NCBI GenBank assembly: GCA_022821275.1
Contig: JAJEDY010000084.1
Coordinates: 1 to 60,330, forward strand
Length of the DNA: 60,330 nucleotides
Reading direction: 5' to 3'
Source: Candidatus Latescibacterota bacterium
GTDB taxonomy: Bacteria > Latescibacterota > UBA2968
The translations under genes were made by a program, and so were the position numbers. Shown piece after piece: positions 1 through 60,330 of this stretch. The stretch's first letter is position 1. The number at the start of each line of letters is the position of its first letter. The notes below the pieces were generated by a model. It had not been told where the DNA came from, ran no database searches, and worked only from the letters and a program-made list of their open reading frames with translations.

Positions 1-136
1 TTCTTACATTGAAGGATGGTATAATCCGCATCGCAGGCATTCTTCCATCGCCTACTATGCACCCATAGCTTATGAAAAGCTGCATCTATCACAGGCTTGG
101 AACACAAGCCCTAAATACTCCACCGAAGCGGGGTAA
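1..136 (+). mobile_element. IS3-family transposase (OrfB), C-terminal fragment running off the left edge
   Basis: Read from base 2, the plus strand is open to a TAA at 134-136 and encodes 44 residues beginning SYIEGWYNPHRRHSS. The pattern Y-I-E-x-x-Y-N-x-x-R-x-H-x-x-x-x-Y-x-x-P is the usual C-terminus of the IS3/IS150 group DDE integrase, just after the last catalytic Glu region. The gene is cut by the window edge, so completeness cannot be judged. The transposase stop lies only six bases before the convergent stop of the FtsX-like permease at 143, so the IS end must be very close to that gene; no terminal inverted repeat could be identified with confidence. Confidence 0.8.
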
Positions 137-142
137 CTCCAA

Positions 143-2638
143 TCAATCCTCTCGCAGGGCTTCAATTGGACTTTCTGAGGCCACCTTCATTGCGTGGACG
201 AAGCCACCTATGAGCGGAAGCAGAATGCCCAATAAAATCGCCGCCAAAATCGTGCCAACGCCAAATCGAAAGCGGTAGGCAAACATCGCGAGCCACTCGT
301 CCATAAAGAAATAAGAGAGCGGAAGCGCGATGACAGCGGCGACCAACCCGGGCAGCGCGTAGTTCAGCACAATCCCACTGGCCATTTTGAATGGCACGGC
401 ACCCAGGACCCTTCGGATGGCTATTTCCTTTCTTCTGCGGGCTACAGCCAGAGAGATCATGCCCAGGGCACCCATTGATGCGATGAGGACAGCACATAGA
501 GCTGCGCCAGATACGATTTTGCTCCAACTGATTTCTTTGGCGTAAAACGCGCGCCTTTCATCTTCTACATAGGAAAATCTCAGCAACCCGTCAATTTTCA
601 GGTCTTTCCAGAGTTCCGTAAGATATGCGCCAAATGCTTCGGCGTTGTCTTCTCGGATACGAATTAATATTTCTCCAGTAATGTGTGACCACTTAGACGG
701 CTCATTGGCGATAGTGATCATGGTAGGCGAGACGGTATGGCGCAAGCTTTGGAAGCGAAAATCTTTAACCACACCGACGATGCGGCCATTTATACCACTT
801 CCGAACACTCGTGATTTCGATCGTTCATCCGCTGGCTCGATCATCTGCCTGATAGGCTCTGACGATATCAGGTGTTTTTGAAAGGCTTCATTCACGATCA
901 CATCACCCTGAATGGGGTTGGGATACAACGGTTTTCCATGTAAGAGCTTCAAACCAACAGTTTTGAGAAAGGAACCATCCACCTGAAAGTAGTTCACGCC
1001 ATCTATCACGCGACCGCTGCTGTCTTTTATCTTGATTGAGTTTGACGATCCGAGTCCTTGATGTGTCCGCATGCAAGATGTCACGAGGGGGTGAGTGGAT
1101 ATAGATTGTTGCAGGCGGTCAATCTCATTTTCGTTTAATCCTAAAGTTTTTAGTCTGACCAAATTCGCCGGTTCAAAACCCGGATCCGTCGCGATCATGA
1201 AATAAGTCTGTTCAAAGATTATAATCGTACAAAAAACAAATACCAATGTCACACCGGACTGAACAGCCATCAAAACCTTCAAGAAAGGTCCAGACCTAAC
1301 CGCCTTCGAGGTTTTGCTCAAAACGCTGATGGCAGACACAGATGACATAAAAGTTGCCGGGTAAATGGCTGTGCCCAGACCTATTAGACAGGCAATCAAT
1401 AGGAAAATGATAGCGTTCTGAAGGGGGGCCACCGAGGACGTGAATGGTGTTTGCAAAATGCCTTCGAGGGAGCTTGATGCTAATTCTGCGACCATCAAGC
1501 CAATAACACAAGCCAAAACGCTGTATCCAAAGCATTCGGCCAATAGCTGGGACCTAAGGTGCCGGCGGTTCGCGCCAAAGATTTGTCTTACACTCAATTC
1601 TTTGACACGCGAATTGAATCGAGCGACATAGAGGAGCACGTAATTCAGATAAGCGACAGATAGAACTAAGACACTTATACCGCCGAGGATATATCTATAT
1701 ACGGGATCTGTACGTGGACGCAAGCCATGCCAGATAAACGATCCACCATGACTATGATGGTGCAACTCTGTAATGGGTTGAAGCTGGGCCTTAAAGGTAT
1801 TTAAATCCCAAGACGAATTGTAAACGGGCCGCTTCTGGACGACCTGCGTGAGCTTTCTCTCTACTATATTTATATGCGATTCGTCTGATAGGCGGACGTA
1901 ATGATCGGAGCTAAAGGCCCAATCCCATTCTCGTTTTGTTTTTTTTTGAAAGGTTGAATACATATTAAAAGGCACAAGAATCTCAAACTTCAGGCTCGAA
2001 TTGTAGGGGGGTGTTTCTACGATGCTCCCTATTTCAACGGGGACTGCATTTTTCTGGTTTCTGGAAAAGGGCCGTGCCGGAGGTTGCATCCATAACACTT
2101 TGCCCACCAAACTGTCAATATCGTTGGAAAGTGTCCGAGCGAATGCGCGTGTGATCACGACTTGTCTTGAACTTGAAAAGAACGTACCGCGAATAAGAGG
2201 AAAGAAAAAAATATCCAAAAAACTTCTATCTACGAATAAGACTTCTTCTGTATTCCGTAGAAAATCTCTGTGAGTACCCACTTGCCACATCGCCTTATTT
2301 TGTAGGAAGGAAGTGATACCTTTTACACGGGTTGTAGTCTCGATCTCTGGGATCTCAACAGATATCACCGATGACAGTGGAACCGGAAAATCGGTTGTCT
2401 CAGTCCATGCACCTGCCATAGGTCCACCTATTGTTTTTTGGTGCTTTACCTTTCCAGTAACGCGGTATATACGATGATGGTCTTGATGGAATCTATCAAA
2501 GCTCCAATTGTACAGGAAGTAAAGCACGCATAGATAGGAGCAGGCAATTCCTATCCCCAAGCCCAGCAAGTTTATTACGGTGTATATTCTATACTTGAAG
2601 GCATTGCGCAACCACGTTCGGAAATAATTGGAAATCAT
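143..2638 (-). CDS. MacB/FtsX-type ABC transporter permease
   Basis: Protein of about 831 residues. It has one N-terminal membrane helix (about residues 15-40), a large periplasmic MacB_PCD-like domain, and helices near 320, 370, 410 and 450. A second periplasmic domain and three C-terminal helices follow, giving the duplicated MacB_PCD-FtsX layout of about 8 helices. The segment RRKEIAIRRVLGA after the sixth helix is typical of FtsX permeases. Such proteins work with a cytoplasmic ATPase in exporting peptides or lipoproteins, or in signalling; no cognate ATPase is encoded here. It is the last gene of the minus-strand peptide-like locus, 62 bases after the propeller lipoprotein. The start is uncertain: an upstream TTG at 2653 is possible, and I prefer the ATG at 2638. 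Confidence 0.85.
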   Translation of the reverse strand: MISNYFRTWLRNAFKYRIYTVINLLGLGIGIACSYLCVLYFLYNWSFDRFHQDHHRIYRVTGKVKHQKTIGGPMAGAWTETTDFPVPLSSVISVEIPEIETTTRVKGITSFLQNKAMWQVGTHRDFLRNTEEVLFVDRSFLDIFFFPLIRGTFFSSSRQVVITRAFARTLSNDIDSLVGKVLWMQPPARPFSRNQKNAVPVEIGSIVETPPYNSSLKFEILVPFNMYSTFQKKTKREWDWAFSSDHYVRLSDESHINIVERKLTQVVQKRPVYNSSWDLNTFKAQLQPITELHHHSHGGSFIWHGLRPRTDPVYRYILGGISVLVLSVAYLNYVLLYVARFNSRVKELSVRQIFGANRRHLRSQLLAECFGYSVLACVIGLMVAELASSSLEGILQTPFTSSVAPLQNAIIFLLIACLIGLGTAIYPATFMSSVSAISVLSKTSKAVRSGPFLKVLMAVQSGVTLVFVFCTIIIFEQTYFMIATDPGFEPANLVRLKTLGLNENEIDRLQQSISTHPLVTSCMRTHQGLGSSNSIKIKDSSGRVIDGVNYFQVDGSFLKTVGLKLLHGKPLYPNPIQGDVIVNEAFQKHLISSEPIRQMIEPADERSKSRVFGSGINGRIVGVVKDFRFQSLRHTVSPTMITIANEPSKWSHITGEILIRIREDNAEAFGAYLTELWKDLKIDGLLRFSYVEDERRAFYAKEISWSKIVSGAALCAVLIASMGALGMISLAVARRRKEIAIRRVLGAVPFKMASGIVLNYALPGLVAAVIALPLSYFFMDEWLAMFAYRFRFGVGTILAAILLGILLPLIGGFVHAMKVASESPIEALRED

Positions 2639-2700
2639 CGGTTGGTTATCCAAATCCTATTCTTTGTGATAAAGAGACGCACACGACTTGACTTTCACCA

Positions 2701-3792
2701 TTAGCCGATAGGGGTTTCAAGAGGGTCAATGAGACGATAGACACGAATCCTGCCATTCGTATCTTCATCATCCGCAGGAGGTGAGTACTTATATACAAAC
2801 ATCTCACTACAAGAAAAAACATTGTATAAATCTAGTTCATTTTTTACCTCTTGTGTCGAAGGATGCACGCTCAGGTCTGATAGAAGTATAAGAGTTGTAC
2901 TTTTTGATGGATCATTAAAAAGGTACCTGAGCAAAATATCTCCCGAAGATAGGGAGTGCATTCCGTCCAATCTGCTGAAATTGTCTATATTTTTTGCTAA
3001 TTCTTTTTCGGTTTTGCTATAGTCCGTTTTAACGCTAATAAATTTGGGATGATTTGTGGTTATAGGCGCGAGAAAACGTCGTGTTGTCAGATCAATTCTC
3101 ATGATTTTTTCTTCCCAAGGTCGAGCAAAGTATATCATCTTTCGCGCCTCGTCGTATGCAATGCCTTGATTACGCCCAAAAAACCAAAAGAGGTTGTCAT
3201 ATTGAGAGTCGCTGACTTTGAACTTGGCGATGTCTTCGCCTGTATCAAGGGAGGTAACGCAAAGCATACCGTTTTTGTTTTTCTCTGAATAAGTATGAAT
3301 AAGATTGTGCCCATTAGAAACCAACATGCGATGAATGAAACGTCTTTCAGACAACTTTACTATCCCTACAAATTCACCTTTGAACGAGAAGCGAAGAATT
3401 CCCCCGGTCCCCGCATCGTAGATCAGCATTTGGTCGGTATTAGGGATAATCGTTGGCTCGCTCGGTATCTTGTACTGGCCTTTGCCATCCCCGCGACTGC
3501 CAATGGTCCACTTATAGCTTCCGTCTATGCCGAAAACTTCCACGCGACGTCTCATAACATCCAAAGCAATGATATAGTCCTCCAAAACGGTAATAGAGCC
3601 TACAATCCCAAGTGCTGGTCCCGACTCTGGGAACTCAAGTATGATGTCATCAACCAATGAAAGTTGGGCTCCTTGCGCTTTAAGGGCGATCACATCTTGC
3701 TGATTTTCAACAGCACTTTTTTCGCAACTCCCAAAGATGAGAAAGAGGAGTACCAACCACCTCACTGGAACCAATAACTTTTTTTCCTTCAT
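2701..3792 (-). CDS. six-bladed beta-propeller lipoprotein
   Basis: About 363 residues. The chosen ATG at 3792 follows AGAAGGA at good spacing and gives a clean lipoprotein signal: basic MKEKK, a hydrophobic core, then LIFGSC with Cys23 as the lipidated residue. A longer in-frame start at 3885 would bury this signal and is rejected. The mature part repeats short strands of the kind seen in NHL/6-bladed propellers, with phrases such as DVMRRRVEVFG and IPNTDQMLIYD. In Bacteroidetes, proteins of this type often sit beside small secreted or natural-product-like peptides, which fits the 74-residue peptide gene just upstream. Specific function is unknown; a surface-exposed binding or export accessory role is inferred. 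Confidence 0.75.
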   Translation of the reverse strand: MKEKKLLVPVRWLVLLFLIFGSCEKSAVENQQDVIALKAQGAQLSLVDDIILEFPESGPALGIVGSITVLEDYIIALDVMRRRVEVFGIDGSYKWTIGSRGDGKGQYKIPSEPTIIPNTDQMLIYDAGTGGILRFSFKGEFVGIVKLSERRFIHRMLVSNGHNLIHTYSEKNKNGMLCVTSLDTGEDIAKFKVSDSQYDNLFWFFGRNQGIAYDEARKMIYFARPWEEKIMRIDLTTRRFLAPITTNHPKFISVKTDYSKTEKELAKNIDNFSRLDGMHSLSSGDILLRYLFNDPSKSTTLILLSDLSVHPSTQEVKNELDLYNVFSCSEMFVYKYSPPADDEDTNGRIRVYRLIDPLETPIG

Positions 3793-3911
3793 TAGTGATA
3801 ATCCTTCTATTATCGTTGAATCGGTGTTCCTGGCCTGTTTAAAGAGAACCCTGGTCAAATTCGAGCCCATCAAGCTCGGTTGCACACTTTTCTTTTTCTT
3901 AGACGAGGGAC

Positions 3912-4136
3912 TCAGCAGTCGATAGTCGTCTTGGTGCCATTGGCACCTTGCCGCTCAATTTTCACACAACCGATACCACACGTTGGATCTCCGGCAGATT
4001 TAACACAATGATAGAGTTGGCCTCCGTTTTCGGTAGTCTCTATATGCTTCCAGCGGGATCCGTTCTCGTCGTCCTCGTATCCGTAGATACGCAGAGAAAT
4101 AGTCCAAAATTCCTCAGGTTTTGTCAAGGTTTTCAT
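3912..4136 (-). CDS. small Cys-containing peptide, candidate natural-product precursor
   Basis: A 74-residue product. The ATG at 4136 is preceded by a very strong Shine-Dalgarno (AAAGGAGGTGATAAT), which decides the start over a longer frame reaching 4229. The peptide has no hydrophobic signal. It starts MKTLTKPEEFW, has an acidic stretch EDDEN in the middle, and carries four Cys (44, 53, 57, 74) in a Gly/Thr-rich C-terminal half, the last being the C-terminal residue. I recognise no family. Its size, strong ribosome site, Cys-rich tail and neighbours (subtilase, redoxin, carrier protein, propeller lipoprotein, FtsX permease) make a ribosomally made, processed or disulfide-bonded peptide the most attractive reading, but this is inference. 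A repeat-containing leader lies 100 bases upstream. Confidence 0.6.
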   Translation of the reverse strand: MKTLTKPEEFWTISLRIYGYEDDENGSRWKHIETTENGGQLYHCVKSAGDPTCGIGCVKIERQGANGTKTTIDC

Positions 4137-4237
4137 ATTATCACCTCCTTTCTTTATTTGAGTCAAATCAAAGTGGCGTGCGCATATTATAACGCACCTT
4201 ACTTGATGGGCTCCAATAAATAAAACCATTCTCTCTG

Positions 4238-4350
4238 GCTCACATTTCCAAATGCTTGAGCTGCTCCCGGATTACCCCAGGTAGGGACAAGCATCGCAGC
4301 CTTGGGAGCTACTGCTGACACTCGACTCGCTAGGACCTGTCAGCGGCTAT
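4238..4350. repeat. structured repeat element, copy 1 (leader of peptide gene)
   Basis: This shares two blocks with the copy at 7581-7658: an imperfect palindrome GCTCACATTTCCAAATGCTT plus GAGC, and a hairpin whose arms GCTGACA and TGTCAGC flank a conserved loop CTCGACTCGCTAGG. Copy 1 has about 40 extra bases between the blocks, which form a further stem with arms GCTCCC and GGGAGC. Read on the minus strand it lies in the presumed 5' leader of the 74-residue peptide gene, about 100 bases before its ATG. No family of riboswitch was recognised. Confidence 0.6.
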
Positions 4351-4387
4351 TTACATCAACACTTTTGTAAGGTCATATCCATAAATA

Positions 4388-5110
4388 TCAATAAATAAAT
4401 GTAGATAAAGAAGTAATATCAAATTCTTTAGCAATGATTTGAGAATAGGTCAATCCTTTGAGATGATCGTTCAGAAGTGGTTTTTGTAATCGCAAATGTC
4501 TTTGAATCACACCGAAAAAGAGGACTGTATTTTGAGGGCGGTCCTTTGAGGGCAAATGGCAATGCGTTATAATATTTTTTTTGTTCACAACAAAAATAGC
4601 TGGAGTGCGATGAGTGAGTAACTCATTTTGGAATAGCATGTTCTCAGTATCCGAAAGCAATTCGTAATGCAGATTAAAACTCCTTTTGTATCTTTTTAAC
4701 ACGCCCGCGGGAGCATTGGCAAACGCATAAATTGGAAAGCGTTTTTCGGGGTCCTGATTCTGGTACACATGCGCCAGTAACTTTATCTGGGTGATTAGAC
4801 AGGGCTGACAGTCTCGCGGCTTGAAGACCAGAACCAATCCTTTTCCTGTTTCGGAAAAGTCCGTTGAAATCCAATCGCCATTTATGTTTTTCAATTGCAA
4901 CTTCGGAAATTCTTGCCCTTGATAATTGGATGCATAGGTAGAAGTATTTATATGCTCCTTGTAATCTGCATTCACTTTTCGAAGCTCTCTAAGTTCCTCC
5001 CAACGACGAGCGTTCGTATTTCTCAACTTCCATACCCCAAATAACGCAACGAAAAGAAAAACAGATAGAAGGATATTTAAAATCAGTGATATTTTCCGAA
5101 TTTCTGGCAT
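4388..5110 (-). CDS. membrane-anchored thioredoxin-like redoxin (AhpC/TSA-TlpA type)
   Basis: A 240-residue protein with one N-terminal membrane helix (about residues 8-27), a short coiled linker rich in Arg/Glu, then a redoxin fold with the catalytic CxxC at Cys101-Gln-Pro-Cys104 in the context FKPRDCQPC. It probably faces the periplasm and makes, reduces or isomerises disulfides. It follows the S8 protease gene by 17 bases, so the two are co-transcribed, and precedes the Cys-containing peptide gene across the repeat element. That context suggests it acts on the Cys residues of the peptide, which is an inference. The start ATG at 5110 has AAGGA nine bases upstream. Confidence 0.8.
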   Translation of the reverse strand: MPEIRKISLILNILLSVFLFVALFGVWKLRNTNARRWEELRELRKVNADYKEHINTSTYASNYQGQEFPKLQLKNINGDWISTDFSETGKGLVLVFKPRDCQPCLITQIKLLAHVYQNQDPEKRFPIYAFANAPAGVLKRYKRSFNLHYELLSDTENMLFQNELLTHRTPAIFVVNKKNIITHCHLPSKDRPQNTVLFFGVIQRHLRLQKPLLNDHLKGLTYSQIIAKEFDITSLSTFIY

Positions 5111-5127
5111 TTATTCTTTCCTTGATC

Positions 5128-7020
5128 TCAAAAAAAATTAATAACAACATCGGCCATCTTTTTGCGTCCTTTTGCGCTAATGATCTCAGTAGCTGGAATG
5201 CAATGCGTTGATTCCAAAGTCAATATGGTTTGACAAATTTCCTCTCTACAAAGCGGCTGGTTGACGACTGTATGAACAGTGTCATTAACAACTTTTTTCT
5301 TGTCGCTAAAAACGAGCAGAATAACTTTTCCTTTTCCCAAGCTCTCTAACACGCGGATATTTTCCTGTATAAAATCAGGCTCGTCGATAGAATTAACGAG
5401 CAGGATATAGGCATCGGGGACGGTTCCAAAAAGCAAGATCAATGAGGGCAAAGTGTAACTCTGAGATTTTTCGTAAAAGTTATGAGGTATAATACCTGAC
5501 TGACCGCCAACAATGATGATGTCCGGATCTAATTGTTCGATACCGACCATAGCGGAATTTAGGAGTGGGATGTGCAAATCCATGGGAATTTGGATGCTCT
5601 GATGCCCATCATATCCATTTGGAAATGTAAAATCGAAATCAAATAATGCAGACTGGTGTTCTGTGCCCAGTTGACCAACTTTATAGCCCATGTTTTGCAA
5701 TTGTTTTCTGAGTGCCAGTTGAGCGGTGAACTTCCCTTGCTGCGGTCCTGTGCCAAATATGCCCACGACAGGTTTTTGGCTTCTGCTTCTCCAATCATAA
5801 GTTTTGGTCAAAGCCTCATAAGTTGCAAAATCAATGGTCGGTGCTGCACAATGCAGATGTTTTTCTTCAAATGCTTTACATAACCTTTCGTATTGATTAT
5901 TTGCAATGGGGCTCAGACTGTAAACGTTCTTGTTATGCTTCAATGCCAATTCCAGAGATTCTTGCAACACATCGCGTTTCTTAATCCGGCTAATTTCATC
6001 CAAATAACCCAAAACGAGCGTATCGCCGTATTGAAGACAGTCTTCCAAATTTTTTTGTATGATCAAATTAGATTCGACCCCACCAATAACCTCCCCACAA
6101 TCTTTGCCTATGGTTCTTTTTCCAACAACGTCAGCTACCCTTGCTATTCTGAACGGCAATAACTCCTGAAACCGCACCAACCCATGCATTTCTTTGTTAT
6201 AAGGAAAAATAACAGCCTCTTCTATCCAGCCTGGCGCGTTTGCCTTATCTATATCCCGGATAGAAACGTCTGAGTGAGACATCCCGCTCATCGCATAAGT
6301 GCTGCTATCTACCAGTTCGGGACATTGGCTTAAGGAGTGCATCTTCAAAATTTCTGTCAGATTGTTGAACGTGATACCACCATATTTTTCTATTAGCAGA
6401 GCAATCAAACCAGAAATATGCGGAGCCGCGAAGCTCGATCCACCCATAAATATCTGTTTGCCTTCCAGCCAATTGAGGCGTTGACGATCGCCCCGTGCGA
6501 CAAACTGTATTTTTTGATACGGGTCAAAAAAGTAATCAAACTTTCCATTGATTTTTCCTCCTGCTACGCCAAAAACATTGGGAAAAGACGCGGGAATACT
6601 CGGTTGTCCATCATTTGATGTCGCAGCAACAATGAACGTCTGGTGTTTGTGTGCAAAATCACAGGCCTCCTTCAAAACATCACTATCGCTCTCATCCAGA
6701 GTGCCTAAACTCAAATTGATAATGTGACAGTGATGCTCAACACACCAGTAGATCGCTTTGCACAAAATGTCCATTGTCGTTATCAATTCTGACTCAAAAA
6801 TTTTGACAGGCAAAAATTCAGCATTGGGAGCTTTAGAGTGGATGACGCCAATACAGGCTGTACCGTGGCCTATCATATCCTTGTAATTTGAATCCTGATC
6901 GCCATTGCAGAAACTGGTACCATTCAACACATGCACATTTTTGTGGCCGACGTTAAAACCGCTATCAATAACGCCGATCCGAATCCCTGCACCTGTTAGC
7001 CCAGAAAAAAAATGCGCCAT
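5128..7020 (-). CDS. subtilisin-like S8 peptidase fused to a DUF1611-like P-loop domain
   Basis: 630 residues from the ATG at 7020, which has AAAGG seven bases upstream; a TTG at 7035 is a weaker alternative. The N-terminal third is a subtilase with a complete triad: Asp19 in VIDSG, His52 in GHGTACIG, Ser196 in GGSSFAAPH, and the oxyanion Asn135 in ATSNDG. There is no signal peptide or propeptide, so it is probably cytoplasmic, like RiPP maturation proteases of the PatA/PatG kind. The C-terminal half (about 270-630) resembles DUF1611 proteins, with a P-loop GTGPQQGK at 423-430 and a downstream DPDIIIVGGQSG motif; the family includes the D-glutamate N-acyltransferase DgcN. I know of no described protein with this fusion. 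It lies between a carrier protein and a redoxin gene. Confidence 0.8.
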   Translation of the reverse strand: MAHFFSGLTGAGIRIGVIDSGFNVGHKNVHVLNGTSFCNGDQDSNYKDMIGHGTACIGVIHSKAPNAEFLPVKIFESELITTMDILCKAIYWCVEHHCHIINLSLGTLDESDSDVLKEACDFAHKHQTFIVAATSNDGQPSIPASFPNVFGVAGGKINGKFDYFFDPYQKIQFVARGDRQRLNWLEGKQIFMGGSSFAAPHISGLIALLIEKYGGITFNNLTEILKMHSLSQCPELVDSSTYAMSGMSHSDVSIRDIDKANAPGWIEEAVIFPYNKEMHGLVRFQELLPFRIARVADVVGKRTIGKDCGEVIGGVESNLIIQKNLEDCLQYGDTLVLGYLDEISRIKKRDVLQESLELALKHNKNVYSLSPIANNQYERLCKAFEEKHLHCAAPTIDFATYEALTKTYDWRSRSQKPVVGIFGTGPQQGKFTAQLALRKQLQNMGYKVGQLGTEHQSALFDFDFTFPNGYDGHQSIQIPMDLHIPLLNSAMVGIEQLDPDIIIVGGQSGIIPHNFYEKSQSYTLPSLILLFGTVPDAYILLVNSIDEPDFIQENIRVLESLGKGKVILLVFSDKKKVVNDTVHTVVNQPLCREEICQTILTLESTHCIPATEIISAKGRKKMADVVINFF

Positions 7021-7153
7021 CAAAAAACCTTTCAATACGCGATGTGTGACTTTAAAATCGCCACAGAATCATGCCGACAAACAGATATAAGAAAGTCAAA
7101 ACTACTGGATTACTGGCATTGTGCCTTCGCGGCTAACATCCTGCCGCAATGAC

Positions 7154-7173
7154 GGGCGAGGCATGCCTCGCCC
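7154..7173. repeat. REP-like perfect palindrome
   Basis: A 20-base perfect palindrome with half-site GGGCGAGGCA, followed by CCTACA. Palindromes of this general form are common dispersed intergenic elements in many bacteria. It sits in the 224-base gap between the carrier-protein gene and the S8 protease gene, and could weaken transcription between them or stabilise mRNA ends. Confidence 0.55.
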
Positions 7174-7243
7174 CTACAATGGATAACTGACCACTGATTG
7201 CTTGTTTTTTTCACCATTATTCTAAAGTCACACCTGACGTCTT

Positions 7244-7516
7244 TCAATATGTTTCAGTGGTTAATTTCCCATAGATATACGTCGCTACCGAATGTGTGGA
7301 AGTGAGCATGTCTTCTGTGAGTTCTTCGTCCTCCACGATCACATCAAATGCATCCTCTAAGCCTGTCACCAGGGCCAGTGTGGAAATAGAATCGAGTATA
7401 GAAGCCAAAGGAAGATTGCCCCAATCTATATCATCGGATGGAACTTCACGGTCTAATGCTCTCAGGACCAGACCTTGAATCTGATTCTCAATCTCAGATA
7501 TTGTATTTTCTGTCAT
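7244..7516 (-). CDS. acyl carrier protein-like phosphopantetheine-binding protein
   Basis: A 90-residue acidic protein with the carrier-protein signature LDSISTLALV followed by LEDAF. Ser43 is the expected 4'-phosphopantetheine attachment residue in the D-S motif before helix II. Length and helical pattern fit a stand-alone ACP or PCP. It is not next to fatty-acid genes. It is upstream of the S8-DUF1611 gene, 224 bases away on the same strand, so it is more likely a dedicated carrier for that locus than the housekeeping AcpP. The partner that loads it is not in the window. Repeat copy 2 lies in its leader, about 65 bases before the ATG. Confidence 0.8.
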   Translation of the reverse strand: MTENTISEIENQIQGLVLRALDREVPSDDIDWGNLPLASILDSISTLALVTGLEDAFDVIVEDEELTEDMLTSTHSVATYIYGKLTTETY

Positions 7517-7580
7517 AAAATTTTATATCCGGTTACGCAATGGTTGACAAACGAACCCCCAAAAGGTATCTTACCATCAA

Positions 7581-7658
7581 GCTCACATTCCCAAATGCTT
7601 GAGCTTTGAACTGCTGCCGCCGACACTCGACTTGCCAGGGTCTGTCGGCGGCTTTTTT
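7581..7658. repeat. structured repeat element, copy 2 (leader of carrier-protein gene)
   Basis: The partner of the element at 4238-4350. It has an imperfect palindrome (GCTCA...TGAGC when read on the minus strand, with inner CATT/AATG) and a strong hairpin with arms GCCGCCGACA and TGTCGGCGGC followed on the plus strand by TTTTTT. On the plus strand it looks like an intrinsic terminator, but no plus-strand gene precedes it. On the minus strand it is the first part of the leader of the carrier-protein gene, just after a promoter-like TTGAAA (7690-7695) and TATACA/TACATT. Confidence 0.6.
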
Positions 7659-7683
7659 ATGATGTGAATGTATATAATTGCCC

Positions 7684-8034
7684 TTATAGTTTCAAGCCCG
7701 AAAGTTTGTCCTGACCTGCAAAATTTGTCCCAGATTCTACTTTTTTCCGATATGTGGTCGGACTAACGCCATGCTTCTCTTTGAAAACCTTGCTAAAAGT
7801 CGATAAAGATGCAAATCCACACAGGTAAGCAATTTCTGAAAGGGTATATGATGTGTTCTTCAACGCTTCCTCAGCCTTTGTTAGACGTACATTCCGAAGG
7901 CATATCCTGAACGGCATTCTCAAGTGCTTTTTAAACAATTTATATCCATAGCTTTCCGAGAACCTGAAATGACGTATGACATCTTTAAATTTCAGCTTTG
8001 GATTGCTGTAATTCGCTTCCAAAAATGATTCCAA
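7684..8034 (-). CDS. AraC-family helix-turn-helix domain, separated from its receiver domain by a TAG
   Basis: This reading frame carries a full AraC/XylS DNA-binding domain: first HTH around FKDVIRHFRFSESYGYKLFK, second with LSEIAYLCGFASLSTFSKVF and the family ending HGVSPTTYRKK. Its first codon (TTG at 8034) directly follows the TAG that ends the receiver-domain frame at 8035-8037, in the same frame and with no Shine-Dalgarno. The natural gene is therefore a 242-codon response regulator of the receiver-AraC type, now interrupted. Expression of the DNA-binding half would need TAG readthrough or reinitiation. It may also be a decaying gene or a sequence error. Confidence 0.65.
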   Translation of the reverse strand: MESFLEANYSNPKLKFKDVIRHFRFSESYGYKLFKKHLRMPFRICLRNVRLTKAEEALKNTSYTLSEIAYLCGFASLSTFSKVFKEKHGVSPTTYRKKVESGTNFAGQDKLSGLKL

Positions 8035-8412
8035 CTAGGTTTTCCACATATCTTGTGGAGGCATATATTTTTTGATCTTCGCCAAAAACACATCTCTTTT
8101 GATGGGTTTATCAAATACACTGACAGCACCGGCCTTGATCAGTTGCTCGCCCAATTCTGCGGATTGCAAATCTGTCATGACCAGCATAGCGGTCTGTATT
8201 TTCTCCGCCTTCACACGCTTCAATAGGGTTATTCCATCCACAGTGTCTATCTCAATGACGGCAAGGTCAATGTTCTCCTTTCTCAAAATTTCAAGCCCTT
8301 TGAATCCATTTTCCGCAGTGAATACGTCATAAGATTCATCTCTCAAGCATCCCACGAGTTCTGATATGACCAGTGGTTCATCATCTACAATCAGAATTTT
8401 CTGTTTGTCCAT
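8035..8412 (-). CDS. response regulator receiver domain (degenerate phospho-site), N-terminal part of a split RR-AraC gene
   Basis: 125 residues from the ATG at 8412, which has a strong GGGAGG at proper spacing. The receiver fold is clear: acidic pair Asp10-Asp11 in LIVDDEP, Thr80 in VMTD, and Lys102 in FDKP. The phospho-acceptor Asp expected after DLAVI is Glu54, and the following loop is two residues shorter than usual. Such Asp-to-Glu receivers are often phosphorylation-independent, a property known from engineered mutants; whether that holds here is inferred. The frame ends at a TAG and continues in phase into an AraC domain. No sensor kinase is adjacent. Confidence 0.75.
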   Translation of the reverse strand: MDKQKILIVDDEPLVISELVGCLRDESYDVFTAENGFKGLEILRKENIDLAVIEIDTVDGITLLKRVKAEKIQTAMLVMTDLQSAELGEQLIKAGAVSVFDKPIKRDVFLAKIKKYMPPQDMWKT

Positions 8413-8452
8413 TTTTCCTCCCGTGATAATCAAAAATAATGAAAATCATCAA

Positions 8453-8481
8453 TTGACTTGATATGCTGAGATTGTTAAATT
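8453..8481 (+). promoter_or_regulatory. sigma-70-type promoter for a candidate small RNA
   Basis: TTGACT, 17-base spacer, TAAATT. It is divergent from the response-regulator gene and points into a stretch without a coding region that ends in a strong hairpin. Confidence 0.45.
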
Positions 8482-8487
8482 TATCGC

Positions 8488-8566
8488 GTCGTGGGGTAGA
8501 GATACCTTGCGATTATTGTGCCGAAGGGGGTTCTTATCTTGGGAGATTCCCCCCTTCGGCTTTGTA
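8488..8566 (+). ncRNA. candidate small RNA ending in an intrinsic terminator hairpin
   Basis: The predicted transcript of about 75-80 nt starts after the promoter at 8453-8481 and ends with a hairpin with arms GCCGAAGGGG (from 8520) and CCCCTTCGGC (to 8560), then TTTGTATTTT. The loop has its own small stem, ATCT-TGGG-AGAT. No plus-strand gene precedes this terminator, so a free-standing RNA is the simplest reading. It is divergent from the regulator gene. Confidence 0.4.
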
Positions 8567-8976
8567 TTTTAAAAAATGTTGTGTTGGCGTTTCAGTGCTT
8601 TGAATAGCGTTCTTGAATCAAGTTCAGCCCATATCGCACGCTCTTTTTTATAGTACAAGACAAAACGATCAAGACAGCCCTGAGCGTGTGCAGTCAGAGT
8701 AAGGATTCAGGGTGTGTGACCCAAAAAGAGAAAGGGGATGCCACACTCTGGTATATATCAGCGTTGGCTGTACGTTGGAAAGTATTGCGGCAGGATTGTC
8801 CGACGAAAAATAAGAGAACGCGTTTGTAATTCCGAACCTAAAAAAATAATTCGTCAATTATGCTGTCAAGTATTTTTTTAAATTTGAAGGGGAAAAGACC
8901 TGTCCATTAACTGGTCGAGACCCATTGCCGCGTTCAAGGAGGACAACTCGAGTGACATCCGCCACTGTGCTGATTA
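8567..8976. other. gene-free stretch
   Basis: About 410 bases with no convincing coding region on either strand. Only a weak stem (CCCTGA/TCAGGG, about 8677-8712) and AT-rich sequence are visible. Short open frames here lack ribosome sites and family features. Confidence 0.5.
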
Positions 8977-9201
8977 TCACACTTTTTCCGCGATGGAGAC
9001 TGCGCTCTGGTCTTTTTGCGCTTCTTTGCGACGTGGGCATGTAAAACACGCCGAGTCTTCGTCGAGACTCTGTTCATGGGTTTCTAATACATCGCCACAA
9101 CAACTCTGCTGCTTTTTTTTGTATTGAGCAAATGTCAACGCGCCTGCCATAAACGCAAATGCCACGATGAGAAAGATCGTCGCTGTTAATATCGTTTCCA
9201 T
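8977..9201 (-). CDS. NqrM-like small membrane protein (DUF539-like), probable Na+-NQR maturation factor
   Basis: 74 residues with one N-terminal membrane helix (about residues 4-24), then Cys34-Cys35 in QQSCCGD and a Cys52-x-x-Cys55 motif in CFTCPRR, followed by a charged tail. This matches the plan of NqrM, a small single-helix protein with four Cys thought to deliver iron to the NqrD/NqrE site of Na+-NQR. The Gly-Ser-Cys-Gly-Gly signature is only partly kept. The complete nqr operon begins 4.6 kb away, so the functional link is plausible. The start ATG has AGGGA eight bases upstream. It could be an unrelated small Cys protein. Confidence 0.55.
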   Translation of the reverse strand: METILTATIFLIVAFAFMAGALTFAQYKKKQQSCCGDVLETHEQSLDEDSACFTCPRRKEAQKDQSAVSIAEKV

Positions 9202-9334
9202 GTTGTTGTCCCTATAAAGGCATAAGACGACCAGAGGAAATTATCCCTATCGCGAGTCGATTGTCCAGACTTAAGAGGATACGGATTTCTTACACACCTG
9301 AGCATATCCGCGTATTCCACAAGCGAAATTGAGC

Positions 9335-9363
9335 TTGAAAGCACGAAGTGGGATGGCTATACT
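9335..9363 (+). promoter_or_regulatory. promoter of the DUF433/DUF5615 toxin-antitoxin operon
   Basis: TTGAAA, 17-base spacer, TATACT, about 40 bases before the antitoxin ATG at 9405, which has GAGAGGA as its ribosome site. Confidence 0.5.
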
Positions 9364-9404
9364 TATGTGTGTTCTACGCGAAAGGCATTCGAGAGGACTA
9401 AAAA

Positions 9405-9635
9405 ATGAAATTTCAACGCATTACTATTTCTGCCGATCAAATGGGGGGATTGCCCTGTATAAGAGGTCTTCGTATCCCCGTTTCTGTTATTGTTGATCTC
9501 GTCGCTGCAAATACACCTGATGAGGAAATTTTGAGACTCTATCCCGATCTCGAAACCGAAGACATACGCGAAGCACTCGCTTATGCAGCGGTTGCAGTAC
9601 GTGAACGAGAACTTCCTCTCCAGATGATACCGTGA
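9405..9635 (+). CDS. DUF433 family antitoxin
   Basis: 76 residues. The central segment [20 protein letters not shown] followed by PDEEIL and [11 protein letters not shown] is the DUF433 pattern (VapB45-like, a winged-helix DNA-binding antitoxin). It would neutralise the PIN-like protein encoded immediately downstream and repress the operon. The two genes overlap by four bases (GTGA), so translation is coupled. Small modules of this type are common in cyanobacteria, Poribacteria and relatives and are often horizontally transferred. Confidence 0.85.
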
Positions 9636-10090
9636 GATTTCTCATTGATAATGCGCTTTCGCCATTGCTGGCTCAAAGGCTCGTTGAAGAGGGATACGAT
9701 GCTGTACATGTCCGAAAATATAATATGCAATCTGCATCCGATGAAGATATTTTTCGACTTGCCCAGAGAGAGGATAGGATCATCATTTCGGCTGACACTG
9801 ACTTTGGCTCCTTACTCGCCTTGAGAACTGCCCTCAAACCATCTGTAATCCTTTTTCGAAGAGGTACGGAGAGACATCCAGAGCAACAATTTAAACTCTT
9901 ACAGGCCAATCTACCGACTATTTCCAATGATCTTCAAGATGGTAGCATTGTTATTTTTACTCAAAATAGCATAAGGATCAGGCCGCTATCCGATGTTGCC
10001 ATGGACATGTTGTTCAGGGCGAGTGCTTTTTGTAGTTCGCCCTGTCCCGCGGGACTTGCAATGCCTATCCGCCAGCGTTGTCCGAGGTGA
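9632..10090 (+). CDS. DUF5615 family PIN-like toxin with a foreign C-terminal tail
   Basis: 152 residues from a GTG start that overlaps the antitoxin stop. The PIN-like acidic residues are visible: FLIDNALSP at the N-terminus, SASDEDIF in the middle, and ISADTDFG. The family normally ends shortly after IRIRPL, reached here at about residue 118. The last 33-34 codons (from base 9990) are encoded by a segment that is about 90 percent identical to the antisense strand of apbE at 11991-12117, so the tail was acquired when that fragment landed downstream. It likely acts as an RNase restrained by the DUF433 protein. Activity with the tail is unknown. Confidence 0.8.
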
Positions 10091-10116
10091 TTGTGTCCCT
10101 TTGTCCGCAGTTCGCC
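9990..10116. repeat. duplicated internal fragment of apbE
   Basis: 127 bases that align without gaps to 11991-12117 inside apbE (about ten mismatches), corresponding to ApbE residues about 209-251 on the minus strand. It lies between the toxin core and the stop of the AAA ATPase gene. It is a pseudo-fragment of apbE in its minus-strand sense and forms the toxin tail in its plus-strand sense. Confidence 0.85.
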
Positions 10117-10122
10117 TATCTG

Positions 10123-11700
10123 TTACATACCCCAGATATCGATCTCGCCCCCGCTGCCCGATGTGCGGTGATCGCGGAATACTTTGTCCTCCCAACGCCT
10201 GCCTTCTCGACGGTCAAAAATCACCAGATGACCCGCCTCTGCATCGCAGCGATCCATGTATTCTGCGGTCTGGTCAAGACCATCGGCGATGGTCTGCTCC
10301 AGGCTCTTGTGGAGAATTTTGCATTCGATCACGATTTTGCGCGTCTGCTCACCCTGCGGCCAGACGATCAGCAAATCCGTGCGCATGCGACCGAGACCAT
10401 ACTCCCGCTCAATGCGTCCACCGCTGTTCACAATCCGCTGCAAAAATGCCTGCAACAGCAACTGTGGACCGGCCTCCTGATATTGAAACCGCGTCACCCA
10501 GTGCTCTGAGTGTTCGCGAAAGAAGGTCTGAAACTCGGTCAGCAACTCAACCATGTCCAAGCTGCCATCGGCATTGACATACCAGGTTGTTTCCTGTTCA
10601 AACTCTTCTTGAATCACCCATGTCAACTCGCGCGGGACGACCTCGGCATAGATCGGGTTGGCGATACGCACGGGACGGTCGCGAGCCACGAGGCCGAGAT
10701 CGCGCACATACTCTATGTCGCGGTCAATAAAGCGACGTTCCTCAGCACCACTCAAAAGCGGTTCAACCACGCGCTGCACGCGGTCTTCCTTGAGCTTGTC
10801 GGCCAACTGATCCAAATGCGTTTCCCGGCGCAGGATGAGTTGCTCTTGCGCGTCTCGGATCGCGTCGGCAGTGATCGAGATACCCCGGTCCTCTGCGGCT
10901 TCGCCATAGAAACAGGTTTCTTCCGCCAGTGCGTTGACCAGCCACGGTTGCCCTTGGGTCTGTGTCCAGATCAGTTCCAGCGCGTCGGAAGTAAACACCT
11001 GTCCCGTCTCATCCGTATGCTGGTTGAGCAGGGCAATCACCTCATCCTGTGAGAAGTCCCCCAGGCGCAATGACCGCGCTTTGATGTTGAACGCACTGCC
11101 ACCGGCGATAATGGCGTTGGCCGAACTGGAATGAATGCGATAATCGCGCACATCGCGCACCCCACACAGCACCACGCTCTGCGGAAAACTCTCCGGGCGC
11201 AGGTCGTAGCCCGCTCGCAATTGACGCAGCACGGATAGCAGGGAATCGCCAATCAGGGAATCGATCTCGTCAATGAGTAGCACCAGAGGCTTCGGAGTAG
11301 CCTCAGACCAGCGCGTCAATGCCTCCTGTAGAGCAACACCCGGCCCAACCTCGTCAAGGAGACCGGGCCACATCTTGCCCAAAAATTCGTCACCGAGCGT
11401 CAAGCGTGCCCGGGACGCCAATCCGGCCAGAATGGTGCGCGTCACCAGTTCTACATCTTCGCGCATGGCCTGCCCGCCTTCGACGTTGACGTACACACAG
11501 CGATAGTCGCCTTCGGCGTTGAGCAGGTCGCGCAGAGCCAGCAGGGCAGATGTCTTGCCCGTCTGCCTGGGCGCGTGCAGGACGAAATAGCGTTTGTCGC
11601 GGATGAGCCTGAGAACCTCGGTGAGGTTGAGCCGTTGTAGGGGCGGGATGCAATAGTGATCCGCCGCCACCACCGGTCCCGTTGTGTTGAAAAAACGCAT
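10123..11700 (-). CDS. AAA-like ATPase with C-terminal PD-(D/E)XK nuclease domain
   Basis: 525 residues. The N-terminal ATPase has Walker A APRQTGKT at 43-50 and Walker B LVLLIDEIDSL. The C-terminus holds a PD-(D/E)XK-type core: Asp442 in RTDLL, then Glu459-x-Lys461 in VIECK. Families with this pairing (AAA-like plus PDDEXK_9-type) are multi-copy and patchily distributed in Poribacteria, Latescibacteria and cyanobacteria. They are suspected to be mobile or defence-related, but their function is not established. The first seven codons and about ten bases before them match the start of apbE (GAGACACRGCG-ATG), and a 127-base apbE fragment lies just past the stop, so the gene looks wedged into a second apbE copy. 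The gap to the apbE stop is 12 bases. Confidence 0.8.
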   Translation of the reverse strand: MRFFNTTGPVVAADHYCIPPLQRLNLTEVLRLIRDKRYFVLHAPRQTGKTSALLALRDLLNAEGDYRCVYVNVEGGQAMREDVELVTRTILAGLASRARLTLGDEFLGKMWPGLLDEVGPGVALQEALTRWSEATPKPLVLLIDEIDSLIGDSLLSVLRQLRAGYDLRPESFPQSVVLCGVRDVRDYRIHSSSANAIIAGGSAFNIKARSLRLGDFSQDEVIALLNQHTDETGQVFTSDALELIWTQTQGQPWLVNALAEETCFYGEAAEDRGISITADAIRDAQEQLILRRETHLDQLADKLKEDRVQRVVEPLLSGAEERRFIDRDIEYVRDLGLVARDRPVRIANPIYAEVVPRELTWVIQEEFEQETTWYVNADGSLDMVELLTEFQTFFREHSEHWVTRFQYQEAGPQLLLQAFLQRIVNSGGRIEREYGLGRMRTDLLIVWPQGEQTRKIVIECKILHKSLEQTIADGLDQTAEYMDRCDAEAGHLVIFDRREGRRWEDKVFRDHRTSGSGGEIDIWGM

Positions 11701-11712
11701 CGCTGTGTCTCA

Positions 11713-12744
11713 CTATTTGAGCAATGACTCAAAACTATCCGTCATTTTTTCTACGAACCCATCCCCCTGTCGTACAATCATAAATACGGCAAGTTTGCGT
11801 TTTTCCGCAAATGCAAATCCCTTTTCCGGTCCCATTACGTTGATTGCCGTGGCCAATCCATCGGCGTAGGCGCAGCTTTTGTGTAGTACTGTTACGGAGG
11901 CCAATGCATGCGTTATGGGGCGTCCTGTGCGCGGGTCAATGGTGTGGGAATATCGGATGCCGTCGCGTTCAAAATAGTTGTGGTAATCACCCGATGTCGC
12001 CATGGACATGTTGTTCAGGGCGAGTGCTTTTTGTAGTTCACCCTGTCCCGCGGGGCTTGCAATGCCTATCCGCCAGAGTTGTCCCAGAGGGTTGTGTCCC
12101 TTTGTTCGCAGTTCGCCGCCGATTTCGATAAAATAGTGATTGATGCCCAAACTGTCCAGATAACTCGCTATGCGATCTACGCCAAATCCCTTGGCGATTG
12201 CGGATAAGTCGCAATAGATTTCGGGCGATTCTTTTTTTAGCGCGGGAGCAGATAGATCGATGTGAATTTTTTTGTAGCCTACCAGTGCTTTTGCAGCTTG
12301 TATTGAGTCGGGCGAGGGTACGCGCTCGGGGATGGCGTTGGTCCCAAAACCCCACAGGTTGACCAGGGGCCCAATGGTGACGTCAAACGCGCCATCGGAC
12401 CAGGTGCTGATTTCACGCGCGATATGTAAAACATAAGCAAAGTCCGATGAGACCGCAAACCAGTCTGTTGAAGGCGAGCGGTTGAATTGGGTGATTTCGG
12501 AGTTGTGTTGATAAGTGGACATCTGGCGATTGACTTCTTTTAGGCGTACATTGATTTCTCGAAATATATCCACGTTGAAAGTTTTGTCTTTTTGGACGAT
12601 TTTCACCTGAAACGTCGTTCCCATCGTGGGACCGGAAATCGTCACCATCTGATCCTGACATCCGATAATAGCAGAGATCAAGATTGGAAAGAAGTAACGC
12701 CAAATTCTGTCCGTTATCCCAAATGTCGTGTTAAAAAAACGCAT
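11713..12744 (-). CDS. apbE: FAD:protein FMN transferase ApbE (lipoprotein)
   Basis: 343 residues. The signal sequence ends ISAIIGC with Cys29 as lipidation site. The family core is present: GPTMGTTFQV near the N-terminus, CDLSAIAKGFGVD, the GGELRTKG motif, HTIDPRTGRP, and the Asp/Thr segment CAYADGLATA. ApbE transfers FMN from FAD to Thr in a D-x-x-S/T-x-A-T motif of NqrB and NqrC. Both targets with that motif are encoded 4-6 kb away, so this is the likely flavinylation factor for the nqr operon. The first seven residues MRFFNTT are shared with the neighbouring ATPase, probably through duplication of the 5' end. Confidence 0.9.
   Translation of the reverse strand: MRFFNTTFGITDRIWRYFFPILISAIIGCQDQMVTISGPTMGTTFQVKIVQKDKTFNVDIFREINVRLKEVNRQMSTYQHNSEITQFNRSPSTDWFAVSSDFAYVLHIAREISTWSDGAFDVTIGPLVNLWGFGTNAIPERVPSPDSIQAAKALVGYKKIHIDLSAPALKKESPEIYCDLSAIAKGFGVDRIASYLDSLGINHYFIEIGGELRTKGHNPLGQLWRIGIASPAGQGELQKALALNNMSMATSGDYHNYFERDGIRYSHTIDPRTGRPITHALASVTVLHKSCAYADGLATAINVMGPEKGFAFAEKRKLAVFMIVRQGDGFVEKMTDSFESLLK
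11991..12117. repeat. apbE segment duplicated at 9990-10116
   Basis: This is the parental copy, within the intact apbE reading frame (residues about 209-251). Confidence 0.85.
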
Positions 12745-12927
12745 CGCCGTGTCTCTCTGTCTCAGGCATTAGCGGTTCTGAATGGGAATTGGGAATTATA
12801 AAGCGATACTTATAGCCTCACTGTAAGCACCCTATACCTATCGCTTTACTCCAAAATACATTTTAAAATTTGATTGTACTGTAAATATAAATAATTTCAA
12901 TAGTTTATACAAGTATTATTAAACTAT

Positions 12928-12956
12928 TTGACACGGCGTTTTTATCTCTTTATATT
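12928..12956 (+). promoter_or_regulatory. strong sigma-70-type promoter for the CBS-domain gene
   Basis: Consensus TTGACA, 17-base spacer, TATATT. The predicted start (about 12963) gives a 285-base leader before the CBS gene. Confidence 0.7.
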
Positions 12957-13248
12957 CTCCAAAATGACGGGTCATTCGACAATTCAATGAGGAGGTTGAC
13001 GATGTTGCCCAAACCCGATTCGTAGTTGGGGCGCAATAAAATATTTGGTGGAGATTCTTCGGCATACAGCCTGTGCATTTGTTTGACGGGCGGATCTTGA
13101 CAACTAACGCACACGAGGAGGAGGGCCATGCCACCAACGCATTTATGCGGCTCCGATGAGAAGTCATACTGTGAATTACTTTTGATCGAGGCCGCTTTTT
13201 TGTCCCTGAACCCATGAAATTTTTCCCCGAACTCATGGAGGTATGATT
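12957..13248 (+). other. long leader with two short frames carrying strong ribosome sites
   Basis: Between promoter and CBS gene there is an eight-codon frame at 13002-13025 (MLPKPDS) after GAGGAGG, and a 29-residue frame at 13128-13217 starting MPPTHLCGSDEK after GAGGAGGAGGG. Neither resembles a known family. They may be leader peptides regulating the downstream gene, or chance. The stretch 12745-12927 upstream of the promoter holds only AT-rich sequence and the apbE 5' leader. Confidence 0.4.
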
Positions 13249-13692
13249 ATGACCATTCAAGATATTCTCAACCAAAAAGGCCGCCGTGTGATTACGATTG
13301 GTCCTTATCACACATTGGATGTGGTACTGGCTACGCTGATTCAAAATAGCGTGGGTGCGCTTGTCGTGCAGGATCGAGCAGGGGATTTGCTCGGTATTAT
13401 CACTGAGCGCGATCTGATGCGCGAGGTGTATAATGGCGCGGATTTGCGCGTTGTGCGCGTTGAAGGTGTGATGACGCGCGATCTCGTTACGAGCAATCCG
13501 GATTGCGATATTGAATATGTGATGGCAGAGATGACCGAGGGGCGATTCCGTCACATGCCGATTGTTGACGAGGCGGATCGTCTCGCTGGCATTGTGTCGA
13601 TTGGCGATATCGTCAAGGCCAAGTTGGAATCTGCGGAGGAAGAAGTGATGCTATACAAGGATTTTGTCACGCTGGATTGGCGGGCATCGTAA
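13249..13692 (+). CDS. CBS-pair domain protein
   Basis: 147 residues from the ATG at 13249, chosen because GGAGG lies seven bases before it; the ATG at 13243 is too close. Two CBS motifs are present, with phrases VGALVVQDRAGDLLGIITERD and RHMPIVDEADRLAGIVSIGDIV and a linker VEGVMTRDLVT. Stand-alone CBS pairs bind adenosine nucleotides (AMP, ATP, SAM) and report energy state; the partner is unknown. It is monocistronic, with its own promoter and a shared terminator facing nqrF. Confidence 0.9.
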   Translation: MTIQDILNQKGRRVITIGPYHTLDVVLATLIQNSVGALVVQDRAGDLLGIITERDLMREVYNGADLRVVRVEGVMTRDLVTSNPDCDIEYVMAEMTEGRFRHMPIVDEADRLAGIVSIGDIVKAKLESAEEEVMLYKDFVTLDWRAS

Positions 13693-13727
13693 CACAGGAG
13701 GTCGATGTGTCTGAAGAACTACCCGAC

Positions 13728-13767
13728 AAAAAAGTCTTCGGTTGCTGAATGAACCGAAGACTTTTTT
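13728..13767. terminator. bidirectional intrinsic terminator between the CBS gene and nqrF
   Basis: A 16-base-pair perfect stem (AAAAAAGTCTTCGGTT and its complement ending TTTTTT) with an eight-base loop. The A and T runs make it functional for both converging genes. Confidence 0.9.
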
Positions 13768-13787
13768 ATGTACTTTTAATTTTTAAA

Positions 13788-15038
13788 TTACCCGCCAAAG
13801 TCGTCGAATAAGATGTTCTCGGGTTCCACACCCATATCGTCCAGCATTTCCAGGCATGCCACCAACATTAGCGGGGGACCGCAGATATAATATTCGCAGT
13901 CTTCGGGGGCTGGATGATCTTTCAAATATTCATCGTAAAGTACCTGGTGGATAAATCCGGTCAGGCCCGTCCAATTGTCTTCCGGCATGGGGTCGGACAG
14001 GGCTACATGCCAGGTAAAATTGTCGTACTCGCTCTGCAGTCCGTCGAAGTCTTCGACGTAAAACATTTCATTCAGGCTGCGCGCGCCATACCAGAAGGTT
14101 ACTTTGCGGTCTGTCTCAATGCGTTTGAATTGATCGAAGATGTGCGACCGCATGGGCGCCATGCCCGCGCCGCCACCGATGAAGATCATTTCGGCGTCGG
14201 TTTCCTTGGCGAAGAATTCGCCGTAGGGGCCAGATATGGTCACGTCATCGCCGGGTTTTAGATCGAATGTCCACGACGACATTTTGCCCGGCGGAATGCC
14301 CGTTGTGCCCGGCGGTGGAGACGCCACGCGGATGTTGAGCATGATGATCCCTTTTTCTTCGGGATAATTCGCCATTGAGTACGCGCGGAAGACGGGTTCA
14401 TCTACTACCGAGACATTGTCCCATACGTTGAAATGATCCCAGGTGCCTCTAAAGAGATCTTCGCCGTCGGCGGCTTTGATATCGAAGTTGCGGTAGTCAA
14501 CGGTGTGGGGTGGGCATTCGATTTGAATAAAACCACCGGCCCGGAATCCGACGTCTTCCCCTGGCGGCAGTTCGAGGACGAGTTCTTTGATGAATGTGGC
14601 GACATTGTAATTTGAAATTACTTTGCAGTCCCACTTTTTGATGCTGAATACTTCGGCAGGCACTTCGATATCCATATCGCCCTTCACTGTGACCTGGCAC
14701 GAAAGCCGACACCCTTCCCGCGCTTCTTTGCGGTTGATGTGCGATAGTTCAGTAGATAGGATATCGCCGCCGCCATCGTTGACCGTTACTTTGCACTGTC
14801 CACAGGTGCCGCCGCCGCCACAGGCGGAAGATACAAAAATTCTATTATCGGCCAATGTGTTGAGCAATTTGCCGCCCATGGGAACCGAAATGCTGTGGTC
14901 GGGATCGTCATTGATGGTGATGTGTGCCTGTCCTGAGGCAACCAGTCGCGACCTGGCAATGAGTATAACCGCTACCAGCATCAGTACAATGGTGGTAAAC
15001 ATCCCTACACCGAGTAAAATTAGCCTTACGTCTTCCAT
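13788..15038 (-). CDS. nqrF: Na+-NQR subunit F, NADH dehydrogenase with 2Fe-2S
   Basis: 416 residues. N-terminal membrane helix (about 5-28), then a plant-type ferredoxin domain with Cys73, Cys79, Cys82 and Cys114 ([12 protein letters not shown]), then a ferredoxin-NADP reductase-like FAD domain with RAYSMANYP and an NADH domain with [12 protein letters not shown], ending in FDDFGG. It accepts electrons from NADH, passes them through FAD and 2Fe-2S, and feeds the Na+ pump. Last gene of nqrABCDEF; the start ATG has GGAGA before it and sits 23 bases after nqrE. Confidence 0.97.
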
Positions 15039-15061
15039 ATTATCTCCACGCTTGCCCGGAT

Positions 15062-15673
15062 CTAAAGTTGAATCCCCGAAAAGAGCATAAATGCCATTGC
15101 CATTAAGCCCACGGTCATAAATGTGATGCCCAGCCCGCGCAATGCTGGTGGCACGTTGCTGTATTTCATTTTTTCGCGTATGCCTGCCAGCCCGACAATG
15201 GCGAGTGCCCAGCCCGTGCCACTGCCCAGTCCAAAGACGACGCTTTCTGGAAAGTTAAAGTCGCGCTCGACCATCAGGAGTGAACCGCCTAAGATCGCGC
15301 AGTTCACTGTGATCAGGGGCAAGAATATGCCCAGGGCGTTGTACAGGGTGGGTACGTATTTGTCCAGTACCATTTCCAGTATTTGAATCATTGCGGCGAT
15401 TACGCCGATATACGTGACCAGACCCAGGAATGTGAGATCTACGTTTGGCAAACCCGCCCAGGCGAGCGCGCCTTCGGTCAGGACGTGGGTAAAAATGAGA
15501 TTGTTGATCGGCACTGTAATCGTCTGCACAACAATCACCGCAATGCCCAGGCCGACAGCGGTTGTCACCTGTTTGGAGACTGCGAGATATGTACACATGC
15601 CCAGGAAGAAAGCGAGGGCCATATTTTCGACAAAAACGGCTTTGACAAATAAGCTGATATAGTGTTCGGCCAT
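15062..15673 (-). CDS. nqrE: Na+-NQR subunit E
   Basis: 203 residues with six predicted membrane helices. It belongs with NqrD to the pseudo-symmetric NqrD/E-RnfA/E family that holds an intramembrane Fe/2Fe-2S centre through Cys residues in the half-helices (GMCTYLA and VNCAILGG here). The start codon follows the nqrD stop by one base, showing coupled translation. Confidence 0.95.
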
Positions 15674-15674
15674 T

Positions 15675-16358
15675 TTAATCCTCTTCCACTTGCTCGGGTT
15701 TCCACGCTCGCACGACCCAGATGAAGAACCCGATTAAGAAAAACGCACTCGGCGATAGCAACATCAAGCCGTTGGGCATGTACCAGCCACCTTCGGTGAC
15801 GAGTGGCAAAACGTCAACGCCCAGAAGTTTACCCGATCCCAACAGTTCGCGGAAAAAGCCCACCACAATCAAGATGGTGCTGTAACCAAATCCATTTCCC
15901 AGGCCATCTAATAAGCTGTGCGTGGGGGGATTTTTCATTGCAAACCCTTCGGCGCGTCCCATGATGATGCAGTTGGTAATGATCAGTCCGACAAAGATCG
16001 ACAATTGCTTGGATATATTGTAAGCAAATGCCTGGATCGCTTCGTCGGCGATAATCACAAGCGCGGCAATAATGGTCATTTGAACGATGATGCGCACGCT
16101 GGACGGAATGTGATTTCTGATCAGGCTTACCGATATATTGGAAAGCGCCATAACAAAGATGACCGCCATAGACATGACGATTGAGGTTTCCAGCTTTGTG
16201 GTCACCGCGAGTGCCGAACAGACCCCCAATACCTGACGCCCGATTGGATTGTCATCAAAGACGGGCGTCCATAACAGACTTTTGGCTTCTTTCGCCGTCA
16301 GAGACGGAGATGGTGGCACTTCTGGTGCTTGTTCTTCCCGTTCGATCACTTCAGCCAC
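15675..16358 (-). CDS. nqrD: Na+-NQR subunit D
   Basis: About 227 residues with a 25-residue N-terminal extension and six helices. The NqrD Cys sites are in GVCSALAV and ITNCIIMGR. Start: the GTG at 16358 has GGGGG five bases upstream and overlaps the end of nqrC by eight bases. A GTG two codons earlier (16364) is less well placed. It forms the membrane iron-sulfur site with NqrE. Confidence 0.95.
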
Positions 16359-17148
16359 GAACACCCCCTTGTTTTAGCGTGTTTAAAAACCGACCGTATC
16401 CTTCGTTGCCCAACCAATATTTGAGCATACTGTCTAATCCCCGCGTGGTGATGGTTGCACCCGAGAGGCCATCAACCTGGTATTTTGCTTTTGCGCTTTT
16501 GGGATTTACCTGGCCTTTGATTACAGAAATCGCCACATTGCCCACATCGTCAAAAGCCTGTTTCCCGGGCCACAAGCCCTTCCACCTGGCGTTATCGACT
16601 TCGCCACCCAGGCCCGGGGTTTCGCCGTGTTCGTAAAATGTGATGCCCTGAATGCTTTGCAGGTCATTGCCCAGGGATACAAAGCCGTAGAGCGTGGACC
16701 AGAGGCCATAGCCGTAGATGGGCAAGATAATGCGCTGCAATTTGTCGTTTTCCATCACTTTATAGACGAAGATGTACTTCGGACGGTTGCGAATATTTGC
16801 AATGTCTTTACCCGGATCAACAGAACGTCCAAAAGTGGGGTCGGCGGCCATTTTTTTTAAGTCATACGTATCTGCGTCGATACCATCGGGGTATTCTTCG
16901 CTGTTCAAGATCTGCCCCGTGTCCAGTTCGATAAGCAGTGGTACGACTTTTTTTTCGTAAACGGACTGGACATCGACCGAGGGATCGTACAATCCACCCG
17001 CAATTAGGATATTTTTTACTTTGTCGAGGCGTTTGTTTTCTTTCTGGATATCGTGTAAGGACACAGCAGTCAGAGAAACAAAAAGAGAACAGACCAGACA
17101 AAGGGCTACCGCAACAAAGATCGTTTTTTGGATGCTGTCATTCTGCAC
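16351..17148 (-). CDS. nqrC: Na+-NQR subunit C, FMN-carrying
   Basis: 265 residues. One N-terminal helix (about 10-31), then a periplasmic FMN-binding domain. The ApbE target motif is D226-G-L-S-G-A-T232, with Thr232 as the expected phosphoester-linked FMN site. GTG start with GAGGAG upstream; it overlaps nqrB by 11 bases. Confidence 0.96.
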
Positions 17149-18337
17149 GGGCCAGTCTCCTCTGGATATTGCGGTTGATAAAGACGCGGTCGATGATGGG
17201 CGCGAATACGTTGGCGAATAATATGGCCAGCATGATGCCTTCGGGATAGGCCGGGTTGGTTACGCGGATCAATACGGTCATCACGCCTATTAAAATGCCA
17301 TAGACCCATTTCCCCTGGCGCGTCATGGCTGCGCTGACGGGATCGGTTGCCATGAATACCGTGCCAAATGCAAAGCCGCCGATGACGAAATGCCAGGCCG
17401 GAGATACGTTGAGGAGCGGGTTGGTGGTGCTGCCGATCCAGTTGAAGAATAGTGCAGATACGATCATGCCAATGGTTACGCCGGCCATGATTTGCCAGGA
17501 GCCAACGCGGGTTAATATCAAGATGCCTGCGCCCAATAGACAGCAAAGGGTTGAGGTTTCTCCCATTGATCCCGGGATCAGACCGATAAAGGATTCCCAC
17601 CATGTGTAATCCAGCTGGATATGGGTATCGGCATAGGCCGCGAGTGGTGTTGCCTGGCTGTATCCATCGACGGCGATCCAGACCGCATCGCCCGAGATTT
17701 GCGCGGGGTAGGCAAAATAGAGAAATGCGCGGCCCGTGAGCGCGGGGTTTAAGAAGTTCATTCCCACGCCGCCGAATATTTCTTTGCCTATTACGACACC
17801 AAATATGATGCCTATAGCGACCTGCCACAAGGGAATCAAGGGCGGCATTGTGAGGGGAAATAGCGTGCTGGTGACGAGAAATCCCTCGTTGATCTCGTGT
17901 TTGCGAATGACTGCAAAGATGGCTTCGCAGATGCCGCCTGCGGCTATGGTTACGAGTTGTACGGGTACAAAATAGATGGCGCCTATGGCAAAACAACTGA
18001 TTATATCAGAGGGCAGGAAAGACAGGCCCAGTGCCTGGGCGAGATAGACGTGCCAGTCCCCAGTGCCGATTGCGCCCATATTTTGATAGGCCAGGCTCGC
18101 TTGTAAGCCCGTGTTGTACAGGGCAAATAAAATACAGGGTTGAAGTGAGAGGACGACTGTGATCATCATCCGCTTCAGGTCCATGCCGTCGCGCACGTGG
18201 GCATCGGCCTGGGTGACTTCGCCGGGGGTGTACAGGAATGTATCTCCTGCTTCGTAAAACGGGTACAGTTTTTCGAGTTTGCCACCTTCTTCGAAGCGTT
18301 CGGCCTGTTTGTCTAATAAGTCGCGTAGGGGCTTCAA
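17138..18337 (-). CDS. nqrB: Na+-NQR subunit B, membrane FMN/riboflavin subunit
   Basis: 399 residues, about ten membrane helices. The flavinylation motif D224-G-Y-S-Q-A-T230 fits the D-x-x-S-x-A-T rule, although the usual Gly before Ala is Gln. The [14 protein letters not shown] segment at the first helix and [13 protein letters not shown] near the C-terminus are typical. NqrB forms the Na+ channel and carries covalent FMN and riboflavin. The start is a TTG eight bases after the nqrA stop, with AAGGAAGGA and AAGGA upstream; no better ATG exists nearby. Confidence 0.95.
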
Positions 18338-18345
18338 GATCCTTA

Positions 18346-19698
18346 TTATCCTTCCTTTTCAATTTCGGTGAGATTTTCGCGCAAAATAGGCCCAAAGTCC
18401 ATTTTTGACGAGCACGAAAATGTGCATAGTGATAGGTCTTCTTCCTCCAATTCCAGTATGCCGAGTTTTTCGGCGTCGTCGAGGTCGCGGGTCACGAGTG
18501 CCCGAATCAAAAAGTTGGGCAAGATGTCCAGCGGCATGACATCGTCGTAATTGCCGTGCGGCACGAGCGCGCGATGGCTGCCATTGGTGGAGGTGTTCAA
18601 TTTGAGGCGTTGACCGAAGAACATTTTGGACAGGGCCAGATTTTTTATGGTGAAGAATTCGAATCCCGGTGTGAGCCAGCCCAGGAAAGCGCGTTTGTTG
18701 CCTTCTTCGAGTGCGGTGATTTGCTGGTGATATCGTCCCAAATAGGCGCGGACTTCGTCTGCTTTGCGCCCGGAGAGAACAGAGCCGCTGATGACCCGGT
18801 TTTCGACGTTTTCGAGTTCGCCTTCTGTCAGGTCCGTTATCGAAGCACCCATCCGGGTGCGGATCAGTTTGGGGTGTTTCACGGTGGGTCCGCTCAGAGC
18901 GACAATGCGTTCGGTCATGATCCGCCCGGTTGTGAACAGATGTCCATAGGCAATCACGTCCTGAAGGCCGATGTGCCAGACTGTTTTGTTGCGGTTTACG
19001 GGGTCTAAGAAGTGGATGTGTGTGCCGACCAGTCCGGCGGGATGGGGTCCGGTAAATTCTTCGATCTGTACGCGGTCATCGTCGATTTCTGGCAGGTCCA
19101 ATTCCGGGTCTCTACATACAAAAATTGTTCCATCCACGAGTTTTGAGACGATTTTCAAGCCCAATGCGAAATTGTTTTCTTGTCCGGCTAATACACGCGC
19201 CATGTCCGGGGCGAGGGGATTGGTGTCCATTGCGTTGACAAAAATGGAATTCGCTTCGGTCGCGGGGTCGGCTACTTTGCCAAATGGCCGCGCTCTCAGG
19301 GCGGTCCACTGTCCCGATGAGATGAGTTGTTCTTTGACTGTTTCCCGATCCAGGTTGTCGATTTCATCTTCTCGGTGGGCTTCAAAGGTGACTTCGTCGT
19401 TGCCTTCCAGGCGGATGACCGTTGATAAGAAGGCGCGTTTTATTCCCCGATTTATGGAGATTACTTCGCCTGCACCAGGTGAGGTGTAGAGAACACCTTC
19501 CATTTTTTTGTCGGTGAATAATACGTCGCCGAGTTTGACGCGGTCTCCCACCTGGGCCACGATTGTGGGGCGCATACCCACGTAATCTTCACCCAATAGT
19601 GCCACGGTCTGGACGGGCTGACCATTTTGTATTGTGGATTGATCGGGTACGCCGCTGATGGGGAGGTCGAGTCCCTGCTTAATTTTTGTCAATGCCAT
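18346..19698 (-). CDS. nqrA: Na+-NQR subunit A
   Basis: 450 residues from the ATG at 19698 (GAGGA eight bases upstream); a TTG at 19719 is rejected. It starts [16 protein letters not shown] as in other NqrA proteins. It contains the GVRP-like [17 protein letters not shown] segment and the C-terminal [10 protein letters not shown] motif. NqrA is the cytoplasmic quinone-site subunit without cofactor. First gene of the operon, with a promoter at 19897-19925 and a leader of about 190 bases. Confidence 0.96.
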
Positions 19699-19792
19699 TA
19701 TGGTCCTCAATTTTGCCAAATAAAAAAAGCAACCACAACTGTCAAATGGCCTTAAGAAACAAGGGGGAGGACAGACAGTGCAGTTGCTGTTT

Positions 19793-19816
19793 TGCAGGTG
19801 CTATGAGCATCTGCAG
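19793..19816. other. stem-loop in the nqr leader
   Basis: The arms TGCAGGTGCT and AGCATCTGCA around ATG form an imperfect hairpin within the untranslated leader of the nqr operon. It may influence mRNA stability. The rest of 19699-20059 contains only the nqr promoter and the ribosome site of the GWxTD gene. Confidence 0.35.
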
Positions 19817-19896
19817 GCATTGGAAACAAATCCATCGTAATCCAAAAAAGAACAGATGTGTTGTTCGAGAATGCAATAGTTTTTTGTTTGCGAGTA

Positions 19897-19925
19897 AATT
19901 TATTATAAGCGTTTTTAATTGTCAA
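19897..19925 (-). promoter_or_regulatory. promoter of the nqrABCDEF operon
   Basis: On the minus strand: consensus TTGACA (19925-19920), 17-base spacer, TAAATT (19902-19897). Confidence 0.6.
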
Positions 19926-20059
19926 GGAAAAGGCGTTGTGTCAGGAAAAATAAATTGTATGAGGATTTTATTGTGCAGGAGGGAACCTGTATGTTTCCCG
20001 ATCCGTTATAAAGTTCAATAGGAATTTACACTTGTGCAAATGGACCAAATAGGGTATGT

Positions 20060-22453
20060 ATGAGAGCGGTGGGAAGGTTCTCGATAACTTTAAAAAATGG
20101 ATTTGACGTGAGATATTTGATACTGAATTTGTGGATTATTTTGCTTCTGATATTACCCGGGCGGGCAACTTCCGAGGTGGTGGATTCGCTGTCTGTTTTG
20201 GAAGAAGCTGTGAAAGCTGCGCCAAAAGATGGCGATGCATGGGTTGTGTTGGGCAATTTGTATCTCAATGGGGGGGAGATCGAGAAGGCCGATAATGCGT
20301 TTCGCAAGGGCATTCGGTATGCCGGGTCGGCAGAGGCTTATATTGGGGTGGGACGGGTGTATATGGCGCGGGGACCAACGCGGGCGCGTCAGGGGTTGCC
20401 GTATTTTCGGATGGCGCGGGCAAAGGATCCGAAGTCGATAGATGCCGAGTTGTATCTGGCGCGGGCAAAGGTGATGCTGCGCGATCTGGATGCCGAGGAT
20501 GCGTTTCGCCGCGTGATTGAAATGGCGCCGGATTACGCGCCGGTGTATTTGGAATTGGCGGATTGGTATGTCAATAACAATTTTGAAATGTATTACGGCG
20601 AGATTCGCCTGCTGTACGAAAAGTATCTGAGGCTGAGGCCGGATGATGTCGATGCGCTTTACGGATTGGCGGTGTCTTATACCGAAGAGCAGAATTACCG
20701 GTCTGTCGTTGGGATTGGCGAGATGGCGTTGGCGAGAAATCCAGGGGAGGCGCGATTGTTGGCATTGCTCGCACAAGCTTATGCAGGTATGGGCGATCCA
20801 GATCGGGCATTGGCGTTGTTCGCGCAGTATTTCGATGCGATTCCAGCAGAAGAACGGGTGCTTTACAAAGATTTGCAGTTGGTGGCAAGGCCGGAGGAGT
20901 TGGAGATTTATGAGTCGCTATCAGAAGATGAACGCGCAGCGTTTTTGACGACGTTTTGGCGCAAGCGCGATTTGACGCTGATTTCGGGTGGTCTTGCGCG
21001 CGAGGCAGAACACTATCGCCGGGTGTGGTTCGCGCGGACGCATTTTGCAAAAGCTGTGCAGCCGTGGGACAGGCGAGGCGAGGTGTATATTCGGTATGGG
21101 GAGCCGGATTATCGGTCGCGTTCACACGCGCCCAATGCGTTGCCCAGTGCCGAGGCTGAGGCGGTGAAGGAGCGGTTGGCTCTGGGTTTTGAGGGATATT
21201 TTATCGAGTCGGGTGACATGACTGCAGAGTCGTTTTTTGGCGGTGTGGATGATGAAGATGAACTGGCGATTGGGGATTACGATTTTATTGAACCGGCTTA
21301 TCCCGTCGCGTTTAACGAGCGATCGGTGCCGTGGGAGTCGTGGATTTACACGCAGGTTGGCGGCGGTGTGGAGTTTGTTTTTGTGGATGAGTTTCTCAAT
21401 GGCAAGTGGCAGTTTCCCCCGTTGCCAGATGGTACGCGCATGTCGGGCGAGCGTTTGTCCGCGCTTTTGCGATCCCATCCGGGCGTTGTGTTGAACGATG
21501 TGGTGGCTTCCACGCCGGAGTATTTTGATTTGCCGCCGGGGATTGAACCACTGGAATTTTATTACGATGTGGCGCGTTTTAGAGGCGAAGAGGGCAAGAC
21601 CGGGGTCGAGGTGTATTACGGGGTGCCGACGCTGGAGGTGGGTATTGAAAATGAGAATGGGCATGTGCGCCGTTCGGTGGTGATTTCAGACGATGAAGGC
21701 GAGGAGGTTTTTCGGACTCGGGATGATTTGCATTTTGGGGGTATTGATTCCAGGCAGTTGAAGAAGGGGACATTTGTGCCCGATGTGGCTTATCTGGAAG
21801 TGCCACCTGGTACTTATCGCATGGCGGTGCATTTGGCCGATGTCAATTCGGGTAAGTGGGGGATTTATGTGCAGGATCTGGAAGCGCCGACATTTTCCGA
21901 TTCACTGGCGATGAGCGATCTGGAATTGGCGTGGTCCATTGGCGATGAGGGGGCGTTTCACGACAAGTACCGCAAGGGCGATGTGTGGGTGATGCCGATG
22001 CCGTCGCGCAGTTTTGTGAATAATCGCAGTGTGTTTGTTTATTATGAGGTTTATAATTTGCAACGCGATGAATTTGGGCAGACGCGCTATAAAGTGTCCT
22101 ATACGATTCAACAGGATGTGCGGTCGGGTTCTTCGATTTTTGGGCTGTTGAGCGGGGGATTCAAAAGATTGATGGCGAGGGGTAGAAAACCACAGGTGGC
22201 GGTGAGTTATGAGCATGTGGGGCGAGATGTGTGGGAGCCGATCCATCTGGAACTGGATTCGAAAAAGATGATCCTGGGTCTCAATCAGGTCGAGGTTGAG
22301 GTGACGGATTTATCGAGTGGTCAATCCGTGAAGCGCGAGGCGATTTTTAGATTGGAACCAGCGCCACAGGTCGCTGAGAGACAGCGGGGGAATCCGGGTG
22401 ATGATGTGCGGCAGGGTAGGCGCGGGCGGCGGGGTGAGAGACAACGGCGGTGA
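20060..22453 (+). CDS. GWxTD-domain protein with N-terminal TPR repeats
   Basis: 797 residues. A signal-anchor helix (about 20-36) is followed by TPR-like repeats (about 45-265, for example WVVLGNLYLNGGEIEKADNA). Then comes the GWxTD-type core with FWRKRDLTLISGG and WDRRGEVYIRYGEPDYRSR, in which the usual G-W-x-T-D is QPWDR. The C-terminal third is beta-rich and ends in a basic Arg/Gly tail. The family is typical of Latescibacteria, Gemmatimonadota, Zixibacteria and relatives; its function is unknown. The C-terminal region (PPGTYRM, KGDVWVMPMPSRS, FGQTRYK) is clearly paralogous to the partial protein at 59602-60330. AGGGT is a weak ribosome site. Its own terminator follows at 22481. Confidence 0.85.
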   Translation: MRAVGRFSITLKNGFDVRYLILNLWIILLLILPGRATSEVVDSLSVLEEAVKAAPKDGDAWVVLGNLYLNGGEIEKADNAFRKGIRYAGSAEAYIGVGRVYMARGPTRARQGLPYFRMARAKDPKSIDAELYLARAKVMLRDLDAEDAFRRVIEMAPDYAPVYLELADWYVNNNFEMYYGEIRLLYEKYLRLRPDDVDALYGLAVSYTEEQNYRSVVGIGEMALARNPGEARLLALLAQAYAGMGDPDRALALFAQYFDAIPAEERVLYKDLQLVARPEELEIYESLSEDERAAFLTTFWRKRDLTLISGGLAREAEHYRRVWFARTHFAKAVQPWDRRGEVYIRYGEPDYRSRSHAPNALPSAEAEAVKERLALGFEGYFIESGDMTAESFFGGVDDEDELAIGDYDFIEPAYPVAFNERSVPWESWIYTQVGGGVEFVFVDEFLNGKWQFPPLPDGTRMSGERLSALLRSHPGVVLNDVVASTPEYFDLPPGIEPLEFYYDVARFRGEEGKTGVEVYYGVPTLEVGIENENGHVRRSVVISDDEGEEVFRTRDDLHFGGIDSRQLKKGTFVPDVAYLEVPPGTYRMAVHLADVNSGKWGIYVQDLEAPTFSDSLAMSDLELAWSIGDEGAFHDKYRKGDVWVMPMPSRSFVNNRSVFVYYEVYNLQRDEFGQTRYKVSYTIQQDVRSGSSIFGLLSGGFKRLMARGRKPQVAVSYEHVGRDVWEPIHLELDSKKMILGLNQVEVEVTDLSSGQSVKREAIFRLEPAPQVAERQRGNPGDDVRQGRRGRRGERQRR

Positions 22454-22480
22454 GGGGTGCGTTTTCAGAGAAAAGCAAGA

Positions 22481-22511
22481 GGCGGTCACAGTTGTGTGAC
22501 CGCCTTTTTTT
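22481..22511 (+). terminator. intrinsic terminator after the GWxTD gene
   Basis: Arms GGCGGTCACA and TGTGACCGCC, four-base loop, then seven T. It overlaps the convergent amidohydrolase stop region. Confidence 0.9.
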
Positions 22512-23751
22512 ATGCGCCGGGTGGTGTCCATCCCAGATCAACGAACCGTCGGGAGGTAAGCGCGCGAACTTCCCGGGCGCGGGTGAGGGTTTCGTCGCGT
22601 TCTTCTCGAAGGGATTCGGGACGATAGACTTTGCCAGCCCGGATGGTAAGTACGGGATGGATATTTTTGCGGCCGATTTCCAAATTGTCTCTGACGTCGT
22701 GAAATCGGAATTCGCCTTCGCGGATTTCAAAGGCCGATAGGTCTGCGACAGTGCCAATTTTGAGGGTCCCCAGATGGTCGCTTCTGCCAATGGCGGCTGC
22801 AGCTGCGGTGGTGGTTTGACGGACGATGTCGGGGAGTTCGATACCCAGATTGAGCAATTTGGAGGCGGTTTCTGGGAGACTATAGACGGGATCGTTGATT
22901 GAACCGGAGTGGATGTCGGTGCTGATGACGTCGGGGAGAAAGTCCTGGGCGAGGGCTTTTTTGGCGGTTTCAAAAAGGAAACTGCCGCCGCCATGGCCGA
23001 CGTCGAAGAGAATTCCCTGCTGGCGGGCATGGTGGACTTCGGGGCGGATGATGTGCTGGCGATTTAAAATGGTGTCGCCAATGGTGGCGTCTCCGTCTCC
23101 GCGATAGCAGTGGGTGACGATGTCGCCTGGGCGCAGTTCGGCCAGGATGTCGGAGAGGGCGACGCCAGCACCCATGTGGACCATGACGGGTGTGCGGGTC
23201 ATGTCAGCGGCTCGAACGGCCAGTTGTAAGGGAACGACACCGTTTTCTCCGGTGATGGTTTTGCTGATGCGTACTTTGACGCCTACGCAGGTTTCGGGAT
23301 AGGTGTGGACGACGTAGGCAGTGCGTTCGGGGTCGGCGTATTTGATGTCGGTCATTTCTCCGATAGGACCGTAGGTAAGGCCGATGCCGCTGATGTGGAC
23401 AAAGGTGAGAATCTGGGTGCGGGCGGGGGTGGCGATGAAGTCGCGGAAGGCGATGAAGTTGGCCCAGCCGGGGCTGCCGGCGTCAACGATGGTGGTGACG
23501 CCAGTGGCGAGACAGAGGGCATCGGCACGAATGCCCCAGGTGGTCGCACCGGCAAAGACGTGGGCATGGATATCGATCCAGCCGGGGGTGAGGATTTTGC
23601 CAGTAAGGTCCAGGGTTTCTCTGGCGGAATCGGTGATGGATTCAGAGAGGGCGGCAATCGTGGCGTTTTGGATGGCGACATCGCGAATGGCGTTGAGGTT
23701 TTGAGAGGGATCAATAACGGTGGCGTTTTTTAAGAGGAGGTCGTAGGGCAT
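22510..23751 (-). CDS. amidohydrolase-superfamily enzyme (dihydroorotase/D-aminoacylase-like)
   Basis: 413 residues. It has the N-terminal small beta domain, metal motif DIHAHVF (H-x-H) at about 60, VKVRISK with a candidate carboxylated Lys, VHMG, THCYRGDG, the DVGHGGGS loop and the catalytic Asp in STDIHSGS. This set matches the metal-dependent amidohydrolases annotated as deacetylase/amidohydrolase of the EF_0837/AHA_3915 kind; the substrate is unknown. Its start follows the dienelactone-hydrolase-like gene stop by 12 bases, so they form an operon. Confidence 0.85.
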   Translation of the reverse strand: MPYDLLLKNATVIDPSQNLNAIRDVAIQNATIAALSESITDSARETLDLTGKILTPGWIDIHAHVFAGATTWGIRADALCLATGVTTIVDAGSPGWANFIAFRDFIATPARTQILTFVHISGIGLTYGPIGEMTDIKYADPERTAYVVHTYPETCVGVKVRISKTITGENGVVPLQLAVRAADMTRTPVMVHMGAGVALSDILAELRPGDIVTHCYRGDGDATIGDTILNRQHIIRPEVHHARQQGILFDVGHGGGSFLFETAKKALAQDFLPDVISTDIHSGSINDPVYSLPETASKLLNLGIELPDIVRQTTTAAAAAIGRSDHLGTLKIGTVADLSAFEIREGEFRFHDVRDNLEIGRKNIHPVLTIRAGKVYRPESLREERDETLTRAREVRALTSRRFVDLGWTPPGA

Positions 23752-23763
23752 GGGGGTTTCCTC

Positions 23764-24459
23764 TTACTTCAAGTACCGGTCGAAAAATTCAATGGTTCTG
23801 GGCCAGGATGTGCGGTCGCCTGCTTCGTTGTAGCGAGAGCCGGTAAAGTCCATGAAAGCATGACCGGCGTTGGGGTAAGCGAAGAATTCGTGTTCTTTGG
23901 CGTGGCGGGTGAGTTCGGCGTCGAGGGTTTTCATGTCTTCGGGAGATGGGTTCTGGTCTGTTTCGCCAAAGTGGAACAGGAGCGGGCAGGCAATGTCGGC
24001 GGTTCGCTCGAAGGGAGACGGGATGTTTTCACCCAGGGCGGTCATCGTGTTGCCACCGTAATAGGCAACGGCGGCTTTGAAACCGGGGATAGCGGCGGCC
24101 ATAAGGTAGGCTACGCGGCCGCCCATGCAAAAGCCAGTGATGCCGAGGGCGCTGTTATCGACCCCGGGGTGATCGTTCAGGAAAGCAACGGTGGCTTCGA
24201 TGTCGGCGATCATTTCCAGGTCTTTGAGGATGCCTGGACTTCGCGTGTCATTGATGCCCAGGCGGTGGTAGAGGTCGGGTGCTGCGGCGACATAGCTGGC
24301 CTCTGAGAGACGGTCACACATGGCATGAATGAAGGCATCGGTGCCACCGGCATGCATGCCGACGACGACACCGGGAAAGGGACCGTCGCCATCGGGGAGG
24401 GAGAGATAGAGGCCCAGGTTTTGGCCGTTAACGGGGATGGTTTCGGTGAAGGTTGGCAT
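23764..24459 (-). CDS. dienelactone hydrolase family protein
   Basis: 231 residues, alpha/beta hydrolase. The nucleophile is Cys in GFCMGGR, the acid Asp in FHFGETDQNPS, and His in NAGHAFMD: the Cys-Asp-His triad of carboxymethylenebutenolidase-like enzymes. It is probably a cytosolic esterase or lactonase. The ATG has a strong AAAGGAG upstream. First gene of an operon with the amidohydrolase, suggesting stepwise hydrolysis of an organic ester or amide, which is an inference. Confidence 0.88.
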   Translation of the reverse strand: MPTFTETIPVNGQNLGLYLSLPDGDGPFPGVVVGMHAGGTDAFIHAMCDRLSEASYVAAAPDLYHRLGINDTRSPGILKDLEMIADIEATVAFLNDHPGVDNSALGITGFCMGGRVAYLMAAAIPGFKAAVAYYGGNTMTALGENIPSPFERTADIACPLLFHFGETDQNPSPEDMKTLDAELTRHAKEHEFFAYPNAGHAFMDFTGSRYNEAGDRTSWPRTIEFFDRYLK

Positions 24460-24579
24460 TGGCAGTCTCCTTTTTTTTGTGTTTAGCCCCTGCGGTCACT
24501 CCAGATATTGTCGGGATCGACCGGAAGTAGAGTCCGTAATGAACTTCAAAAATGTCTAAATTTCAAGTTAAAAAAGCGG

Positions 24580-25524
24580 TCAGTGTTGTATCCGTTGTTT
24601 TGCAAGCGCGACTGCGCCGAGAATTACGGAGCGGTTTTTGAGTTTGGCAGGGACAATTCTGAGGTTTGGACGGTGAATCGGCATGAGGAATTGACTGGTT
24701 TCTCTTCGCAGCGGTTCAAATAGGATGCGTCCCGCGTTTGAGACGCCGCCTCCGATGACGATGACGTCGGGGGCGAATGCGTTTACGGCCATTGCCAGGC
24801 CCTGCCCGAGATCGGTGCAGATTTCATCGACGAGTGCTCTGGCATAAGGGTCTCCAGAACGCGCGGTGTCGAATAGGGTTTTGGCTGTGATGGGGGTGTT
24901 GTTTGCGGCCCGTGTGATTGCGATGCCTTTGCGCGGGTGTTTTTGTATTGCTGCTGTTGCTCGGCGGCCGATGGCAGTGCCCGAGCACAGGGCTTCGAGG
25001 CAGCCGCGATTGCCGCAGTCACATTGGGGTCCGTCGCGCAAGATGGGCACATGGCCGAGTTCGCCGGCATATCCGTTGCCGCCGCGGTAGATTTCGCCGT
25101 TGATGATGATGCCTCCGCCAATGCCGGTGCTGACCGTGTAGTAGATGATGTGGCGACTGTTTTTGCCTGCGCCAAAAGTGTATTCTCCCAGTGCGCCCAC
25201 GTTGGCATCGTTGTCGATTATTGCGGGTAAGCCGAGGTGTTGTTCGACAATTTCGGGTAGGGGACAATCGTCCCATCCAGGGACATGGGTGGAGTTGACG
25301 ATGCGCTGTGTGTCGAAGTTGACGGGCCCGCCAAATCCTATGCCGCAGGCCAATACGGATGATTGTGAGATCAGCGTTTTGCTGGCGGCGAGTATGCGGT
25401 CAATTCTTTTGTCGGCGTGGTCCGTGCGATCTGTTTGGTGCTGGATGTGTTTGATGATGCGACCGTCGGGCGTGGCGAGGGCAAGGCCGAATTGGGAACC
25501 GCCGATGTCAATGGCGAGGATCAT
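24580..25524 (-). CDS. ROK-family sugar kinase
   Basis: 314 residues from the ATG at 25524, which overlaps the stop of the upstream MFS gene as ATGA; a longer upstream frame is the shadow of that gene. The N-terminal phosphate loop AIDIGGSQFGLA, the substrate motif PGWDDCPLP and the zinc site CDCGNRGCLEALCSG are complete. There is no N-terminal DNA-binding domain, so it is an enzyme (glucokinase/N-acetylhexosamine-kinase type), not a repressor. It is translationally coupled to a Bcr/CflA-type transporter, so the pair may serve uptake or efflux of a sugar-like compound. Confidence 0.9.
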   Translation of the reverse strand: MILAIDIGGSQFGLALATPDGRIIKHIQHQTDRTDHADKRIDRILAASKTLISQSSVLACGIGFGGPVNFDTQRIVNSTHVPGWDDCPLPEIVEQHLGLPAIIDNDANVGALGEYTFGAGKNSRHIIYYTVSTGIGGGIIINGEIYRGGNGYAGELGHVPILRDGPQCDCGNRGCLEALCSGTAIGRRATAAIQKHPRKGIAITRAANNTPITAKTLFDTARSGDPYARALVDEICTDLGQGLAMAVNAFAPDVIVIGGGVSNAGRILFEPLRRETSQFLMPIHRPNLRIVPAKLKNRSVILGAVALAKQRIQH

Positions 25525-26726
25525 GATGTGGCTCCAGATGTCAATAATATGCGGCGCACGAGCAGGGCAATGATGCCTGATATGGCTATGGCTGTGACCA
25601 TGGAGATGGATGAGGCGCTGTAAAACTGACTGAAGAGGGTGACAAATAATCCCGCTGTACTCATTTGTATGAATCCCATGAGCGCAGAGGCAAGTCCGGC
25701 TTTTTCCGGGTAAGGCACGATTGCGCCAGCCATTGCCTGGGGGCGCACCATGCCACCACCTATTGTGAATAAACACATTGGGGCGATGATGCTGATGACC
25801 GAAAATATGCCCGCGAGTTTGAGTCCGAGCATGAGCAGGCCCGCGCCTGCTGAGATCAGGCTGCCAATTTGAATGATGCGTGCGCTGCCGAGGCGAGTGT
25901 TGAGGCGACCAGATAAAAATGCGCCGATCATGAGTCCCACGGCGACCGAGCCAAAACAGAAGCCGTAGAGTTGGGGAGAGACGCTCAGTTCGGTGATAAG
26001 TACGAAAGATGAGTTTGTGATAAAGGCAAACATGCCCCAGAATAGTATGGCGACCATTAAGGTATATCCGAGGTATTGGCGGCTGCTCAGGAGGTCGCGG
26101 TAGTTGGCTTTCATGCGTGCTGGATTCAGGGCTTTGAGGTCGATCATGTTATTGGTTTCGGGTACTGCCCATAGGTAGCCAAAAAAGAACAGAGTACCCA
26201 GTGCGCTGAGTACGACAAAGACGGCTTGCCATCCAAAATAGGTTTGTAAAAATCCACCTATTATGGGCGCGAGTATGGGGGCGAGGGCAATGGCTGTGGC
26301 CATGTAGGACATTATTCTGGCGGCGTGGATTTCGCCGTATATGTCGCGTACGACAGCGCGACTTACAGAAGGACCACTGCCTCCGGCAAATCCCTGTAAT
26401 ATACGGGCTAAGATGAGTGCGCCTACTGTGGGTGCAAATAGGCAGCCCAGGCCCGCGAGCGCGTAACAGGCAAGGCCGATGAGTAATATGGGTCGCCGGC
26501 CAAATCGGTCAGAGAGGGGACCAAAGACGAGTTGGGCTGCACCCAGTGCCATCAGGAATAGGGTGACGGCGGGCTGGATGTGGGTGGGGTGGGTTTGAAA
26601 TTCCCTTACCATTGCTGGCATGGAGGGCAAAAACATGTCAATGGACAAAGGGGGCAGGCCAGATAGGCCGGTTAGCAAGACGGGAATGAGGATGCGAGAG
26701 GTGGAGGGTCGTTGTTCTGCGCTCAA
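25521..26726 (-). CDS. Bcr/CflA-type MFS transporter
   Basis: 401 residues, 12 predicted membrane helices. Motif A is present as GPLSDRFGRRPI and motif C as PILAPIIGGFL. The opening LSIDMFLPSMPAM is characteristic of the Bcr/CflA multidrug subfamily of H+-driven exporters. The start is a TTG with weak AAGAG upstream, 25 bases after yggT. It overlaps the ROK kinase gene by four bases. Confidence 0.88.
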   Translation of the reverse strand: MSAEQRPSTSRILIPVLLTGLSGLPPLSIDMFLPSMPAMVREFQTHPTHIQPAVTLFLMALGAAQLVFGPLSDRFGRRPILLIGLACYALAGLGCLFAPTVGALILARILQGFAGGSGPSVSRAVVRDIYGEIHAARIMSYMATAIALAPILAPIIGGFLQTYFGWQAVFVVLSALGTLFFFGYLWAVPETNNMIDLKALNPARMKANYRDLLSSRQYLGYTLMVAILFWGMFAFITNSSFVLITELSVSPQLYGFCFGSVAVGLMIGAFLSGRLNTRLGSARIIQIGSLISAGAGLLMLGLKLAGIFSVISIIAPMCLFTIGGGMVRPQAMAGAIVPYPEKAGLASALMGFIQMSTAGLFVTLFSQFYSASSISMVTAIAISGIIALLVRRILLTSGATS

Positions 26727-26751
26727 ATTGTGCTCTTTTATGAGGGAGGGA

Positions 26752-26976
26752 CTAAATCAGGGACATGATGAACCAGATAATGACGATGGCGACAAAGGGC
26801 GATATGTCCAGGCCGCCCAGGTCGGGCAACAGACGGCGAATGGGTACGAGTACCGGATCTGTGATGGCGCATATTATTCTGATGAGTGGGTTATATGGAT
26901 TGGGATTTATCCATGAGATGAGCGCTCGCGCAATGATGATGTAGCCGTAAATTTTGAGCAGGGTTACTAAGAACAT
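26752..26976 (-). CDS. YggT family membrane protein
   Basis: 74 residues from the ATG at 26976 (AAAGG upstream). Two helices with the YggT motif RALISWINPNPYNPL and the DPVLVPIRRLLPDLGGLDISP segment. The family is implicated in osmotic/K+ stress or cell-division-associated membrane organisation. It begins a minus-strand operon with the MFS and ROK genes. Confidence 0.88.
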   Translation of the reverse strand: MFLVTLLKIYGYIIIARALISWINPNPYNPLIRIICAITDPVLVPIRRLLPDLGGLDISPFVAIVIIWFIMSLI

Positions 26977-27099
26977 GAGAGGACCTTTCGATTGTGGTTT
27001 CAAGTGAGATGGATAAATTATCAGTTTGTGCGAGAAAAGCAACGGAAAAGCCAGGGCTGATCGGCGCATGTTTTTTTGGTGCCAGAGGCTTTTTGGATG

Positions 27100-27128
27100 T
27101 TGCACACGTTGGAAAAATTTGATATTAA
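27100..27128 (+). promoter_or_regulatory. promoter of the M16 peptidase gene
   Basis: TTGCAC, 17-base spacer, TATTAA, about 30 bases before the ATG at 27160. Confidence 0.4.
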
Positions 27129-27159
27129 TAAGGGATCAACTGACTACGAGGACTTTTTT

Positions 27160-29880
27160 ATGCGTTCCAGATATTTTATTTTTTTACTCTGTCTTTTGCC
27201 AATGCAAGCGCTGGCAAGTTTGCCTCCCTATCAAAAGGTCGCCGATGTTTCGCTTGCTGGCTCGCTTTCTCTCCAGCACTATCGCCTCGCCAATGGCCTT
27301 CAGGTTGCGATTGTGGAAGACGATACCCGACCCGTTGTGACGTGCCAAATCGCCTATCGCGTGGGATCTTCTCACGAATCACCCGGCAGGCAGGGCATGG
27401 CGCATCTGATCGAGCACCTGGCGCTGGATCGGTCATTTTTAGAATCGCTTTATCTTTTGGGCGCGCCACACGCCAATGCCAGTACGTCGAGAGATGGCAC
27501 AAAATACTACGCGACGGTTCCCAAAGCGCAACTGGATACACTGATCGCCTATTTTGCACGGGTTATGACAGGGTTTGATGTTTCGCAGGAAGCATTCGAT
27601 CTCGAAAAAGAGGTCGTTCTGGGTGAATGGGCACGCAGTGCCAATAGTGCGCGTCGGCTTCTTTATAGAAAATTATATGCCCGCATGTTTGCAGGACATC
27701 CCTATCAGTACGATATTTTGGGCCATCGTGATACGATTAAGACTTTTACTCTGGAGCAAGCGACCGTATTTCACAGGCGTTATTACGTGCCGAATAATGC
27801 GTGTCTCGTAATTGTTGGCGATGTGAAAGGGGCTGATATTTTGCCTGTTGTGGTTCAACATTTTGGGGAGATTCCGAGGGACGAGGGGTTTATTCCCGAT
27901 GATATTGATACGTTGGAGGACGTATCTGTCCCTCAGGATTCCCTGCAATCTACAAGTGGGCTGCATACTTCTATTTGGGGTGTTTGGCGTATTCCGACAG
28001 ATATGCATCCCGACTCCTATCCTTTGTATTTGTTTGATCAAGCTCTTTTTGAAGGTGAATATTCTCTTGCGCGTCAAAGACTAATCGGTTCGGGAAAGGT
28101 TCTTGGGGTAAACTCCTATTTTCTCTCTTTGCGCGATAAAGCACTGTATTATTATATCGTCGAATTACCGTCGAGTGGGTATTATCATCTTGAGTCAATG
28201 CCTCAAATTATTCAAACGGCTGTCGATTCTTTTTCTGAGGAGCACCTTTTGTTGGCGAGAAACGAAGCGCGTAAAGATTTGTACCGCATGATGACCAGTC
28301 AGACCCGTCTGGCAAATATGATCTCTTCTGGATTCATTTGCACCAATGATCCTGCGTATGATCTCAAATGGATGCAGAATTTTGATGGCGTTACTGTGGC
28401 AGATGTCAGGCGTGTGGCAAAGCAATATCTTTTGGACCAGCCGCTCCACACTTTTGCTCTGATCTCGTCTCCAGAGCGAGCACCGTCGCGGCGCGTGTGG
28501 CTTTATATGGGCATTGTGTGGGTTCTCGCAGGCGTGGGAGGATACTGGTACTGGCAACGACGAGGACTTGTAATCGGATTATTTGTATTCCTTTGCAATG
28601 TTTCGGCGGCAGATGCAGAAATTCCCAATCACAAGATATATTACGTGCAGGATACGCGCGTGCCGCAAACGCGGCTTTCAATGAGGTATTACACAGGGGG
28701 GGACCTGCAGGAGACAATGGATACGCGCGGTTTGTTCTTTGCTTTTTTTCGCCTGAATGATCTGGCATTATACGAGGGTGATAAAAAAGAGATGGATCGG
28801 CTCGGCGCAGAGTTCTGGTTCAATATTTCCGACCGATATGTTACCGTTAATCTGACCGTGTTTAGTGAAAATTTTGAGGCGGCTTTGAGACGCCTGAAAG
28901 TGATGATGAAAGATCTCACATTCTCTAAAGAACTGCTGAACAGGGAACGGGCGCGGATCATAGACGATTTTGAGGATTATATTGATGACCATGAGGTGAC
29001 AGAGGTTTTTCGCTACCATTTGTACAAATACGACAGAGACCGGTGGAGGGGCACGCGCAAAGCACTTGAAAATTTGACGGCGCAAGATTTGCAACAATTT
29101 TGGGATCAAACTTTGCGCGCAAAAGTCCTCTTTTTTAGAGTGACTTCCGATCTGGATAAATCGGAAATTGAACGCAGTTTGCGCGTGATGATGGATAACC
29201 GGTCTCGAGATGGTTTTTCGCCACGTTTCCGGCCAAAACGCAAAGAGATTACCGGTGTGCGTGCTATCATTTCTCCGTCTTCCCATTTGACTGATAATTG
29301 CTATTGGCTAACCAATGGTTTGCCACGCACAAATGAGGATTGGTTTGCACAAGCGGTTTTGGTCAATGCACTGAATCGTCTGTTGTTTATCAGGCTGCGC
29401 GACCAGAAGGGCTGGTGTTATTCGACAGGCGTGAGAATTGACGAAAGGACGTCACCGCCAGTACTGCGTTTTTGGTCTGATCCTCGAGGTGTTTATACTT
29501 CTGAACTTGTTCCCGAGATGTTTCGGTTGATTCACCATTGTTTGTCCGAGCCAGATTTTTGGGCGGAAGTGGAGAAAGGCCGCGAAAGGCTCAAGCGGGC
29601 GTATCATTTGCAACTCGGTCCGCAGACCAGGCTCGGTCAGCAGGTGCGCTATGACCGCGATGGGGTGCCCATTCTTTCGCTGGAGGAATACGAATCGGCT
29701 GTTGATGGGGTGACGGAGGAGGATATTCGCCGCGTTTTCAAAAGGATGCTAAAAGGTCAGAACAAATTGCCATTGCTGATGCTTATTTACGGAGATGTTG
29801 ATCGCATTAAGGACGCATTGAGGCACGAAGATATCAAGGCGAGGACGACGATTTTTGATATTCAGACTCTGCTCGAGTAA
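27160..29880 (+). CDS. M16 family metallopeptidase, two halves joined by membrane segments
   Basis: 906 residues from the ATG at 27160 (GAGGA seven bases upstream); an in-frame start at 27076 lies before the promoter and is rejected. Signal peptide ends ALAS. The first half is an active-type M16 domain with H82-L-I-E85-H86 and the distal Glu in EKEVVLGEW. A predicted helix at about 446-466 (VWLYMGIVWVLAGVGGYWYW) is followed by a second signal-like hydrophobic stretch ending VSAADA. The second half (about 490-906) is an M16-like domain without HxxEH but with the R-L-R-D-Q-K-G-W-C-Y region. It looks like a fusion of the usual two-gene M16 pair that kept the signal sequence of the second gene. 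Confidence 0.88.
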   Translation: MRSRYFIFLLCLLPMQALASLPPYQKVADVSLAGSLSLQHYRLANGLQVAIVEDDTRPVVTCQIAYRVGSSHESPGRQGMAHLIEHLALDRSFLESLYLLGAPHANASTSRDGTKYYATVPKAQLDTLIAYFARVMTGFDVSQEAFDLEKEVVLGEWARSANSARRLLYRKLYARMFAGHPYQYDILGHRDTIKTFTLEQATVFHRRYYVPNNACLVIVGDVKGADILPVVVQHFGEIPRDEGFIPDDIDTLEDVSVPQDSLQSTSGLHTSIWGVWRIPTDMHPDSYPLYLFDQALFEGEYSLARQRLIGSGKVLGVNSYFLSLRDKALYYYIVELPSSGYYHLESMPQIIQTAVDSFSEEHLLLARNEARKDLYRMMTSQTRLANMISSGFICTNDPAYDLKWMQNFDGVTVADVRRVAKQYLLDQPLHTFALISSPERAPSRRVWLYMGIVWVLAGVGGYWYWQRRGLVIGLFVFLCNVSAADAEIPNHKIYYVQDTRVPQTRLSMRYYTGGDLQETMDTRGLFFAFFRLNDLALYEGDKKEMDRLGAEFWFNISDRYVTVNLTVFSENFEAALRRLKVMMKDLTFSKELLNRERARIIDDFEDYIDDHEVTEVFRYHLYKYDRDRWRGTRKALENLTAQDLQQFWDQTLRAKVLFFRVTSDLDKSEIERSLRVMMDNRSRDGFSPRFRPKRKEITGVRAIISPSSHLTDNCYWLTNGLPRTNEDWFAQAVLVNALNRLLFIRLRDQKGWCYSTGVRIDERTSPPVLRFWSDPRGVYTSELVPEMFRLIHHCLSEPDFWAEVEKGRERLKRAYHLQLGPQTRLGQQVRYDRDGVPILSLEEYESAVDGVTEEDIRRVFKRMLKGQNKLPLLMLIYGDVDRIKDALRHEDIKARTTIFDIQTLLE

Positions 29881-29898
29881 TAATTTTCTTTTATACTC

Positions 29899-29927
29899 TT
29901 GACGTTGTTTTTGAAGTTGGGTATGTT
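29899..29927 (+). promoter_or_regulatory. promoter of candidate sRNA-1
   Basis: TTGACG, 17-base spacer, TATGTT. Confidence 0.6.
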
Positions 29928-29933
29928 TTACGT

Positions 29934-30010
29934 ATAGCGGGTTGCCTCAGTATTTCTGTTTATTTCCTCCCTCCCGATAAATAGAGTGCTGTTGGCAGCC
30001 CGCTTTTTTT
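29934..30010 (+). ncRNA. candidate sRNA-1: hairpin RNA with anti-Shine-Dalgarno C-rich apical loop
   Basis: A predicted RNA of about 77 nt that begins just after a good promoter and ends with seven T. Outer stem: AGCGGGTTGCC (29936-29946) with GGCAGCCCGCT (29994-30004), one G-U pair. Inner stem: CTGTTTAT (29956-29963) with ATAAATAG (29977-29984), one G-U pair. This presents a 13-nt apical loop TTCCTCCCTCCCG. The loop contains the anti-Shine-Dalgarno core CCUCC twice, like C-rich loops of known SD-blocking sRNAs. It is also perfectly complementary over 11 nt to the loop of sRNA-2 immediately downstream. It could alternatively be a terminator of the M16 gene, but the separate promoter and the long inner stem argue for an RNA gene. 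Confidence 0.6.
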
Positions 30011-30011
30011 A

Positions 30012-30040
30012 TTGACAGGGCTATTTTGGGAATTTATTTT
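30012..30040 (+). promoter_or_regulatory. promoter of candidate sRNA-2
   Basis: Consensus TTGACA, 17-base spacer, TATTTT; it starts two bases after the T run of sRNA-1. Confidence 0.65.
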
Positions 30041-30046
30041 GCTTTA

Positions 30047-30105
30047 GTAGCAGAATTACAAAGCCTTTGAGGGTGTCGGGAGGGAGCCCTCAAAGGCTTT
30101 TTTTG
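30047..30105 (+). ncRNA. candidate sRNA-2: hairpin RNA with G-rich loop complementary to sRNA-1
   Basis: About 58 nt. A 14-base-pair perfect stem (AAAGCCTTTGAGGG, 30060-30073, with its complement at 30087-30100) carries the 13-nt loop TGTCGGGAGGGAG and ends in a T run. TCGGGAGGGAG in the loop is the exact reverse complement of the sRNA-1 loop, so the two could form a kissing complex; sRNA-2 would act as decoy or sponge. Confidence 0.6.
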
Positions 30106-30120
30106 TTTATAAATAAAGAA

Positions 30121-30430
30121 GAGGCGCTGGTCGGGAGGGAATAACCAACGCCTCAAGGGATGTTGCATGGTACTGGGTTAGACGCATTTGTACGGTAAAG
30201 GGTTCCAATAAATAGATCCGCAGATGAACGCAGAAAAAACGCACGTGAGCGGTGTACAACTGGCCGCCTATCAGGCCAGTTCATTTGAGCGTTTTACACA
30301 GATAAATAATAGGGGCTGGTTGGCTAACAGCAGACCGCTGTTAGCTATAAATTACGCAAATTAAAACGGCGTTGACTCAGCCGGGGTATAGGAGCCAACG
30401 CCGATATTTTTGCGACACGCTTTGTCGCAT
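30121..30430 (+). other. cluster of further stem-loops downstream of the sRNA pair
   Basis: Several hairpins follow in gene-free DNA. At 30121-30154 the arms GAGGCGCTGGT and ACCAACGCCTC (one mismatch) hold the loop CGGGAGGGAATA, a third copy of the TCGGGAGGGA motif (30131-30140). Others: ACTGGCC/GGCCAGT near 30259-30280, GCTAACAGC/GCTGTTAGC near 30323-30345, CGGCGTTG/CAACGCCG near 30367-30403, and TGCGACA/TGTCGCA near 30411-30429. No coding region is visible between 29880 and 30571. Confidence 0.5.
30215..30233. repeat. dispersed 19-base repeat, copy 1
   Basis: GATCCGCAGATGAACGCAG, identical to 35008-35026. Related CCGCAGATGAACGCAGAT strings are common intergenic repeats in diverse bacteria. 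Confidence 0.6.
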
Positions 30431-30570
30431 ATTCTTTTACTTTTAAGGACTGGAAAGGTTCCCAAAAGGTGCAATTTTTTATGCGTTCGAGCAAATGACT
30501 GTGTACTTTTGTCTTTTGGTATTCTGGTATATATTGTTGGTTTTCTAAAAGATGTGACCAGGGAGAAGAT

Positions 30571-32088
30571 ATGCTGAATAAACAAATGGAACGCTGGGGG
30601 CTGTGGCTCGGTCCTGTGATTGGGGTGGGGGTCACGGTCTTTGGGGATCTCAAGCCGGGGCATCCGGAGGTGACACATACGGCAGGTGTGGCCTGCTGGA
30701 TGGCGATTTGGTGGATGACAGAGGCCGTGCCTTTGGCTGCGACGGCACTGTTGCCCGTGGTGCTGTTTCCCCTGCTGGGTATTATGAGCGGGCAAGCGGT
30801 TGCGCCACTTTATTTAAATCACATTATCTTTTTGTTTGTCGGTGGTTTTATGGTGGCACTGGCCATGCAGCGCTGGAATTTACACAGGCGAATTGCTCTG
30901 CGTCTATTGCTCCTTTTTGGGGGATGTCCCCGGTGTATTCTGACGGGTTTTATGCTGGTGACAGCGTTTTTGTCCATGTGGATTTCCAATACGGCGACAA
31001 CGATGATGATGGTGCCTATTGCGCTTGCAATTGTGGTTAGAATGGAAGAGCAGGGTGTGGCAACGGGTTCTTTTGGCACGGCGGTGTTTCTGGGGGTGGC
31101 TTATGCGGCTTCAATTGGTGGGAGCGCAACGCTTGTGGGCACGCCGACCAATTTGTCTTTTGTGAGGATTTTATCGATTCATTTTTCAGAGGTTCCCGAG
31201 ATTTCGTTTGCGACGTGGTTTGCGTTTGCCCTGCCTCTGGCATGTGTGATGCTCGTTTGTGCGTGGGGTGCGCTTTGTCTCGTTTTTGGTATTCGCGGTC
31301 GCGGCGATGATATTGATCTGAGTGTGGTGCGAACGCAATATGCCGAGTTGGGGCCAATGTCATTTGCCGAGAAGATCGTACTGACCGATTTTGTGTTGTT
31401 GGCGCTGTTGTGGTTGTCGAGACGCCCCATTCAAATTGGCGATTGGACGCTGCCGGGCTGGTCTCAGTTTTTCGAGTCTGGCGGATTGATAACCGATGGA
31501 TCGGTTGCAATGGCAATGGCTCTGATTTTGTTTGTCGTGCCCGCGCGAGATGGCGCGAGATCCAGGGTGATGGATTGGCAAACGGCTGGCACCGTGCCCT
31601 GGCATATTGTGTTGCTGATTGGCGGTGGATTTGCTCTGGCAAGTGGGTTTAAGGAGTCGGGATTGTCGCTCTGGTGCGCGCAGCAGTTGGAGAGTATGGG
31701 GCGCATGCATCCTCTACTTCTGGTCGGTGGTTTGTGCGTGATGATGACTTTTTTGACTGAGTTGACTTCCAATACGGCAACGGCAGAGATGTTTCTTCCG
31801 GTTTTGGCGGCTTTATCTGTGGCTGTGGGTCTCAATCCATTGTTGCTGATGATTCCAGCTACGTTGTCGTGTTCGTGTGCGTTTATGTTGCCGGTAGCGA
31901 CGCCACCCAATGCGATTGTGTTTGGTACGGATAGAATTTCTATGCGCGATATGGCGCGCGTGGGTGTGTGGTTGAATTTGATTGGGGCGGTGATGATTAC
32001 TGCTGCGATTGCTGTTGTTGGTCGCGTTGTGCTGGGTATTGAACTCGGGGTGATGCCCGATTGGGCGAGGTTGGAGGCTGGGGGTTAG
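30571..32088 (+). CDS. SLC13/DASS family Na+-coupled anion transporter
   Basis: 505 residues, about 11-12 helices plus two re-entrant hairpins. Both family SNT motifs are present: WISNTATTMMMVPIA near residue 138 and ELTSNTATAEMFLPV near 399. The motifs GTPTNL and ATPPNAIVFG pair with them. The family imports di- or tricarboxylates, or sulfate, with Na+; a Na+ gradient would be supplied by Na+-NQR. The ATG has GGGAG at good spacing. Confidence 0.9.
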   Translation: MLNKQMERWGLWLGPVIGVGVTVFGDLKPGHPEVTHTAGVACWMAIWWMTEAVPLAATALLPVVLFPLLGIMSGQAVAPLYLNHIIFLFVGGFMVALAMQRWNLHRRIALRLLLLFGGCPRCILTGFMLVTAFLSMWISNTATTMMMVPIALAIVVRMEEQGVATGSFGTAVFLGVAYAASIGGSATLVGTPTNLSFVRILSIHFSEVPEISFATWFAFALPLACVMLVCAWGALCLVFGIRGRGDDIDLSVVRTQYAELGPMSFAEKIVLTDFVLLALLWLSRRPIQIGDWTLPGWSQFFESGGLITDGSVAMAMALILFVVPARDGARSRVMDWQTAGTVPWHIVLLIGGGFALASGFKESGLSLWCAQQLESMGRMHPLLLVGGLCVMMTFLTELTSNTATAEMFLPVLAALSVAVGLNPLLLMIPATLSCSCAFMLPVATPPNAIVFGTDRISMRDMARVGVWLNLIGAVMITAAIAVVGRVVLGIELGVMPDWARLEAGG

Positions 32089-32124
32089 GGGCTGGGGACC
32101 TGGGCGGTGTACCAACGTCTTTCG

Positions 32125-33900
32125 CTAATCCGCGACCTGCGACTCGCGGGTTGCAGTGCGCGATAGTATTTCTCCATTGCGCGTGAGGTCTTGCGCCCGA
32201 ACCATGCGTGCATAGAGTCCATCGCGGTCGATGAGGGAACTGTGGTTGCCCGTTTCGACTACGCGACCCCGGTCGAGTACAGCAATGGTGGGCGACCGGC
32301 GCACGGTGGAGAGGCGGTGGGCTATGACGAGGGTGGTGCGGTTTTGCGTGAGGCGATAAAGGGCTTCTTGTATGAGGGCTTCGGTTTCAACGTCAACAGA
32401 GGATGTGGCTTCGTCGAGGATGAGAATGGGGGCGTCTTTGAGCAGTGCTCGGGCTATGGAGAGGCGTTGTTTTTCACCGCCGGATAAGCGGACGCCGCGT
32501 TCTCCAACCACGGTGTCATATCCTTTGGGCAGGTCGCGAATAAAGGCGTGGGCATTGGCTGCTTGTGCGGCTTCTCGCACCGTGCATTCGGTTGCATCTG
32601 GATGACCGAAGATCAGGTTTTCATATACTGTGCCGTGAAATAAGAAGACGTCTTGAAGGACTGAGGCGATGTTCTGGCGCACAAAAGAGAGGGGTAGATC
32701 GCGCAGATCATATCCGCCAATGCGAACCGCGCCCTGTTGGGGATCATAAAATCGGGGCAAGAGGTTGGCAAGGGTTGATTTGCCCGCTCCTGTGGGGCCG
32801 ACGAGTGCGAGGATATCTCCTTCGCCAATGTACAGGTCGATGTCGCGCAAGACGGGTGTGTTGGGATCATAGCCAAATGTGAGCGCGTCGATGTGAACAT
32901 CATAGGTGATGGTTTTGGGCACGGCGACATCCGGCGCGTCGGTAATTTCCGGGCGGATGGCGAGGAGTTGAAAAACGCGGTCTGTGCTGGCGGCGGCTTT
33001 TTGCAATACATCGTTAAAAGATGCCAGTTGCAAAAAAGGCTGGTAGATGTGTCCCATATAGACGATGAAGACAAATAGATCAGCTACCGAGATGCTGTCG
33101 CTGAGGGCCATGTTGCCACCGCTCCAGATGACGAGCACAATGCCCAATCCGCCTGTGGCTTCGATGATGCCAGCGGGCAGAAGCGAGACTGTGTTGGCTT
33201 TGATCAAGCGGTCGTGAAAGGTGGCGCTGCGACGGGTTACCTGACGCGCGCATTCCCGCTCGCGAGCAAATGATTTGATGACGGCAATGCCCGACATGTT
33301 ATCCTGTACGAGGGCGGCGAGTTCAGAGAGTCGCTCGCGCACCGCATGCCACATGGCGCGGACTTTGGCTACATAGCGATATACGAGAAATGCCGTGGGT
33401 GGAATGGGCAATATGGCGATGAGGGCGAGTTCTGGATTGAGGTAAAAGAGTACAGCGACCATGGATATGGGGATGACCGTGGCGAGCGCGGTTTCGGGTA
33501 TGCCGTGTGCAATAAAGTCTTCGATGGCTTCGATGTCGTTGATGGAGCGGGCCATGAGATTGCCGGTGCGCTGGCGATTGAAAAAGCTGTGGGACAGGTT
33601 TTGCAGGTGCTTATACACGCGCGTCATAAGCGCGTGCATCACGCGATAGGCGGTGACGTGAGAAAAGAAGCCGTAACCATAACGGGAAACGCCGCGAAGC
33701 AGGTAAACCCCAAGGAGTAAGAGGCTGACTTCTATGAGGTCTCCCGCGGGTTTTGCTTCGGTGAGCCACTGGATGAGTTTGCGGATGAGCAGTGGTGGGA
33801 TCAAATTGGCTGCTGCAAAGATAAGCCCACAGGCGATGCAGCAGGTCATAAAGAGACGGCGACCTTCGAGCAGGTCGTAGATTTGTTTGATAAAGGCCAT
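32125..33900 (-). CDS. ABC exporter, fused membrane and ATPase domains (MsbA/MDR type)
   Basis: 591 residues. Six helices in the N-terminal 310 residues, then an ATPase domain with Walker A GPTGAGKST, Q-loop, signature LSGGEKQR, Walker B ILILDEATSS and the H-loop IAHRLST. Homodimeric half-transporters of this type export lipids, drugs or peptides. It is a single gene, convergent with the SLC13 gene and divergent from the epimerase gene. No clear Shine-Dalgarno precedes the ATG. Confidence 0.93.
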   Translation of the reverse strand: MAFIKQIYDLLEGRRLFMTCCIACGLIFAAANLIPPLLIRKLIQWLTEAKPAGDLIEVSLLLLGVYLLRGVSRYGYGFFSHVTAYRVMHALMTRVYKHLQNLSHSFFNRQRTGNLMARSINDIEAIEDFIAHGIPETALATVIPISMVAVLFYLNPELALIAILPIPPTAFLVYRYVAKVRAMWHAVRERLSELAALVQDNMSGIAVIKSFARERECARQVTRRSATFHDRLIKANTVSLLPAGIIEATGGLGIVLVIWSGGNMALSDSISVADLFVFIVYMGHIYQPFLQLASFNDVLQKAAASTDRVFQLLAIRPEITDAPDVAVPKTITYDVHIDALTFGYDPNTPVLRDIDLYIGEGDILALVGPTGAGKSTLANLLPRFYDPQQGAVRIGGYDLRDLPLSFVRQNIASVLQDVFLFHGTVYENLIFGHPDATECTVREAAQAANAHAFIRDLPKGYDTVVGERGVRLSGGEKQRLSIARALLKDAPILILDEATSSVDVETEALIQEALYRLTQNRTTLVIAHRLSTVRRSPTIAVLDRGRVVETGNHSSLIDRDGLYARMVRAQDLTRNGEILSRTATRESQVAD

Positions 33901-33993
33901 AAATATGTTGTGGTTTGAGGTTCGTTATGGTTGTGACCCAAACCTATTATTTGATGGCATAGAAGTCAAGAGAATAGAATGGAGAGAACGACT

Positions 33994-35001
33994 ATGGTGA
34001 TTAAAACAGAAGAAGAATTGGTCGATCAGATGACGGCCCCGTCATCTGAGGTTGTCGAGGCTGTGTCGAAGTTAGATGGTCCCGTGATGATTTTGGGTAT
34101 CGCGGGAAAGATGGGACCGACTCTATCTGAGTTGCTGCTGCGCGCTGGCGCAGATGAGGTGATTGGCGTGTCGCGGTTTTCCAATCCGCTGGACCGCGAT
34201 GATCTGGAGGCGCGGGGTATTGCGACGATCAAGTGCGATTTGCTGGACGATGAGGGGTTGGCGCGGTTGCCTCGCGTGCCGTATCTCTATTTGATGGCCG
34301 GGCATAAGTTTGGGGCAACGGGCAATGAGCCGTTGACCTGGGCGATGAATGCGGTATTGCCCGCAAAAGTTATGCAGCAGTTTCCTGATTCGCGCATTGT
34401 TTATGTGTCTTCTGGCAATGTCTATGAATTTGCTTCGGTGACGGGTTCGGGCGCTCAGGAGGATGCTGCTGTCAATCCGATTGGCGAATACGCCATGTCC
34501 CGGCTAGGCGGTGAACGGCTTGCCGAGTTTTATTGCAGAGAGAATCAAACGCCTCTGGCAATTGTACGGTTGTTTTACGCGACTGAGTTGCGCTATGGCA
34601 TTATTTTGGATATTGCCGAAAAGATTAAAACCGAGACGCCTATCGATCTGTCTATGGGCCATGTCAATCAGATCTGGCAGGGTGATGCGAATGCGTATTT
34701 GGCGCGGATGTTTCCGCTTTGTGCTTGTCCTGCGCGGGTGGTGAATATGACGGGTAGGGATGTGTTGTCGGTGCGCGATTTGGCTCTGCAACTGGGCGAG
34801 CATTTCGGTATTGATCCCGTGTTTGAAGGCGAAGCGCGCGAGACAGCGCTGTTGGGCGATGCAGGGGTGCTGTTTGAGGCGTTGGGGTCGCCGCGGGTTC
34901 CCGTTGAAGAAATTGTCTCGTGGGTTGCACACTGGGTTATGAGCGATGGACGCACGCTGGGCAAACCGACCAAATACGAGTCGAGGACAGGGGAATTTTA
35001 G
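33994..35001 (+). CDS. NAD-dependent epimerase/dehydratase family protein (extended SDR)
   Basis: 335 residues from the ATG at 33994 (GGAGAG eight bases upstream); the ATG at 33979 is possible but has poorer context. Rossmann motif GIAGKMG after VMIL, then YVSSGNVYEF. The catalytic Y-x-x-x-K site reads YAMSR, with Arg in place of Lys. Many Latescibacteria-type genomes pair such proteins with ceramidase-like genes, as here (95-base gap, same strand). The Lys-to-Arg change may alter or abolish oxidoreductase activity. Substrate unknown. Confidence 0.8.
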   Translation: MVIKTEEELVDQMTAPSSEVVEAVSKLDGPVMILGIAGKMGPTLSELLLRAGADEVIGVSRFSNPLDRDDLEARGIATIKCDLLDDEGLARLPRVPYLYLMAGHKFGATGNEPLTWAMNAVLPAKVMQQFPDSRIVYVSSGNVYEFASVTGSGAQEDAAVNPIGEYAMSRLGGERLAEFYCRENQTPLAIVRLFYATELRYGIILDIAEKIKTETPIDLSMGHVNQIWQGDANAYLARMFPLCACPARVVNMTGRDVLSVRDLALQLGEHFGIDPVFEGEARETALLGDAGVLFEALGSPRVPVEEIVSWVAHWVMSDGRTLGKPTKYESRTGEF

Positions 35002-35007
35002 AAGTGT

Positions 35008-35026
35008 GATCCGCAGATGAACGCAG
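35008..35026. repeat. dispersed 19-base repeat, copy 2
   Basis: Identical to 30215-30233, and followed by further GCAGATGA repeats. It lies in the gap between the epimerase and the ceramidase-like gene. Confidence 0.6.
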
Positions 35027-35095
35027 ATGATGCAGATGAAAGGCGAGAGGCAACAAGAGGCTGTGGACTGATAGCTAAACTGAGAGGATAGGACC

Positions 35096-36391
35096 ATGAT
35101 AAAAGCGGGGATTTCAGAGGTGAATATCACGCCGCCGGTGGGCGTTTCGATGTGTGGATTTGCCGCGCGCGGAGGACCCTCTGAGGCGATACACGACGAG
35201 TTGTACGCCAGAGCACTGGTGCTGGATGATGGCAAAACGCAGGTCGCGATTGTGGGGGCCGATGTGATCAGTTTTGCGCCGGATCTGGTCAGTGGGATCC
35301 GGGAGATGGTCGAGCATTCAGTCGGGATTCCGGGGGGACATATTTTGCTCAATGGATCTCATTCCCATTCGGGTCCCTCTGTGATGGCTTTTCGATGTAT
35401 GGGCGACCGCGATGCAGCTTATGAAGATGTGTTGTGTCGCAAGATCGTTGGGGCAATTAAAATGGCGGCAGAAGGGTTGGTCCCAGCATCGCTTTCGCAT
35501 GGGCGAGCACCCGTGCGTATTGCACATAACCGCAGAGAGATGCGCGATGGACGCATTGTGCTGGGTCATCACCCCAAAGGTCCGGAAGCCCCCTGGGTCG
35601 ATGTGGTGCGCGTGGATACAGCAGGCGGTGTGCCTGTGGCTGTTGTATTTGCGACTGCTGCACATCCCGTGAATTTGAATTTGTTATCGATCAGTGCAGA
35701 GTTTCCGGGATATGCCGCGCAGTTTGTGCGAGATAATTTGGCAATGCCTCTTTTTTTGCAGGGGTGCTGTGGGGATATTAACTGTTCTCCTAAGGATGGG
35801 AAATTTGAGGGGTGCGAGTTGTTGGGCACGCGCCTGGGTGCGGCTACCGTGACGGCTGCGTTGTGTGCCGAGAGACTGGAGGGCGATGTGCTGGCGGTGA
35901 ATAATCGGGTCGTTGAATTGCCTCTTATGGTACCCGATGTCGATGAAGCAGAGCGTGCACTTGTAGATGCCACAGCGAATTTGCAACGGGTGCGAGGAGA
36001 CGAAAATATAACGCCCTACCGACGCCGCCAACAGTACGGAGGGATGGTCGGATGGGCAAAGGATTATGTGCAGACTGCGAGAAGAGGCGGAAATCCAACG
36101 GAATCGTTTGAGATTCAGACCATTCGCATTGGCAATGTGGCAGTGGTGGGATACCCGGGAGAGATGTTTGTCGATTACCAGTTGTTTTTAGATGATGCTT
36201 CGCCTTTTGATAGAACGATCGCTCTGGGATATACCAATGGGTGTATTGGGTATGTTCCAACGGCCGATGCCTATCCCGTTGGAGGATACGAAGTCGATCA
36301 GGCTTTTAAATATTATGGAACATTGATGGTAGGTGCAGCGTGTGAAGATATGATTAAAACGACGACGGTCGATATGCTGAAAGAGATGTAA
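35096..36391 (+). CDS. neutral/alkaline non-lysosomal ceramidase N-terminal domain protein
   Basis: 431 residues, no signal peptide. The opening GISEVNITPPVGVSMCGF, the His-rich SHSHSGPS, the ATAAHPVNLN motif and C-terminal GYTNGCIGYVPT are those of the neutral-ceramidase N-terminal domain; the two His motifs are probable Zn ligands. In bacteria most short family members lack the Ig-like C-terminal domain and act on unknown amides rather than ceramide. It probably cooperates with the adjacent epimerase-like protein. The ATG has AGGATAGGA upstream. Confidence 0.88.
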   Translation: MIKAGISEVNITPPVGVSMCGFAARGGPSEAIHDELYARALVLDDGKTQVAIVGADVISFAPDLVSGIREMVEHSVGIPGGHILLNGSHSHSGPSVMAFRCMGDRDAAYEDVLCRKIVGAIKMAAEGLVPASLSHGRAPVRIAHNRREMRDGRIVLGHHPKGPEAPWVDVVRVDTAGGVPVAVVFATAAHPVNLNLLSISAEFPGYAAQFVRDNLAMPLFLQGCCGDINCSPKDGKFEGCELLGTRLGAATVTAALCAERLEGDVLAVNNRVVELPLMVPDVDEAERALVDATANLQRVRGDENITPYRRRQQYGGMVGWAKDYVQTARRGGNPTESFEIQTIRIGNVAVVGYPGEMFVDYQLFLDDASPFDRTIALGYTNGCIGYVPTADAYPVGGYEVDQAFKYYGTLMVGAACEDMIKTTTVDMLKEM

Positions 36392-36449
36392 AAAGGGTCT
36401 ATATATTGTATAATAATGCATTTGTACCACTTGGAATTGTAGAAAACGC

Positions 36450-36478
36450 TTGACAGAGGGCGTGTATTTTCATAAATA
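36450..36478 (+). promoter_or_regulatory. promoter of the dockerin-propeller gene
   Basis: Consensus TTGACA, 17-base spacer, TAAATA, about 85 bases before the ATG. Confidence 0.6.
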
Positions 36479-36566
36479 TATCCCTTTAGGAAATATTAGA
36501 TATTAGCGGCCCTCTCTAAGCGTAGATTATGTGTCTGTGAAGATTCACCGCTGTTGTGGAGACTCA

Positions 36567-37748
36567 ATGTATCGAAACGTTTTCTATACGATGCTGTTCG
36601 TGCTTTTTCCCCTTTCGGGATACGCGCAATCAGATGTCGATGTTGATTTTGACGATAACGGCGTCGTTGATCTGCAAGATCTTTTGGCTCTGACCCAGGC
36701 CTTTGGTACAAATGATGCGAAGTATGATTTGCATCCAGATGGCGTGGTTGATTTTAAAGACCTTATCATTTTCGCCAGTGCGTACAATCAAGAAGATACC
36801 TCTGAATCCATTACTGAGGATGCCGATGAGCAAGAAGCCTCTGCGCAGGTCGATTTTTTTGAGCTTTTGACGCCGAATAGCCGGCCAAATGATCTGGCGA
36901 TTGACCCTCGAGGGTATATATGGTTTACAGAGATGGGGGCAAATGCGATTGGTCGCTTAGAGCCGCGCACAGATACGATTCTCCGATTTTCTTTGACCAC
37001 GCCGGGTGCACAACCCCACAGTATTGCCCTCGACAGTCAGGGACATGTCTGGTTTTCCGAAATTGCCGCCAACCGCATTGGCCTCCTGGATCCCTTCTCC
37101 GAGGATATCCAGGAGTTCACAGTTCCGACTCCGGGCAGCCGGCCTATGAGTTTGGAATTTGACGATCAATGGAATCTCTGGTTTGTCGAGAGTGCAGCCG
37201 ATCGCATTGCCCGATTGGATCCCGTCGCCAAAACGATAAAAGAATTTTCAATTGACGAGGAAGATGTCTCACTGAGTTCGCTTCAGATAGATGACGGCGG
37301 GCGGGTCTGGTTCGTCGATGATGAACAAAGCCAGTTGGGTATGCTCGATCCCGATACCGAACAGATTACGACCTATTCGCTTCCAGATAGTGGTTTTGCC
37401 ATTGGGCAAATGGGGTTGGATTCACTGGGGAGGATGTGGTTTGCGGATACGGATTCGATAAGGCTGGGCATGTTCGATTCTATCACCAGGCAAACGCGTT
37501 ATTTCCGGTTTCCCCAAAAAATGCAATCTCCACATGCTTTGCAGGTCGATTCGAATGATCGCGTTTGGGTCGGTGGACAGTCGTCGGGATGGCTGACCAG
37601 TTTTAGTTTGCAAGATACGACGTTTACGCTCTATGAGATTTCCGATGATGATGTTGAGGTCAAAAATTTGCGCGTTGATCGCAGCGGTGTTGTCTGGATT
37701 GTCGATTTAACCGGGAATCGAATTGGACGTATTGCAACGGCTAATTAG
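36567..37748 (+). CDS. secreted dockerin-like plus Vgb/SMP-30-like beta-propeller protein
   Basis: 393 residues from the ATG at 36567 (GGAG upstream), which exposes a signal peptide ending GYAQS. Residues about 24-75 hold two Ca2+-binding EF-hand loops of a dockerin: DVDFDDNGVVDLQDLLAL and LHPDGVVDFKDLIIF. After an acidic linker comes a seven-repeat propeller resembling virginiamycin B lyase, with repeated G-x-x-W-F and A-N-x-I-G-R/L elements. The dockerin suggests attachment to a cohesin such as that in the large protein at 48779. Its own promoter precedes it and a terminator follows. Confidence 0.85.
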   Translation: MYRNVFYTMLFVLFPLSGYAQSDVDVDFDDNGVVDLQDLLALTQAFGTNDAKYDLHPDGVVDFKDLIIFASAYNQEDTSESITEDADEQEASAQVDFFELLTPNSRPNDLAIDPRGYIWFTEMGANAIGRLEPRTDTILRFSLTTPGAQPHSIALDSQGHVWFSEIAANRIGLLDPFSEDIQEFTVPTPGSRPMSLEFDDQWNLWFVESAADRIARLDPVAKTIKEFSIDEEDVSLSSLQIDDGGRVWFVDDEQSQLGMLDPDTEQITTYSLPDSGFAIGQMGLDSLGRMWFADTDSIRLGMFDSITRQTRYFRFPQKMQSPHALQVDSNDRVWVGGQSSGWLTSFSLQDTTFTLYEISDDDVEVKNLRVDRSGVVWIVDLTGNRIGRIATAN

Positions 37749-37813
37749 CTGTTTATCCCATCGTTGGAGAAAATTATATTTTAAGGATAAGCTGGACGGA
37801 CATAACACAGGTT

Positions 37814-37842
37814 AAAGCACTCTGAATACGGGGTGCTTTTTT
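37814..37842 (+). terminator. intrinsic terminator after the dockerin-propeller gene
   Basis: AAAGCAC and GTGCTTT arms with a 12-base loop, then a T run. Confidence 0.7.
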
Positions 37843-37860
37843 GCTTTTTGTAAAAAGGCG

Positions 37861-37889
37861 TTGACACACCAGAAGGCTCATACTATATA
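37861..37889 (+). promoter_or_regulatory. promoter of the ABC importer operon
   Basis: Consensus TTGACA, 17-base spacer, TATATA; predicted start about 37896, 25 bases before the ATG of the binding-protein gene. Confidence 0.7.
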
Positions 37890-37920
37890 CTTTTACGCTA
37901 AGCATACGGGGAAAACGGTT

Positions 37921-39324
37921 ATGAAATTTTGCAATGCCATTTTTTGTGTTGCTCTTATCGGATTGCTGGTTTTGCCCTGTGGTGCCGATCAATTGGTGCT
38001 GATGTCGCCACATTCAGATGAGATTCAAAACGAGTTTGAGTCGGCTTTTGAGGCTTTTTATCAAAAGACCACAGGGCGAGATGTCCGGGTCGAATGGCTC
38101 GATCTCGGCGCGGGCACGAGTGCGATTTTGCGTTATATCAAATCGGAATTTGGACGGTCGCCAGAAGGCATTGGTATCGATATCTTTTTTGGCGGGGGCA
38201 CTACGCCTTATGTGGATTTGTCCGAGCGCGGGCTGTGTCAGCCCTATCGGTTGTCCGATGCCGCGCTCAATCGATTGCCCACGCAGATTGGGGGGGTTCC
38301 GCTTTACGATTCGGCCTATCGCTGGTATGGTGCAACGCTGTCGGGTTTTGGCATTGTGTATAATCGACGCGTGCTTGAAATTTTGAATTTGCCCATTCCC
38401 CAAACCTGGGCGGATTTAGGCGCGCCGGAATTGTTCTCGTGGGTCGGTTCGGGCGATCCGCGCAAGAGTGGCAGCGTTCACATGGCTTATGAATTGATTT
38501 TGCAGGCTTATGGCTGGGAAAAGGGATGGGAGGTGATTACTACCATGGGAGCCAATGTGCGAAATTTTGGGCAAGGCGGTTCTTATGCGCCCAAGGAAGT
38601 TGCTGTGGGCGAAGTGGCTTATGGTTTGTCTATTGATTTTTATGCATGGGCACAAGTTGCAGAAGTGGGGGATGAATATGTGGGCTTTGTGATGCCCGAT
38701 AATTTGACCATTGTCAATCCCGATGGCATTGCCATATTAAAAGGTGCGCCAAACTTGGAGGTGGCAAAGGCGTTTTTGGAGTTTGTAATGTCCGATGCGG
38801 GGCAAAAGCTCTGGTTTTTGAAAAAGGGCGTGTCGGGCGGTCCTGTCGTTAAGCAGTTGAATCGGTTTACCGTATTGCCGGATCTGTACACGCGCTATCA
38901 AAGTGATGCTGCAGTGACGTTAAATCCCTTTGAATGGCGTTCCGATTTGATATATAATGCTGAATTGGGCAGTGGGCGCTGGCGCGTGTTGAACGATTTG
39001 ATCGGCGTGATGGTCATTGACTCACAGCGGGCATTGCAAGCTGCCTGGAAGGACGCGATGATGGATGGTGTGTCAGAAGAAGAACGCAAGACACTGTCAT
39101 CTGTACCCATTTCAGAGGCAGAAGCATTGAAGTTGGAGCAATCATGGGGAGATGCCGAGGTGCGCAATCGCACGATGGCTGATTGGACGGATTTTGCGCG
39201 CGACAAATACGGTGCTCGCGATTTGCCTTTGTCCGTGCGTATCACCAATGCGATTACGCTGTTTTTTCCCATGGGTATTGCCGTCTGTGTGGTGGCTTAT
39301 TTGTGGCGTTTACGCAGTAGCTAA
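37921..39324 (+). CDS. ABC importer substrate-binding protein (iron/phosphonate/polyamine type) with C-terminal membrane anchor
   Basis: 467 residues. Signal peptide MKFCNAIFCVALIGLLVLPCGA. The type-II periplasmic binding fold of extracellular family 1/6 solute-binding proteins is seen, with phrases YGATLSGFGIVYNRRVL and PDGIAILKGAPN. Unusually, a predicted helix NAITLFFPMGIAVCVVAYLW ends the protein, so it may be tethered at both translation and mature stages. It is followed by its ATPase and permease, completing an importer. The substrate cannot be assigned; Fe(III) or an organic cation or phosphonate are family options. Confidence 0.85.
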   Translation: MKFCNAIFCVALIGLLVLPCGADQLVLMSPHSDEIQNEFESAFEAFYQKTTGRDVRVEWLDLGAGTSAILRYIKSEFGRSPEGIGIDIFFGGGTTPYVDLSERGLCQPYRLSDAALNRLPTQIGGVPLYDSAYRWYGATLSGFGIVYNRRVLEILNLPIPQTWADLGAPELFSWVGSGDPRKSGSVHMAYELILQAYGWEKGWEVITTMGANVRNFGQGGSYAPKEVAVGEVAYGLSIDFYAWAQVAEVGDEYVGFVMPDNLTIVNPDGIAILKGAPNLEVAKAFLEFVMSDAGQKLWFLKKGVSGGPVVKQLNRFTVLPDLYTRYQSDAAVTLNPFEWRSDLIYNAELGSGRWRVLNDLIGVMVIDSQRALQAAWKDAMMDGVSEEERKTLSSVPISEAEALKLEQSWGDAEVRNRTMADWTDFARDKYGARDLPLSVRITNAITLFFPMGIAVCVVAYLWRLRSS

Positions 39325-39335
39325 AAGAGTGAGAC

Positions 39336-40433
39336 ATGTTCGGGATTAAACTGGAAAATGTGACCAAGCGTTTTGACAATGTTCTGGCATTGGATCGCAT
39401 CAATCTGGAAATTGACGCGGGGGAGTTCTTTTTTTTGTTGGGTCCCTCTGGTTGTGGCAAAACCACGTTGTTGCGCATTTTGGCGGGTTTTGAACAGCCC
39501 GAGCGTGGTCGGGTGCTTTTTGATGCGCGCGATGTGACTGATGTGCCTCCGCACGAGCGCAATACGGGTATGGTGTTTCAGAATTATGCGTTGTGGCCCC
39601 ATATGACGGTTTGGAAGAATGTGGAATACGGTCTCACCATGCGCAATATGTCGCAGCACGCGCGCGACCAAAAAGTGAGGCGCGCTCTGGAAATGGTTCA
39701 AATGAGCGGTTATGCCGAGCGGTCGCCCAATCAGCTTTCGGGGGGGCAGCAACAGCGCGTGGCACTGGCGCGGGCACTGGTTATAGAACCGGGTGTTGTG
39801 CTACTGGATGAGCCGCTTTCCAATCTGGATGCGCGATTGCGGTTGGAAATGCGCGAGCAGTTACAGGATTTGCAGCGCACGTTGGGTGTTACGATGATTT
39901 ATGTGACACACGATCAAAAAGAAGCGCTGGCTATGGGGGCGCGCATTGCGGTTATGCAGATGGGCAAGGTGGCGCAAATCGGCACGCCACGGGATGTTTA
40001 CAGGCAGCCGCTCACGCGCTTTGTCGCGGATTTTATTGGCGAGATCAATTTGATTTCCGGGGAGATAAAATCTGTGGAATTCGAGGTGGTCGCTACAACA
40101 GATGTGGGAGATATCCGCGGGCAGGCGGGATATGAGGGTGTTCAGGTGGGGGATCAGGTGTTGTGCGCGATTCGACCCGAGACGATAGATTTTCTTTCGG
40201 ATGAAAATAAGACGACGGACAATGTTATTTTAGGGCGCGTGCGGCGTGCGATTTATCTGGGTGAGGTTGAGCAATTTTTTGTCGAATTGGCGAGCGGAGA
40301 TCAGGTCAAACTGATTCAGTACGGCGCGACCATGCAGCACGCACAACCCGGCGATGAGGTGCGACTGGGGTTTTCGCAGCAGCAGGTGGTTGTGTTGCGC
40401 GATGAAGCGGAGGACCGCGATGAAGCGGTTTGA
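39336..40433 (+). CDS. ABC importer ATPase (PotA/FbpC/UgpC type)
   Basis: 365 residues. Walker A GPSGCGKTT, Q-loop VFQNYALWPHMTV, signature LSGGQQQRVALARAL, Walker B VVLLDEPLSNLDA and H-loop VTHDQKEAL are complete, with a C-terminal TOBE domain (about 285-355). It energises uptake through the fused permease encoded downstream, whose start it overlaps by 14 bases. Confidence 0.95.
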   Translation: MFGIKLENVTKRFDNVLALDRINLEIDAGEFFFLLGPSGCGKTTLLRILAGFEQPERGRVLFDARDVTDVPPHERNTGMVFQNYALWPHMTVWKNVEYGLTMRNMSQHARDQKVRRALEMVQMSGYAERSPNQLSGGQQQRVALARALVIEPGVVLLDEPLSNLDARLRLEMREQLQDLQRTLGVTMIYVTHDQKEALAMGARIAVMQMGKVAQIGTPRDVYRQPLTRFVADFIGEINLISGEIKSVEFEVVATTDVGDIRGQAGYEGVQVGDQVLCAIRPETIDFLSDENKTTDNVILGRVRRAIYLGEVEQFFVELASGDQVKLIQYGATMQHAQPGDEVRLGFSQQQVVVLRDEAEDRDEAV

Positions 40434-42105
40434 TCTCAATTGGCCCACGCTCATTTTTCTGGTGGGTTTGGTCGGCTTTTTTATCTTGTTTTTGTTTTAT
40501 CCCCTGTGGTATGCCTTTGTGCAGTCGCTGGTGGTCGATGGCAGGTTTACGTTTGCGTTTTACGAATTGATGGTGACGAGTCCGGTTTATCAGGAATCTA
40601 TTCTCAATAGTTTTCGGCTGGGGATGATTACGACGATTGCGACTACGTTGCTCAGTTTGCCTCTGGCGTTTTTGCTGGTGCGATACGATTTTGCCGGTAA
40701 GGGGTTTCTCAATGGTTTGATTCTGGTGCCGATGGTTTTGCCCCCGTTTGTGGGGGCGATTGGCATGAAGCAGATGTTTGCGCGTTTTGGCTCTATCAAT
40801 TTGCTACTTTTGGATTTGGGACTTATCGATCAGCCGGTAGATTGGTTTGGCGGCGGTGGTTTTGTAGGTGTGGTGATTTTAGAGGTGCTGCATCTCTATC
40901 CCATTATGTATCTCAATGTGGCCGCTGCTCTTGCCAATGTCGATCCGAGTTTGGAAGAGGCGGCGCGCAATATGGGTAGCCGCGGGTTTCGCCTTTTTCG
41001 AACGGTGACATTTCCGCTGATGTTGCCGGGCTATTTTGCCGGGGCGATTATTGTTTTTATCTGGGCGTTTACCGATTTGGGGACGCCGCTTATTTTTAAT
41101 TATAGGCAGGTTGTGGCGGTCGAGATTTTTAATTCTATTGAGGATATTAACGAAAATCCGATGGCTTACGCGCTGGTTGTCTTTGTGTTGCTGTTGACGG
41201 TTTTTTTCTTTTATCTGTCAAAGGCCACGCTGGGCAGTCGCCGCTATGAGATGATTGCGCGGGGGTATATCAGTTCGGGGTCGCGTCCTGCCTCTCGCGG
41301 GATGACTGTGTTGATTTACGCCGCGATGCTGTCGCTTACGGGTATTGCCCTGATTCCGCATATGAGTGTGTTTTTGACGTCTATTGCCGAGCGCTGGTTT
41401 ATGGCTGTGCTGCCTCAGGAGACGACCGGACGATTTTATACGATGGTTTTTGAACATCCGATGTCTCTGTCCAGTATTGAGATGAGTCTGATGTTGAGTG
41501 TGTTGAGTACGACTCTGGATATTGTTCTGGGTATTGCCATTGCGTATTTGTTGACACGCACGCGCATTCCGTATAAGGGCGTTTTAGATGCGATGGCGAT
41601 GTTGCCTCTGGCTCTGCCGGGTCTGGTGTTGGCTTTTGGGTATCTGGCGGGGTATTCGGGTACTTTTTTAGATGCGCGACACTATCCCGTGCCACTGCTG
41701 GTCATTGCCTATGCGGTGCGGCGGTTGCCCTATATGGTGCGCGCGGCGTATGCGGGATTTCAACAGACGAGTATGACGCTGGAAGAGGCGGCTCAAAATT
41801 TGGGGGCTTCCCGGTTGCGCACGCTTTTTCAAATTACATTTCCGCTGATTTTAGCCAATCTGGTGGCTGGCGGTATTTTGTGTTTTGCGTTTGCAATGCT
41901 CGAGGTGAGCGATAGTTTGATTCTGGCACTTAAGGATGAGTACTATCCCATTACGAAGGCGATTTACGCGCTTATGGGGCGTATGGCAGATGGCGCGTAT
42001 TTGGCCAGTGCGATGGGTGTTTTTGGTATGGTGCTGTTGATTGTGAGTTTGTTTTTGGCCGGGCGATTTTTGGGCAGGCGCATGGGCGAGTTGTTCCGCG
42101 CGTGA
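40420..42105 (+). CDS. ABC importer permease, two fused membrane domains
   Basis: 561 residues from the ATG at 40420 (GGAGGA upstream, overlapping the ATPase gene). Twelve helices in two BPD_transp_1 repeats, each with an EAA loop: [22 protein letters not shown] and [22 protein letters not shown]. The fused layout is like FbpB, ThiP and phosphonate permeases. Confidence 0.93.
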
Positions 42106-42185
42106 TCTGGATGCCGAATGGTGAAGCAGAACCCAGGGAAACACAAAAAAATTGTTCTTTTACCTCTATCACAAGGTTCTTTGTT

Positions 42186-45100
42186 ATGATTAAGTCACTT
42201 GACAGCAGAGGCACCTGGCAAACTTATTCTATCGACAATGGCCTGGCTGGGCTACGTATTGAACACATTGCCGAGGATAGCGAGGGGTATATCTGGTTCG
42301 CCACATGGGACCATGGTGCCAGCCGATTCGATGGGGACGAGTTCCAGAATTTCACCCAACGAGACGGTCTTTGTAGTGACCGGACTTTTTTTAGTGCAAA
42401 AGACAGTCGAGACCGGATATGGTTCGGTACATTAAATGGGGTCTGCTGGTACGACGGGGCAAATTTCCACCATCTGGAGGACGATGGGATTGCAGGCCGT
42501 GCCGTGCAATGCATCTACGAAGACAATGAGGGCCGTGTATGGTTCGGCGGCACCCAAACTCTGGGATATTACGATGGTACTGCTTTCCACGACCTGATTC
42601 CACTCTATCTCAAGCACTATGAGCAGCCGCCTTCTCCTCAGTCGCCCAAGCGGTGTCGGGGCATTGCTCAGGACCCACAAGGCCACCTGTGGTTTGGCTT
42701 TGACTACCTCATTCACTTCGACGGACACGCCTTCCACCGCTATGAGGAAGAAGAGGGTTTTCCCCAACGCCAGATAAGTTATGCCGTAGGTTGCGACCAT
42801 ACCGGTAAGGTGTGGTTTGGTCAGCGTGGACATCAGAACGATATCTGGTGCTATGCCGATGGCAACTTCCAGCCTGTTCAGGTAGAATTGGGCGGCGCAC
42901 TACGCCGAATTCAGAGTGACCGGGAAGGTCGGATGTGGTTCAGCACTTCAAAAGGGGTGCTCTATCAGAATGGTGATGAGTTCAGCAGATTTACTTTTGC
43001 CGATGGCTTGCCATATCCCTCAGTCAAAGCCGTGTTCCATGATCGCGAGCATCAGTATTGGTTTGCCACCTGGGGTGGTGTTGAGGTTTACGATGCCAGT
43101 ATCAGTGTTTTTGACCTCAGTGCAGAGTTTTCTTCTGTCAAGAGCCAGATATCTCAGTTGGTACAAGACCGGCGAGGTGATATATGGATCGGGTATGCGT
43201 CTCCCAATATCAATCGTTTAAGTGAAAGCCTCTTTCGCTTTGATGGGGAGCACTTTGTACTGGTATGTACTGAGGATGGCTTTGATATCGACAACTGTTT
43301 CGCCATTTACGAGGACCTTGAGGGGTATTTATGGTTTGGCGGTGGCAAAGGTCTGTTCCGCTACGAAGACCAGAAGTTAAAAAAAATAAAAATAATTTCG
43401 GATTCAGGAGAAAAAAGTGTCAGTGCAATCGCCCAGGACCGGGAAGGCCAATTTCTTTTTGGACACTGGGAAGACAGCATCACAACCACGAGGAAAGACC
43501 TTTTTGATAGTCCATTGAAGATTATTTACCGGCGGGATGAACAGTTCCAGACTATTTTTGTGAAAAATGAGGTAAAAGATCCTTTCAGCAGCATCGGTAC
43601 TATCATTGCCGGACGCAATGGCGAATTCTATTTTTATTTATCTTATCAAAATGACAAAGGCTTCGCACGTTGGCATCCTGAAGATGGCCTTAAATTTTAT
43701 GGGGTTGAAGATGGGTTGATAGATCAGAGGGTCACTGACCTGCTGTTAGACCGATCTGGAAACCTGTGGATCGCAACTCAGAGTGGTCTGAGTTGCTTTG
43801 ATGGCAAATCTTTCCACACCTTTACGACTGAAGACGGGTTGCTGAGCCAATATATCCGTTGTCTGTTTGAGGATCGGCAAGGACACCTCTGGATTGGTAC
43901 AGACAATGGTGTGGTTCACTACGATGGTCAGCTTTTCCAGACTATCAATTCACCCCATATAGGACCGGTTTGCCAAATACTTGAAGATCGCGATGGAACC
44001 TTTTGGTTTGGTACTATCCTCGGTTCTCTAATAGGATATCGTTTGCGGCATATTTCACCTCAGATCCGCCTGCTTCGAGTAATCGCTAAGCGAGCTTATG
44101 AGAACCCAAAAGAAGTTGTTCTAACCAGTGCTGATCATCCCGTGATTTTCGAATACAAGGGCCTGAGTTTTTCTACCCATCCCCGCGATATGCTCTATGT
44201 ATATCGTCTGAAGGGCTATGATACAGACTGGCAGCCAGCGACTCGAGAAATGAGGGCGCGTTACCGGAATTTACCACAGGGAGATTACTCTTTTCAAGTC
44301 AGGGCTATAGATCGCGATCTGAATTACTCCGAAATAGCCGAGGTGCAAATTTCATTAGAGTCGGACTTGCGTATTGAAGGTCTAATCGCTACACTCAGCA
44401 GTCAAGACAGCAGCGATTTTATCGGCCAGAGCAAGGCATTGCACCAGTTTCAATTCAGACTTAAAAAGGTGGCATCTACTGATATGACCGTGCTGATTTT
44501 GGGCGAAACGGGTGTGGGTAAGGGACTGGCTGCGCGTGCGCTCCACAGGCTGAGTGCCCATAGCAATGGGCCTTTTATACAGGTCAACTGCGGTGCTTTG
44601 CCCGAATCACTGATCGATAGTGAACTTTTTGGTCACGAGAAAGGGGCTTTTACCAATGCAGTATCTCGCAGGCTGGGCAAGGTGGAACTGGCAAAAAATG
44701 GTACGCTCTTTTTGGACGAGATCGGCGATATGACTCTGGAAATGCAAATCAAACTGTTGCGATTGCTGGATGAGGATACGTTTGAGCGCGTTGGGGGCAA
44801 CCAGACTCTAAAGGCGCAGACGCGGATTGTGGCAGCAACGAATCGCAACTTAAAGGAAATGGTTAGCACGGGTGATTTCCGCGAGGACCTTTATTTTCGC
44901 CTCCTATCTTTTCCGATCTATTTGCCCCCTCTGCGTGAGCGCAAGGAGGATATACCGGACTTAGCCGAGTTTTTCAAGAATCGTATGGCAACTCATCTGG
45001 GCAAGCAAATCGATGCTTTGACGCCCGAAATTATGGCGTTGCTTCAAAACTACGATTGGCCGGGAAATGTACGGGAATTGGAGCATACAATAAACCGGGC

Positions 45101-45380
45101 TCTGATCTTATGTCCTGATTCTCAAATCGAAGTCGAGGATCTCGAACTGCACGGTTCTCGAATTGAAGGTACATCTTATGAAGATAAGAGCGGCACCTTA
45201 TCTGCTTCTCAAGAAGCCGAAATCATGCCTCTGAATGAATTTGAACGTCACTATATTCTTAAAGTGCTCAATATCACTAACTGGCGGATAAAAGGGGCCA
45301 GGGGCGCAGCGACCCTGCTTGGATTACCGCCTTCTACTCTGTACACCAAAATGAAAAAACTGGGCATCAAACGTCTCTAA
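42186..45380 (+). CDS. one-component sigma-54 activator with two-component-type propeller sensor
   Basis: 1064 residues from the ATG at 42186 (AAGG nine bases upstream). Residues 1-615 hold about 13 Reg_prop repeats of the form G-x-x-W-F-G-T-x-x-G-V-x-x-Y-D-G; a Y_Y_Y domain follows (about 620-735). There is no signal peptide or membrane helix, so unlike the usual hybrid sensors this propeller is cytoplasmic. It joins directly to a sigma-54 AAA+ domain (about 743-975): Walker A GETGVGKG, Walker [12 protein letters not shown], Arg-finger FREDLYFRL. The GAFTGA loop is GAFTNA. A Fis-type HTH ends the protein ([20 protein letters not shown]). It probably senses a ligand and activates the sigma-54 promoter at 45554, just downstream. 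Confidence 0.92.
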
Positions 45381-45420
45381 TAATGCCACCGCTTTGCGGT
45401 CAGTCAGTTATTCTAATTAA

Positions 45421-45436
45421 AGACGTTATAACGTCT
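45421..45436. promoter_or_regulatory. palindromic site 1, candidate activator-binding site
   Basis: Perfect 16-base palindrome AGACGTTATAACGTCT, about 138 bases before the -12 element of the sigma-54 promoter. That distance is typical for enhancer sites of sigma-54 activators. Confidence 0.6.
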
Positions 45437-45440
45437 CAAG

Positions 45441-45455
45441 GATGTTATAACGTCT
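45441..45455. promoter_or_regulatory. palindromic site 2, candidate activator-binding site
   Basis: GATGTTATAACGTCT, a near-copy of site 1 with centres 20 bases apart (about two helical turns), as expected for cooperative binding by a dimeric Fis-type HTH. Confidence 0.55.
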
Positions 45456-45553
45456 TTTTTTTATAATCAGACCGCTTTTCTGTTTTTAAAATTAAATATA
45501 CATTTTATTGAAAAATAATGCTTTATAAGTAAAATGGTTGAAACAATTTATAT

Positions 45554-45569
45554 TGGCACGAATATTGCG
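45554..45569 (+). promoter_or_regulatory. sigma-54 (-24/-12) promoter of the PL8 lyase operon
   Basis: TGGCACG, four bases, TTGCG: matches the consensus TGGCACG-N4-TTGCW at all positions except the last. GG at 45555-45556 and GC at 45567-45568 have correct spacing. It lies about 90 bases before the first lyase gene and 174 bases after the stop of a sigma-54 activator gene. Confidence 0.85.
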
Positions 45570-45622
45570 TATTATAAATACTAAAGTTTGGATCATCCGA
45601 TAATTTTATCGAGGTATTTAGT

Positions 45623-45694
45623 ATGAAATTACAAAAGAATCCAGAGGAGAACAGATATGAACTTGCAAAGATGTTTGGCTCTTGTTGTGGGTAG
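45623..45694 (+). CDS. short leader frame overlapping the start of the first PL8 lyase
   Basis: A 23-codon frame starting MKLQKNPEENRYELAK with GAGG eight bases upstream; it overlaps the lyase start (45657) in another frame and ends at 45694. It could couple or tune translation of the lyase. It may be coincidental, since it contains the lyase ribosome site within its codons. Confidence 0.3.
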   Translation: MKLQKNPEENRYELAKMFGSCCG

Positions 45695-48600
45695 CGTGCT
45701 TGGCATGGTCAATGCGACGATGGCACAGGATGCGCCGTGGCACTATAATTTTGAGGAGGTGAGTGTGTCTTCTTCCTACCGGGCAGATTCGAGTAGCCAC
45801 CTATCGCTTTCGACGCGCCATTACAAGTCGGGGCGGCAATCTTTGATGTGGTCCTGGCAGAATGGTGGGCATCTTTTGTTTACAGACCCTGAGCCGGAAC
45901 GCAACAAGAGATTGACCGGATTTCGGGCGTGGGTGTACAACGAACAGGCTTTCGAGGATGGAGTACTGACATTTAGTTTTGGCTCAGAATCTGAACTATC
46001 GGCAAACAATCCGCGTTATCAATTTCAGTTTGGCTTGAATTTTACAGGATGGCGTGCGATGTGGGTTGACCTTCGAGAGGATGCGGGCAATGCGTCTTAT
46101 AAGGGACGAAAAAATGGTCGGGCGACGGCCTTTGAAATCCGGGCACCGCACAATATATCTTCTGGTTCTGTGTTTCTGGACATGATGGAAATGGTGAGAG
46201 AAGTTAAACACGCCGCGGCAGATCCGCAGATTCCATTTGTCAGTGGTGGTATAGACAATGCGAGAGGGGGCCGAAACCGCGAATACCGCTGGAGTTTGAA
46301 TACGTTGCCTGGACCTGTTCCGGAGGAGATTACTGAGGAAGAGCGGCGAGCTTTTCAGACCATTGCCAGGCGATACGAGACCTGGATTTTGGGCAATGAG
46401 GTGAAAACAGATATGCGCGAGCCTGTGCGCATTCGTCTCAATGCATTGGCAAACAGTATTCGAAACGGCCATCGCAATCTGGCAAAATATCAGATTCGGC
46501 GCGAGGGCGACGTCATTTTGGGTGTACCGCTGTTTGCAAGTCGTGCACCACATAGACCCGGGTTTGAGTCTGTTTTTGCGGAGGTTTTATTGCGCCTGGT
46601 GCTGGATTATCGCCTGAATGGCACTGAAGACAAAAAGAACCAGATTTTGGATGTTTTTGATTATCTCCACGATCAGGGCTGGGCGTGGGGCAGTGGTCTG
46701 GGTACGCTGGTTCATGAATTTATGCGTATCGCCGGGTATGCCCATGCTGTGTTCTTGATGCGAGAAGACTTGCGTGCCACAGGACGGTTGGATCGCGAAG
46801 CATTAACTCTGGAATGGCACAGTATGTTTGGGGAAGTGTATGAGGAGAGCTGGGATCCGGGTACGAATGCGGATTTTTTGCGGACGGTGGCGATGTATCG
46901 TTTGTTGCGTGTTTTGATGATGGAGGATACACCTGAAAAAGTGGCTAACATGCGCTGCTATGTAGCCTGGCTGGATAACGCGCTTTCTATTGCGCCTGGC
47001 TGGTTGGACACGATCAAGCCGGATTATTCGGGATTTCATCATCGGGGTATATATGCCAATGCCTATGCGCCCAATGCGTTTCATGTGGCTTCGATACTGG
47101 TGTATTTGTTGCGCGATACGCCTTTTGCGGTTGCGGATGATAAGCGCGACAATGTGAAGCAGGCACTGTTGATGACCAGGGTCATGGCAAATACTTATGA
47201 TATCTCTACTGCTCTCAATGGACGTTATCCTTTTCGGACGCAGTTAGCCATCAAACTGATACCGGCTTATATGTATGCGGCTTTGAGCCATACGCCAGTT
47301 GATGTAGAATTATCAGGCGCATTTATACGGCTTTGGAACCCGAAATCGCAGTTGCAGATAAAAGATTTATTTCAAAAAGTATCTGCAAGCATCATGTATT
47401 TAGACACACCGGGTGCCGCGCAAATGATGGCAGATTTTTCAGAGACAGGTCACGCTCCTGAAGTTGCACCTTCTGGACACTGGACGCTACCTTATGGCGC
47501 GCTGTCCATCCATCGGCGTGCAGACTGGATGGTGAGTATGAAGGGGTGGAGCAAGTACGTGTGGGATTATGAATCGTCTGGTAGCGGACACAATCAACTC
47601 GGTCGTTATTTGAGCTATGGTTCGATGCTGATTTACGCCAGTGGCGATCCTGTTGGTCGCGAGGCGAGCGGGATTGTTCCGGAGGGATGGGATTGGAGCA
47701 TGTGGCCTGGCACTACTGTGATACGTCTGAGCCATGCCGAGCTTAGCAACAAGAAGCGCGACCGCAATTTTTCGGATGAGACCTTTGTGGGGGGGGCAAA
47801 TCTGAAAGGGCAAAACGGCATTTTTGCACTGAAGTTACATGATACAGAACACAACACGAGCTTTCGTGCAGTCAAGACCGTGTTCTGCTTTGACGATTTA
47901 CTGGTTTGCCTGGGATCGGGTATTGAGAATGACGATGGTGGGCATGCGACTGTGACGCCGTTGTTTCAAGTATCGATATCAGAGGACCGCCCCACTGGGG
48001 TAAATGGGGAAAGTGTACGTGCGATTCCCTACCAATTTGTTGGAACAGAGGGGCAGACTGCCTGGGTGATGGATTCACTGGGTAATGGGTATGTGATTCC
48101 TGATGGAGGCGACCTGCGGGTACAACGTCAGGTACAAACTCCTGGAGATTTTGGCAAAGGTGGTGGCGGCGGAATGGGAACTTTTGAATTGGCGTATCTG
48201 GATCACGGCAGCGCACCGCAAGATAAGTTCTATGAATATGCCGTACTCGTGCAAAGGTCACCGGAGCATGTACGCGCATTTTCCGATGCACCGGAATACG
48301 ATGTGTGGCAGCAAGACCGCAATGCACATATCGTGCATCACCGGGACTTGAAAACCACGGGCTACGCGCTATTCAGCAAGGATGCACGGCCAACAAAGGG
48401 CTTAGTTTTGTCGTCATCTTTGCCGAGCTCGGTGATGACCCGAGAAGTAGATGGCGGCTTATTACTTTCGGTGGCTGATCCGGATTTTGGATGGAGTAGA
48501 ACTATTCAAAATCCACACCGACAAAACCGTGAGTTGATTACTAATCAGCCGAGTATGTCTCGCACAGTAAATGTGACGCTACATGGGAAATGGCGTTTGG

Positions 48601-48713
48601 ATGGCGTGTATGACCTGGCGAGAACCGCGATTCAATCCGACCAGACAGTGGTGGAATTTACCTGTCAGGATGGCAAGACTGTAGAAGTAAAACTCATAGA
48701 GGTAAGTAAATAG
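45657..48713 (+). CDS. polysaccharide lyase family 8, chondroitinase ABC-like, secreted
   Basis: 1018 residues, the length of chondroitin ABC lyases. Signal peptide to about residue 24 (TMAQ). Beta-sandwich N-domain (about 28-185, YKSGRQSLMWSW and FTGWRAMWVDL), alpha-toroid catalytic domain (about 210-590), then beta-sandwich domains. The active-site region KPDYSGFHHRGIYANAY gives His461/462 and Tyr466/470. NGR in DISTALNGRYPF offers the catalytic Arg and YES before NQLGRYLSYGS the Glu, so the His-Tyr-Arg-Glu set is present. It would cleave chondroitin, dermatan or a related uronic-acid polymer by beta-elimination. No dockerin, unlike its paralogue at 55340. GAGGAG before the ATG; sigma-54 promoter upstream. 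Confidence 0.88.
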   Translation: MNLQRCLALVVGSVLGMVNATMAQDAPWHYNFEEVSVSSSYRADSSSHLSLSTRHYKSGRQSLMWSWQNGGHLLFTDPEPERNKRLTGFRAWVYNEQAFEDGVLTFSFGSESELSANNPRYQFQFGLNFTGWRAMWVDLREDAGNASYKGRKNGRATAFEIRAPHNISSGSVFLDMMEMVREVKHAAADPQIPFVSGGIDNARGGRNREYRWSLNTLPGPVPEEITEEERRAFQTIARRYETWILGNEVKTDMREPVRIRLNALANSIRNGHRNLAKYQIRREGDVILGVPLFASRAPHRPGFESVFAEVLLRLVLDYRLNGTEDKKNQILDVFDYLHDQGWAWGSGLGTLVHEFMRIAGYAHAVFLMREDLRATGRLDREALTLEWHSMFGEVYEESWDPGTNADFLRTVAMYRLLRVLMMEDTPEKVANMRCYVAWLDNALSIAPGWLDTIKPDYSGFHHRGIYANAYAPNAFHVASILVYLLRDTPFAVADDKRDNVKQALLMTRVMANTYDISTALNGRYPFRTQLAIKLIPAYMYAALSHTPVDVELSGAFIRLWNPKSQLQIKDLFQKVSASIMYLDTPGAAQMMADFSETGHAPEVAPSGHWTLPYGALSIHRRADWMVSMKGWSKYVWDYESSGSGHNQLGRYLSYGSMLIYASGDPVGREASGIVPEGWDWSMWPGTTVIRLSHAELSNKKRDRNFSDETFVGGANLKGQNGIFALKLHDTEHNTSFRAVKTVFCFDDLLVCLGSGIENDDGGHATVTPLFQVSISEDRPTGVNGESVRAIPYQFVGTEGQTAWVMDSLGNGYVIPDGGDLRVQRQVQTPGDFGKGGGGGMGTFELAYLDHGSAPQDKFYEYAVLVQRSPEHVRAFSDAPEYDVWQQDRNAHIVHHRDLKTTGYALFSKDARPTKGLVLSSSLPSSVMTREVDGGLLLSVADPDFGWSRTIQNPHRQNRELITNQPSMSRTVNVTLHGKWRLDGVYDLARTAIQSDQTVVEFTCQDGKTVEVKLIEVSK

Positions 48714-48778
48714 ATTTTGATTCAAGTGCAGGAGATCCTCTATCTGGGTGTTTTTCGTCAGATTAGGAGAGGGCTACT

Positions 48779-51700
48779 ATGTGGCATTCTGTGCGCTTAG
48801 TGCCTGCCTTGAACTGTGTAATCATATTCGCGGCTATATTGATTGCCTTTTCTTTGCATGCACAAGATACAAACGAGGGGATATGTGCTCGCACCTCAGA
48901 GGTTCAAACTGTTATTTTGTCTCATATAAACGGTGTGAGTGATTGCGGTCTGGTCACTGTCGCACCTCTTTCTTCTATTACAGTGTTGAGTTTGAACAAT
49001 TCGGGGATTACCAGTTTGCAGTCCGATGATTTCTCCGGTTTGTCAAGTCTTGAAATTTTGCGTCTTAAGGATAATAGTTTGAGTGCCTTGCCTGCCAGTG
49101 TGTTCTCTGGTTTGACGAGTCTGAACAGACTGGATTTGCGTGGTAATCCGGGTTCAGACTTTACTCTTACTCTGCAATTGGATCGCACCGATGATGCGGA
49201 CGATACAGCGTCTGGTCCTGCGACGGTTGTGGTGAAAGTTGCCGAGGGTGCGCCGTTTGATATGATGGTTGGTTTGTCGGTGACGGATGGTACGTTGTCG
49301 TCTTCGAGTGTGACGATAGCAAAAGGTAGTACACAGAGTGATGCTATTACAGTGACACAGACCGGGGTGGGTCAAGCTACGGTGAGTCTGGGTGCTGTCC
49401 CTGCGTTGCCAGCTAATTATCGCGGTATCCAGACTGCTGTGGGCAATCCGCTCGTTCTGTTCGAGAGTGCTGTACAGACCAGGGGCTTTTTCCTTTCTCT
49501 GGATTTAGATGGTTCTGATGGTGATCAGGCAGTCCAGTCTCTTGCAGTACCCCCCCCTTCCGGTAATCAAATTATTTTCATTCAGATTTTTGGCACAGAT
49601 ATTCAAAATGCGTTCGGTTTTTCTGCACGCTTTGGATATGATGTAACTCAGGTTGTTTACGAGGGGTTTGACGCAGGCGATGTGTTGCCAAATCCCGCTG
49701 TGATTTCTGAAGAGGGTACAGGCTTTGTCGAAATTAATATTGCATCGTGGTCTGGTGGGTCTGCAACAGTCAATAGTGGTCTGATGGGTACGTTGCGGTT
49801 TCGCACCATAGATACTTTTGGAGGTACGACGATTCAACTGGTGCATGCTGAGCTTGGTCGGAATGATCAATTTGAAAGCCTGAGATCTGACGGCAACTTT
49901 GAGTTGGAGATAACTAAGCCTTCTTCTCCCGATATTGATGGGAGTGGGGTGGTGGATATTAGCGACTTTTTGCTATTTGTAGGACGCTTTGAAGCAAGCA
50001 ATGAGACATATTTGGATCGGTTCGACTTGGATGGCAATGGCAAAATCGGTTTTTCTGATTTCTTTATTTTTTCCAAAAATTTTGGCAAGACCGCACCTGT
50101 GGCTGTGAGCGCACTTGCTCCCGTGACGTTGGGAATGAATCCCGTGACTGTGGATGTATCAGACAATTTCAGCGATGCGAACAGCGATGTGTTGCACTAT
50201 ACGGCTATGTCGAGTGCAAACGCCATTGCAACGGCAAGAGTAGCGGGGAGTGAGGTAACGATCAGCCCTGTAGATGTGGGCAGTGCAAAAATTACGGTGA
50301 TTGCGACCAATGCAGGTGGATTGAGCGCGACTCAGGACATCGCCGTGACTGTGCAGCTTGCGATGGGATTTGAGGCTTCAAGAATCAAGCGTGCTGTGGA
50401 TGAGAATACGCTACCTGGCGAGAAGATTGGCGATCCGGTTGCTGTAATGAGTTTCGCTTCGCGTACATATCGCCTGAGCGGGGTTGATGCAGATCTTTTC
50501 GTCATTGACAGCAGCAGCGGGCAGATTCGTACGCGGGAGGGTGTAACGTATGATTATGAAGACAAGAGGTCCTATTATGTGAGAATGGTTATGATGGACC
50601 AACAGTACCGGGATCTGGATAGCATTGGCGTGATTATTACTATCAATGATGTGAACGAACCGCCTTCGTCGCCCCCATCGAATTTCCTGGTGGTTCCGGG
50701 TGATCGGTCACTGAGCATTCATTACAGTCCATGTATTGATGAACCCGATAAACCGCCTATCAGAGGCTATCATGCAGAACTTCGCACGGGTACGGACGGC
50801 GATTGGGGCAATCGAAAGACCATCTATGGTCGCAACACTGCCACAGTTTATTATACGAAATTGAATGTGCCTCGGTATCACGATCCAGACTTGATCAACG
50901 GTCAGTTATATCAGGTTCGAGTTTGCGCTTGGAATTCCGAGGGTGCAAGCGATTGGTCTGAGCCGGTTTCGGGTACGCCAGAACCGAGGGTGATTTTTGT
51001 GGGGACAGAGTTTGAGCAATTCTATGGTACGGAGAATCTGGCATATGCGGAAATTGATCTCTTGAACATCACCAAAGCAGGAGGCAGAATCACGGTCTCG
51101 CAAGCCGCTCTTCCTGTGCATATTTCACCGACCGAGGCTGAGGGAGTTTTCTTACAAGCAGCCGTCGTTAATAGTTTTTATGTCCCGCAGGTGCCTGCTG
51201 GGGCGGGCTTTACCATTCTGGAAGGTTCGCCGATTTTGGATATAGAACTGAAGGTTGTGGTCAATAAACGCAGGATTGACATCGGCGATGAATTGATGGA
51301 GCCTGTGGAGATTTGCCTACCTGTGACTGCTGACATTTCCAGGCCGTTTATTATTCGCTACAGCGATGAGTGGAAAATACTCGAGAATCAGCGTGTGGAT
51401 GGAAACGAGATCTGCGCTCTGACAGATGGATTCTCACTTTTTGGCGTTGGAGTGAAAAATACTCCGAAGTTAAGTTTTGGTGGTGTGACGATAGCCGATC
51501 AGGCCTATAAGCAGAATGCCCAGATTACTGATCTGGTATTGCCAACAGCGACAGGTGGCACTGCTCCGATTACTTATGCACTCAGTCCAGAGACTAATGG
51601 CACACCCAACTTGCCTGCTGGATTGAGCTTTAACGCAAATACGCACACGATTTCGGGCACACCCTCGGCGGCCTTCCCAATGACGACATTTACCTGGACG

Positions 51701-54700
51701 GCGACAGATGCTGATAACGACACAGCCGAATTGATGTTCGACATCACAGTTCTCACAGGGATATGTGCTCGCACTTCACAGGTTCAAGCAGCTATTTTGG
51801 ATGAGATAGATGGTGTGAGTGATTGTGGTTTGGTCACGAGCACCCATCTCTCCTCTGTTGAGACGCTGAGTTTGAACAATAAGGGGATCACCAGTTTGCA
51901 GTCCAATGATTTCTCCGGTTTGTCGGGTCTTGAGACTTTGCGTCTTAAGGACAACAGTTTGAGCGCATTGCCTGCTAATGTGTTTTCTGGTTTGACGAGT
52001 CTGAACAGACTGGATTTGCGGGGTAATCCCGGCTCGGACTTTATCCTTACTTTGCAATTGGATCGCACCGATGATGCGGACGATACGGCGTCTGGTCCTG
52101 CGACGGTTGTTGTGAAGGTTTCTGAGGGTGCGCCGTTTGATATGACGGTTGGTTTGTCGGTGACGGGTGGTACGTTGTCCCCTTCTTCGAGTGTGACGAT
52201 AGCCAAGGGCAGTACGCAGAGTGGTGCTGTCACCGTGACGCAGACCGGGATGGTGCAAGCTACGGTGAGTATGGGTGCTGCACCTGCGGTTCCAGAAGGT
52301 TATGGAGCTATCCAGACTGCTGTGGGCAATCCACTCGTCTTGTTCACCTCTTCGGTATTACATTTTGGTGGTCAGGAGATTGCCGACCAGACCTATAAGC
52401 AGAACAGTGTGATCACTGATCTGGTATTGCCAACAGCGACAGGTGGCACTGCTCCGATTACTTATGCACTCAGTCCAGAGACGAATGGCATACCCGACTT
52501 GCCGACTGGCCTGAGCTTTAACGCAAATACGCGCACGATTTCGGGTACACCTTCGGCGGTCTTTTCGACAACTGAGTTTACGTGGACAGCTACAGATGCA
52601 GCTAATGCCACAGCCGAACTGATGTTCGATATTACAGTTCCCGAAGGGATATGTGACCGTACCTCACAGGTTCAAGCAGCTATTCTAGATGAGGTAGAAG
52701 GTGTGAGTGATTGCGGTCTGGTTACGCTCGCCGATCTCTCTTCGGTTACGACGCTGAGTTTGAACAATTCGGGTATCACCACTTTGCAGTCCGATGATTT
52801 CTCCGGTTTGTCAAGTCTGTCCAACTTGCGTCTTAAGGACAATAGTTTGAGCACCTTGCCCGCTAATGTGTTCTCTGGTCTGACGAGTTTGACAAGACTG
52901 GATTTGCGGGGTAATCCCGGTTCAGACTTTCCCCTTACCTTGCAATTAGATCGCACAGATGATGCGGACGATACAGCGTCTGGTCCTGCGACGATTGTTG
53001 TGAAAGTAGCTGAGGGTGCGCCATTCGATATGACGGTTGGTTTGTCGGTGACGGGTGGTACGTTGTCGCCTTCTTCGAGTGTGAAGATAGCCAAGGGTAG
53101 CACTCAGAGTGGTTCTGTCACCGTGACGCAGACCGGGATGGTACAAGCCACTGTGAGTCTGGGTGCTGCACCTGCACTACCACAATTTTATCGTGGTATC
53201 CAGACTGCTGTGGGTAATCCACTCGTCTTGTTCCCTGTGGTGAATCGTGCGCCGGAGAAAGTAGGCACGATTGCTGCACAGACCTTAACCGAGGGTGTTG
53301 CCGCTGTGATGGTGGATGTGTCAGGCAACTTTTCTGATCCTGAGAATGATCCCCTGACGTATAGTGCGACATCAGATGATGAGGATGTTGCGACGGTGAG
53401 TGTGCAGGGTTCTGTTGTGACGCTTAGTCCTGTGGGTGCGGGTAGTACGACGGTCACTGTGACGGCATTGGATGCGACGGGGTCGAATATGAGTGTGGAT
53501 CAAACCATCGCTGTGACTGTGAACCCTGCAGGATTGAGTTTTGGTAATGTGACAATTGCCGATCAGACCTATAAGCAGAACAGTGCGATCACTGATCTGG
53601 TATTGCCAACAGCCATAGGTGGCACTGCTCCTATTACTTATGCACTCAGTCCAGAGACGAATGGCACACCCAACTTGCCGACTGGCCTGAGCTTTAATGC
53701 GAATACGCGCACGATTTCGGGTACACCCTCGGCGGTCTTTTCGACAACTGAGTTTACGTGGACGGCCACAGATGCAGCTAATGCCACAGCCGAACGGATG
53801 TTCGATATTACAGTTCCCGTAGGGATATGTGCTCGCACCACACAGGTTCGCGATGAGATTTTAGATCAGATAGAAGGTGTGAGTGATTGCGGTCTGGTCA
53901 CTGTCACAGATCTCTCTTCTGTTACATTGTTGAGTTTGAATAATTCAGGGATCACGGCTTTACAGGCAGATGATTTCTCTGGTCTGTCGAGTCTTGAGAT
54001 TTTGCGTCTTAAGGATAACAGTTTGAGCGCATTGCCTGCTAATGTGTTTTCTGGTCTGACGAGTTTGAACAGACTGGACTTGAGTGGCAATCCCGGTTCT
54101 GCCTTTACTCTTACCTTAGCGTTAGATCGTACCGATGATGCGGACGATACAGCACAGGGTCCTGCGACAGTTGTTGTGAAGGTTGCCGAGGGTGCGCCAT
54201 TTGATATGACGGTTGGTTTGTCGGTGACGGGTGGTACGTTGTCGCCTTCGAGTGAGACGATAGCGAAGGGTAGCACGCAAAGTGGTTCTATCACGGTGAC
54301 GCAGACCGGGATGGTACAAGCCACTGTGAGTTTGGATGCTGCCCCTGCATTGCCAGCTAATTATCGCGGTATCCAGATTGCTGTGGGTGTTCCACTCGTC
54401 TTGTTCCCTGTGGTGAACCGTGCGCCGGAGAAAGTGGGGACAATTGCTGCACAGACCTTAACCGAGGGTGCTGCTGCTGTGACGGTGGATGTGTCAGGCA
54501 ACTTTTCTGATCCTGAGAATGATCCACTAACTTATAGTGCAACATCAGATGATGAGGATGTTGTGACGGTGAGTGTGCAGGGTTCTGTTGTGACGCTTAG
54601 TCCTGTGGGTGCGGGTAGTACGACGGTTACTGTGACGGCATTGGATGCGACGGGGTCGAATATGAGTGTAGATCAAACCATCGCTGTGACTGTGAACCCT

Positions 54701-55291
54701 GCGGGGATATGCTCTCGCACTTCACAGGTTCAAACAGCCATTCTGGATGAGATAGACGGTGTGAGTGACTGTAGTTTGGTCACGAGTACACATCTCTCTT
54801 CGGTTACGAAGCTGAGTTTGAATGAATCAGAGATCACCACTTTGCAATCAGATGATTTCTCCGGTTTGACGAGTCTGGACAACTTGCGTCTTAGGAGGAA
54901 TAGTTTGAGTACGTTACCTGCTAATGTGTTTTCTGGTTTGACGAGTCTGACGAAGCTGGATTTGCGGAATAATCCGGGTTCAGACTTTACTCTTACTTTG
55001 CAATTGGATCGCACAGATGATACGGATGATACAGCATCTGGTCCTGCGACGATTGTTGTAAAAGTAGCTGAGGGTGCGCCGTTTGATATGACGGTTGGTT
55101 TGTCGGCGATAGGTGGTACGTTGTCGTCTTCTACTGTGACGATAGCAAAGGGCAGTACGCAGAGTGGTTCTATCACCGTAACACAGACCGTTACAGGTAA
55201 AGTCACTGTGAGTCTTGGTGCTGCCCCTGCGTTGCCAGCAGGTTATCGTGGTATTCAGACTGCTGTGGGTGATCCACTTGTTCTGTTTTAA
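48779..55291 (+). CDS. giant secreted LRR/cohesin/dockerin/cadherin-like protein with five near-identical modules
   Basis: 2170 residues with a signal peptide ending LHAQ. The order is LRR module 1 (about 33-225), cohesin-like domain (about 233-380, IFIQIFGTDIQNAFGFSARF), dockerin (about 383-440 with DIDGSGVVDISDFLLF and DLDGNGKIGFSDFFIF), an Ig-like repeat, a cadherin-like domain (about 530-620, ending VIITINDVNEPP), fibronectin III (about 627-735), and a unique domain to about 895. After that, putative-Ig repeats (SFGGVTIADQAYKQN) alternate with LRR modules 2 to 5, starting near 993, 1290, 1681 and 1975. Each LRR module starts with G-I-C-x-R-T and V-S-D-C and ends V-L-F. It is probably a surface scaffold or adhesin for the flanking lyases. 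Confidence 0.85.
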   Translation: MWHSVRLVPALNCVIIFAAILIAFSLHAQDTNEGICARTSEVQTVILSHINGVSDCGLVTVAPLSSITVLSLNNSGITSLQSDDFSGLSSLEILRLKDNSLSALPASVFSGLTSLNRLDLRGNPGSDFTLTLQLDRTDDADDTASGPATVVVKVAEGAPFDMMVGLSVTDGTLSSSSVTIAKGSTQSDAITVTQTGVGQATVSLGAVPALPANYRGIQTAVGNPLVLFESAVQTRGFFLSLDLDGSDGDQAVQSLAVPPPSGNQIIFIQIFGTDIQNAFGFSARFGYDVTQVVYEGFDAGDVLPNPAVISEEGTGFVEINIASWSGGSATVNSGLMGTLRFRTIDTFGGTTIQLVHAELGRNDQFESLRSDGNFELEITKPSSPDIDGSGVVDISDFLLFVGRFEASNETYLDRFDLDGNGKIGFSDFFIFSKNFGKTAPVAVSALAPVTLGMNPVTVDVSDNFSDANSDVLHYTAMSSANAIATARVAGSEVTISPVDVGSAKITVIATNAGGLSATQDIAVTVQLAMGFEASRIKRAVDENTLPGEKIGDPVAVMSFASRTYRLSGVDADLFVIDSSSGQIRTREGVTYDYEDKRSYYVRMVMMDQQYRDLDSIGVIITINDVNEPPSSPPSNFLVVPGDRSLSIHYSPCIDEPDKPPIRGYHAELRTGTDGDWGNRKTIYGRNTATVYYTKLNVPRYHDPDLINGQLYQVRVCAWNSEGASDWSEPVSGTPEPRVIFVGTEFEQFYGTENLAYAEIDLLNITKAGGRITVSQAALPVHISPTEAEGVFLQAAVVNSFYVPQVPAGAGFTILEGSPILDIELKVVVNKRRIDIGDELMEPVEICLPVTADISRPFIIRYSDEWKILENQRVDGNEICALTDGFSLFGVGVKNTPKLSFGGVTIADQAYKQNAQITDLVLPTATGGTAPITYALSPETNGTPNLPAGLSFNANTHTISGTPSAAFPMTTFTWTATDADNDTAELMFDITVLTGICARTSQVQAAILDEIDGVSDCGLVTSTHLSSVETLSLNNKGITSLQSNDFSGLSGLETLRLKDNSLSALPANVFSGLTSLNRLDLRGNPGSDFILTLQLDRTDDADDTASGPATVVVKVSEGAPFDMTVGLSVTGGTLSPSSSVTIAKGSTQSGAVTVTQTGMVQATVSMGAAPAVPEGYGAIQTAVGNPLVLFTSSVLHFGGQEIADQTYKQNSVITDLVLPTATGGTAPITYALSPETNGIPDLPTGLSFNANTRTISGTPSAVFSTTEFTWTATDAANATAELMFDITVPEGICDRTSQVQAAILDEVEGVSDCGLVTLADLSSVTTLSLNNSGITTLQSDDFSGLSSLSNLRLKDNSLSTLPANVFSGLTSLTRLDLRGNPGSDFPLTLQLDRTDDADDTASGPATIVVKVAEGAPFDMTVGLSVTGGTLSPSSSVKIAKGSTQSGSVTVTQTGMVQATVSLGAAPALPQFYRGIQTAVGNPLVLFPVVNRAPEKVGTIAAQTLTEGVAAVMVDVSGNFSDPENDPLTYSATSDDEDVATVSVQGSVVTLSPVGAGSTTVTVTALDATGSNMSVDQTIAVTVNPAGLSFGNVTIADQTYKQNSAITDLVLPTAIGGTAPITYALSPETNGTPNLPTGLSFNANTRTISGTPSAVFSTTEFTWTATDAANATAERMFDITVPVGICARTTQVRDEILDQIEGVSDCGLVTVTDLSSVTLLSLNNSGITALQADDFSGLSSLEILRLKDNSLSALPANVFSGLTSLNRLDLSGNPGSAFTLTLALDRTDDADDTAQGPATVVVKVAEGAPFDMTVGLSVTGGTLSPSSETIAKGSTQSGSITVTQTGMVQATVSLDAAPALPANYRGIQIAVGVPLVLFPVVNRAPEKVGTIAAQTLTEGAAAVTVDVSGNFSDPENDPLTYSATSDDEDVVTVSVQGSVVTLSPVGAGSTTVTVTALDATGSNMSVDQTIAVTVNPAGICSRTSQVQTAILDEIDGVSDCSLVTSTHLSSVTKLSLNESEITTLQSDDFSGLTSLDNLRLRRNSLSTLPANVFSGLTSLTKLDLRNNPGSDFTLTLQLDRTDDTDDTASGPATIVVKVAEGAPFDMTVGLSAIGGTLSSSTVTIAKGSTQSGSITVTQTVTGKVTVSLGAAPALPAGYRGIQTAVGDPLVLF
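48878..49465 (+). repeat. LRR module repeat 1
   Basis: About 585 bases; the same unit recurs four times downstream. It codes for a Cys pair at the start, four leucine-rich repeats with N-N-S-G-I-T-S-L-Q-S-D-D-F, and a Calx-beta-like tail. Confidence 0.85.
51758..52346 (+). repeat. LRR module repeat 2
   Basis: Same unit as 48878-49465, preceded by a putative-Ig repeat. Confidence 0.85.
52646..53232 (+). repeat. LRR module repeat 3
   Basis: Same unit; the first Cys pair lies in GICDRTSQ. Preceded by a putative-Ig repeat nearly identical to the one before repeat 2. Confidence 0.85.
53821..54408 (+). repeat. LRR module repeat 4
   Basis: Same unit, preceded by a cadherin-like repeat (VVNRAPEKVGTIAAQTLTEG) and a putative-Ig repeat. 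Confidence 0.85.
54704..55291 (+). repeat. LRR module repeat 5
   Basis: Same unit, ending the protein at V-L-F-stop; preceded by a second copy of the VVNRAPEKVGTIAAQTLTEG repeat. Confidence 0.85.
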
Positions 55292-55339
55292 GGTTGAGGT
55301 CGCTGGTAGTTTTAAGGCATCTTCTCAAGGAGGACAGAT

Positions 55340-58300
55340 ATGAACTTACAAAGATGTTTGGCCCTTGTTGTGGGTAGCGTGTTTTGCCTGACCAATGCTA
55401 CGATGGCACAGGATACGCCCTGGCACTATAATTTTGAGGAGGCGAGTCTATCTTCGGCCTACCGGGCAGCAGATTCGGGTAGCCAACTGTCGCTTTCGAC
55501 GCGCCATTACAAATCGGGACGGCAGTCTCTGAGGTGGTCCTGGCGAAATGGCAGTCGCCTTTTGTTTACAGACCCTGAGCCGGAACGAAAAAAGAAGTTG
55601 ATTGCATTTCGGGCATGGGTTTACTGCGAAGAAGCATTGGCGGATGCGGTGTTGACATTTGGGCTTGGAACGCAGGCTGAGCTAGTAAATAATCCGCGTT
55701 ATCAGTTTGAGTTTGGTCTGAATTTTACAGGATGGCGTGCTATGTGGATTGAACTTGCCGAGGATGCGACCAATGCGTCTTATACAGGATCGGGCAAAGA
55801 GAAGGCACTGGCACTTGAAATCCGGGCGCCACACAATGTATCTTCTGGTTCTGTGTATCTGGACCTGGTGGAAATGGATAGAGATATTCGTCGGGGCGCG
55901 CCTGATCCGCAAGTGCCTTATATCAACGGGGGTGCTGCAGAAAATCGGGAGTACCGCTGGAGTTTGAATACTTTGCCAGGGCCTGTTCCAGCAGAGATTA
56001 CTGAGGAAGAACGGCGGGCTTTTGAGACGATTGTCGAGCGATATGAGACCTGGGTATTGGGTGACAACGTGCTGGAAGACTTGCGTGAGCCTGTACAGGT
56101 CCGCCTCAGTACGGTGAGCAAGGTTGCGCGTTTTGGACGTCGCAATCTGGAAGAATACGAGATTCGGCGCGAGGGCGATGTGATTTTGGGAAAACCACTG
56201 TTTGCGAGTCGCTCGCCGTATAGCCCACATTTTGAGTCTATTTTTCAGAATGTGTTATTGCGTCTGGTACTGGATTATCGGTTGAATAGCGACAGTGAGT
56301 TGAGGGATGATCTGCTTGATCTTTTTGATTATCTCCACGATCAGGGATGGGCTGCCGGCAGTGGTCTGGGCACACTTCATCACGAATTTTTGCGGATAGC
56401 TGGCTATGCCCATGCTGTGTTTTTGATGCGCGAAGACCTGCATGCCACAGGACGGCTGGAACGAGAGGCATTGACCCTCGAATGGCACAGTATGTTTGGT
56501 GAGGTGTATGAGGAGAACTGGGATCCAGGTACGAATGTAGATTTTTTGCGTTCGGTGGGGATGTATCGTTTGTTGCGTGTTTTGATGATGGAAGATACAC
56601 CCTTGAAAGTGGCGATGATGCGTTGTTATCTGGCCTGGCTGGATAACGCGCTTTCAATTGCGCCTGGTTGGCTGGATACGATCAAGCCGGATTATTCGGG
56701 TTTTCATCATCGGGGTATATATGCTAATGCGTATGCACCCAATGCGTTTCACATAGCTTCGTTGCTGGTGTATTTGTTGCGCGATACGCCTTTTGCGGTT
56801 GCAGATGATAAGCGCGACAATGTGAAGCAGGCACTGTTGACCACAAGGGTCATGGCGAATACGTATGATATTTCTTCTGCCATCAATGGGCGTTTTCCTC
56901 TTCAGACAAGCGCGGCAGACAAGCTGTTGCCAGCGTATGTGTATGCGGCTTTGAGCTATACGCCGGTTGATGTGGAACTGGCCGGCGTGTTTATGCGCTT
57001 GTGGAGACCGGAATTGCCTCTCTTACAAGAAGCCTTTGATGCGGCGTCTCCAGGGATCATGTATATAGATACACCGGGTTCAATACAAATGATGGTGGAT
57101 TTTGCAGAGGCGAATTATACCCCTCCTGAAGTGGCACCCTCTGGTCACTGGACCCTGCCTTATGGCGCGGTGTCCATTCACAGACGCGACAAGTGGATGG
57201 TGAGCATGAAGGGATGGAGCAAATACGTGTGGGATTTTGAATCGGGTAACGATGGATCGAACCAACTCGGTCGTTATTTGAGCTATGGCTCAATGCTGAT
57301 CTACGGCAGTGGCGACCCGGTTACCCGCGAGGCGAGCGGGATTGTTCCAGAAGGATGGGATTGGAGCATGTGGCCTGGTACTACGGTAATCCGCCTGAGC
57401 CATCCAGAGCTGGGCGAATATAGACGCGACCGCAATTTCTCAGATGAGACCTTTGCAGGTGGGGTGAATATAGGAGGTCAAAACGGTGTGTTCGCATTGA
57501 AGTTGCACGATACGCAACACAATCCAAGTTTTCGCGCGGTCAAGACTGTGTTCTGTTTTGACGATGTGCTAATCTGTCTGGGGTCGGGTATTGAGAATGA
57601 TGATGCAGGACATGCGACTGTGACGCCGCTGTTTCAGGCATCTATCACTGAAGACCGTCCTACGGGTGTGAATGGGGAAAGTGTGCGTGCAATTCCATAC
57701 ACCTTTTCGGGAACACCGAACCAAAAGGAGTGGTTGATGGATGCGTCGGGTAATGGCTATGTGATTCCCAATGGGGGTGGTCTGCGGGTGCAACGTCAGA
57801 TGCAGGAACCTGCGGGAGGTTTTAAAAAATCTTATTTCGGCGGCAAAGGGACTTTTGAATTGGCCTATCTCGATCACGGCAATGCGCCCTCAAATGAAGG
57901 GTATGAATACGCGGTGCTGGTGCAGCAACCGTTGAGCCGAATAAGGAAGTTTGCCGATACGCCGGAATATGTGGTGTGGCAGCGAGACGCGCAGGCGCAT
58001 ATCGTGCATTATCCGAAGTTGAAAACGACGGGTTATGCCGTGCTCGATGTTGGTGCAAGGCCCGCCAATGGTGCACTTGTGTCGGTTGATGTGCCGAGTC
58101 TGGTGATGACTCGTAAGGTATCAGATGGTCTATTACTTTCGGTTTCGGATCCGGATTTTGGATGGAATTGGATTATTCAAGATCCGCATCGACAGAACGA
58201 GACGCTGGTTGTCAATCAGCCGAGTGTGCCTCGTAAAGTGACGGTGACGGTGCGCGGGCAGTGGGATATGGAGGGGGCGAATGCGTTAGCTCAGGTTACA

Positions 58301-58618
58301 GATGTGCAGTCTGATCGGACAGTAGTGGAATTTACCTGTCAGGATGGCAAGACTGTGGAAGTGAAACTCCTCTGGACCAATGCACTATCGCGCCTGGATT
58401 TTGATGGGAATGGCGTGGTCAATACCAGGGATTTTTTGATGTTTATCAACAATTTTGGCTTGTCGGAAGGTGATGTGGGTTTTGAAGCAAAATACGATCT
58501 GGATGGGAATGGGATAGTGGGGATCAACGATTTTCTGATTTTTTCGGAGGGATATGGCAAGCGGATGAGTGGAAAGCCCGTGGCTCTTAGAAATGGGGGC
58601 GAAAAATTGGGGTCGTGA
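55340..58618 (+). CDS. polysaccharide lyase family 8, chondroitinase ABC-like, with C-terminal dockerin
   Basis: 1092 residues, a close paralogue of the protein at 45657 along its whole length, including the signal peptide MNLQRCLALVVGSV, the active-site region GFHHRGIYANAYAPN, NGRFP and FESGNDGSNQLGRYLSYG. It differs by a C-terminal extension (about 1016-1072) with two EF-hand loops, RLDFDGNGVVNTRDFLMF and YDLDGNGIVGINDFLIF: a dockerin. It could dock onto the cohesin-like domain of the giant neighbour. AAGGAGG precedes the ATG, 49 bases after the giant gene, so it is co-transcribed. A bidirectional terminator follows. Confidence 0.88.
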   Translation: MNLQRCLALVVGSVFCLTNATMAQDTPWHYNFEEASLSSAYRAADSGSQLSLSTRHYKSGRQSLRWSWRNGSRLLFTDPEPERKKKLIAFRAWVYCEEALADAVLTFGLGTQAELVNNPRYQFEFGLNFTGWRAMWIELAEDATNASYTGSGKEKALALEIRAPHNVSSGSVYLDLVEMDRDIRRGAPDPQVPYINGGAAENREYRWSLNTLPGPVPAEITEEERRAFETIVERYETWVLGDNVLEDLREPVQVRLSTVSKVARFGRRNLEEYEIRREGDVILGKPLFASRSPYSPHFESIFQNVLLRLVLDYRLNSDSELRDDLLDLFDYLHDQGWAAGSGLGTLHHEFLRIAGYAHAVFLMREDLHATGRLEREALTLEWHSMFGEVYEENWDPGTNVDFLRSVGMYRLLRVLMMEDTPLKVAMMRCYLAWLDNALSIAPGWLDTIKPDYSGFHHRGIYANAYAPNAFHIASLLVYLLRDTPFAVADDKRDNVKQALLTTRVMANTYDISSAINGRFPLQTSAADKLLPAYVYAALSYTPVDVELAGVFMRLWRPELPLLQEAFDAASPGIMYIDTPGSIQMMVDFAEANYTPPEVAPSGHWTLPYGAVSIHRRDKWMVSMKGWSKYVWDFESGNDGSNQLGRYLSYGSMLIYGSGDPVTREASGIVPEGWDWSMWPGTTVIRLSHPELGEYRRDRNFSDETFAGGVNIGGQNGVFALKLHDTQHNPSFRAVKTVFCFDDVLICLGSGIENDDAGHATVTPLFQASITEDRPTGVNGESVRAIPYTFSGTPNQKEWLMDASGNGYVIPNGGGLRVQRQMQEPAGGFKKSYFGGKGTFELAYLDHGNAPSNEGYEYAVLVQQPLSRIRKFADTPEYVVWQRDAQAHIVHYPKLKTTGYAVLDVGARPANGALVSVDVPSLVMTRKVSDGLLLSVSDPDFGWNWIIQDPHRQNETLVVNQPSVPRKVTVTVRGQWDMEGANALAQVTDVQSDRTVVEFTCQDGKTVEVKLLWTNALSRLDFDGNGVVNTRDFLMFINNFGLSEGDVGFEAKYDLDGNGIVGINDFLIFSEGYGKRMSGKPVALRNGGEKLGS

Positions 58619-58635
58619 CAGTTTGCCGCTTTAAC

Positions 58636-58667
58636 AAAAAAGCCGCCACATTATGTGGCGGCTTTTT
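58636..58667. terminator. bidirectional intrinsic terminator between PL8 operon and DUF5069-like gene
   Basis: AAAAAGCCGCCACA and TGTGGCGGCTTTTT arms around TTA or TATG, with A and T runs on both sides. Confidence 0.9.
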
Positions 58668-58674
58668 GCGTTTC

Positions 58675-58950
58675 TTATTTAGAGTGCGACTTGTCCCAAA
58701 TGGGTTTTACTTTTTCGATGACTTCGGCATCGGTCGGGCTGGATGCGACGATGTTCGTAAATTCTTCAGCTTCAACTCCGAGTTCCTCCAGGAACTTTCT
58801 GTCAGCGGGTCACGGATAGACGTAATCACCGATGCAGCCCCGCAATTTTGCACGGGCTTTATCTGTTATGCGCGGTAGCCAGGGCATGTCGCCCATGTAA
58901 AGCTGACGGCTGCGCGGTCTAAAATCGACGGCGGAACTGAGTTTGTCCAT
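58675..58950 (-). CDS. DUF5069-like protein with in-frame TGA at the conserved Cys, probable selenoprotein
   Basis: 92 codons on the minus strand from the ATG at 58950 (perfect AAGGAGG eight bases upstream) to TAA at 58675-58677. Codon 47 (58812-58810) is TGA. Reading it as Sec gives a continuous product: PRSRQLYMGDMPWLPRITDK, then GDYVYP-Sec-PADRKFLEELGVEAEEF. As I recall DUF5069 (PF16798), its members have Y-x-x-C-P-x-D at this point, so the TGA replaces the family Cys. From 14 nt after the TGA, AGTTCC-TGGA-GGAACT forms a 6-bp stem with a 4-nt loop whose second base is G, starting 20 nt after TGA. This fits the bacterial SECIS rules. The alternative is a nonsense mutation. Confidence 0.7.
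58781..58796 (-). promoter_or_regulatory. candidate bacterial SECIS hairpin
   Basis: Minus-strand stem AGTTCC/GGAACT with apical loop TGGA, 19 nt between the TGA and the loop. A guanine is in the first two loop positions, as required for SelB recognition. The surrounding codons still encode the conserved KFLEEL segment. Confidence 0.6.
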
Positions 58951-59011
58951 TGTAGATTCCTCCTTGTAATGTGGTTGTTACAACTTAATGGTTTTCGCGG
59001 AGGATAGCAAG

Positions 59012-59590
59012 TTAGAAAGTTATTGAGTGGTTGTATGTGCTCAGCATTGTGTCGCCGTATTTTTTTTGTCGGGAGAGGGAGAGATTGGGAAAGGATTTGG
59101 GTAGCGGTGTACGAGCGGCGTGTTGGACGAGGATGTGTGCGTTGGGCGCGAGTATCGGCGTTGTTGCGAGACGGGTGAGTATGGTGCAGGACATGGGTTG
59201 CCCGTTTAATTGTTGGTGGTAGGGTGGGTCGAGGTAGATGATGTCGAATAGGGCTTTTGAATGCGCGAGTTGGGGCAAGAGTTTTTGCGCGGGGCGCGCG
59301 TAGAGTTGGATGCGGTCGTTGAGTTGCCAATTTTCTATAAGTTGCGCGATGAAGCGGTTGCAACGGCGGTCGGGTTCATTGATGACTACCCGCGCGCCGC
59401 GGCTGCAGGCTTCGAGGCCGATTTGTCCAGAACAGGAGAAGAGGTCGAGGAAATAACTGCCGTAGAGGATTTCACCGAGGGAAGAGAATACGGCTTTTTT
59501 TACAAAGTCGGATGTGACGCGGGCATTGCCGTATTTTCTATTATTAAAAGGAATGCGGCGGCCCTTAAATTCGCCGGCGATGATGCGCAT
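59012..59590 (-). CDS. rsmD: 16S rRNA (guanine(966)-N(2))-methyltransferase RsmD
   Basis: 192 residues. It starts MRIIAGEFKGRRI as RsmD proteins do. SAM-binding FLDLFSCSGQIGLEACSRGA and the catalytic YLDPPY motif are present. It methylates G966 of 16S rRNA in the 30S subunit. It follows the GWxTD paralogue by 11 bases on the same strand. No clear Shine-Dalgarno is present, so translation may depend on that neighbour. Confidence 0.92.
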   Translation of the reverse strand: MRIIAGEFKGRRIPFNNRKYGNARVTSDFVKKAVFSSLGEILYGSYFLDLFSCSGQIGLEACSRGARVVINEPDRRCNRFIAQLIENWQLNDRIQLYARPAQKLLPQLAHSKALFDIIYLDPPYHQQLNGQPMSCTILTRLATTPILAPNAHILVQHAARTPLPKSFPNLSLSRQKKYGDTMLSTYNHSITF

Positions 59591-59601
59591 AAGAAGGTGT
59601 T

Positions 59602-60330
59602 TTAATTGCCGTATCGGAAGCGCACTTCGCGTTCGACGCTCTTGCCACTGACCAGGTCGGTTACGATGATTTCGAGTGCGTTGACCCCGGGTCTGACTTT
59701 GTTGAGTACGATTTCGACGTATTCGCGCTCGTCGGCGTCCCGTCCGGTGAGTTCATTGGTGATGGCCACCTGGGGTTTGCTGGTTCTAAAGATGGTTCGC
59801 AATCCCGTGGCTACAGCGCCAAATACGCCAACGGCGGGCATAGCACTGGAGCGAATGCGGTATTCGGTTTTGTAATTGGTTTGTCCAAAGGTGTCTTTGG
59901 TCAGGTTGTAAATTTCAAAGTAGGCATAGACATTTTGCTTTATAGCATAACTGCGCGTGGGAATGGGGACGATCCACACGTCTTCTTTTTGAAATTTTGA
60001 TGCGCCTTCTTCTGCAATGCTCGAGGCCAGTTGTATTTGACTGACCTGAAGTTCCGGGATCTGGTAGTCTCTGACTTCGAGTTCTTGCCGGTAGAGTCCA
60101 GTGCGTCCAGAGATGAGGTCTTTCATTTGCACCTGGAGTTCGTATTTGCCGGGCGGCACCTGTGTTTTGATGATTTCAGGTACAAAAGCACCCTGTTCGG
60201 TTGTGTTGGGGACTTGCGCGCCGCGATATGAGAACTCATCGGTTGTGCGATAGATGGAGGTGTGACCTTCATTTGCCAGCGCAACGGCCAATTGTACGTG
60301 TATGAAACTCGAATCGGCTTCTTGCTCAAT
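59602..60330 (-). CDS. GWxTD-type protein, C-terminal part (truncated by right edge)
   Basis: The frame is open to the last base of the window, so at least 242 residues of a longer protein are present; the N-terminus lies outside. It is paralogous to the C-terminal third of the protein at 20060: PPGKYELQVQMKDL, EDVWIVPIPTRSY, YFEIYNLTKDTFGQTNYKTEY and VTDLVSGKSVEREVRFR all have direct counterparts. Probably exported like its paralogue; function unknown. Confidence 0.8.
   Translation of the reverse strand: MEQEADSSFIHVQLAVALANEGHTSIYRTTDEFSYRGAQVPNTTEQGAFVPEIIKTQVPPGKYELQVQMKDLISGRTGLYRQELEVRDYQIPELQVSQIQLASSIAEEGASKFQKEDVWIVPIPTRSYAIKQNVYAYFEIYNLTKDTFGQTNYKTEYRIRSSAMPAVGVFGAVATGLRTIFRTSKPQVAITNELTGRDADEREYVEIVLNKVRPGVNALEIIVTDLVSGKSVEREVRFRYGN

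Follow-up and report, generated by a model that had tools for sequence, protein, structure and literature searches.

Few bacterial regulators are understood as well as the sigma-54 activators; on the question of how duplicated activators of this type gain separate DNA addresses, natural data sets are scarce. The enhancer-binding proteins NtrC, PspF and FleQ have an AAA+ sigma-54 domain and a Fis-type helix–turn–helix (HTH) domain and operate with rpoN, a -24/-12 promoter and dimeric upstream sites approximately 130–150 bp from the transcription start. In this study, we describe a locus with these same features in a window of 60,330 nucleotides (the whole stretch of DNA that was analysed) from a Candidatus Latescibacterota bacterium. 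Unlike NtrC, PspF and FleQ, the activator encoded here has a propeller/Y_Y_Y sensor, not a receiver, GAF or PAS domain, and it carries GAFTNA instead of GAFTGA. With the hybrid two-component systems of Bacteroides the locus has in common the sensor domains, a target in polysaccharide degradation and a locally encoded regulator. However, in the Bacteroides systems the output consists of a histidine kinase, a receiver and a DNA-binding domain, whereas the window activator is without kinase, receiver or obvious membrane segment and has a sigma-54 AAA+ domain and a Fis-type HTH as its output.

The operators at this locus also resemble the sites of Escherichia coli Fis: both have an AT-rich centre and carry a G at their outer edge. 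For Fis itself, the principal contact to a base comes from Arg85, and the phosphates are contacted by Lys90 (PMC3711457). Correlations between proteins and their sites have been studied for MerR (PMC5045206) and in the regulon reconstruction of Desulfovibrio enhancer-binding proteins (PMC4641369); the comparative-genomics inference used here is of the same kind, but it is applied to one paralogous sigma-54 activator family with sites adjacent to each member.

Layout of the activator–lyase locus

For the activator gene (Table 1), the ATG at 42186 was chosen as the start codon because paralogs begin MLKSL...; a longer ORF opens at the GTG at position 42102, from which residue numbers such as Thr1082 are counted. 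Based on Pfam, the protein contains Reg_prop propeller repeats, a Y_Y_Y domain, the sigma-54 AAA+ domain and the Fis-type HTH. The sensor part has matches to 4a2l, 3v9f and 3ott (E = 1e-41 to 1e-18), which are sensor domains from hybrid two-component proteins of Bacteroides, and no report of a Reg_prop/sigma-54 fusion was found in the literature searched. A histidine kinase and a receiver domain, which hybrid two-component systems join in one membrane protein, had no Pfam match in the activator, and no obvious signal peptide or membrane helix was seen in its sequence; therefore, judged from these sequence features, it is probably a cytoplasmic one-component regulator. The AAA+ domain scores 222.7 bits against Sigma54_activat, has conserved GETGVGK and LFLDEIGD motifs and matches FlrA, NtrC, FleQ and PspF in the PDB. 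Its sigma-54 contact loop reads GAFTNA, and GAFTSA or GAFTNA is found in most of the aligned paralogs; single-residue variants of GAFTGA, such as GAFTDA, have been reported in Desulfovibrio and are regarded as functional (PMC4641369).

The initial annotation of this DNA had described, between the activator and the next gene, a perfect palindrome and a near copy with centres 20 bases apart. Both are present, but their centres (45428.5 and 45447.5) are spaced by 19 bp. The distance of 115–140 bases to the promoter given there fits if the centres are measured to the -12 element; counted from the first T of the -24 element, the pair begins 133 bp and ends 99 bp upstream. The core of operator 2 begins 113 bp before this T, which is the position of the proximal site in the other tandem cassettes described below. 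The window has no other tandem pair of 14-bp palindromes, and operators 1 and 2 are also its only matches to the operator with three or fewer mismatches (0.12 expected). A genome-wide search for the motif, as had been suggested, identified no exact copy elsewhere in the 5.66-Mb genome, and among the other matches with up to two mismatches there is one that represents a related operator, belonging to a paralog on contig 63. The paralog operators C63 and C78 read GACGATATATCGTC and GGCCATATATGGAC, respectively. A single other perfect 16-bp palindrome (GCGAGGCATGCCTCGC) is located in the window, at 7156–7171.

The TGGCACG-N4-TTGCG element was found exactly as annotated. It matches the sigma-54 consensus at 11 of 12 positions, with GG at -24, GC at -12 and 10 bp between them, and the genome contains rpoN (Sigma54_DBD, E = 8.8e-56), the absence of which had been named beforehand as an observation that would count against the reading. 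Several sigma-70-like hexamer pairs are present at 45508–45582 in an AT-rich stretch, more than in shuffles, as would be expected if a promoter of the sigma-70 type were the main driver of lyase transcription and the -24/-12 match were a coincidence; this we consider very improbable in view of the 11 consensus positions, the 29 occurrences of TGGCACGN4TTGC in the genome versus 4 for the reversed control, and the sigma-54 promoter at the same place in paralogs.

The second gene behind the promoter is likely to be co-transcribed with the lyase gene, based on the spacing. A 23-codon ORF with a plausible ribosome-binding site of its own (45623–45694) begins 34 bases ahead of the lyase start codon and extends across it in a different frame; this ORF may encode a leader peptide or be due to chance.

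Table 1. Coordinates of the features of the locus in the window
Feature	Position	Strand	Basis and remarks
Activator gene	42186..45380	+	Pfam, ORF, paralog N-termini
AAA+ sigma-54 interaction domain and lid	44421..45152	+	Pfam; alignment; GAFTGA variant; LFLDEIGD
HTH_8 (Fis-type) DNA-binding domain	45231..45362	+	Pfam E = 1.6e-7, 31.4 bits against a cut-off of 22
Codon of Thr1082, recognition helix	45345..45347	+	Column scan; residue co-varies with operator base 4
Outer stem GCGGUC (45396-45401) / GACCGC (45470-45475)	45396..45475	+	RNA fold; encloses the operators
Terminator-like hairpin	45419..45462	+	18-bp stem 45419-45436 / 45440-45457, loop CAA, T run 45455-45462
Operator 1 (putative)	45421..45436	.	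AGACGTTATAACGTCT, perfect 16-bp palindrome; centre about -151 from predicted start
Operator 2 (putative)	45440..45455	.	GGATGTTATAACGTCT, 14/16 copy (2 mismatches); centre about -132 from predicted start
-24/-12 promoter	45554..45569	+	TGGCACGAATATTGCG (TGGCACG-AATA-TTGCG); predicted start about 45580
Target, secreted polysaccharide lyase family 8 protein, 1018 aa	45657..48713	+	Pfam Lyase_catalyt, Lyase_8, Lyase_N
Second gene, large LRR / Ig-like / cadherin-like secreted protein	48779..55291	+	65 bp after lyase

Paralogous cassettes and their hairpins

The activator belongs to a family whose close members number about 50 across 11 genomes of the genus. Over its full length, the protein has relatives at 66–72 % identity, among them three in this genome and ten in a single closed genome from the same genus. 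For a comparison of cassettes, about 60 relatives were retrieved with their flanks. In 45 cassettes a sigma-54 promoter is located within 450 bp of the activator gene; in the 30 tandem cassettes a strong promoter follows 160–350 bp after the end of the activator, and in the 15 divergent ones it lies upstream. Between activator and promoter there are one to three palindromes of the form GA-nnn-TATA-nnn-TC (GAnnnTATAnnnTC), and the proximal one usually starts 112–117 bp (tandem) or 126–128 bp (divergent) before the -24 T. With a generic operator motif, drawn from the same cassettes but blind to base 4 and to the helix, sites scoring at least 9 were found 29 times in tandem cassettes versus 2.9 in shuffles and 14 times in divergent cassettes versus 1.1, an approximately tenfold excess; several divergent cassettes have imperfect sites. 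These motif-based counts replaced an unguided profile of mean palindromicity against distance, which was set aside as its peaks came partly from A/T-rich stretches. The pattern of operator and promoter at a fixed gap was matched 34 times in the 11 genomes, and not once by the reversed control.

Those targets in which domains could be recognised are mostly large, apparently secreted proteins and comprise lyase, haloperoxidase-like, GH2-like, multicopper oxidase, dockerin/cadherin/fn3, WD40 and LRR proteins. At two loci (L094 and L095) the gene that directly follows the sigma-54 promoter encodes a further activator-family member, which suggests a two-step cascade, and at two others (L107 and L114) one activator has a sigma-54 promoter on either side, the one in tandem and the other divergent, with the same operator. 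Some full-length paralogs in four genomes (G001, G002, G003 and G007) have one in-frame stop, and it seems that the family includes decaying copies. Operators of the GACCATATAAGGTC type with a sigma-54 promoter are also found with no family activator adjacent to them (L287, L288, L285 and L277), and three such promoters stand in a row in the closed genome G007. Therefore, this operator class seems to serve several loci, unlike the dedicated operator in the window.

At 45419–45462 a stable stem-loop is followed by a T run, the arrangement by which an intrinsic terminator is recognized. The stem is A/T-rich with few G-C pairs and two G-U pairs, and a 106-nt fold has an energy of -33.7 kcal/mol (z = -7.2); the z-scores obtained for the stem range from -7.2 to -8.4. 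Where the initial annotation had a 12-bp terminator with eight T, the stem and the T run hold, but the stem has 18 pairs, and three of the eight T in the run can pair within it. Hairpins of the terminator type that face the target are present in 24 of 30 tandem and 11 of 15 divergent cassettes, as against 23 of 135 shuffles. In many tandem cassettes an operator sits in the loop of a GAGCCA...TGGCTC stem, and in the window the operator pair itself is the stem, within a shorter outer stem. Four divergent cassettes (L098, L118, L124 and L125) have a GAGCCA...TGGCTC hairpin and T run facing the target, and no upstream gene is transcribed into it. Since divergent cassettes carry the hairpin with nothing to terminate, it may do more than end transcription of the activator gene; possibly, it insulates the promoter there.

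The length of the stem and its z-scores, the two changes in operator 2, both of which preserve G-U pairing in the RNA, and the frequency of such hairpins in the family would all suit a different explanation, namely that the palindromes are only the terminator of the activator gene, with a symmetry that is incidental and bound by no protein. Nevertheless, the sites are held at a fixed distance from the promoter, they are also found in divergent cassettes and at promoters that have no activator beside them, in some paralogs (L102 and L131) they are in direct tandem and without T runs, and they co-vary with the HTH. It is thus highly unlikely that termination is all that the palindromes do, and they are better read as protein-binding sites nested in a hairpin.

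Co-variation of recognition helix and operator

The nnn triplets are alike among the copies within a cassette and different between cassettes (agreement of 4.33/6 within cassettes versus 2.87/6 when permuted, a value reached in 0 of 5000 permutations). A scan of the protein alignment identified residue 1082 as the only one of 1061 columns that separates the groups defined by half-site base 4 without error: G accompanies Ser or Thr (8 of 8 activators), and C accompanies Asn or Gly (19 of 19; p = 4.5e-7), scored on the 27 of 39 activators that are clear, the other 12 having no clear site or a mixed base 4. Poor fits are L133 (Ser, mostly T), L095 (Gly, mixed) and L115 (Ser, a tie of G and C). 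The window activator has a Thr1082 that is unique in the set, and its CGT triplet is likewise unique. Half-site base 3 tracks residue 1078 of the same helix, where only two activators differ. The helix aligns to Fis residues 84–90, and we take residue 1082 to be at the position of Lys90; unlike in E. coli Fis, the residue at this position varies here and tracks a base.

On a tree built without the HTH, residue 1082 changed about five times. The well-supported independent pairs are concordant in 4 of 4 cases (sign test on the starred branches, p = 0.125), the four to five phylogenetically independent pairs being too few for significance on their own. Among 40 distant paralogs (38–51 % identity), seven loci with Ser have recurrent palindromes downstream of the activator's stop codon, and base 4 is G in all seven (CGA or TGA); in many of the 40 a recurrent palindrome was not found. 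The Ser/CGA state may be ancestral, and the distant set may thus support generality more than independence. Two distant paralogs (L311 and L320), in which the helix position is occupied by Tyr (EKLRYRM), carry another type of palindrome, GTGGA..TCCAC.

As base 4 tracks a residue of the recognition helix, the operators very probably belong to the adjacent activator. Palindromes of this sort are bound by many repressors, and a repressor or some other protein might occupy them instead, but such a protein would leave it to chance that bases 3 and 4 follow recognition-helix residues of the adjacent activator, for base 4 uniquely among the 1061 columns, and that the exact operator occurs only at this locus in the genome; we give this explanation a very small chance. 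We therefore return to the reading in which the palindromes would be the sites from which the adjacent activator acts on the -24/-12 promoter, to which we assign, on sequence evidence, a probability of roughly 0.85.

The proposed switch and its evolution

According to this model, a one-component enhancer-binding protein would sense a ligand, most likely a glycan fragment, through its propeller repeats. Its dimers would bind, via the Fis-type domain, to the two palindromes in the gap that separates its own gene from the following one, and its AAA+ domain would remodel the sigma-54 polymerase on the promoter 100–130 bp downstream, which would then switch on the polysaccharide lyase and probably the next gene too. 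Both operator binding and activation by the window activator are deduced from the comparisons above. The hairpin formed by the operator pair should halt read-through from the activator gene into the lyase gene, so that lyase expression would depend on the sigma-54 promoter. That activator, sites, promoter and target are contiguous as a sigma-54 control region, as originally proposed, is borne out by the anatomy, by the recurrence of the arrangement in about 45 paralogous cassettes and by the co-variation with the helix; only the role of the hairpin may have been drawn too narrowly.

The mechanism is of a known kind, and the new parts are the sensor fusion, the nesting of operators and hairpin and the coupling of residues to bases. 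Regulator and operators changed together, and therefore each paralogous copy has its own address. A more far-reaching proposal is that these duplicated regulator–operator–promoter cassettes, with addresses that diverged pairwise, represent an evolved recognition code for Fis-type sigma-54 activators, in which residue 1082 sets base 4 (Ser/Thr for G, Asn/Gly for C) and a second residue sets base 3, with the operators nested in terminators; for this we see the odds as about even.

With dozens of paralogs located beside their own sites, single helix residues are linked to single operator bases, and the specificity is directly testable. A type of sensor known from Bacteroides is coupled here to a different output, and the family suggests that secreted polysaccharide-degrading and adhesive proteins are controlled locus by locus in this uncultured lineage.

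What the first reader, a model, noticed from the sequence alone, without database searches (positions are those of the whole stretch)
58675..58950. Probable new selenoprotein: DUF5069-like gene with TGA at the conserved Cys and a SECIS-like hairpin
Seen directly: a 92-codon minus-strand frame with a perfect Shine-Dalgarno is interrupted only by TGA at codon 47. The product continues in frame with strong similarity on both sides (GDYVYP / PADRKFLEELG). A 6-bp stem with a GG-containing tetraloop starts 14 nt after TGA, placing the loop 20 nt downstream. Established knowledge: bacterial SECIS elements need a stem-loop 16-37 nt after UGA with G in the first loop positions, and Sec typically replaces a family Cys. 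I recall Cys before P-x-D in DUF5069. I do not know of DUF5069 as a described selenoprotein family. Standard gene callers would break or drop this gene.
Basis: partly seen in the sequence, partly recalled or inferred. Interest (0 to 1): 0.88.

Follow-up and report, generated by a model that had tools for sequence, protein, structure and literature searches.

The report
New selenoprotein family in uncultured bacteria
A small bacterial gene that looks broken by a stop codon is almost certainly intact: the stop is read as the rare amino acid selenocysteine, and this holds in about a hundred relatives from three bacterial phyla for a protein family that the published catalogue does not list as selenium-containing.

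Summary
The minus-strand frame 58950-58675 is a DUF5069 (PF16798) gene interrupted only by TGA at codon 47 (58812-58810), and both halves match the family. The same TGA occurs in 36 of 43 gene-bearing Latescibacterota genomes (64 searched), in 73 of 79 Poribacteria hits and in 4 Chloroflexota genomes. It is never TAA or TAG. Every non-TGA homologue read at that column has TGC or TGT (Cys), as does the solved DUF5069 structure 3omd. The genome has selA, selB, selC (anticodon TCA) and selD, and selD carries its own in-frame TGA. In Latescibacterota and Poribacteria the hairpin 13 nt after the TGA is essentially frozen. Codons +5 to +9 show zero synonymous variation in 52 sequences, against a mean of 1.34 bits elsewhere. 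Its outer stem covaries, and the UGGA loop is present in all 46 distinct sequences. The Cys homologues have lost it. The Chloroflexota TGA genes carry a different GGU-loop hairpin at about the same place. DUF5069 is absent from the 2026 catalogue of 119 prokaryotic selenoprotein families, so I read this as a new selenoprotein family made by the ordinary bacterial mechanism. The biochemical function is inferred only.

The parts
58675..58950 (-). Sec-containing short-form DUF5069 gene, 91 codons plus TAA, in-frame TGA at codon 47
58810..58812 (-). TGA read as selenocysteine (Sec47); Cys (TGC/TGT) in non-TGA homologues
58781..58796 (-). bacterial SECIS-like hairpin AGTTCC-TGGA-GGAACT, loop starting 20 nt after the TGA; core TTCCTGGAGGAA frozen in Latescibacterota and Poribacteria
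58957..58965 (-). Shine-Dalgarno AAGGAGGAA, 6 nt before ATG
   Evidence: sequence
58636..58663 (-). terminator-like inverted repeat AGCCGCCACA-TAA-TGTGGCGGCT followed by a T run
   Evidence: sequence
59012..59590 (-). upstream neighbour: PF03602 (RsmD-type methyltransferase) gene; also upstream in several related genomes

Best explanation
The gene encodes a 91-residue selenoprotein, a short-form DUF5069 protein. SelB carrying Sec-tRNA(Sec) binds the hairpin just after the UGA and inserts selenocysteine at position 47, where other DUF5069 proteins have the Cys of a CPxD motif. Shown by comparison here: the conserved TGA, the Sec/Cys pairing, the SECIS constraint, the full Sec machinery and conservation downstream of the TGA. 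Inferred: that Sec is actually inserted, and the chemistry. In the model Sec47 sits immediately before a helix (residues 48-57), a position that favours a reactive selenolate. No second Cys is conserved, so it probably acts as a single-selenolate redox enzyme or nucleophile that is regenerated by an outside thiol or reductase. In one Latescibacterota family the gene is followed by an NAD-binding-domain oxidoreductase, a plausible electron donor there.
For: TGA in 36 of 43 gene-bearing Latescibacterota genomes, 73 of 79 Poribacteria hits and 4 Chloroflexota genomes, never TAA or TAG at that column. Cys (TGC/TGT) at the same column in the non-TGA homologues read, in most paralogous domains and in 3omd. 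selB, tRNA-Sec (anticodon TCA), selA and selD present. SelB found in 35 of 36 TGA genomes against 3 of 17 gene-less ones (Fisher p about 4e-9, not corrected for kinship). Zero synonymous entropy in the hairpin codons in 52 Sec sequences. Covariation: GC:24 and CG:12 at one pair, score 0.311 against 0.101 in shuffles, 0 of 500. Loop TGGA in 46 of 46 distinct Sec sequences and 1 of 14 Cys sequences. All 53 further Poribacteria loci keep the 12-nt core at the same offset. Chloroflexota TGA genes have their own GGU-loop hairpin. Nonsynonymous change is well below synonymous change on both sides of the TGA. Model mean pLDDT 90.8, Sec47 just before helix 48-57.
Against: No protein-level evidence. 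Some TGA genomes lack a confident SelB: G027, the genomes of L093 and L109, and G174, all MAGs and possibly incomplete; the bin of L106 too, which is probably misbinned. The hairpin's folding energy alone is not better than shuffles. The reaction catalysed is unknown, and nothing in the fold search suggests one.
Confidence: 0.96

Rival explanations
1. Pseudogene or sequencing error: the TGA is a real or artefactual nonsense mutation.
For: A single stop inside an otherwise intact small gene in one MAG would look like this.
Against: The same codon is TGA in over 100 genomes across three phyla, never TAA or TAG, and the part after the TGA stays under purifying selection.
Confidence: 0.005
2. TGA reassigned genome-wide (for example to Trp) rather than read as Sec.
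For: An open frame through TGA is also expected under such a code.
Against: TGA ends 6 of 24 long window frames taken and is the final stop of some of these same interrupted genes (L025, L028, L046, L049). The alternative residue is Cys, not Trp, and a UCA-anticodon tRNA-Sec with SelA, SelB and SelD is present.
Confidence: 0.005
3. Regulated stop read-through in which the main product is the 46-residue N-terminal peptide and the hairpin is regulatory.
For: UGA readers compete with release factor, so some 46-residue product is likely (established knowledge).
Against: The downstream coding part is conserved as protein. The TGA swaps with Cys, and the loop and stem are not kept together in any Cys sequence, which is what a SECIS predicts.
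Confidence: 0.02
4. It is a selenoprotein, but its Sec is not redox-catalytic: it serves as a metal or cofactor ligand or a transfer nucleophile. (A rival to the inferred chemistry, not to the Sec reading; the confidences therefore do not sum to 1.)
For: No conserved resolving Cys, orphan all-helical fold, no known enzyme relative.
Against: Position just before a helix and the NAD-binding-domain oxidoreductase neighbour in one family fit a redox role.
Confidence: 0.25

Closest known systems
PF16798 DUF5069; solved member 3omd (Leptospirillum rubarum, unknown function)
   Same: 60.8 bits over profile 4-75; model matches 3omd at TM 0.78 (query), 1.4 A rmsd; the Sec column aligns with Cys of CPLD
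   Different: Short form of about 90 residues lacking the last part of the 133-position profile; Sec instead of Cys; some repeats of the tandem proteins lack the Cys
Catalogued bacterial selenoproteins (119 families or subfamilies, PMC13188914 Table 1)
   Same: UGA plus hairpin within 16-37 nt, G in the first two loop positions, Sec replaces a family Cys, Sec machinery present
   Different: DUF5069 is not in that table; the fold is all-helical, not thioredoxin-like; no CxxU, UxxC or UxxT motif, but U-[PGA]-x-D
SelD selenoprotein of the same genome (G000:C84:52601-53524)
   Same: In-frame TGA followed by a hairpin, next to tRNA-Sec
   Different: Known family, different hairpin sequence

Membership tests
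bacterial selenoprotein | single in-frame UGA with conserved coding sequence after it | tested here: met
bacterial selenoprotein | Cys in homologues at the UGA column | tested here: met
bacterial selenoprotein | SECIS: 3-9 nt loop, 4-16 bp stem, G in first two loop positions, 16-37 nt from UGA | tested here: met
   loop UGGA, 6 bp stem, 19 nt spacing; covariation and frozen codons; model as given in PMC13188914
bacterial selenoprotein | SECIS free energy at or below -7.5 kcal/mol | tested here: inconclusive
   -10.0 for the 45-nt stretch, -6.5 for a 30-nt core; not better than shuffles
bacterial selenoprotein | selA, selB, selC, selD in the genome | tested here: met
bacterial selenoprotein | Se found in the protein | not testable with these tools
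   needs mass spectrometry or 75Se labelling
DUF5069 (PF16798) | profile score above the gathering cut-off | tested here: met
   60.8 bits vs 27
DUF5069 (PF16798) | same fold as the solved member | tested here: met
   3omd, E 8.3e-5, TMq 0.78
DUF5069 (PF16798) | full-length 133-position domain | tested here: inconclusive
   only profile 4-75 is matched; a short form
families already listed as selenoproteins | named in the 2026 catalogue or matched by an NCBIfam model | tested here: not met
   absent from Table 1; no NCBIfam hit. GOS_A (2008) could not be compared

The most novel reading that the evidence does not exclude
DUF5069 is an unrecognised family of selenol/thiol enzymes with a non-thioredoxin, all-helical fold, in which Sec was adopted at least twice (Latescibacterota/Poribacteria and Chloroflexota) with separately evolved SECIS elements. 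This would point to a new reaction of a single selenolate that needs no second Cys.
Probability: 0.45. Interest if true: 0.75.

Novelty: new member of a known kind. Interest (0 to 1): 0.66.

Why it matters
It marks the likely reactive residue of a domain of unknown function and predicts a selenium-dependent protein in many uncultured bacteria. Gene callers that treat every TGA as a stop would cut it at codon 47. The 2026 review says that most characterised selenoproteins have a thioredoxin-like fold; this one is all-helical, so it would widen the set of folds known to use Sec. The hairpin, frozen across two phyla and lost in Cys homologues, is a good natural test set for SECIS rules.

Tried and rejected
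Viral contigs: 65 pattern matches, none a relative. NCBIfam: no hit. Rfam: only matches far below the gathering scores, mostly at the terminator. Literature for DUF5069: no paper; for Poribacteria or Latescibacterota with selenoproteins or selenocysteine: nothing relevant in the titles and abstracts listed (those papers were not read). The Foldseek search gave no functional relative beyond 3omd. Gene neighbours do not form one conserved operon: RsmD-type in the window's family and a related one, NAD-binding-domain oxidoreductase in family f4, chorismate mutase/prephenate dehydratase in Poribacteria. Stability of the single hairpin was rejected as evidence because shuffles fold as well.

Full report
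Observation. The window lies in a 5.66-Mb MAG; its nearest named relatives are mostly labelled Candidatus Latescibacterota. The minus-strand frame 58950-58675 reads MDKLSSAVDFRPRSRQLYMGDMPWLPRITDKARAKLRGCIGDYVYP-(TGA)-PADRKFLEELG...HSK-TAA. It has a strong Shine-Dalgarno upstream and a terminator-like repeat downstream. Both halves match DUF5069; the second falls below the cut-off when taken alone.

Conservation of the TGA. In 60 relatives, the homologues found in the window's genus, family and order carry one internal TGA. Over the whole phylum 43 of 64 genomes have the gene: 36 with exactly one TGA and 7 without. Reading the 7 gives TGC or TGT, that is Cys, at exactly that column. In Poribacteria 73 of 79 hits have one TGA and 6 have none; the six are Cys. 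In a class labelled Chloroflexota most homologues have no stop, but four genomes have TGA there. The solved member 3omd has Cys in the column, as do most paralogous DUF5069 domains.

Machinery. The genome has selB next to selA (C71:91095-94354) and selD next to a tRNA-Sec with anticodon TCA (C84:52601-53722); selD has its own in-frame TGA. SelB is found in 35 of 36 TGA genomes, 6 of 7 Cys genomes and 3 of 17 genomes without the gene. The Fisher p for the first against the third is about 4e-9, not corrected for kinship. The same-genus genome G004 lacks both SelB and the gene, which may be loss or an incomplete assembly. The Poribacteria TGA genomes tested have SelB except those of L093 and L109. 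Three of the four Chloroflexota TGA genomes have SelB.

SECIS. In 52 Sec sequences the codons +5 to +9 (AAG where Lys, then TTC CTG GAG GAA) show no synonymous variation at all; the next lowest column has 0.41 bits and the mean elsewhere is 1.34 bits. The inner stem TTCC/GGAA and the loop TGGA are nearly or fully fixed, while the next pair is GC in 24 and CG in 12 sequences, with no mismatch. In 46 distinct Sec sequences the loop is always TGGA and the inner five pairs form in 45. In 14 Cys sequences each occurs once, in different sequences. The Cys genome G023 has no SelB and keeps the full stem, but its loop is TACA, which looks like a decayed SECIS. All 53 further Poribacteria loci have the 12-nt core at the same offset; L107 keeps TTCCTGGAGGAA despite one inserted codon. 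The three complete Chloroflexota genes have a different hairpin, GCTC-GGT-GAG(C/T), about 21 nt after the TGA, absent in the Cys relative L146. The hairpin of the window alone is not unusually stable, so the case rests on comparison.

Selection after the TGA. Nonsynonymous change is well below synonymous change on both sides of the TGA, so the downstream part is translated as protein.

Protein. The model (mean pLDDT 90.8) is all-helical, with Sec47 immediately before helix 48-57. The only solved relative is 3omd, of unknown function. Invariant residues include P12, R13, W24, D30, K31, G41, Y43, P46, Sec/Cys47, D50, L54 and F64; no other Cys is conserved. A tree of 44 proteins without the Sec column needs three Sec/Cys changes, so exchange has happened a few times; 83 columns cannot settle direction.

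Neighbours. Upstream PF03602 in the window and several related loci; an NAD-binding-domain oxidoreductase downstream in family f4, beside both Sec and Cys forms; chorismate mutase/prephenate dehydratase downstream in Poribacteria. No shared operon, so neighbours give only a weak functional hint.

Known or new. The 2026 review lists 119 prokaryotic selenoprotein families or subfamilies without DUF5069 or PF16798; no NCBIfam model matches; no held paper mentions DUF5069. Caveat: hypothetical protein GOS_A (PMC2398784) could not be compared, and GenBank annotation of these MAGs was not searchable here. Verdict: a real selenoprotein family that is missing from the catalogue, a new member of a known kind, with its biochemical role open.

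Noticed in passing
G000:C84:52601-53524 (L127): SelD of this genome is itself a selenoprotein (SCGG-TGA-ASKLDP) with its own GGT-containing hairpin, directly upstream of tRNA-Sec.
   Followed up: partly
L035 / L097 (genome G023): Cys (TGT) homologue in a genome without SelB that keeps the whole SECIS stem but has loop TACA instead of TGGA: looks like a decayed SECIS.
   Followed up: partly
L142, L143, L144, L145: Chloroflexota DUF5069 genes with TGA at the same column; the three complete ones have an unrelated GGT-loop hairpin, suggesting separate adoption of Sec.
   Followed up: partly
G000:C83:24940-25755 and G015:C47 (L130, L131): Tandem-repeat DUF5069 proteins (2-3 domains) in which some repeats keep CPxD and others have xSGLD instead.
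   Followed up: no
L087:3260-4141 and similar f4 loci: Oxidoreductase with an NAD-binding domain (PF00175) directly downstream of both Sec and Cys DUF5069 genes.
   Followed up: partly
L106: Contig in a bin labelled Alphaproteobacteria carries a Latescibacterota-like Sec gene, and the bin has no confident SelB: probably misbinned.
   Followed up: no
window 55340-58618 and 48779-55291: Polysaccharide lyase family 8 protein with a dockerin domain, next to a 2170-residue protein with repeated leucine-rich-looking segments.
   Followed up: no
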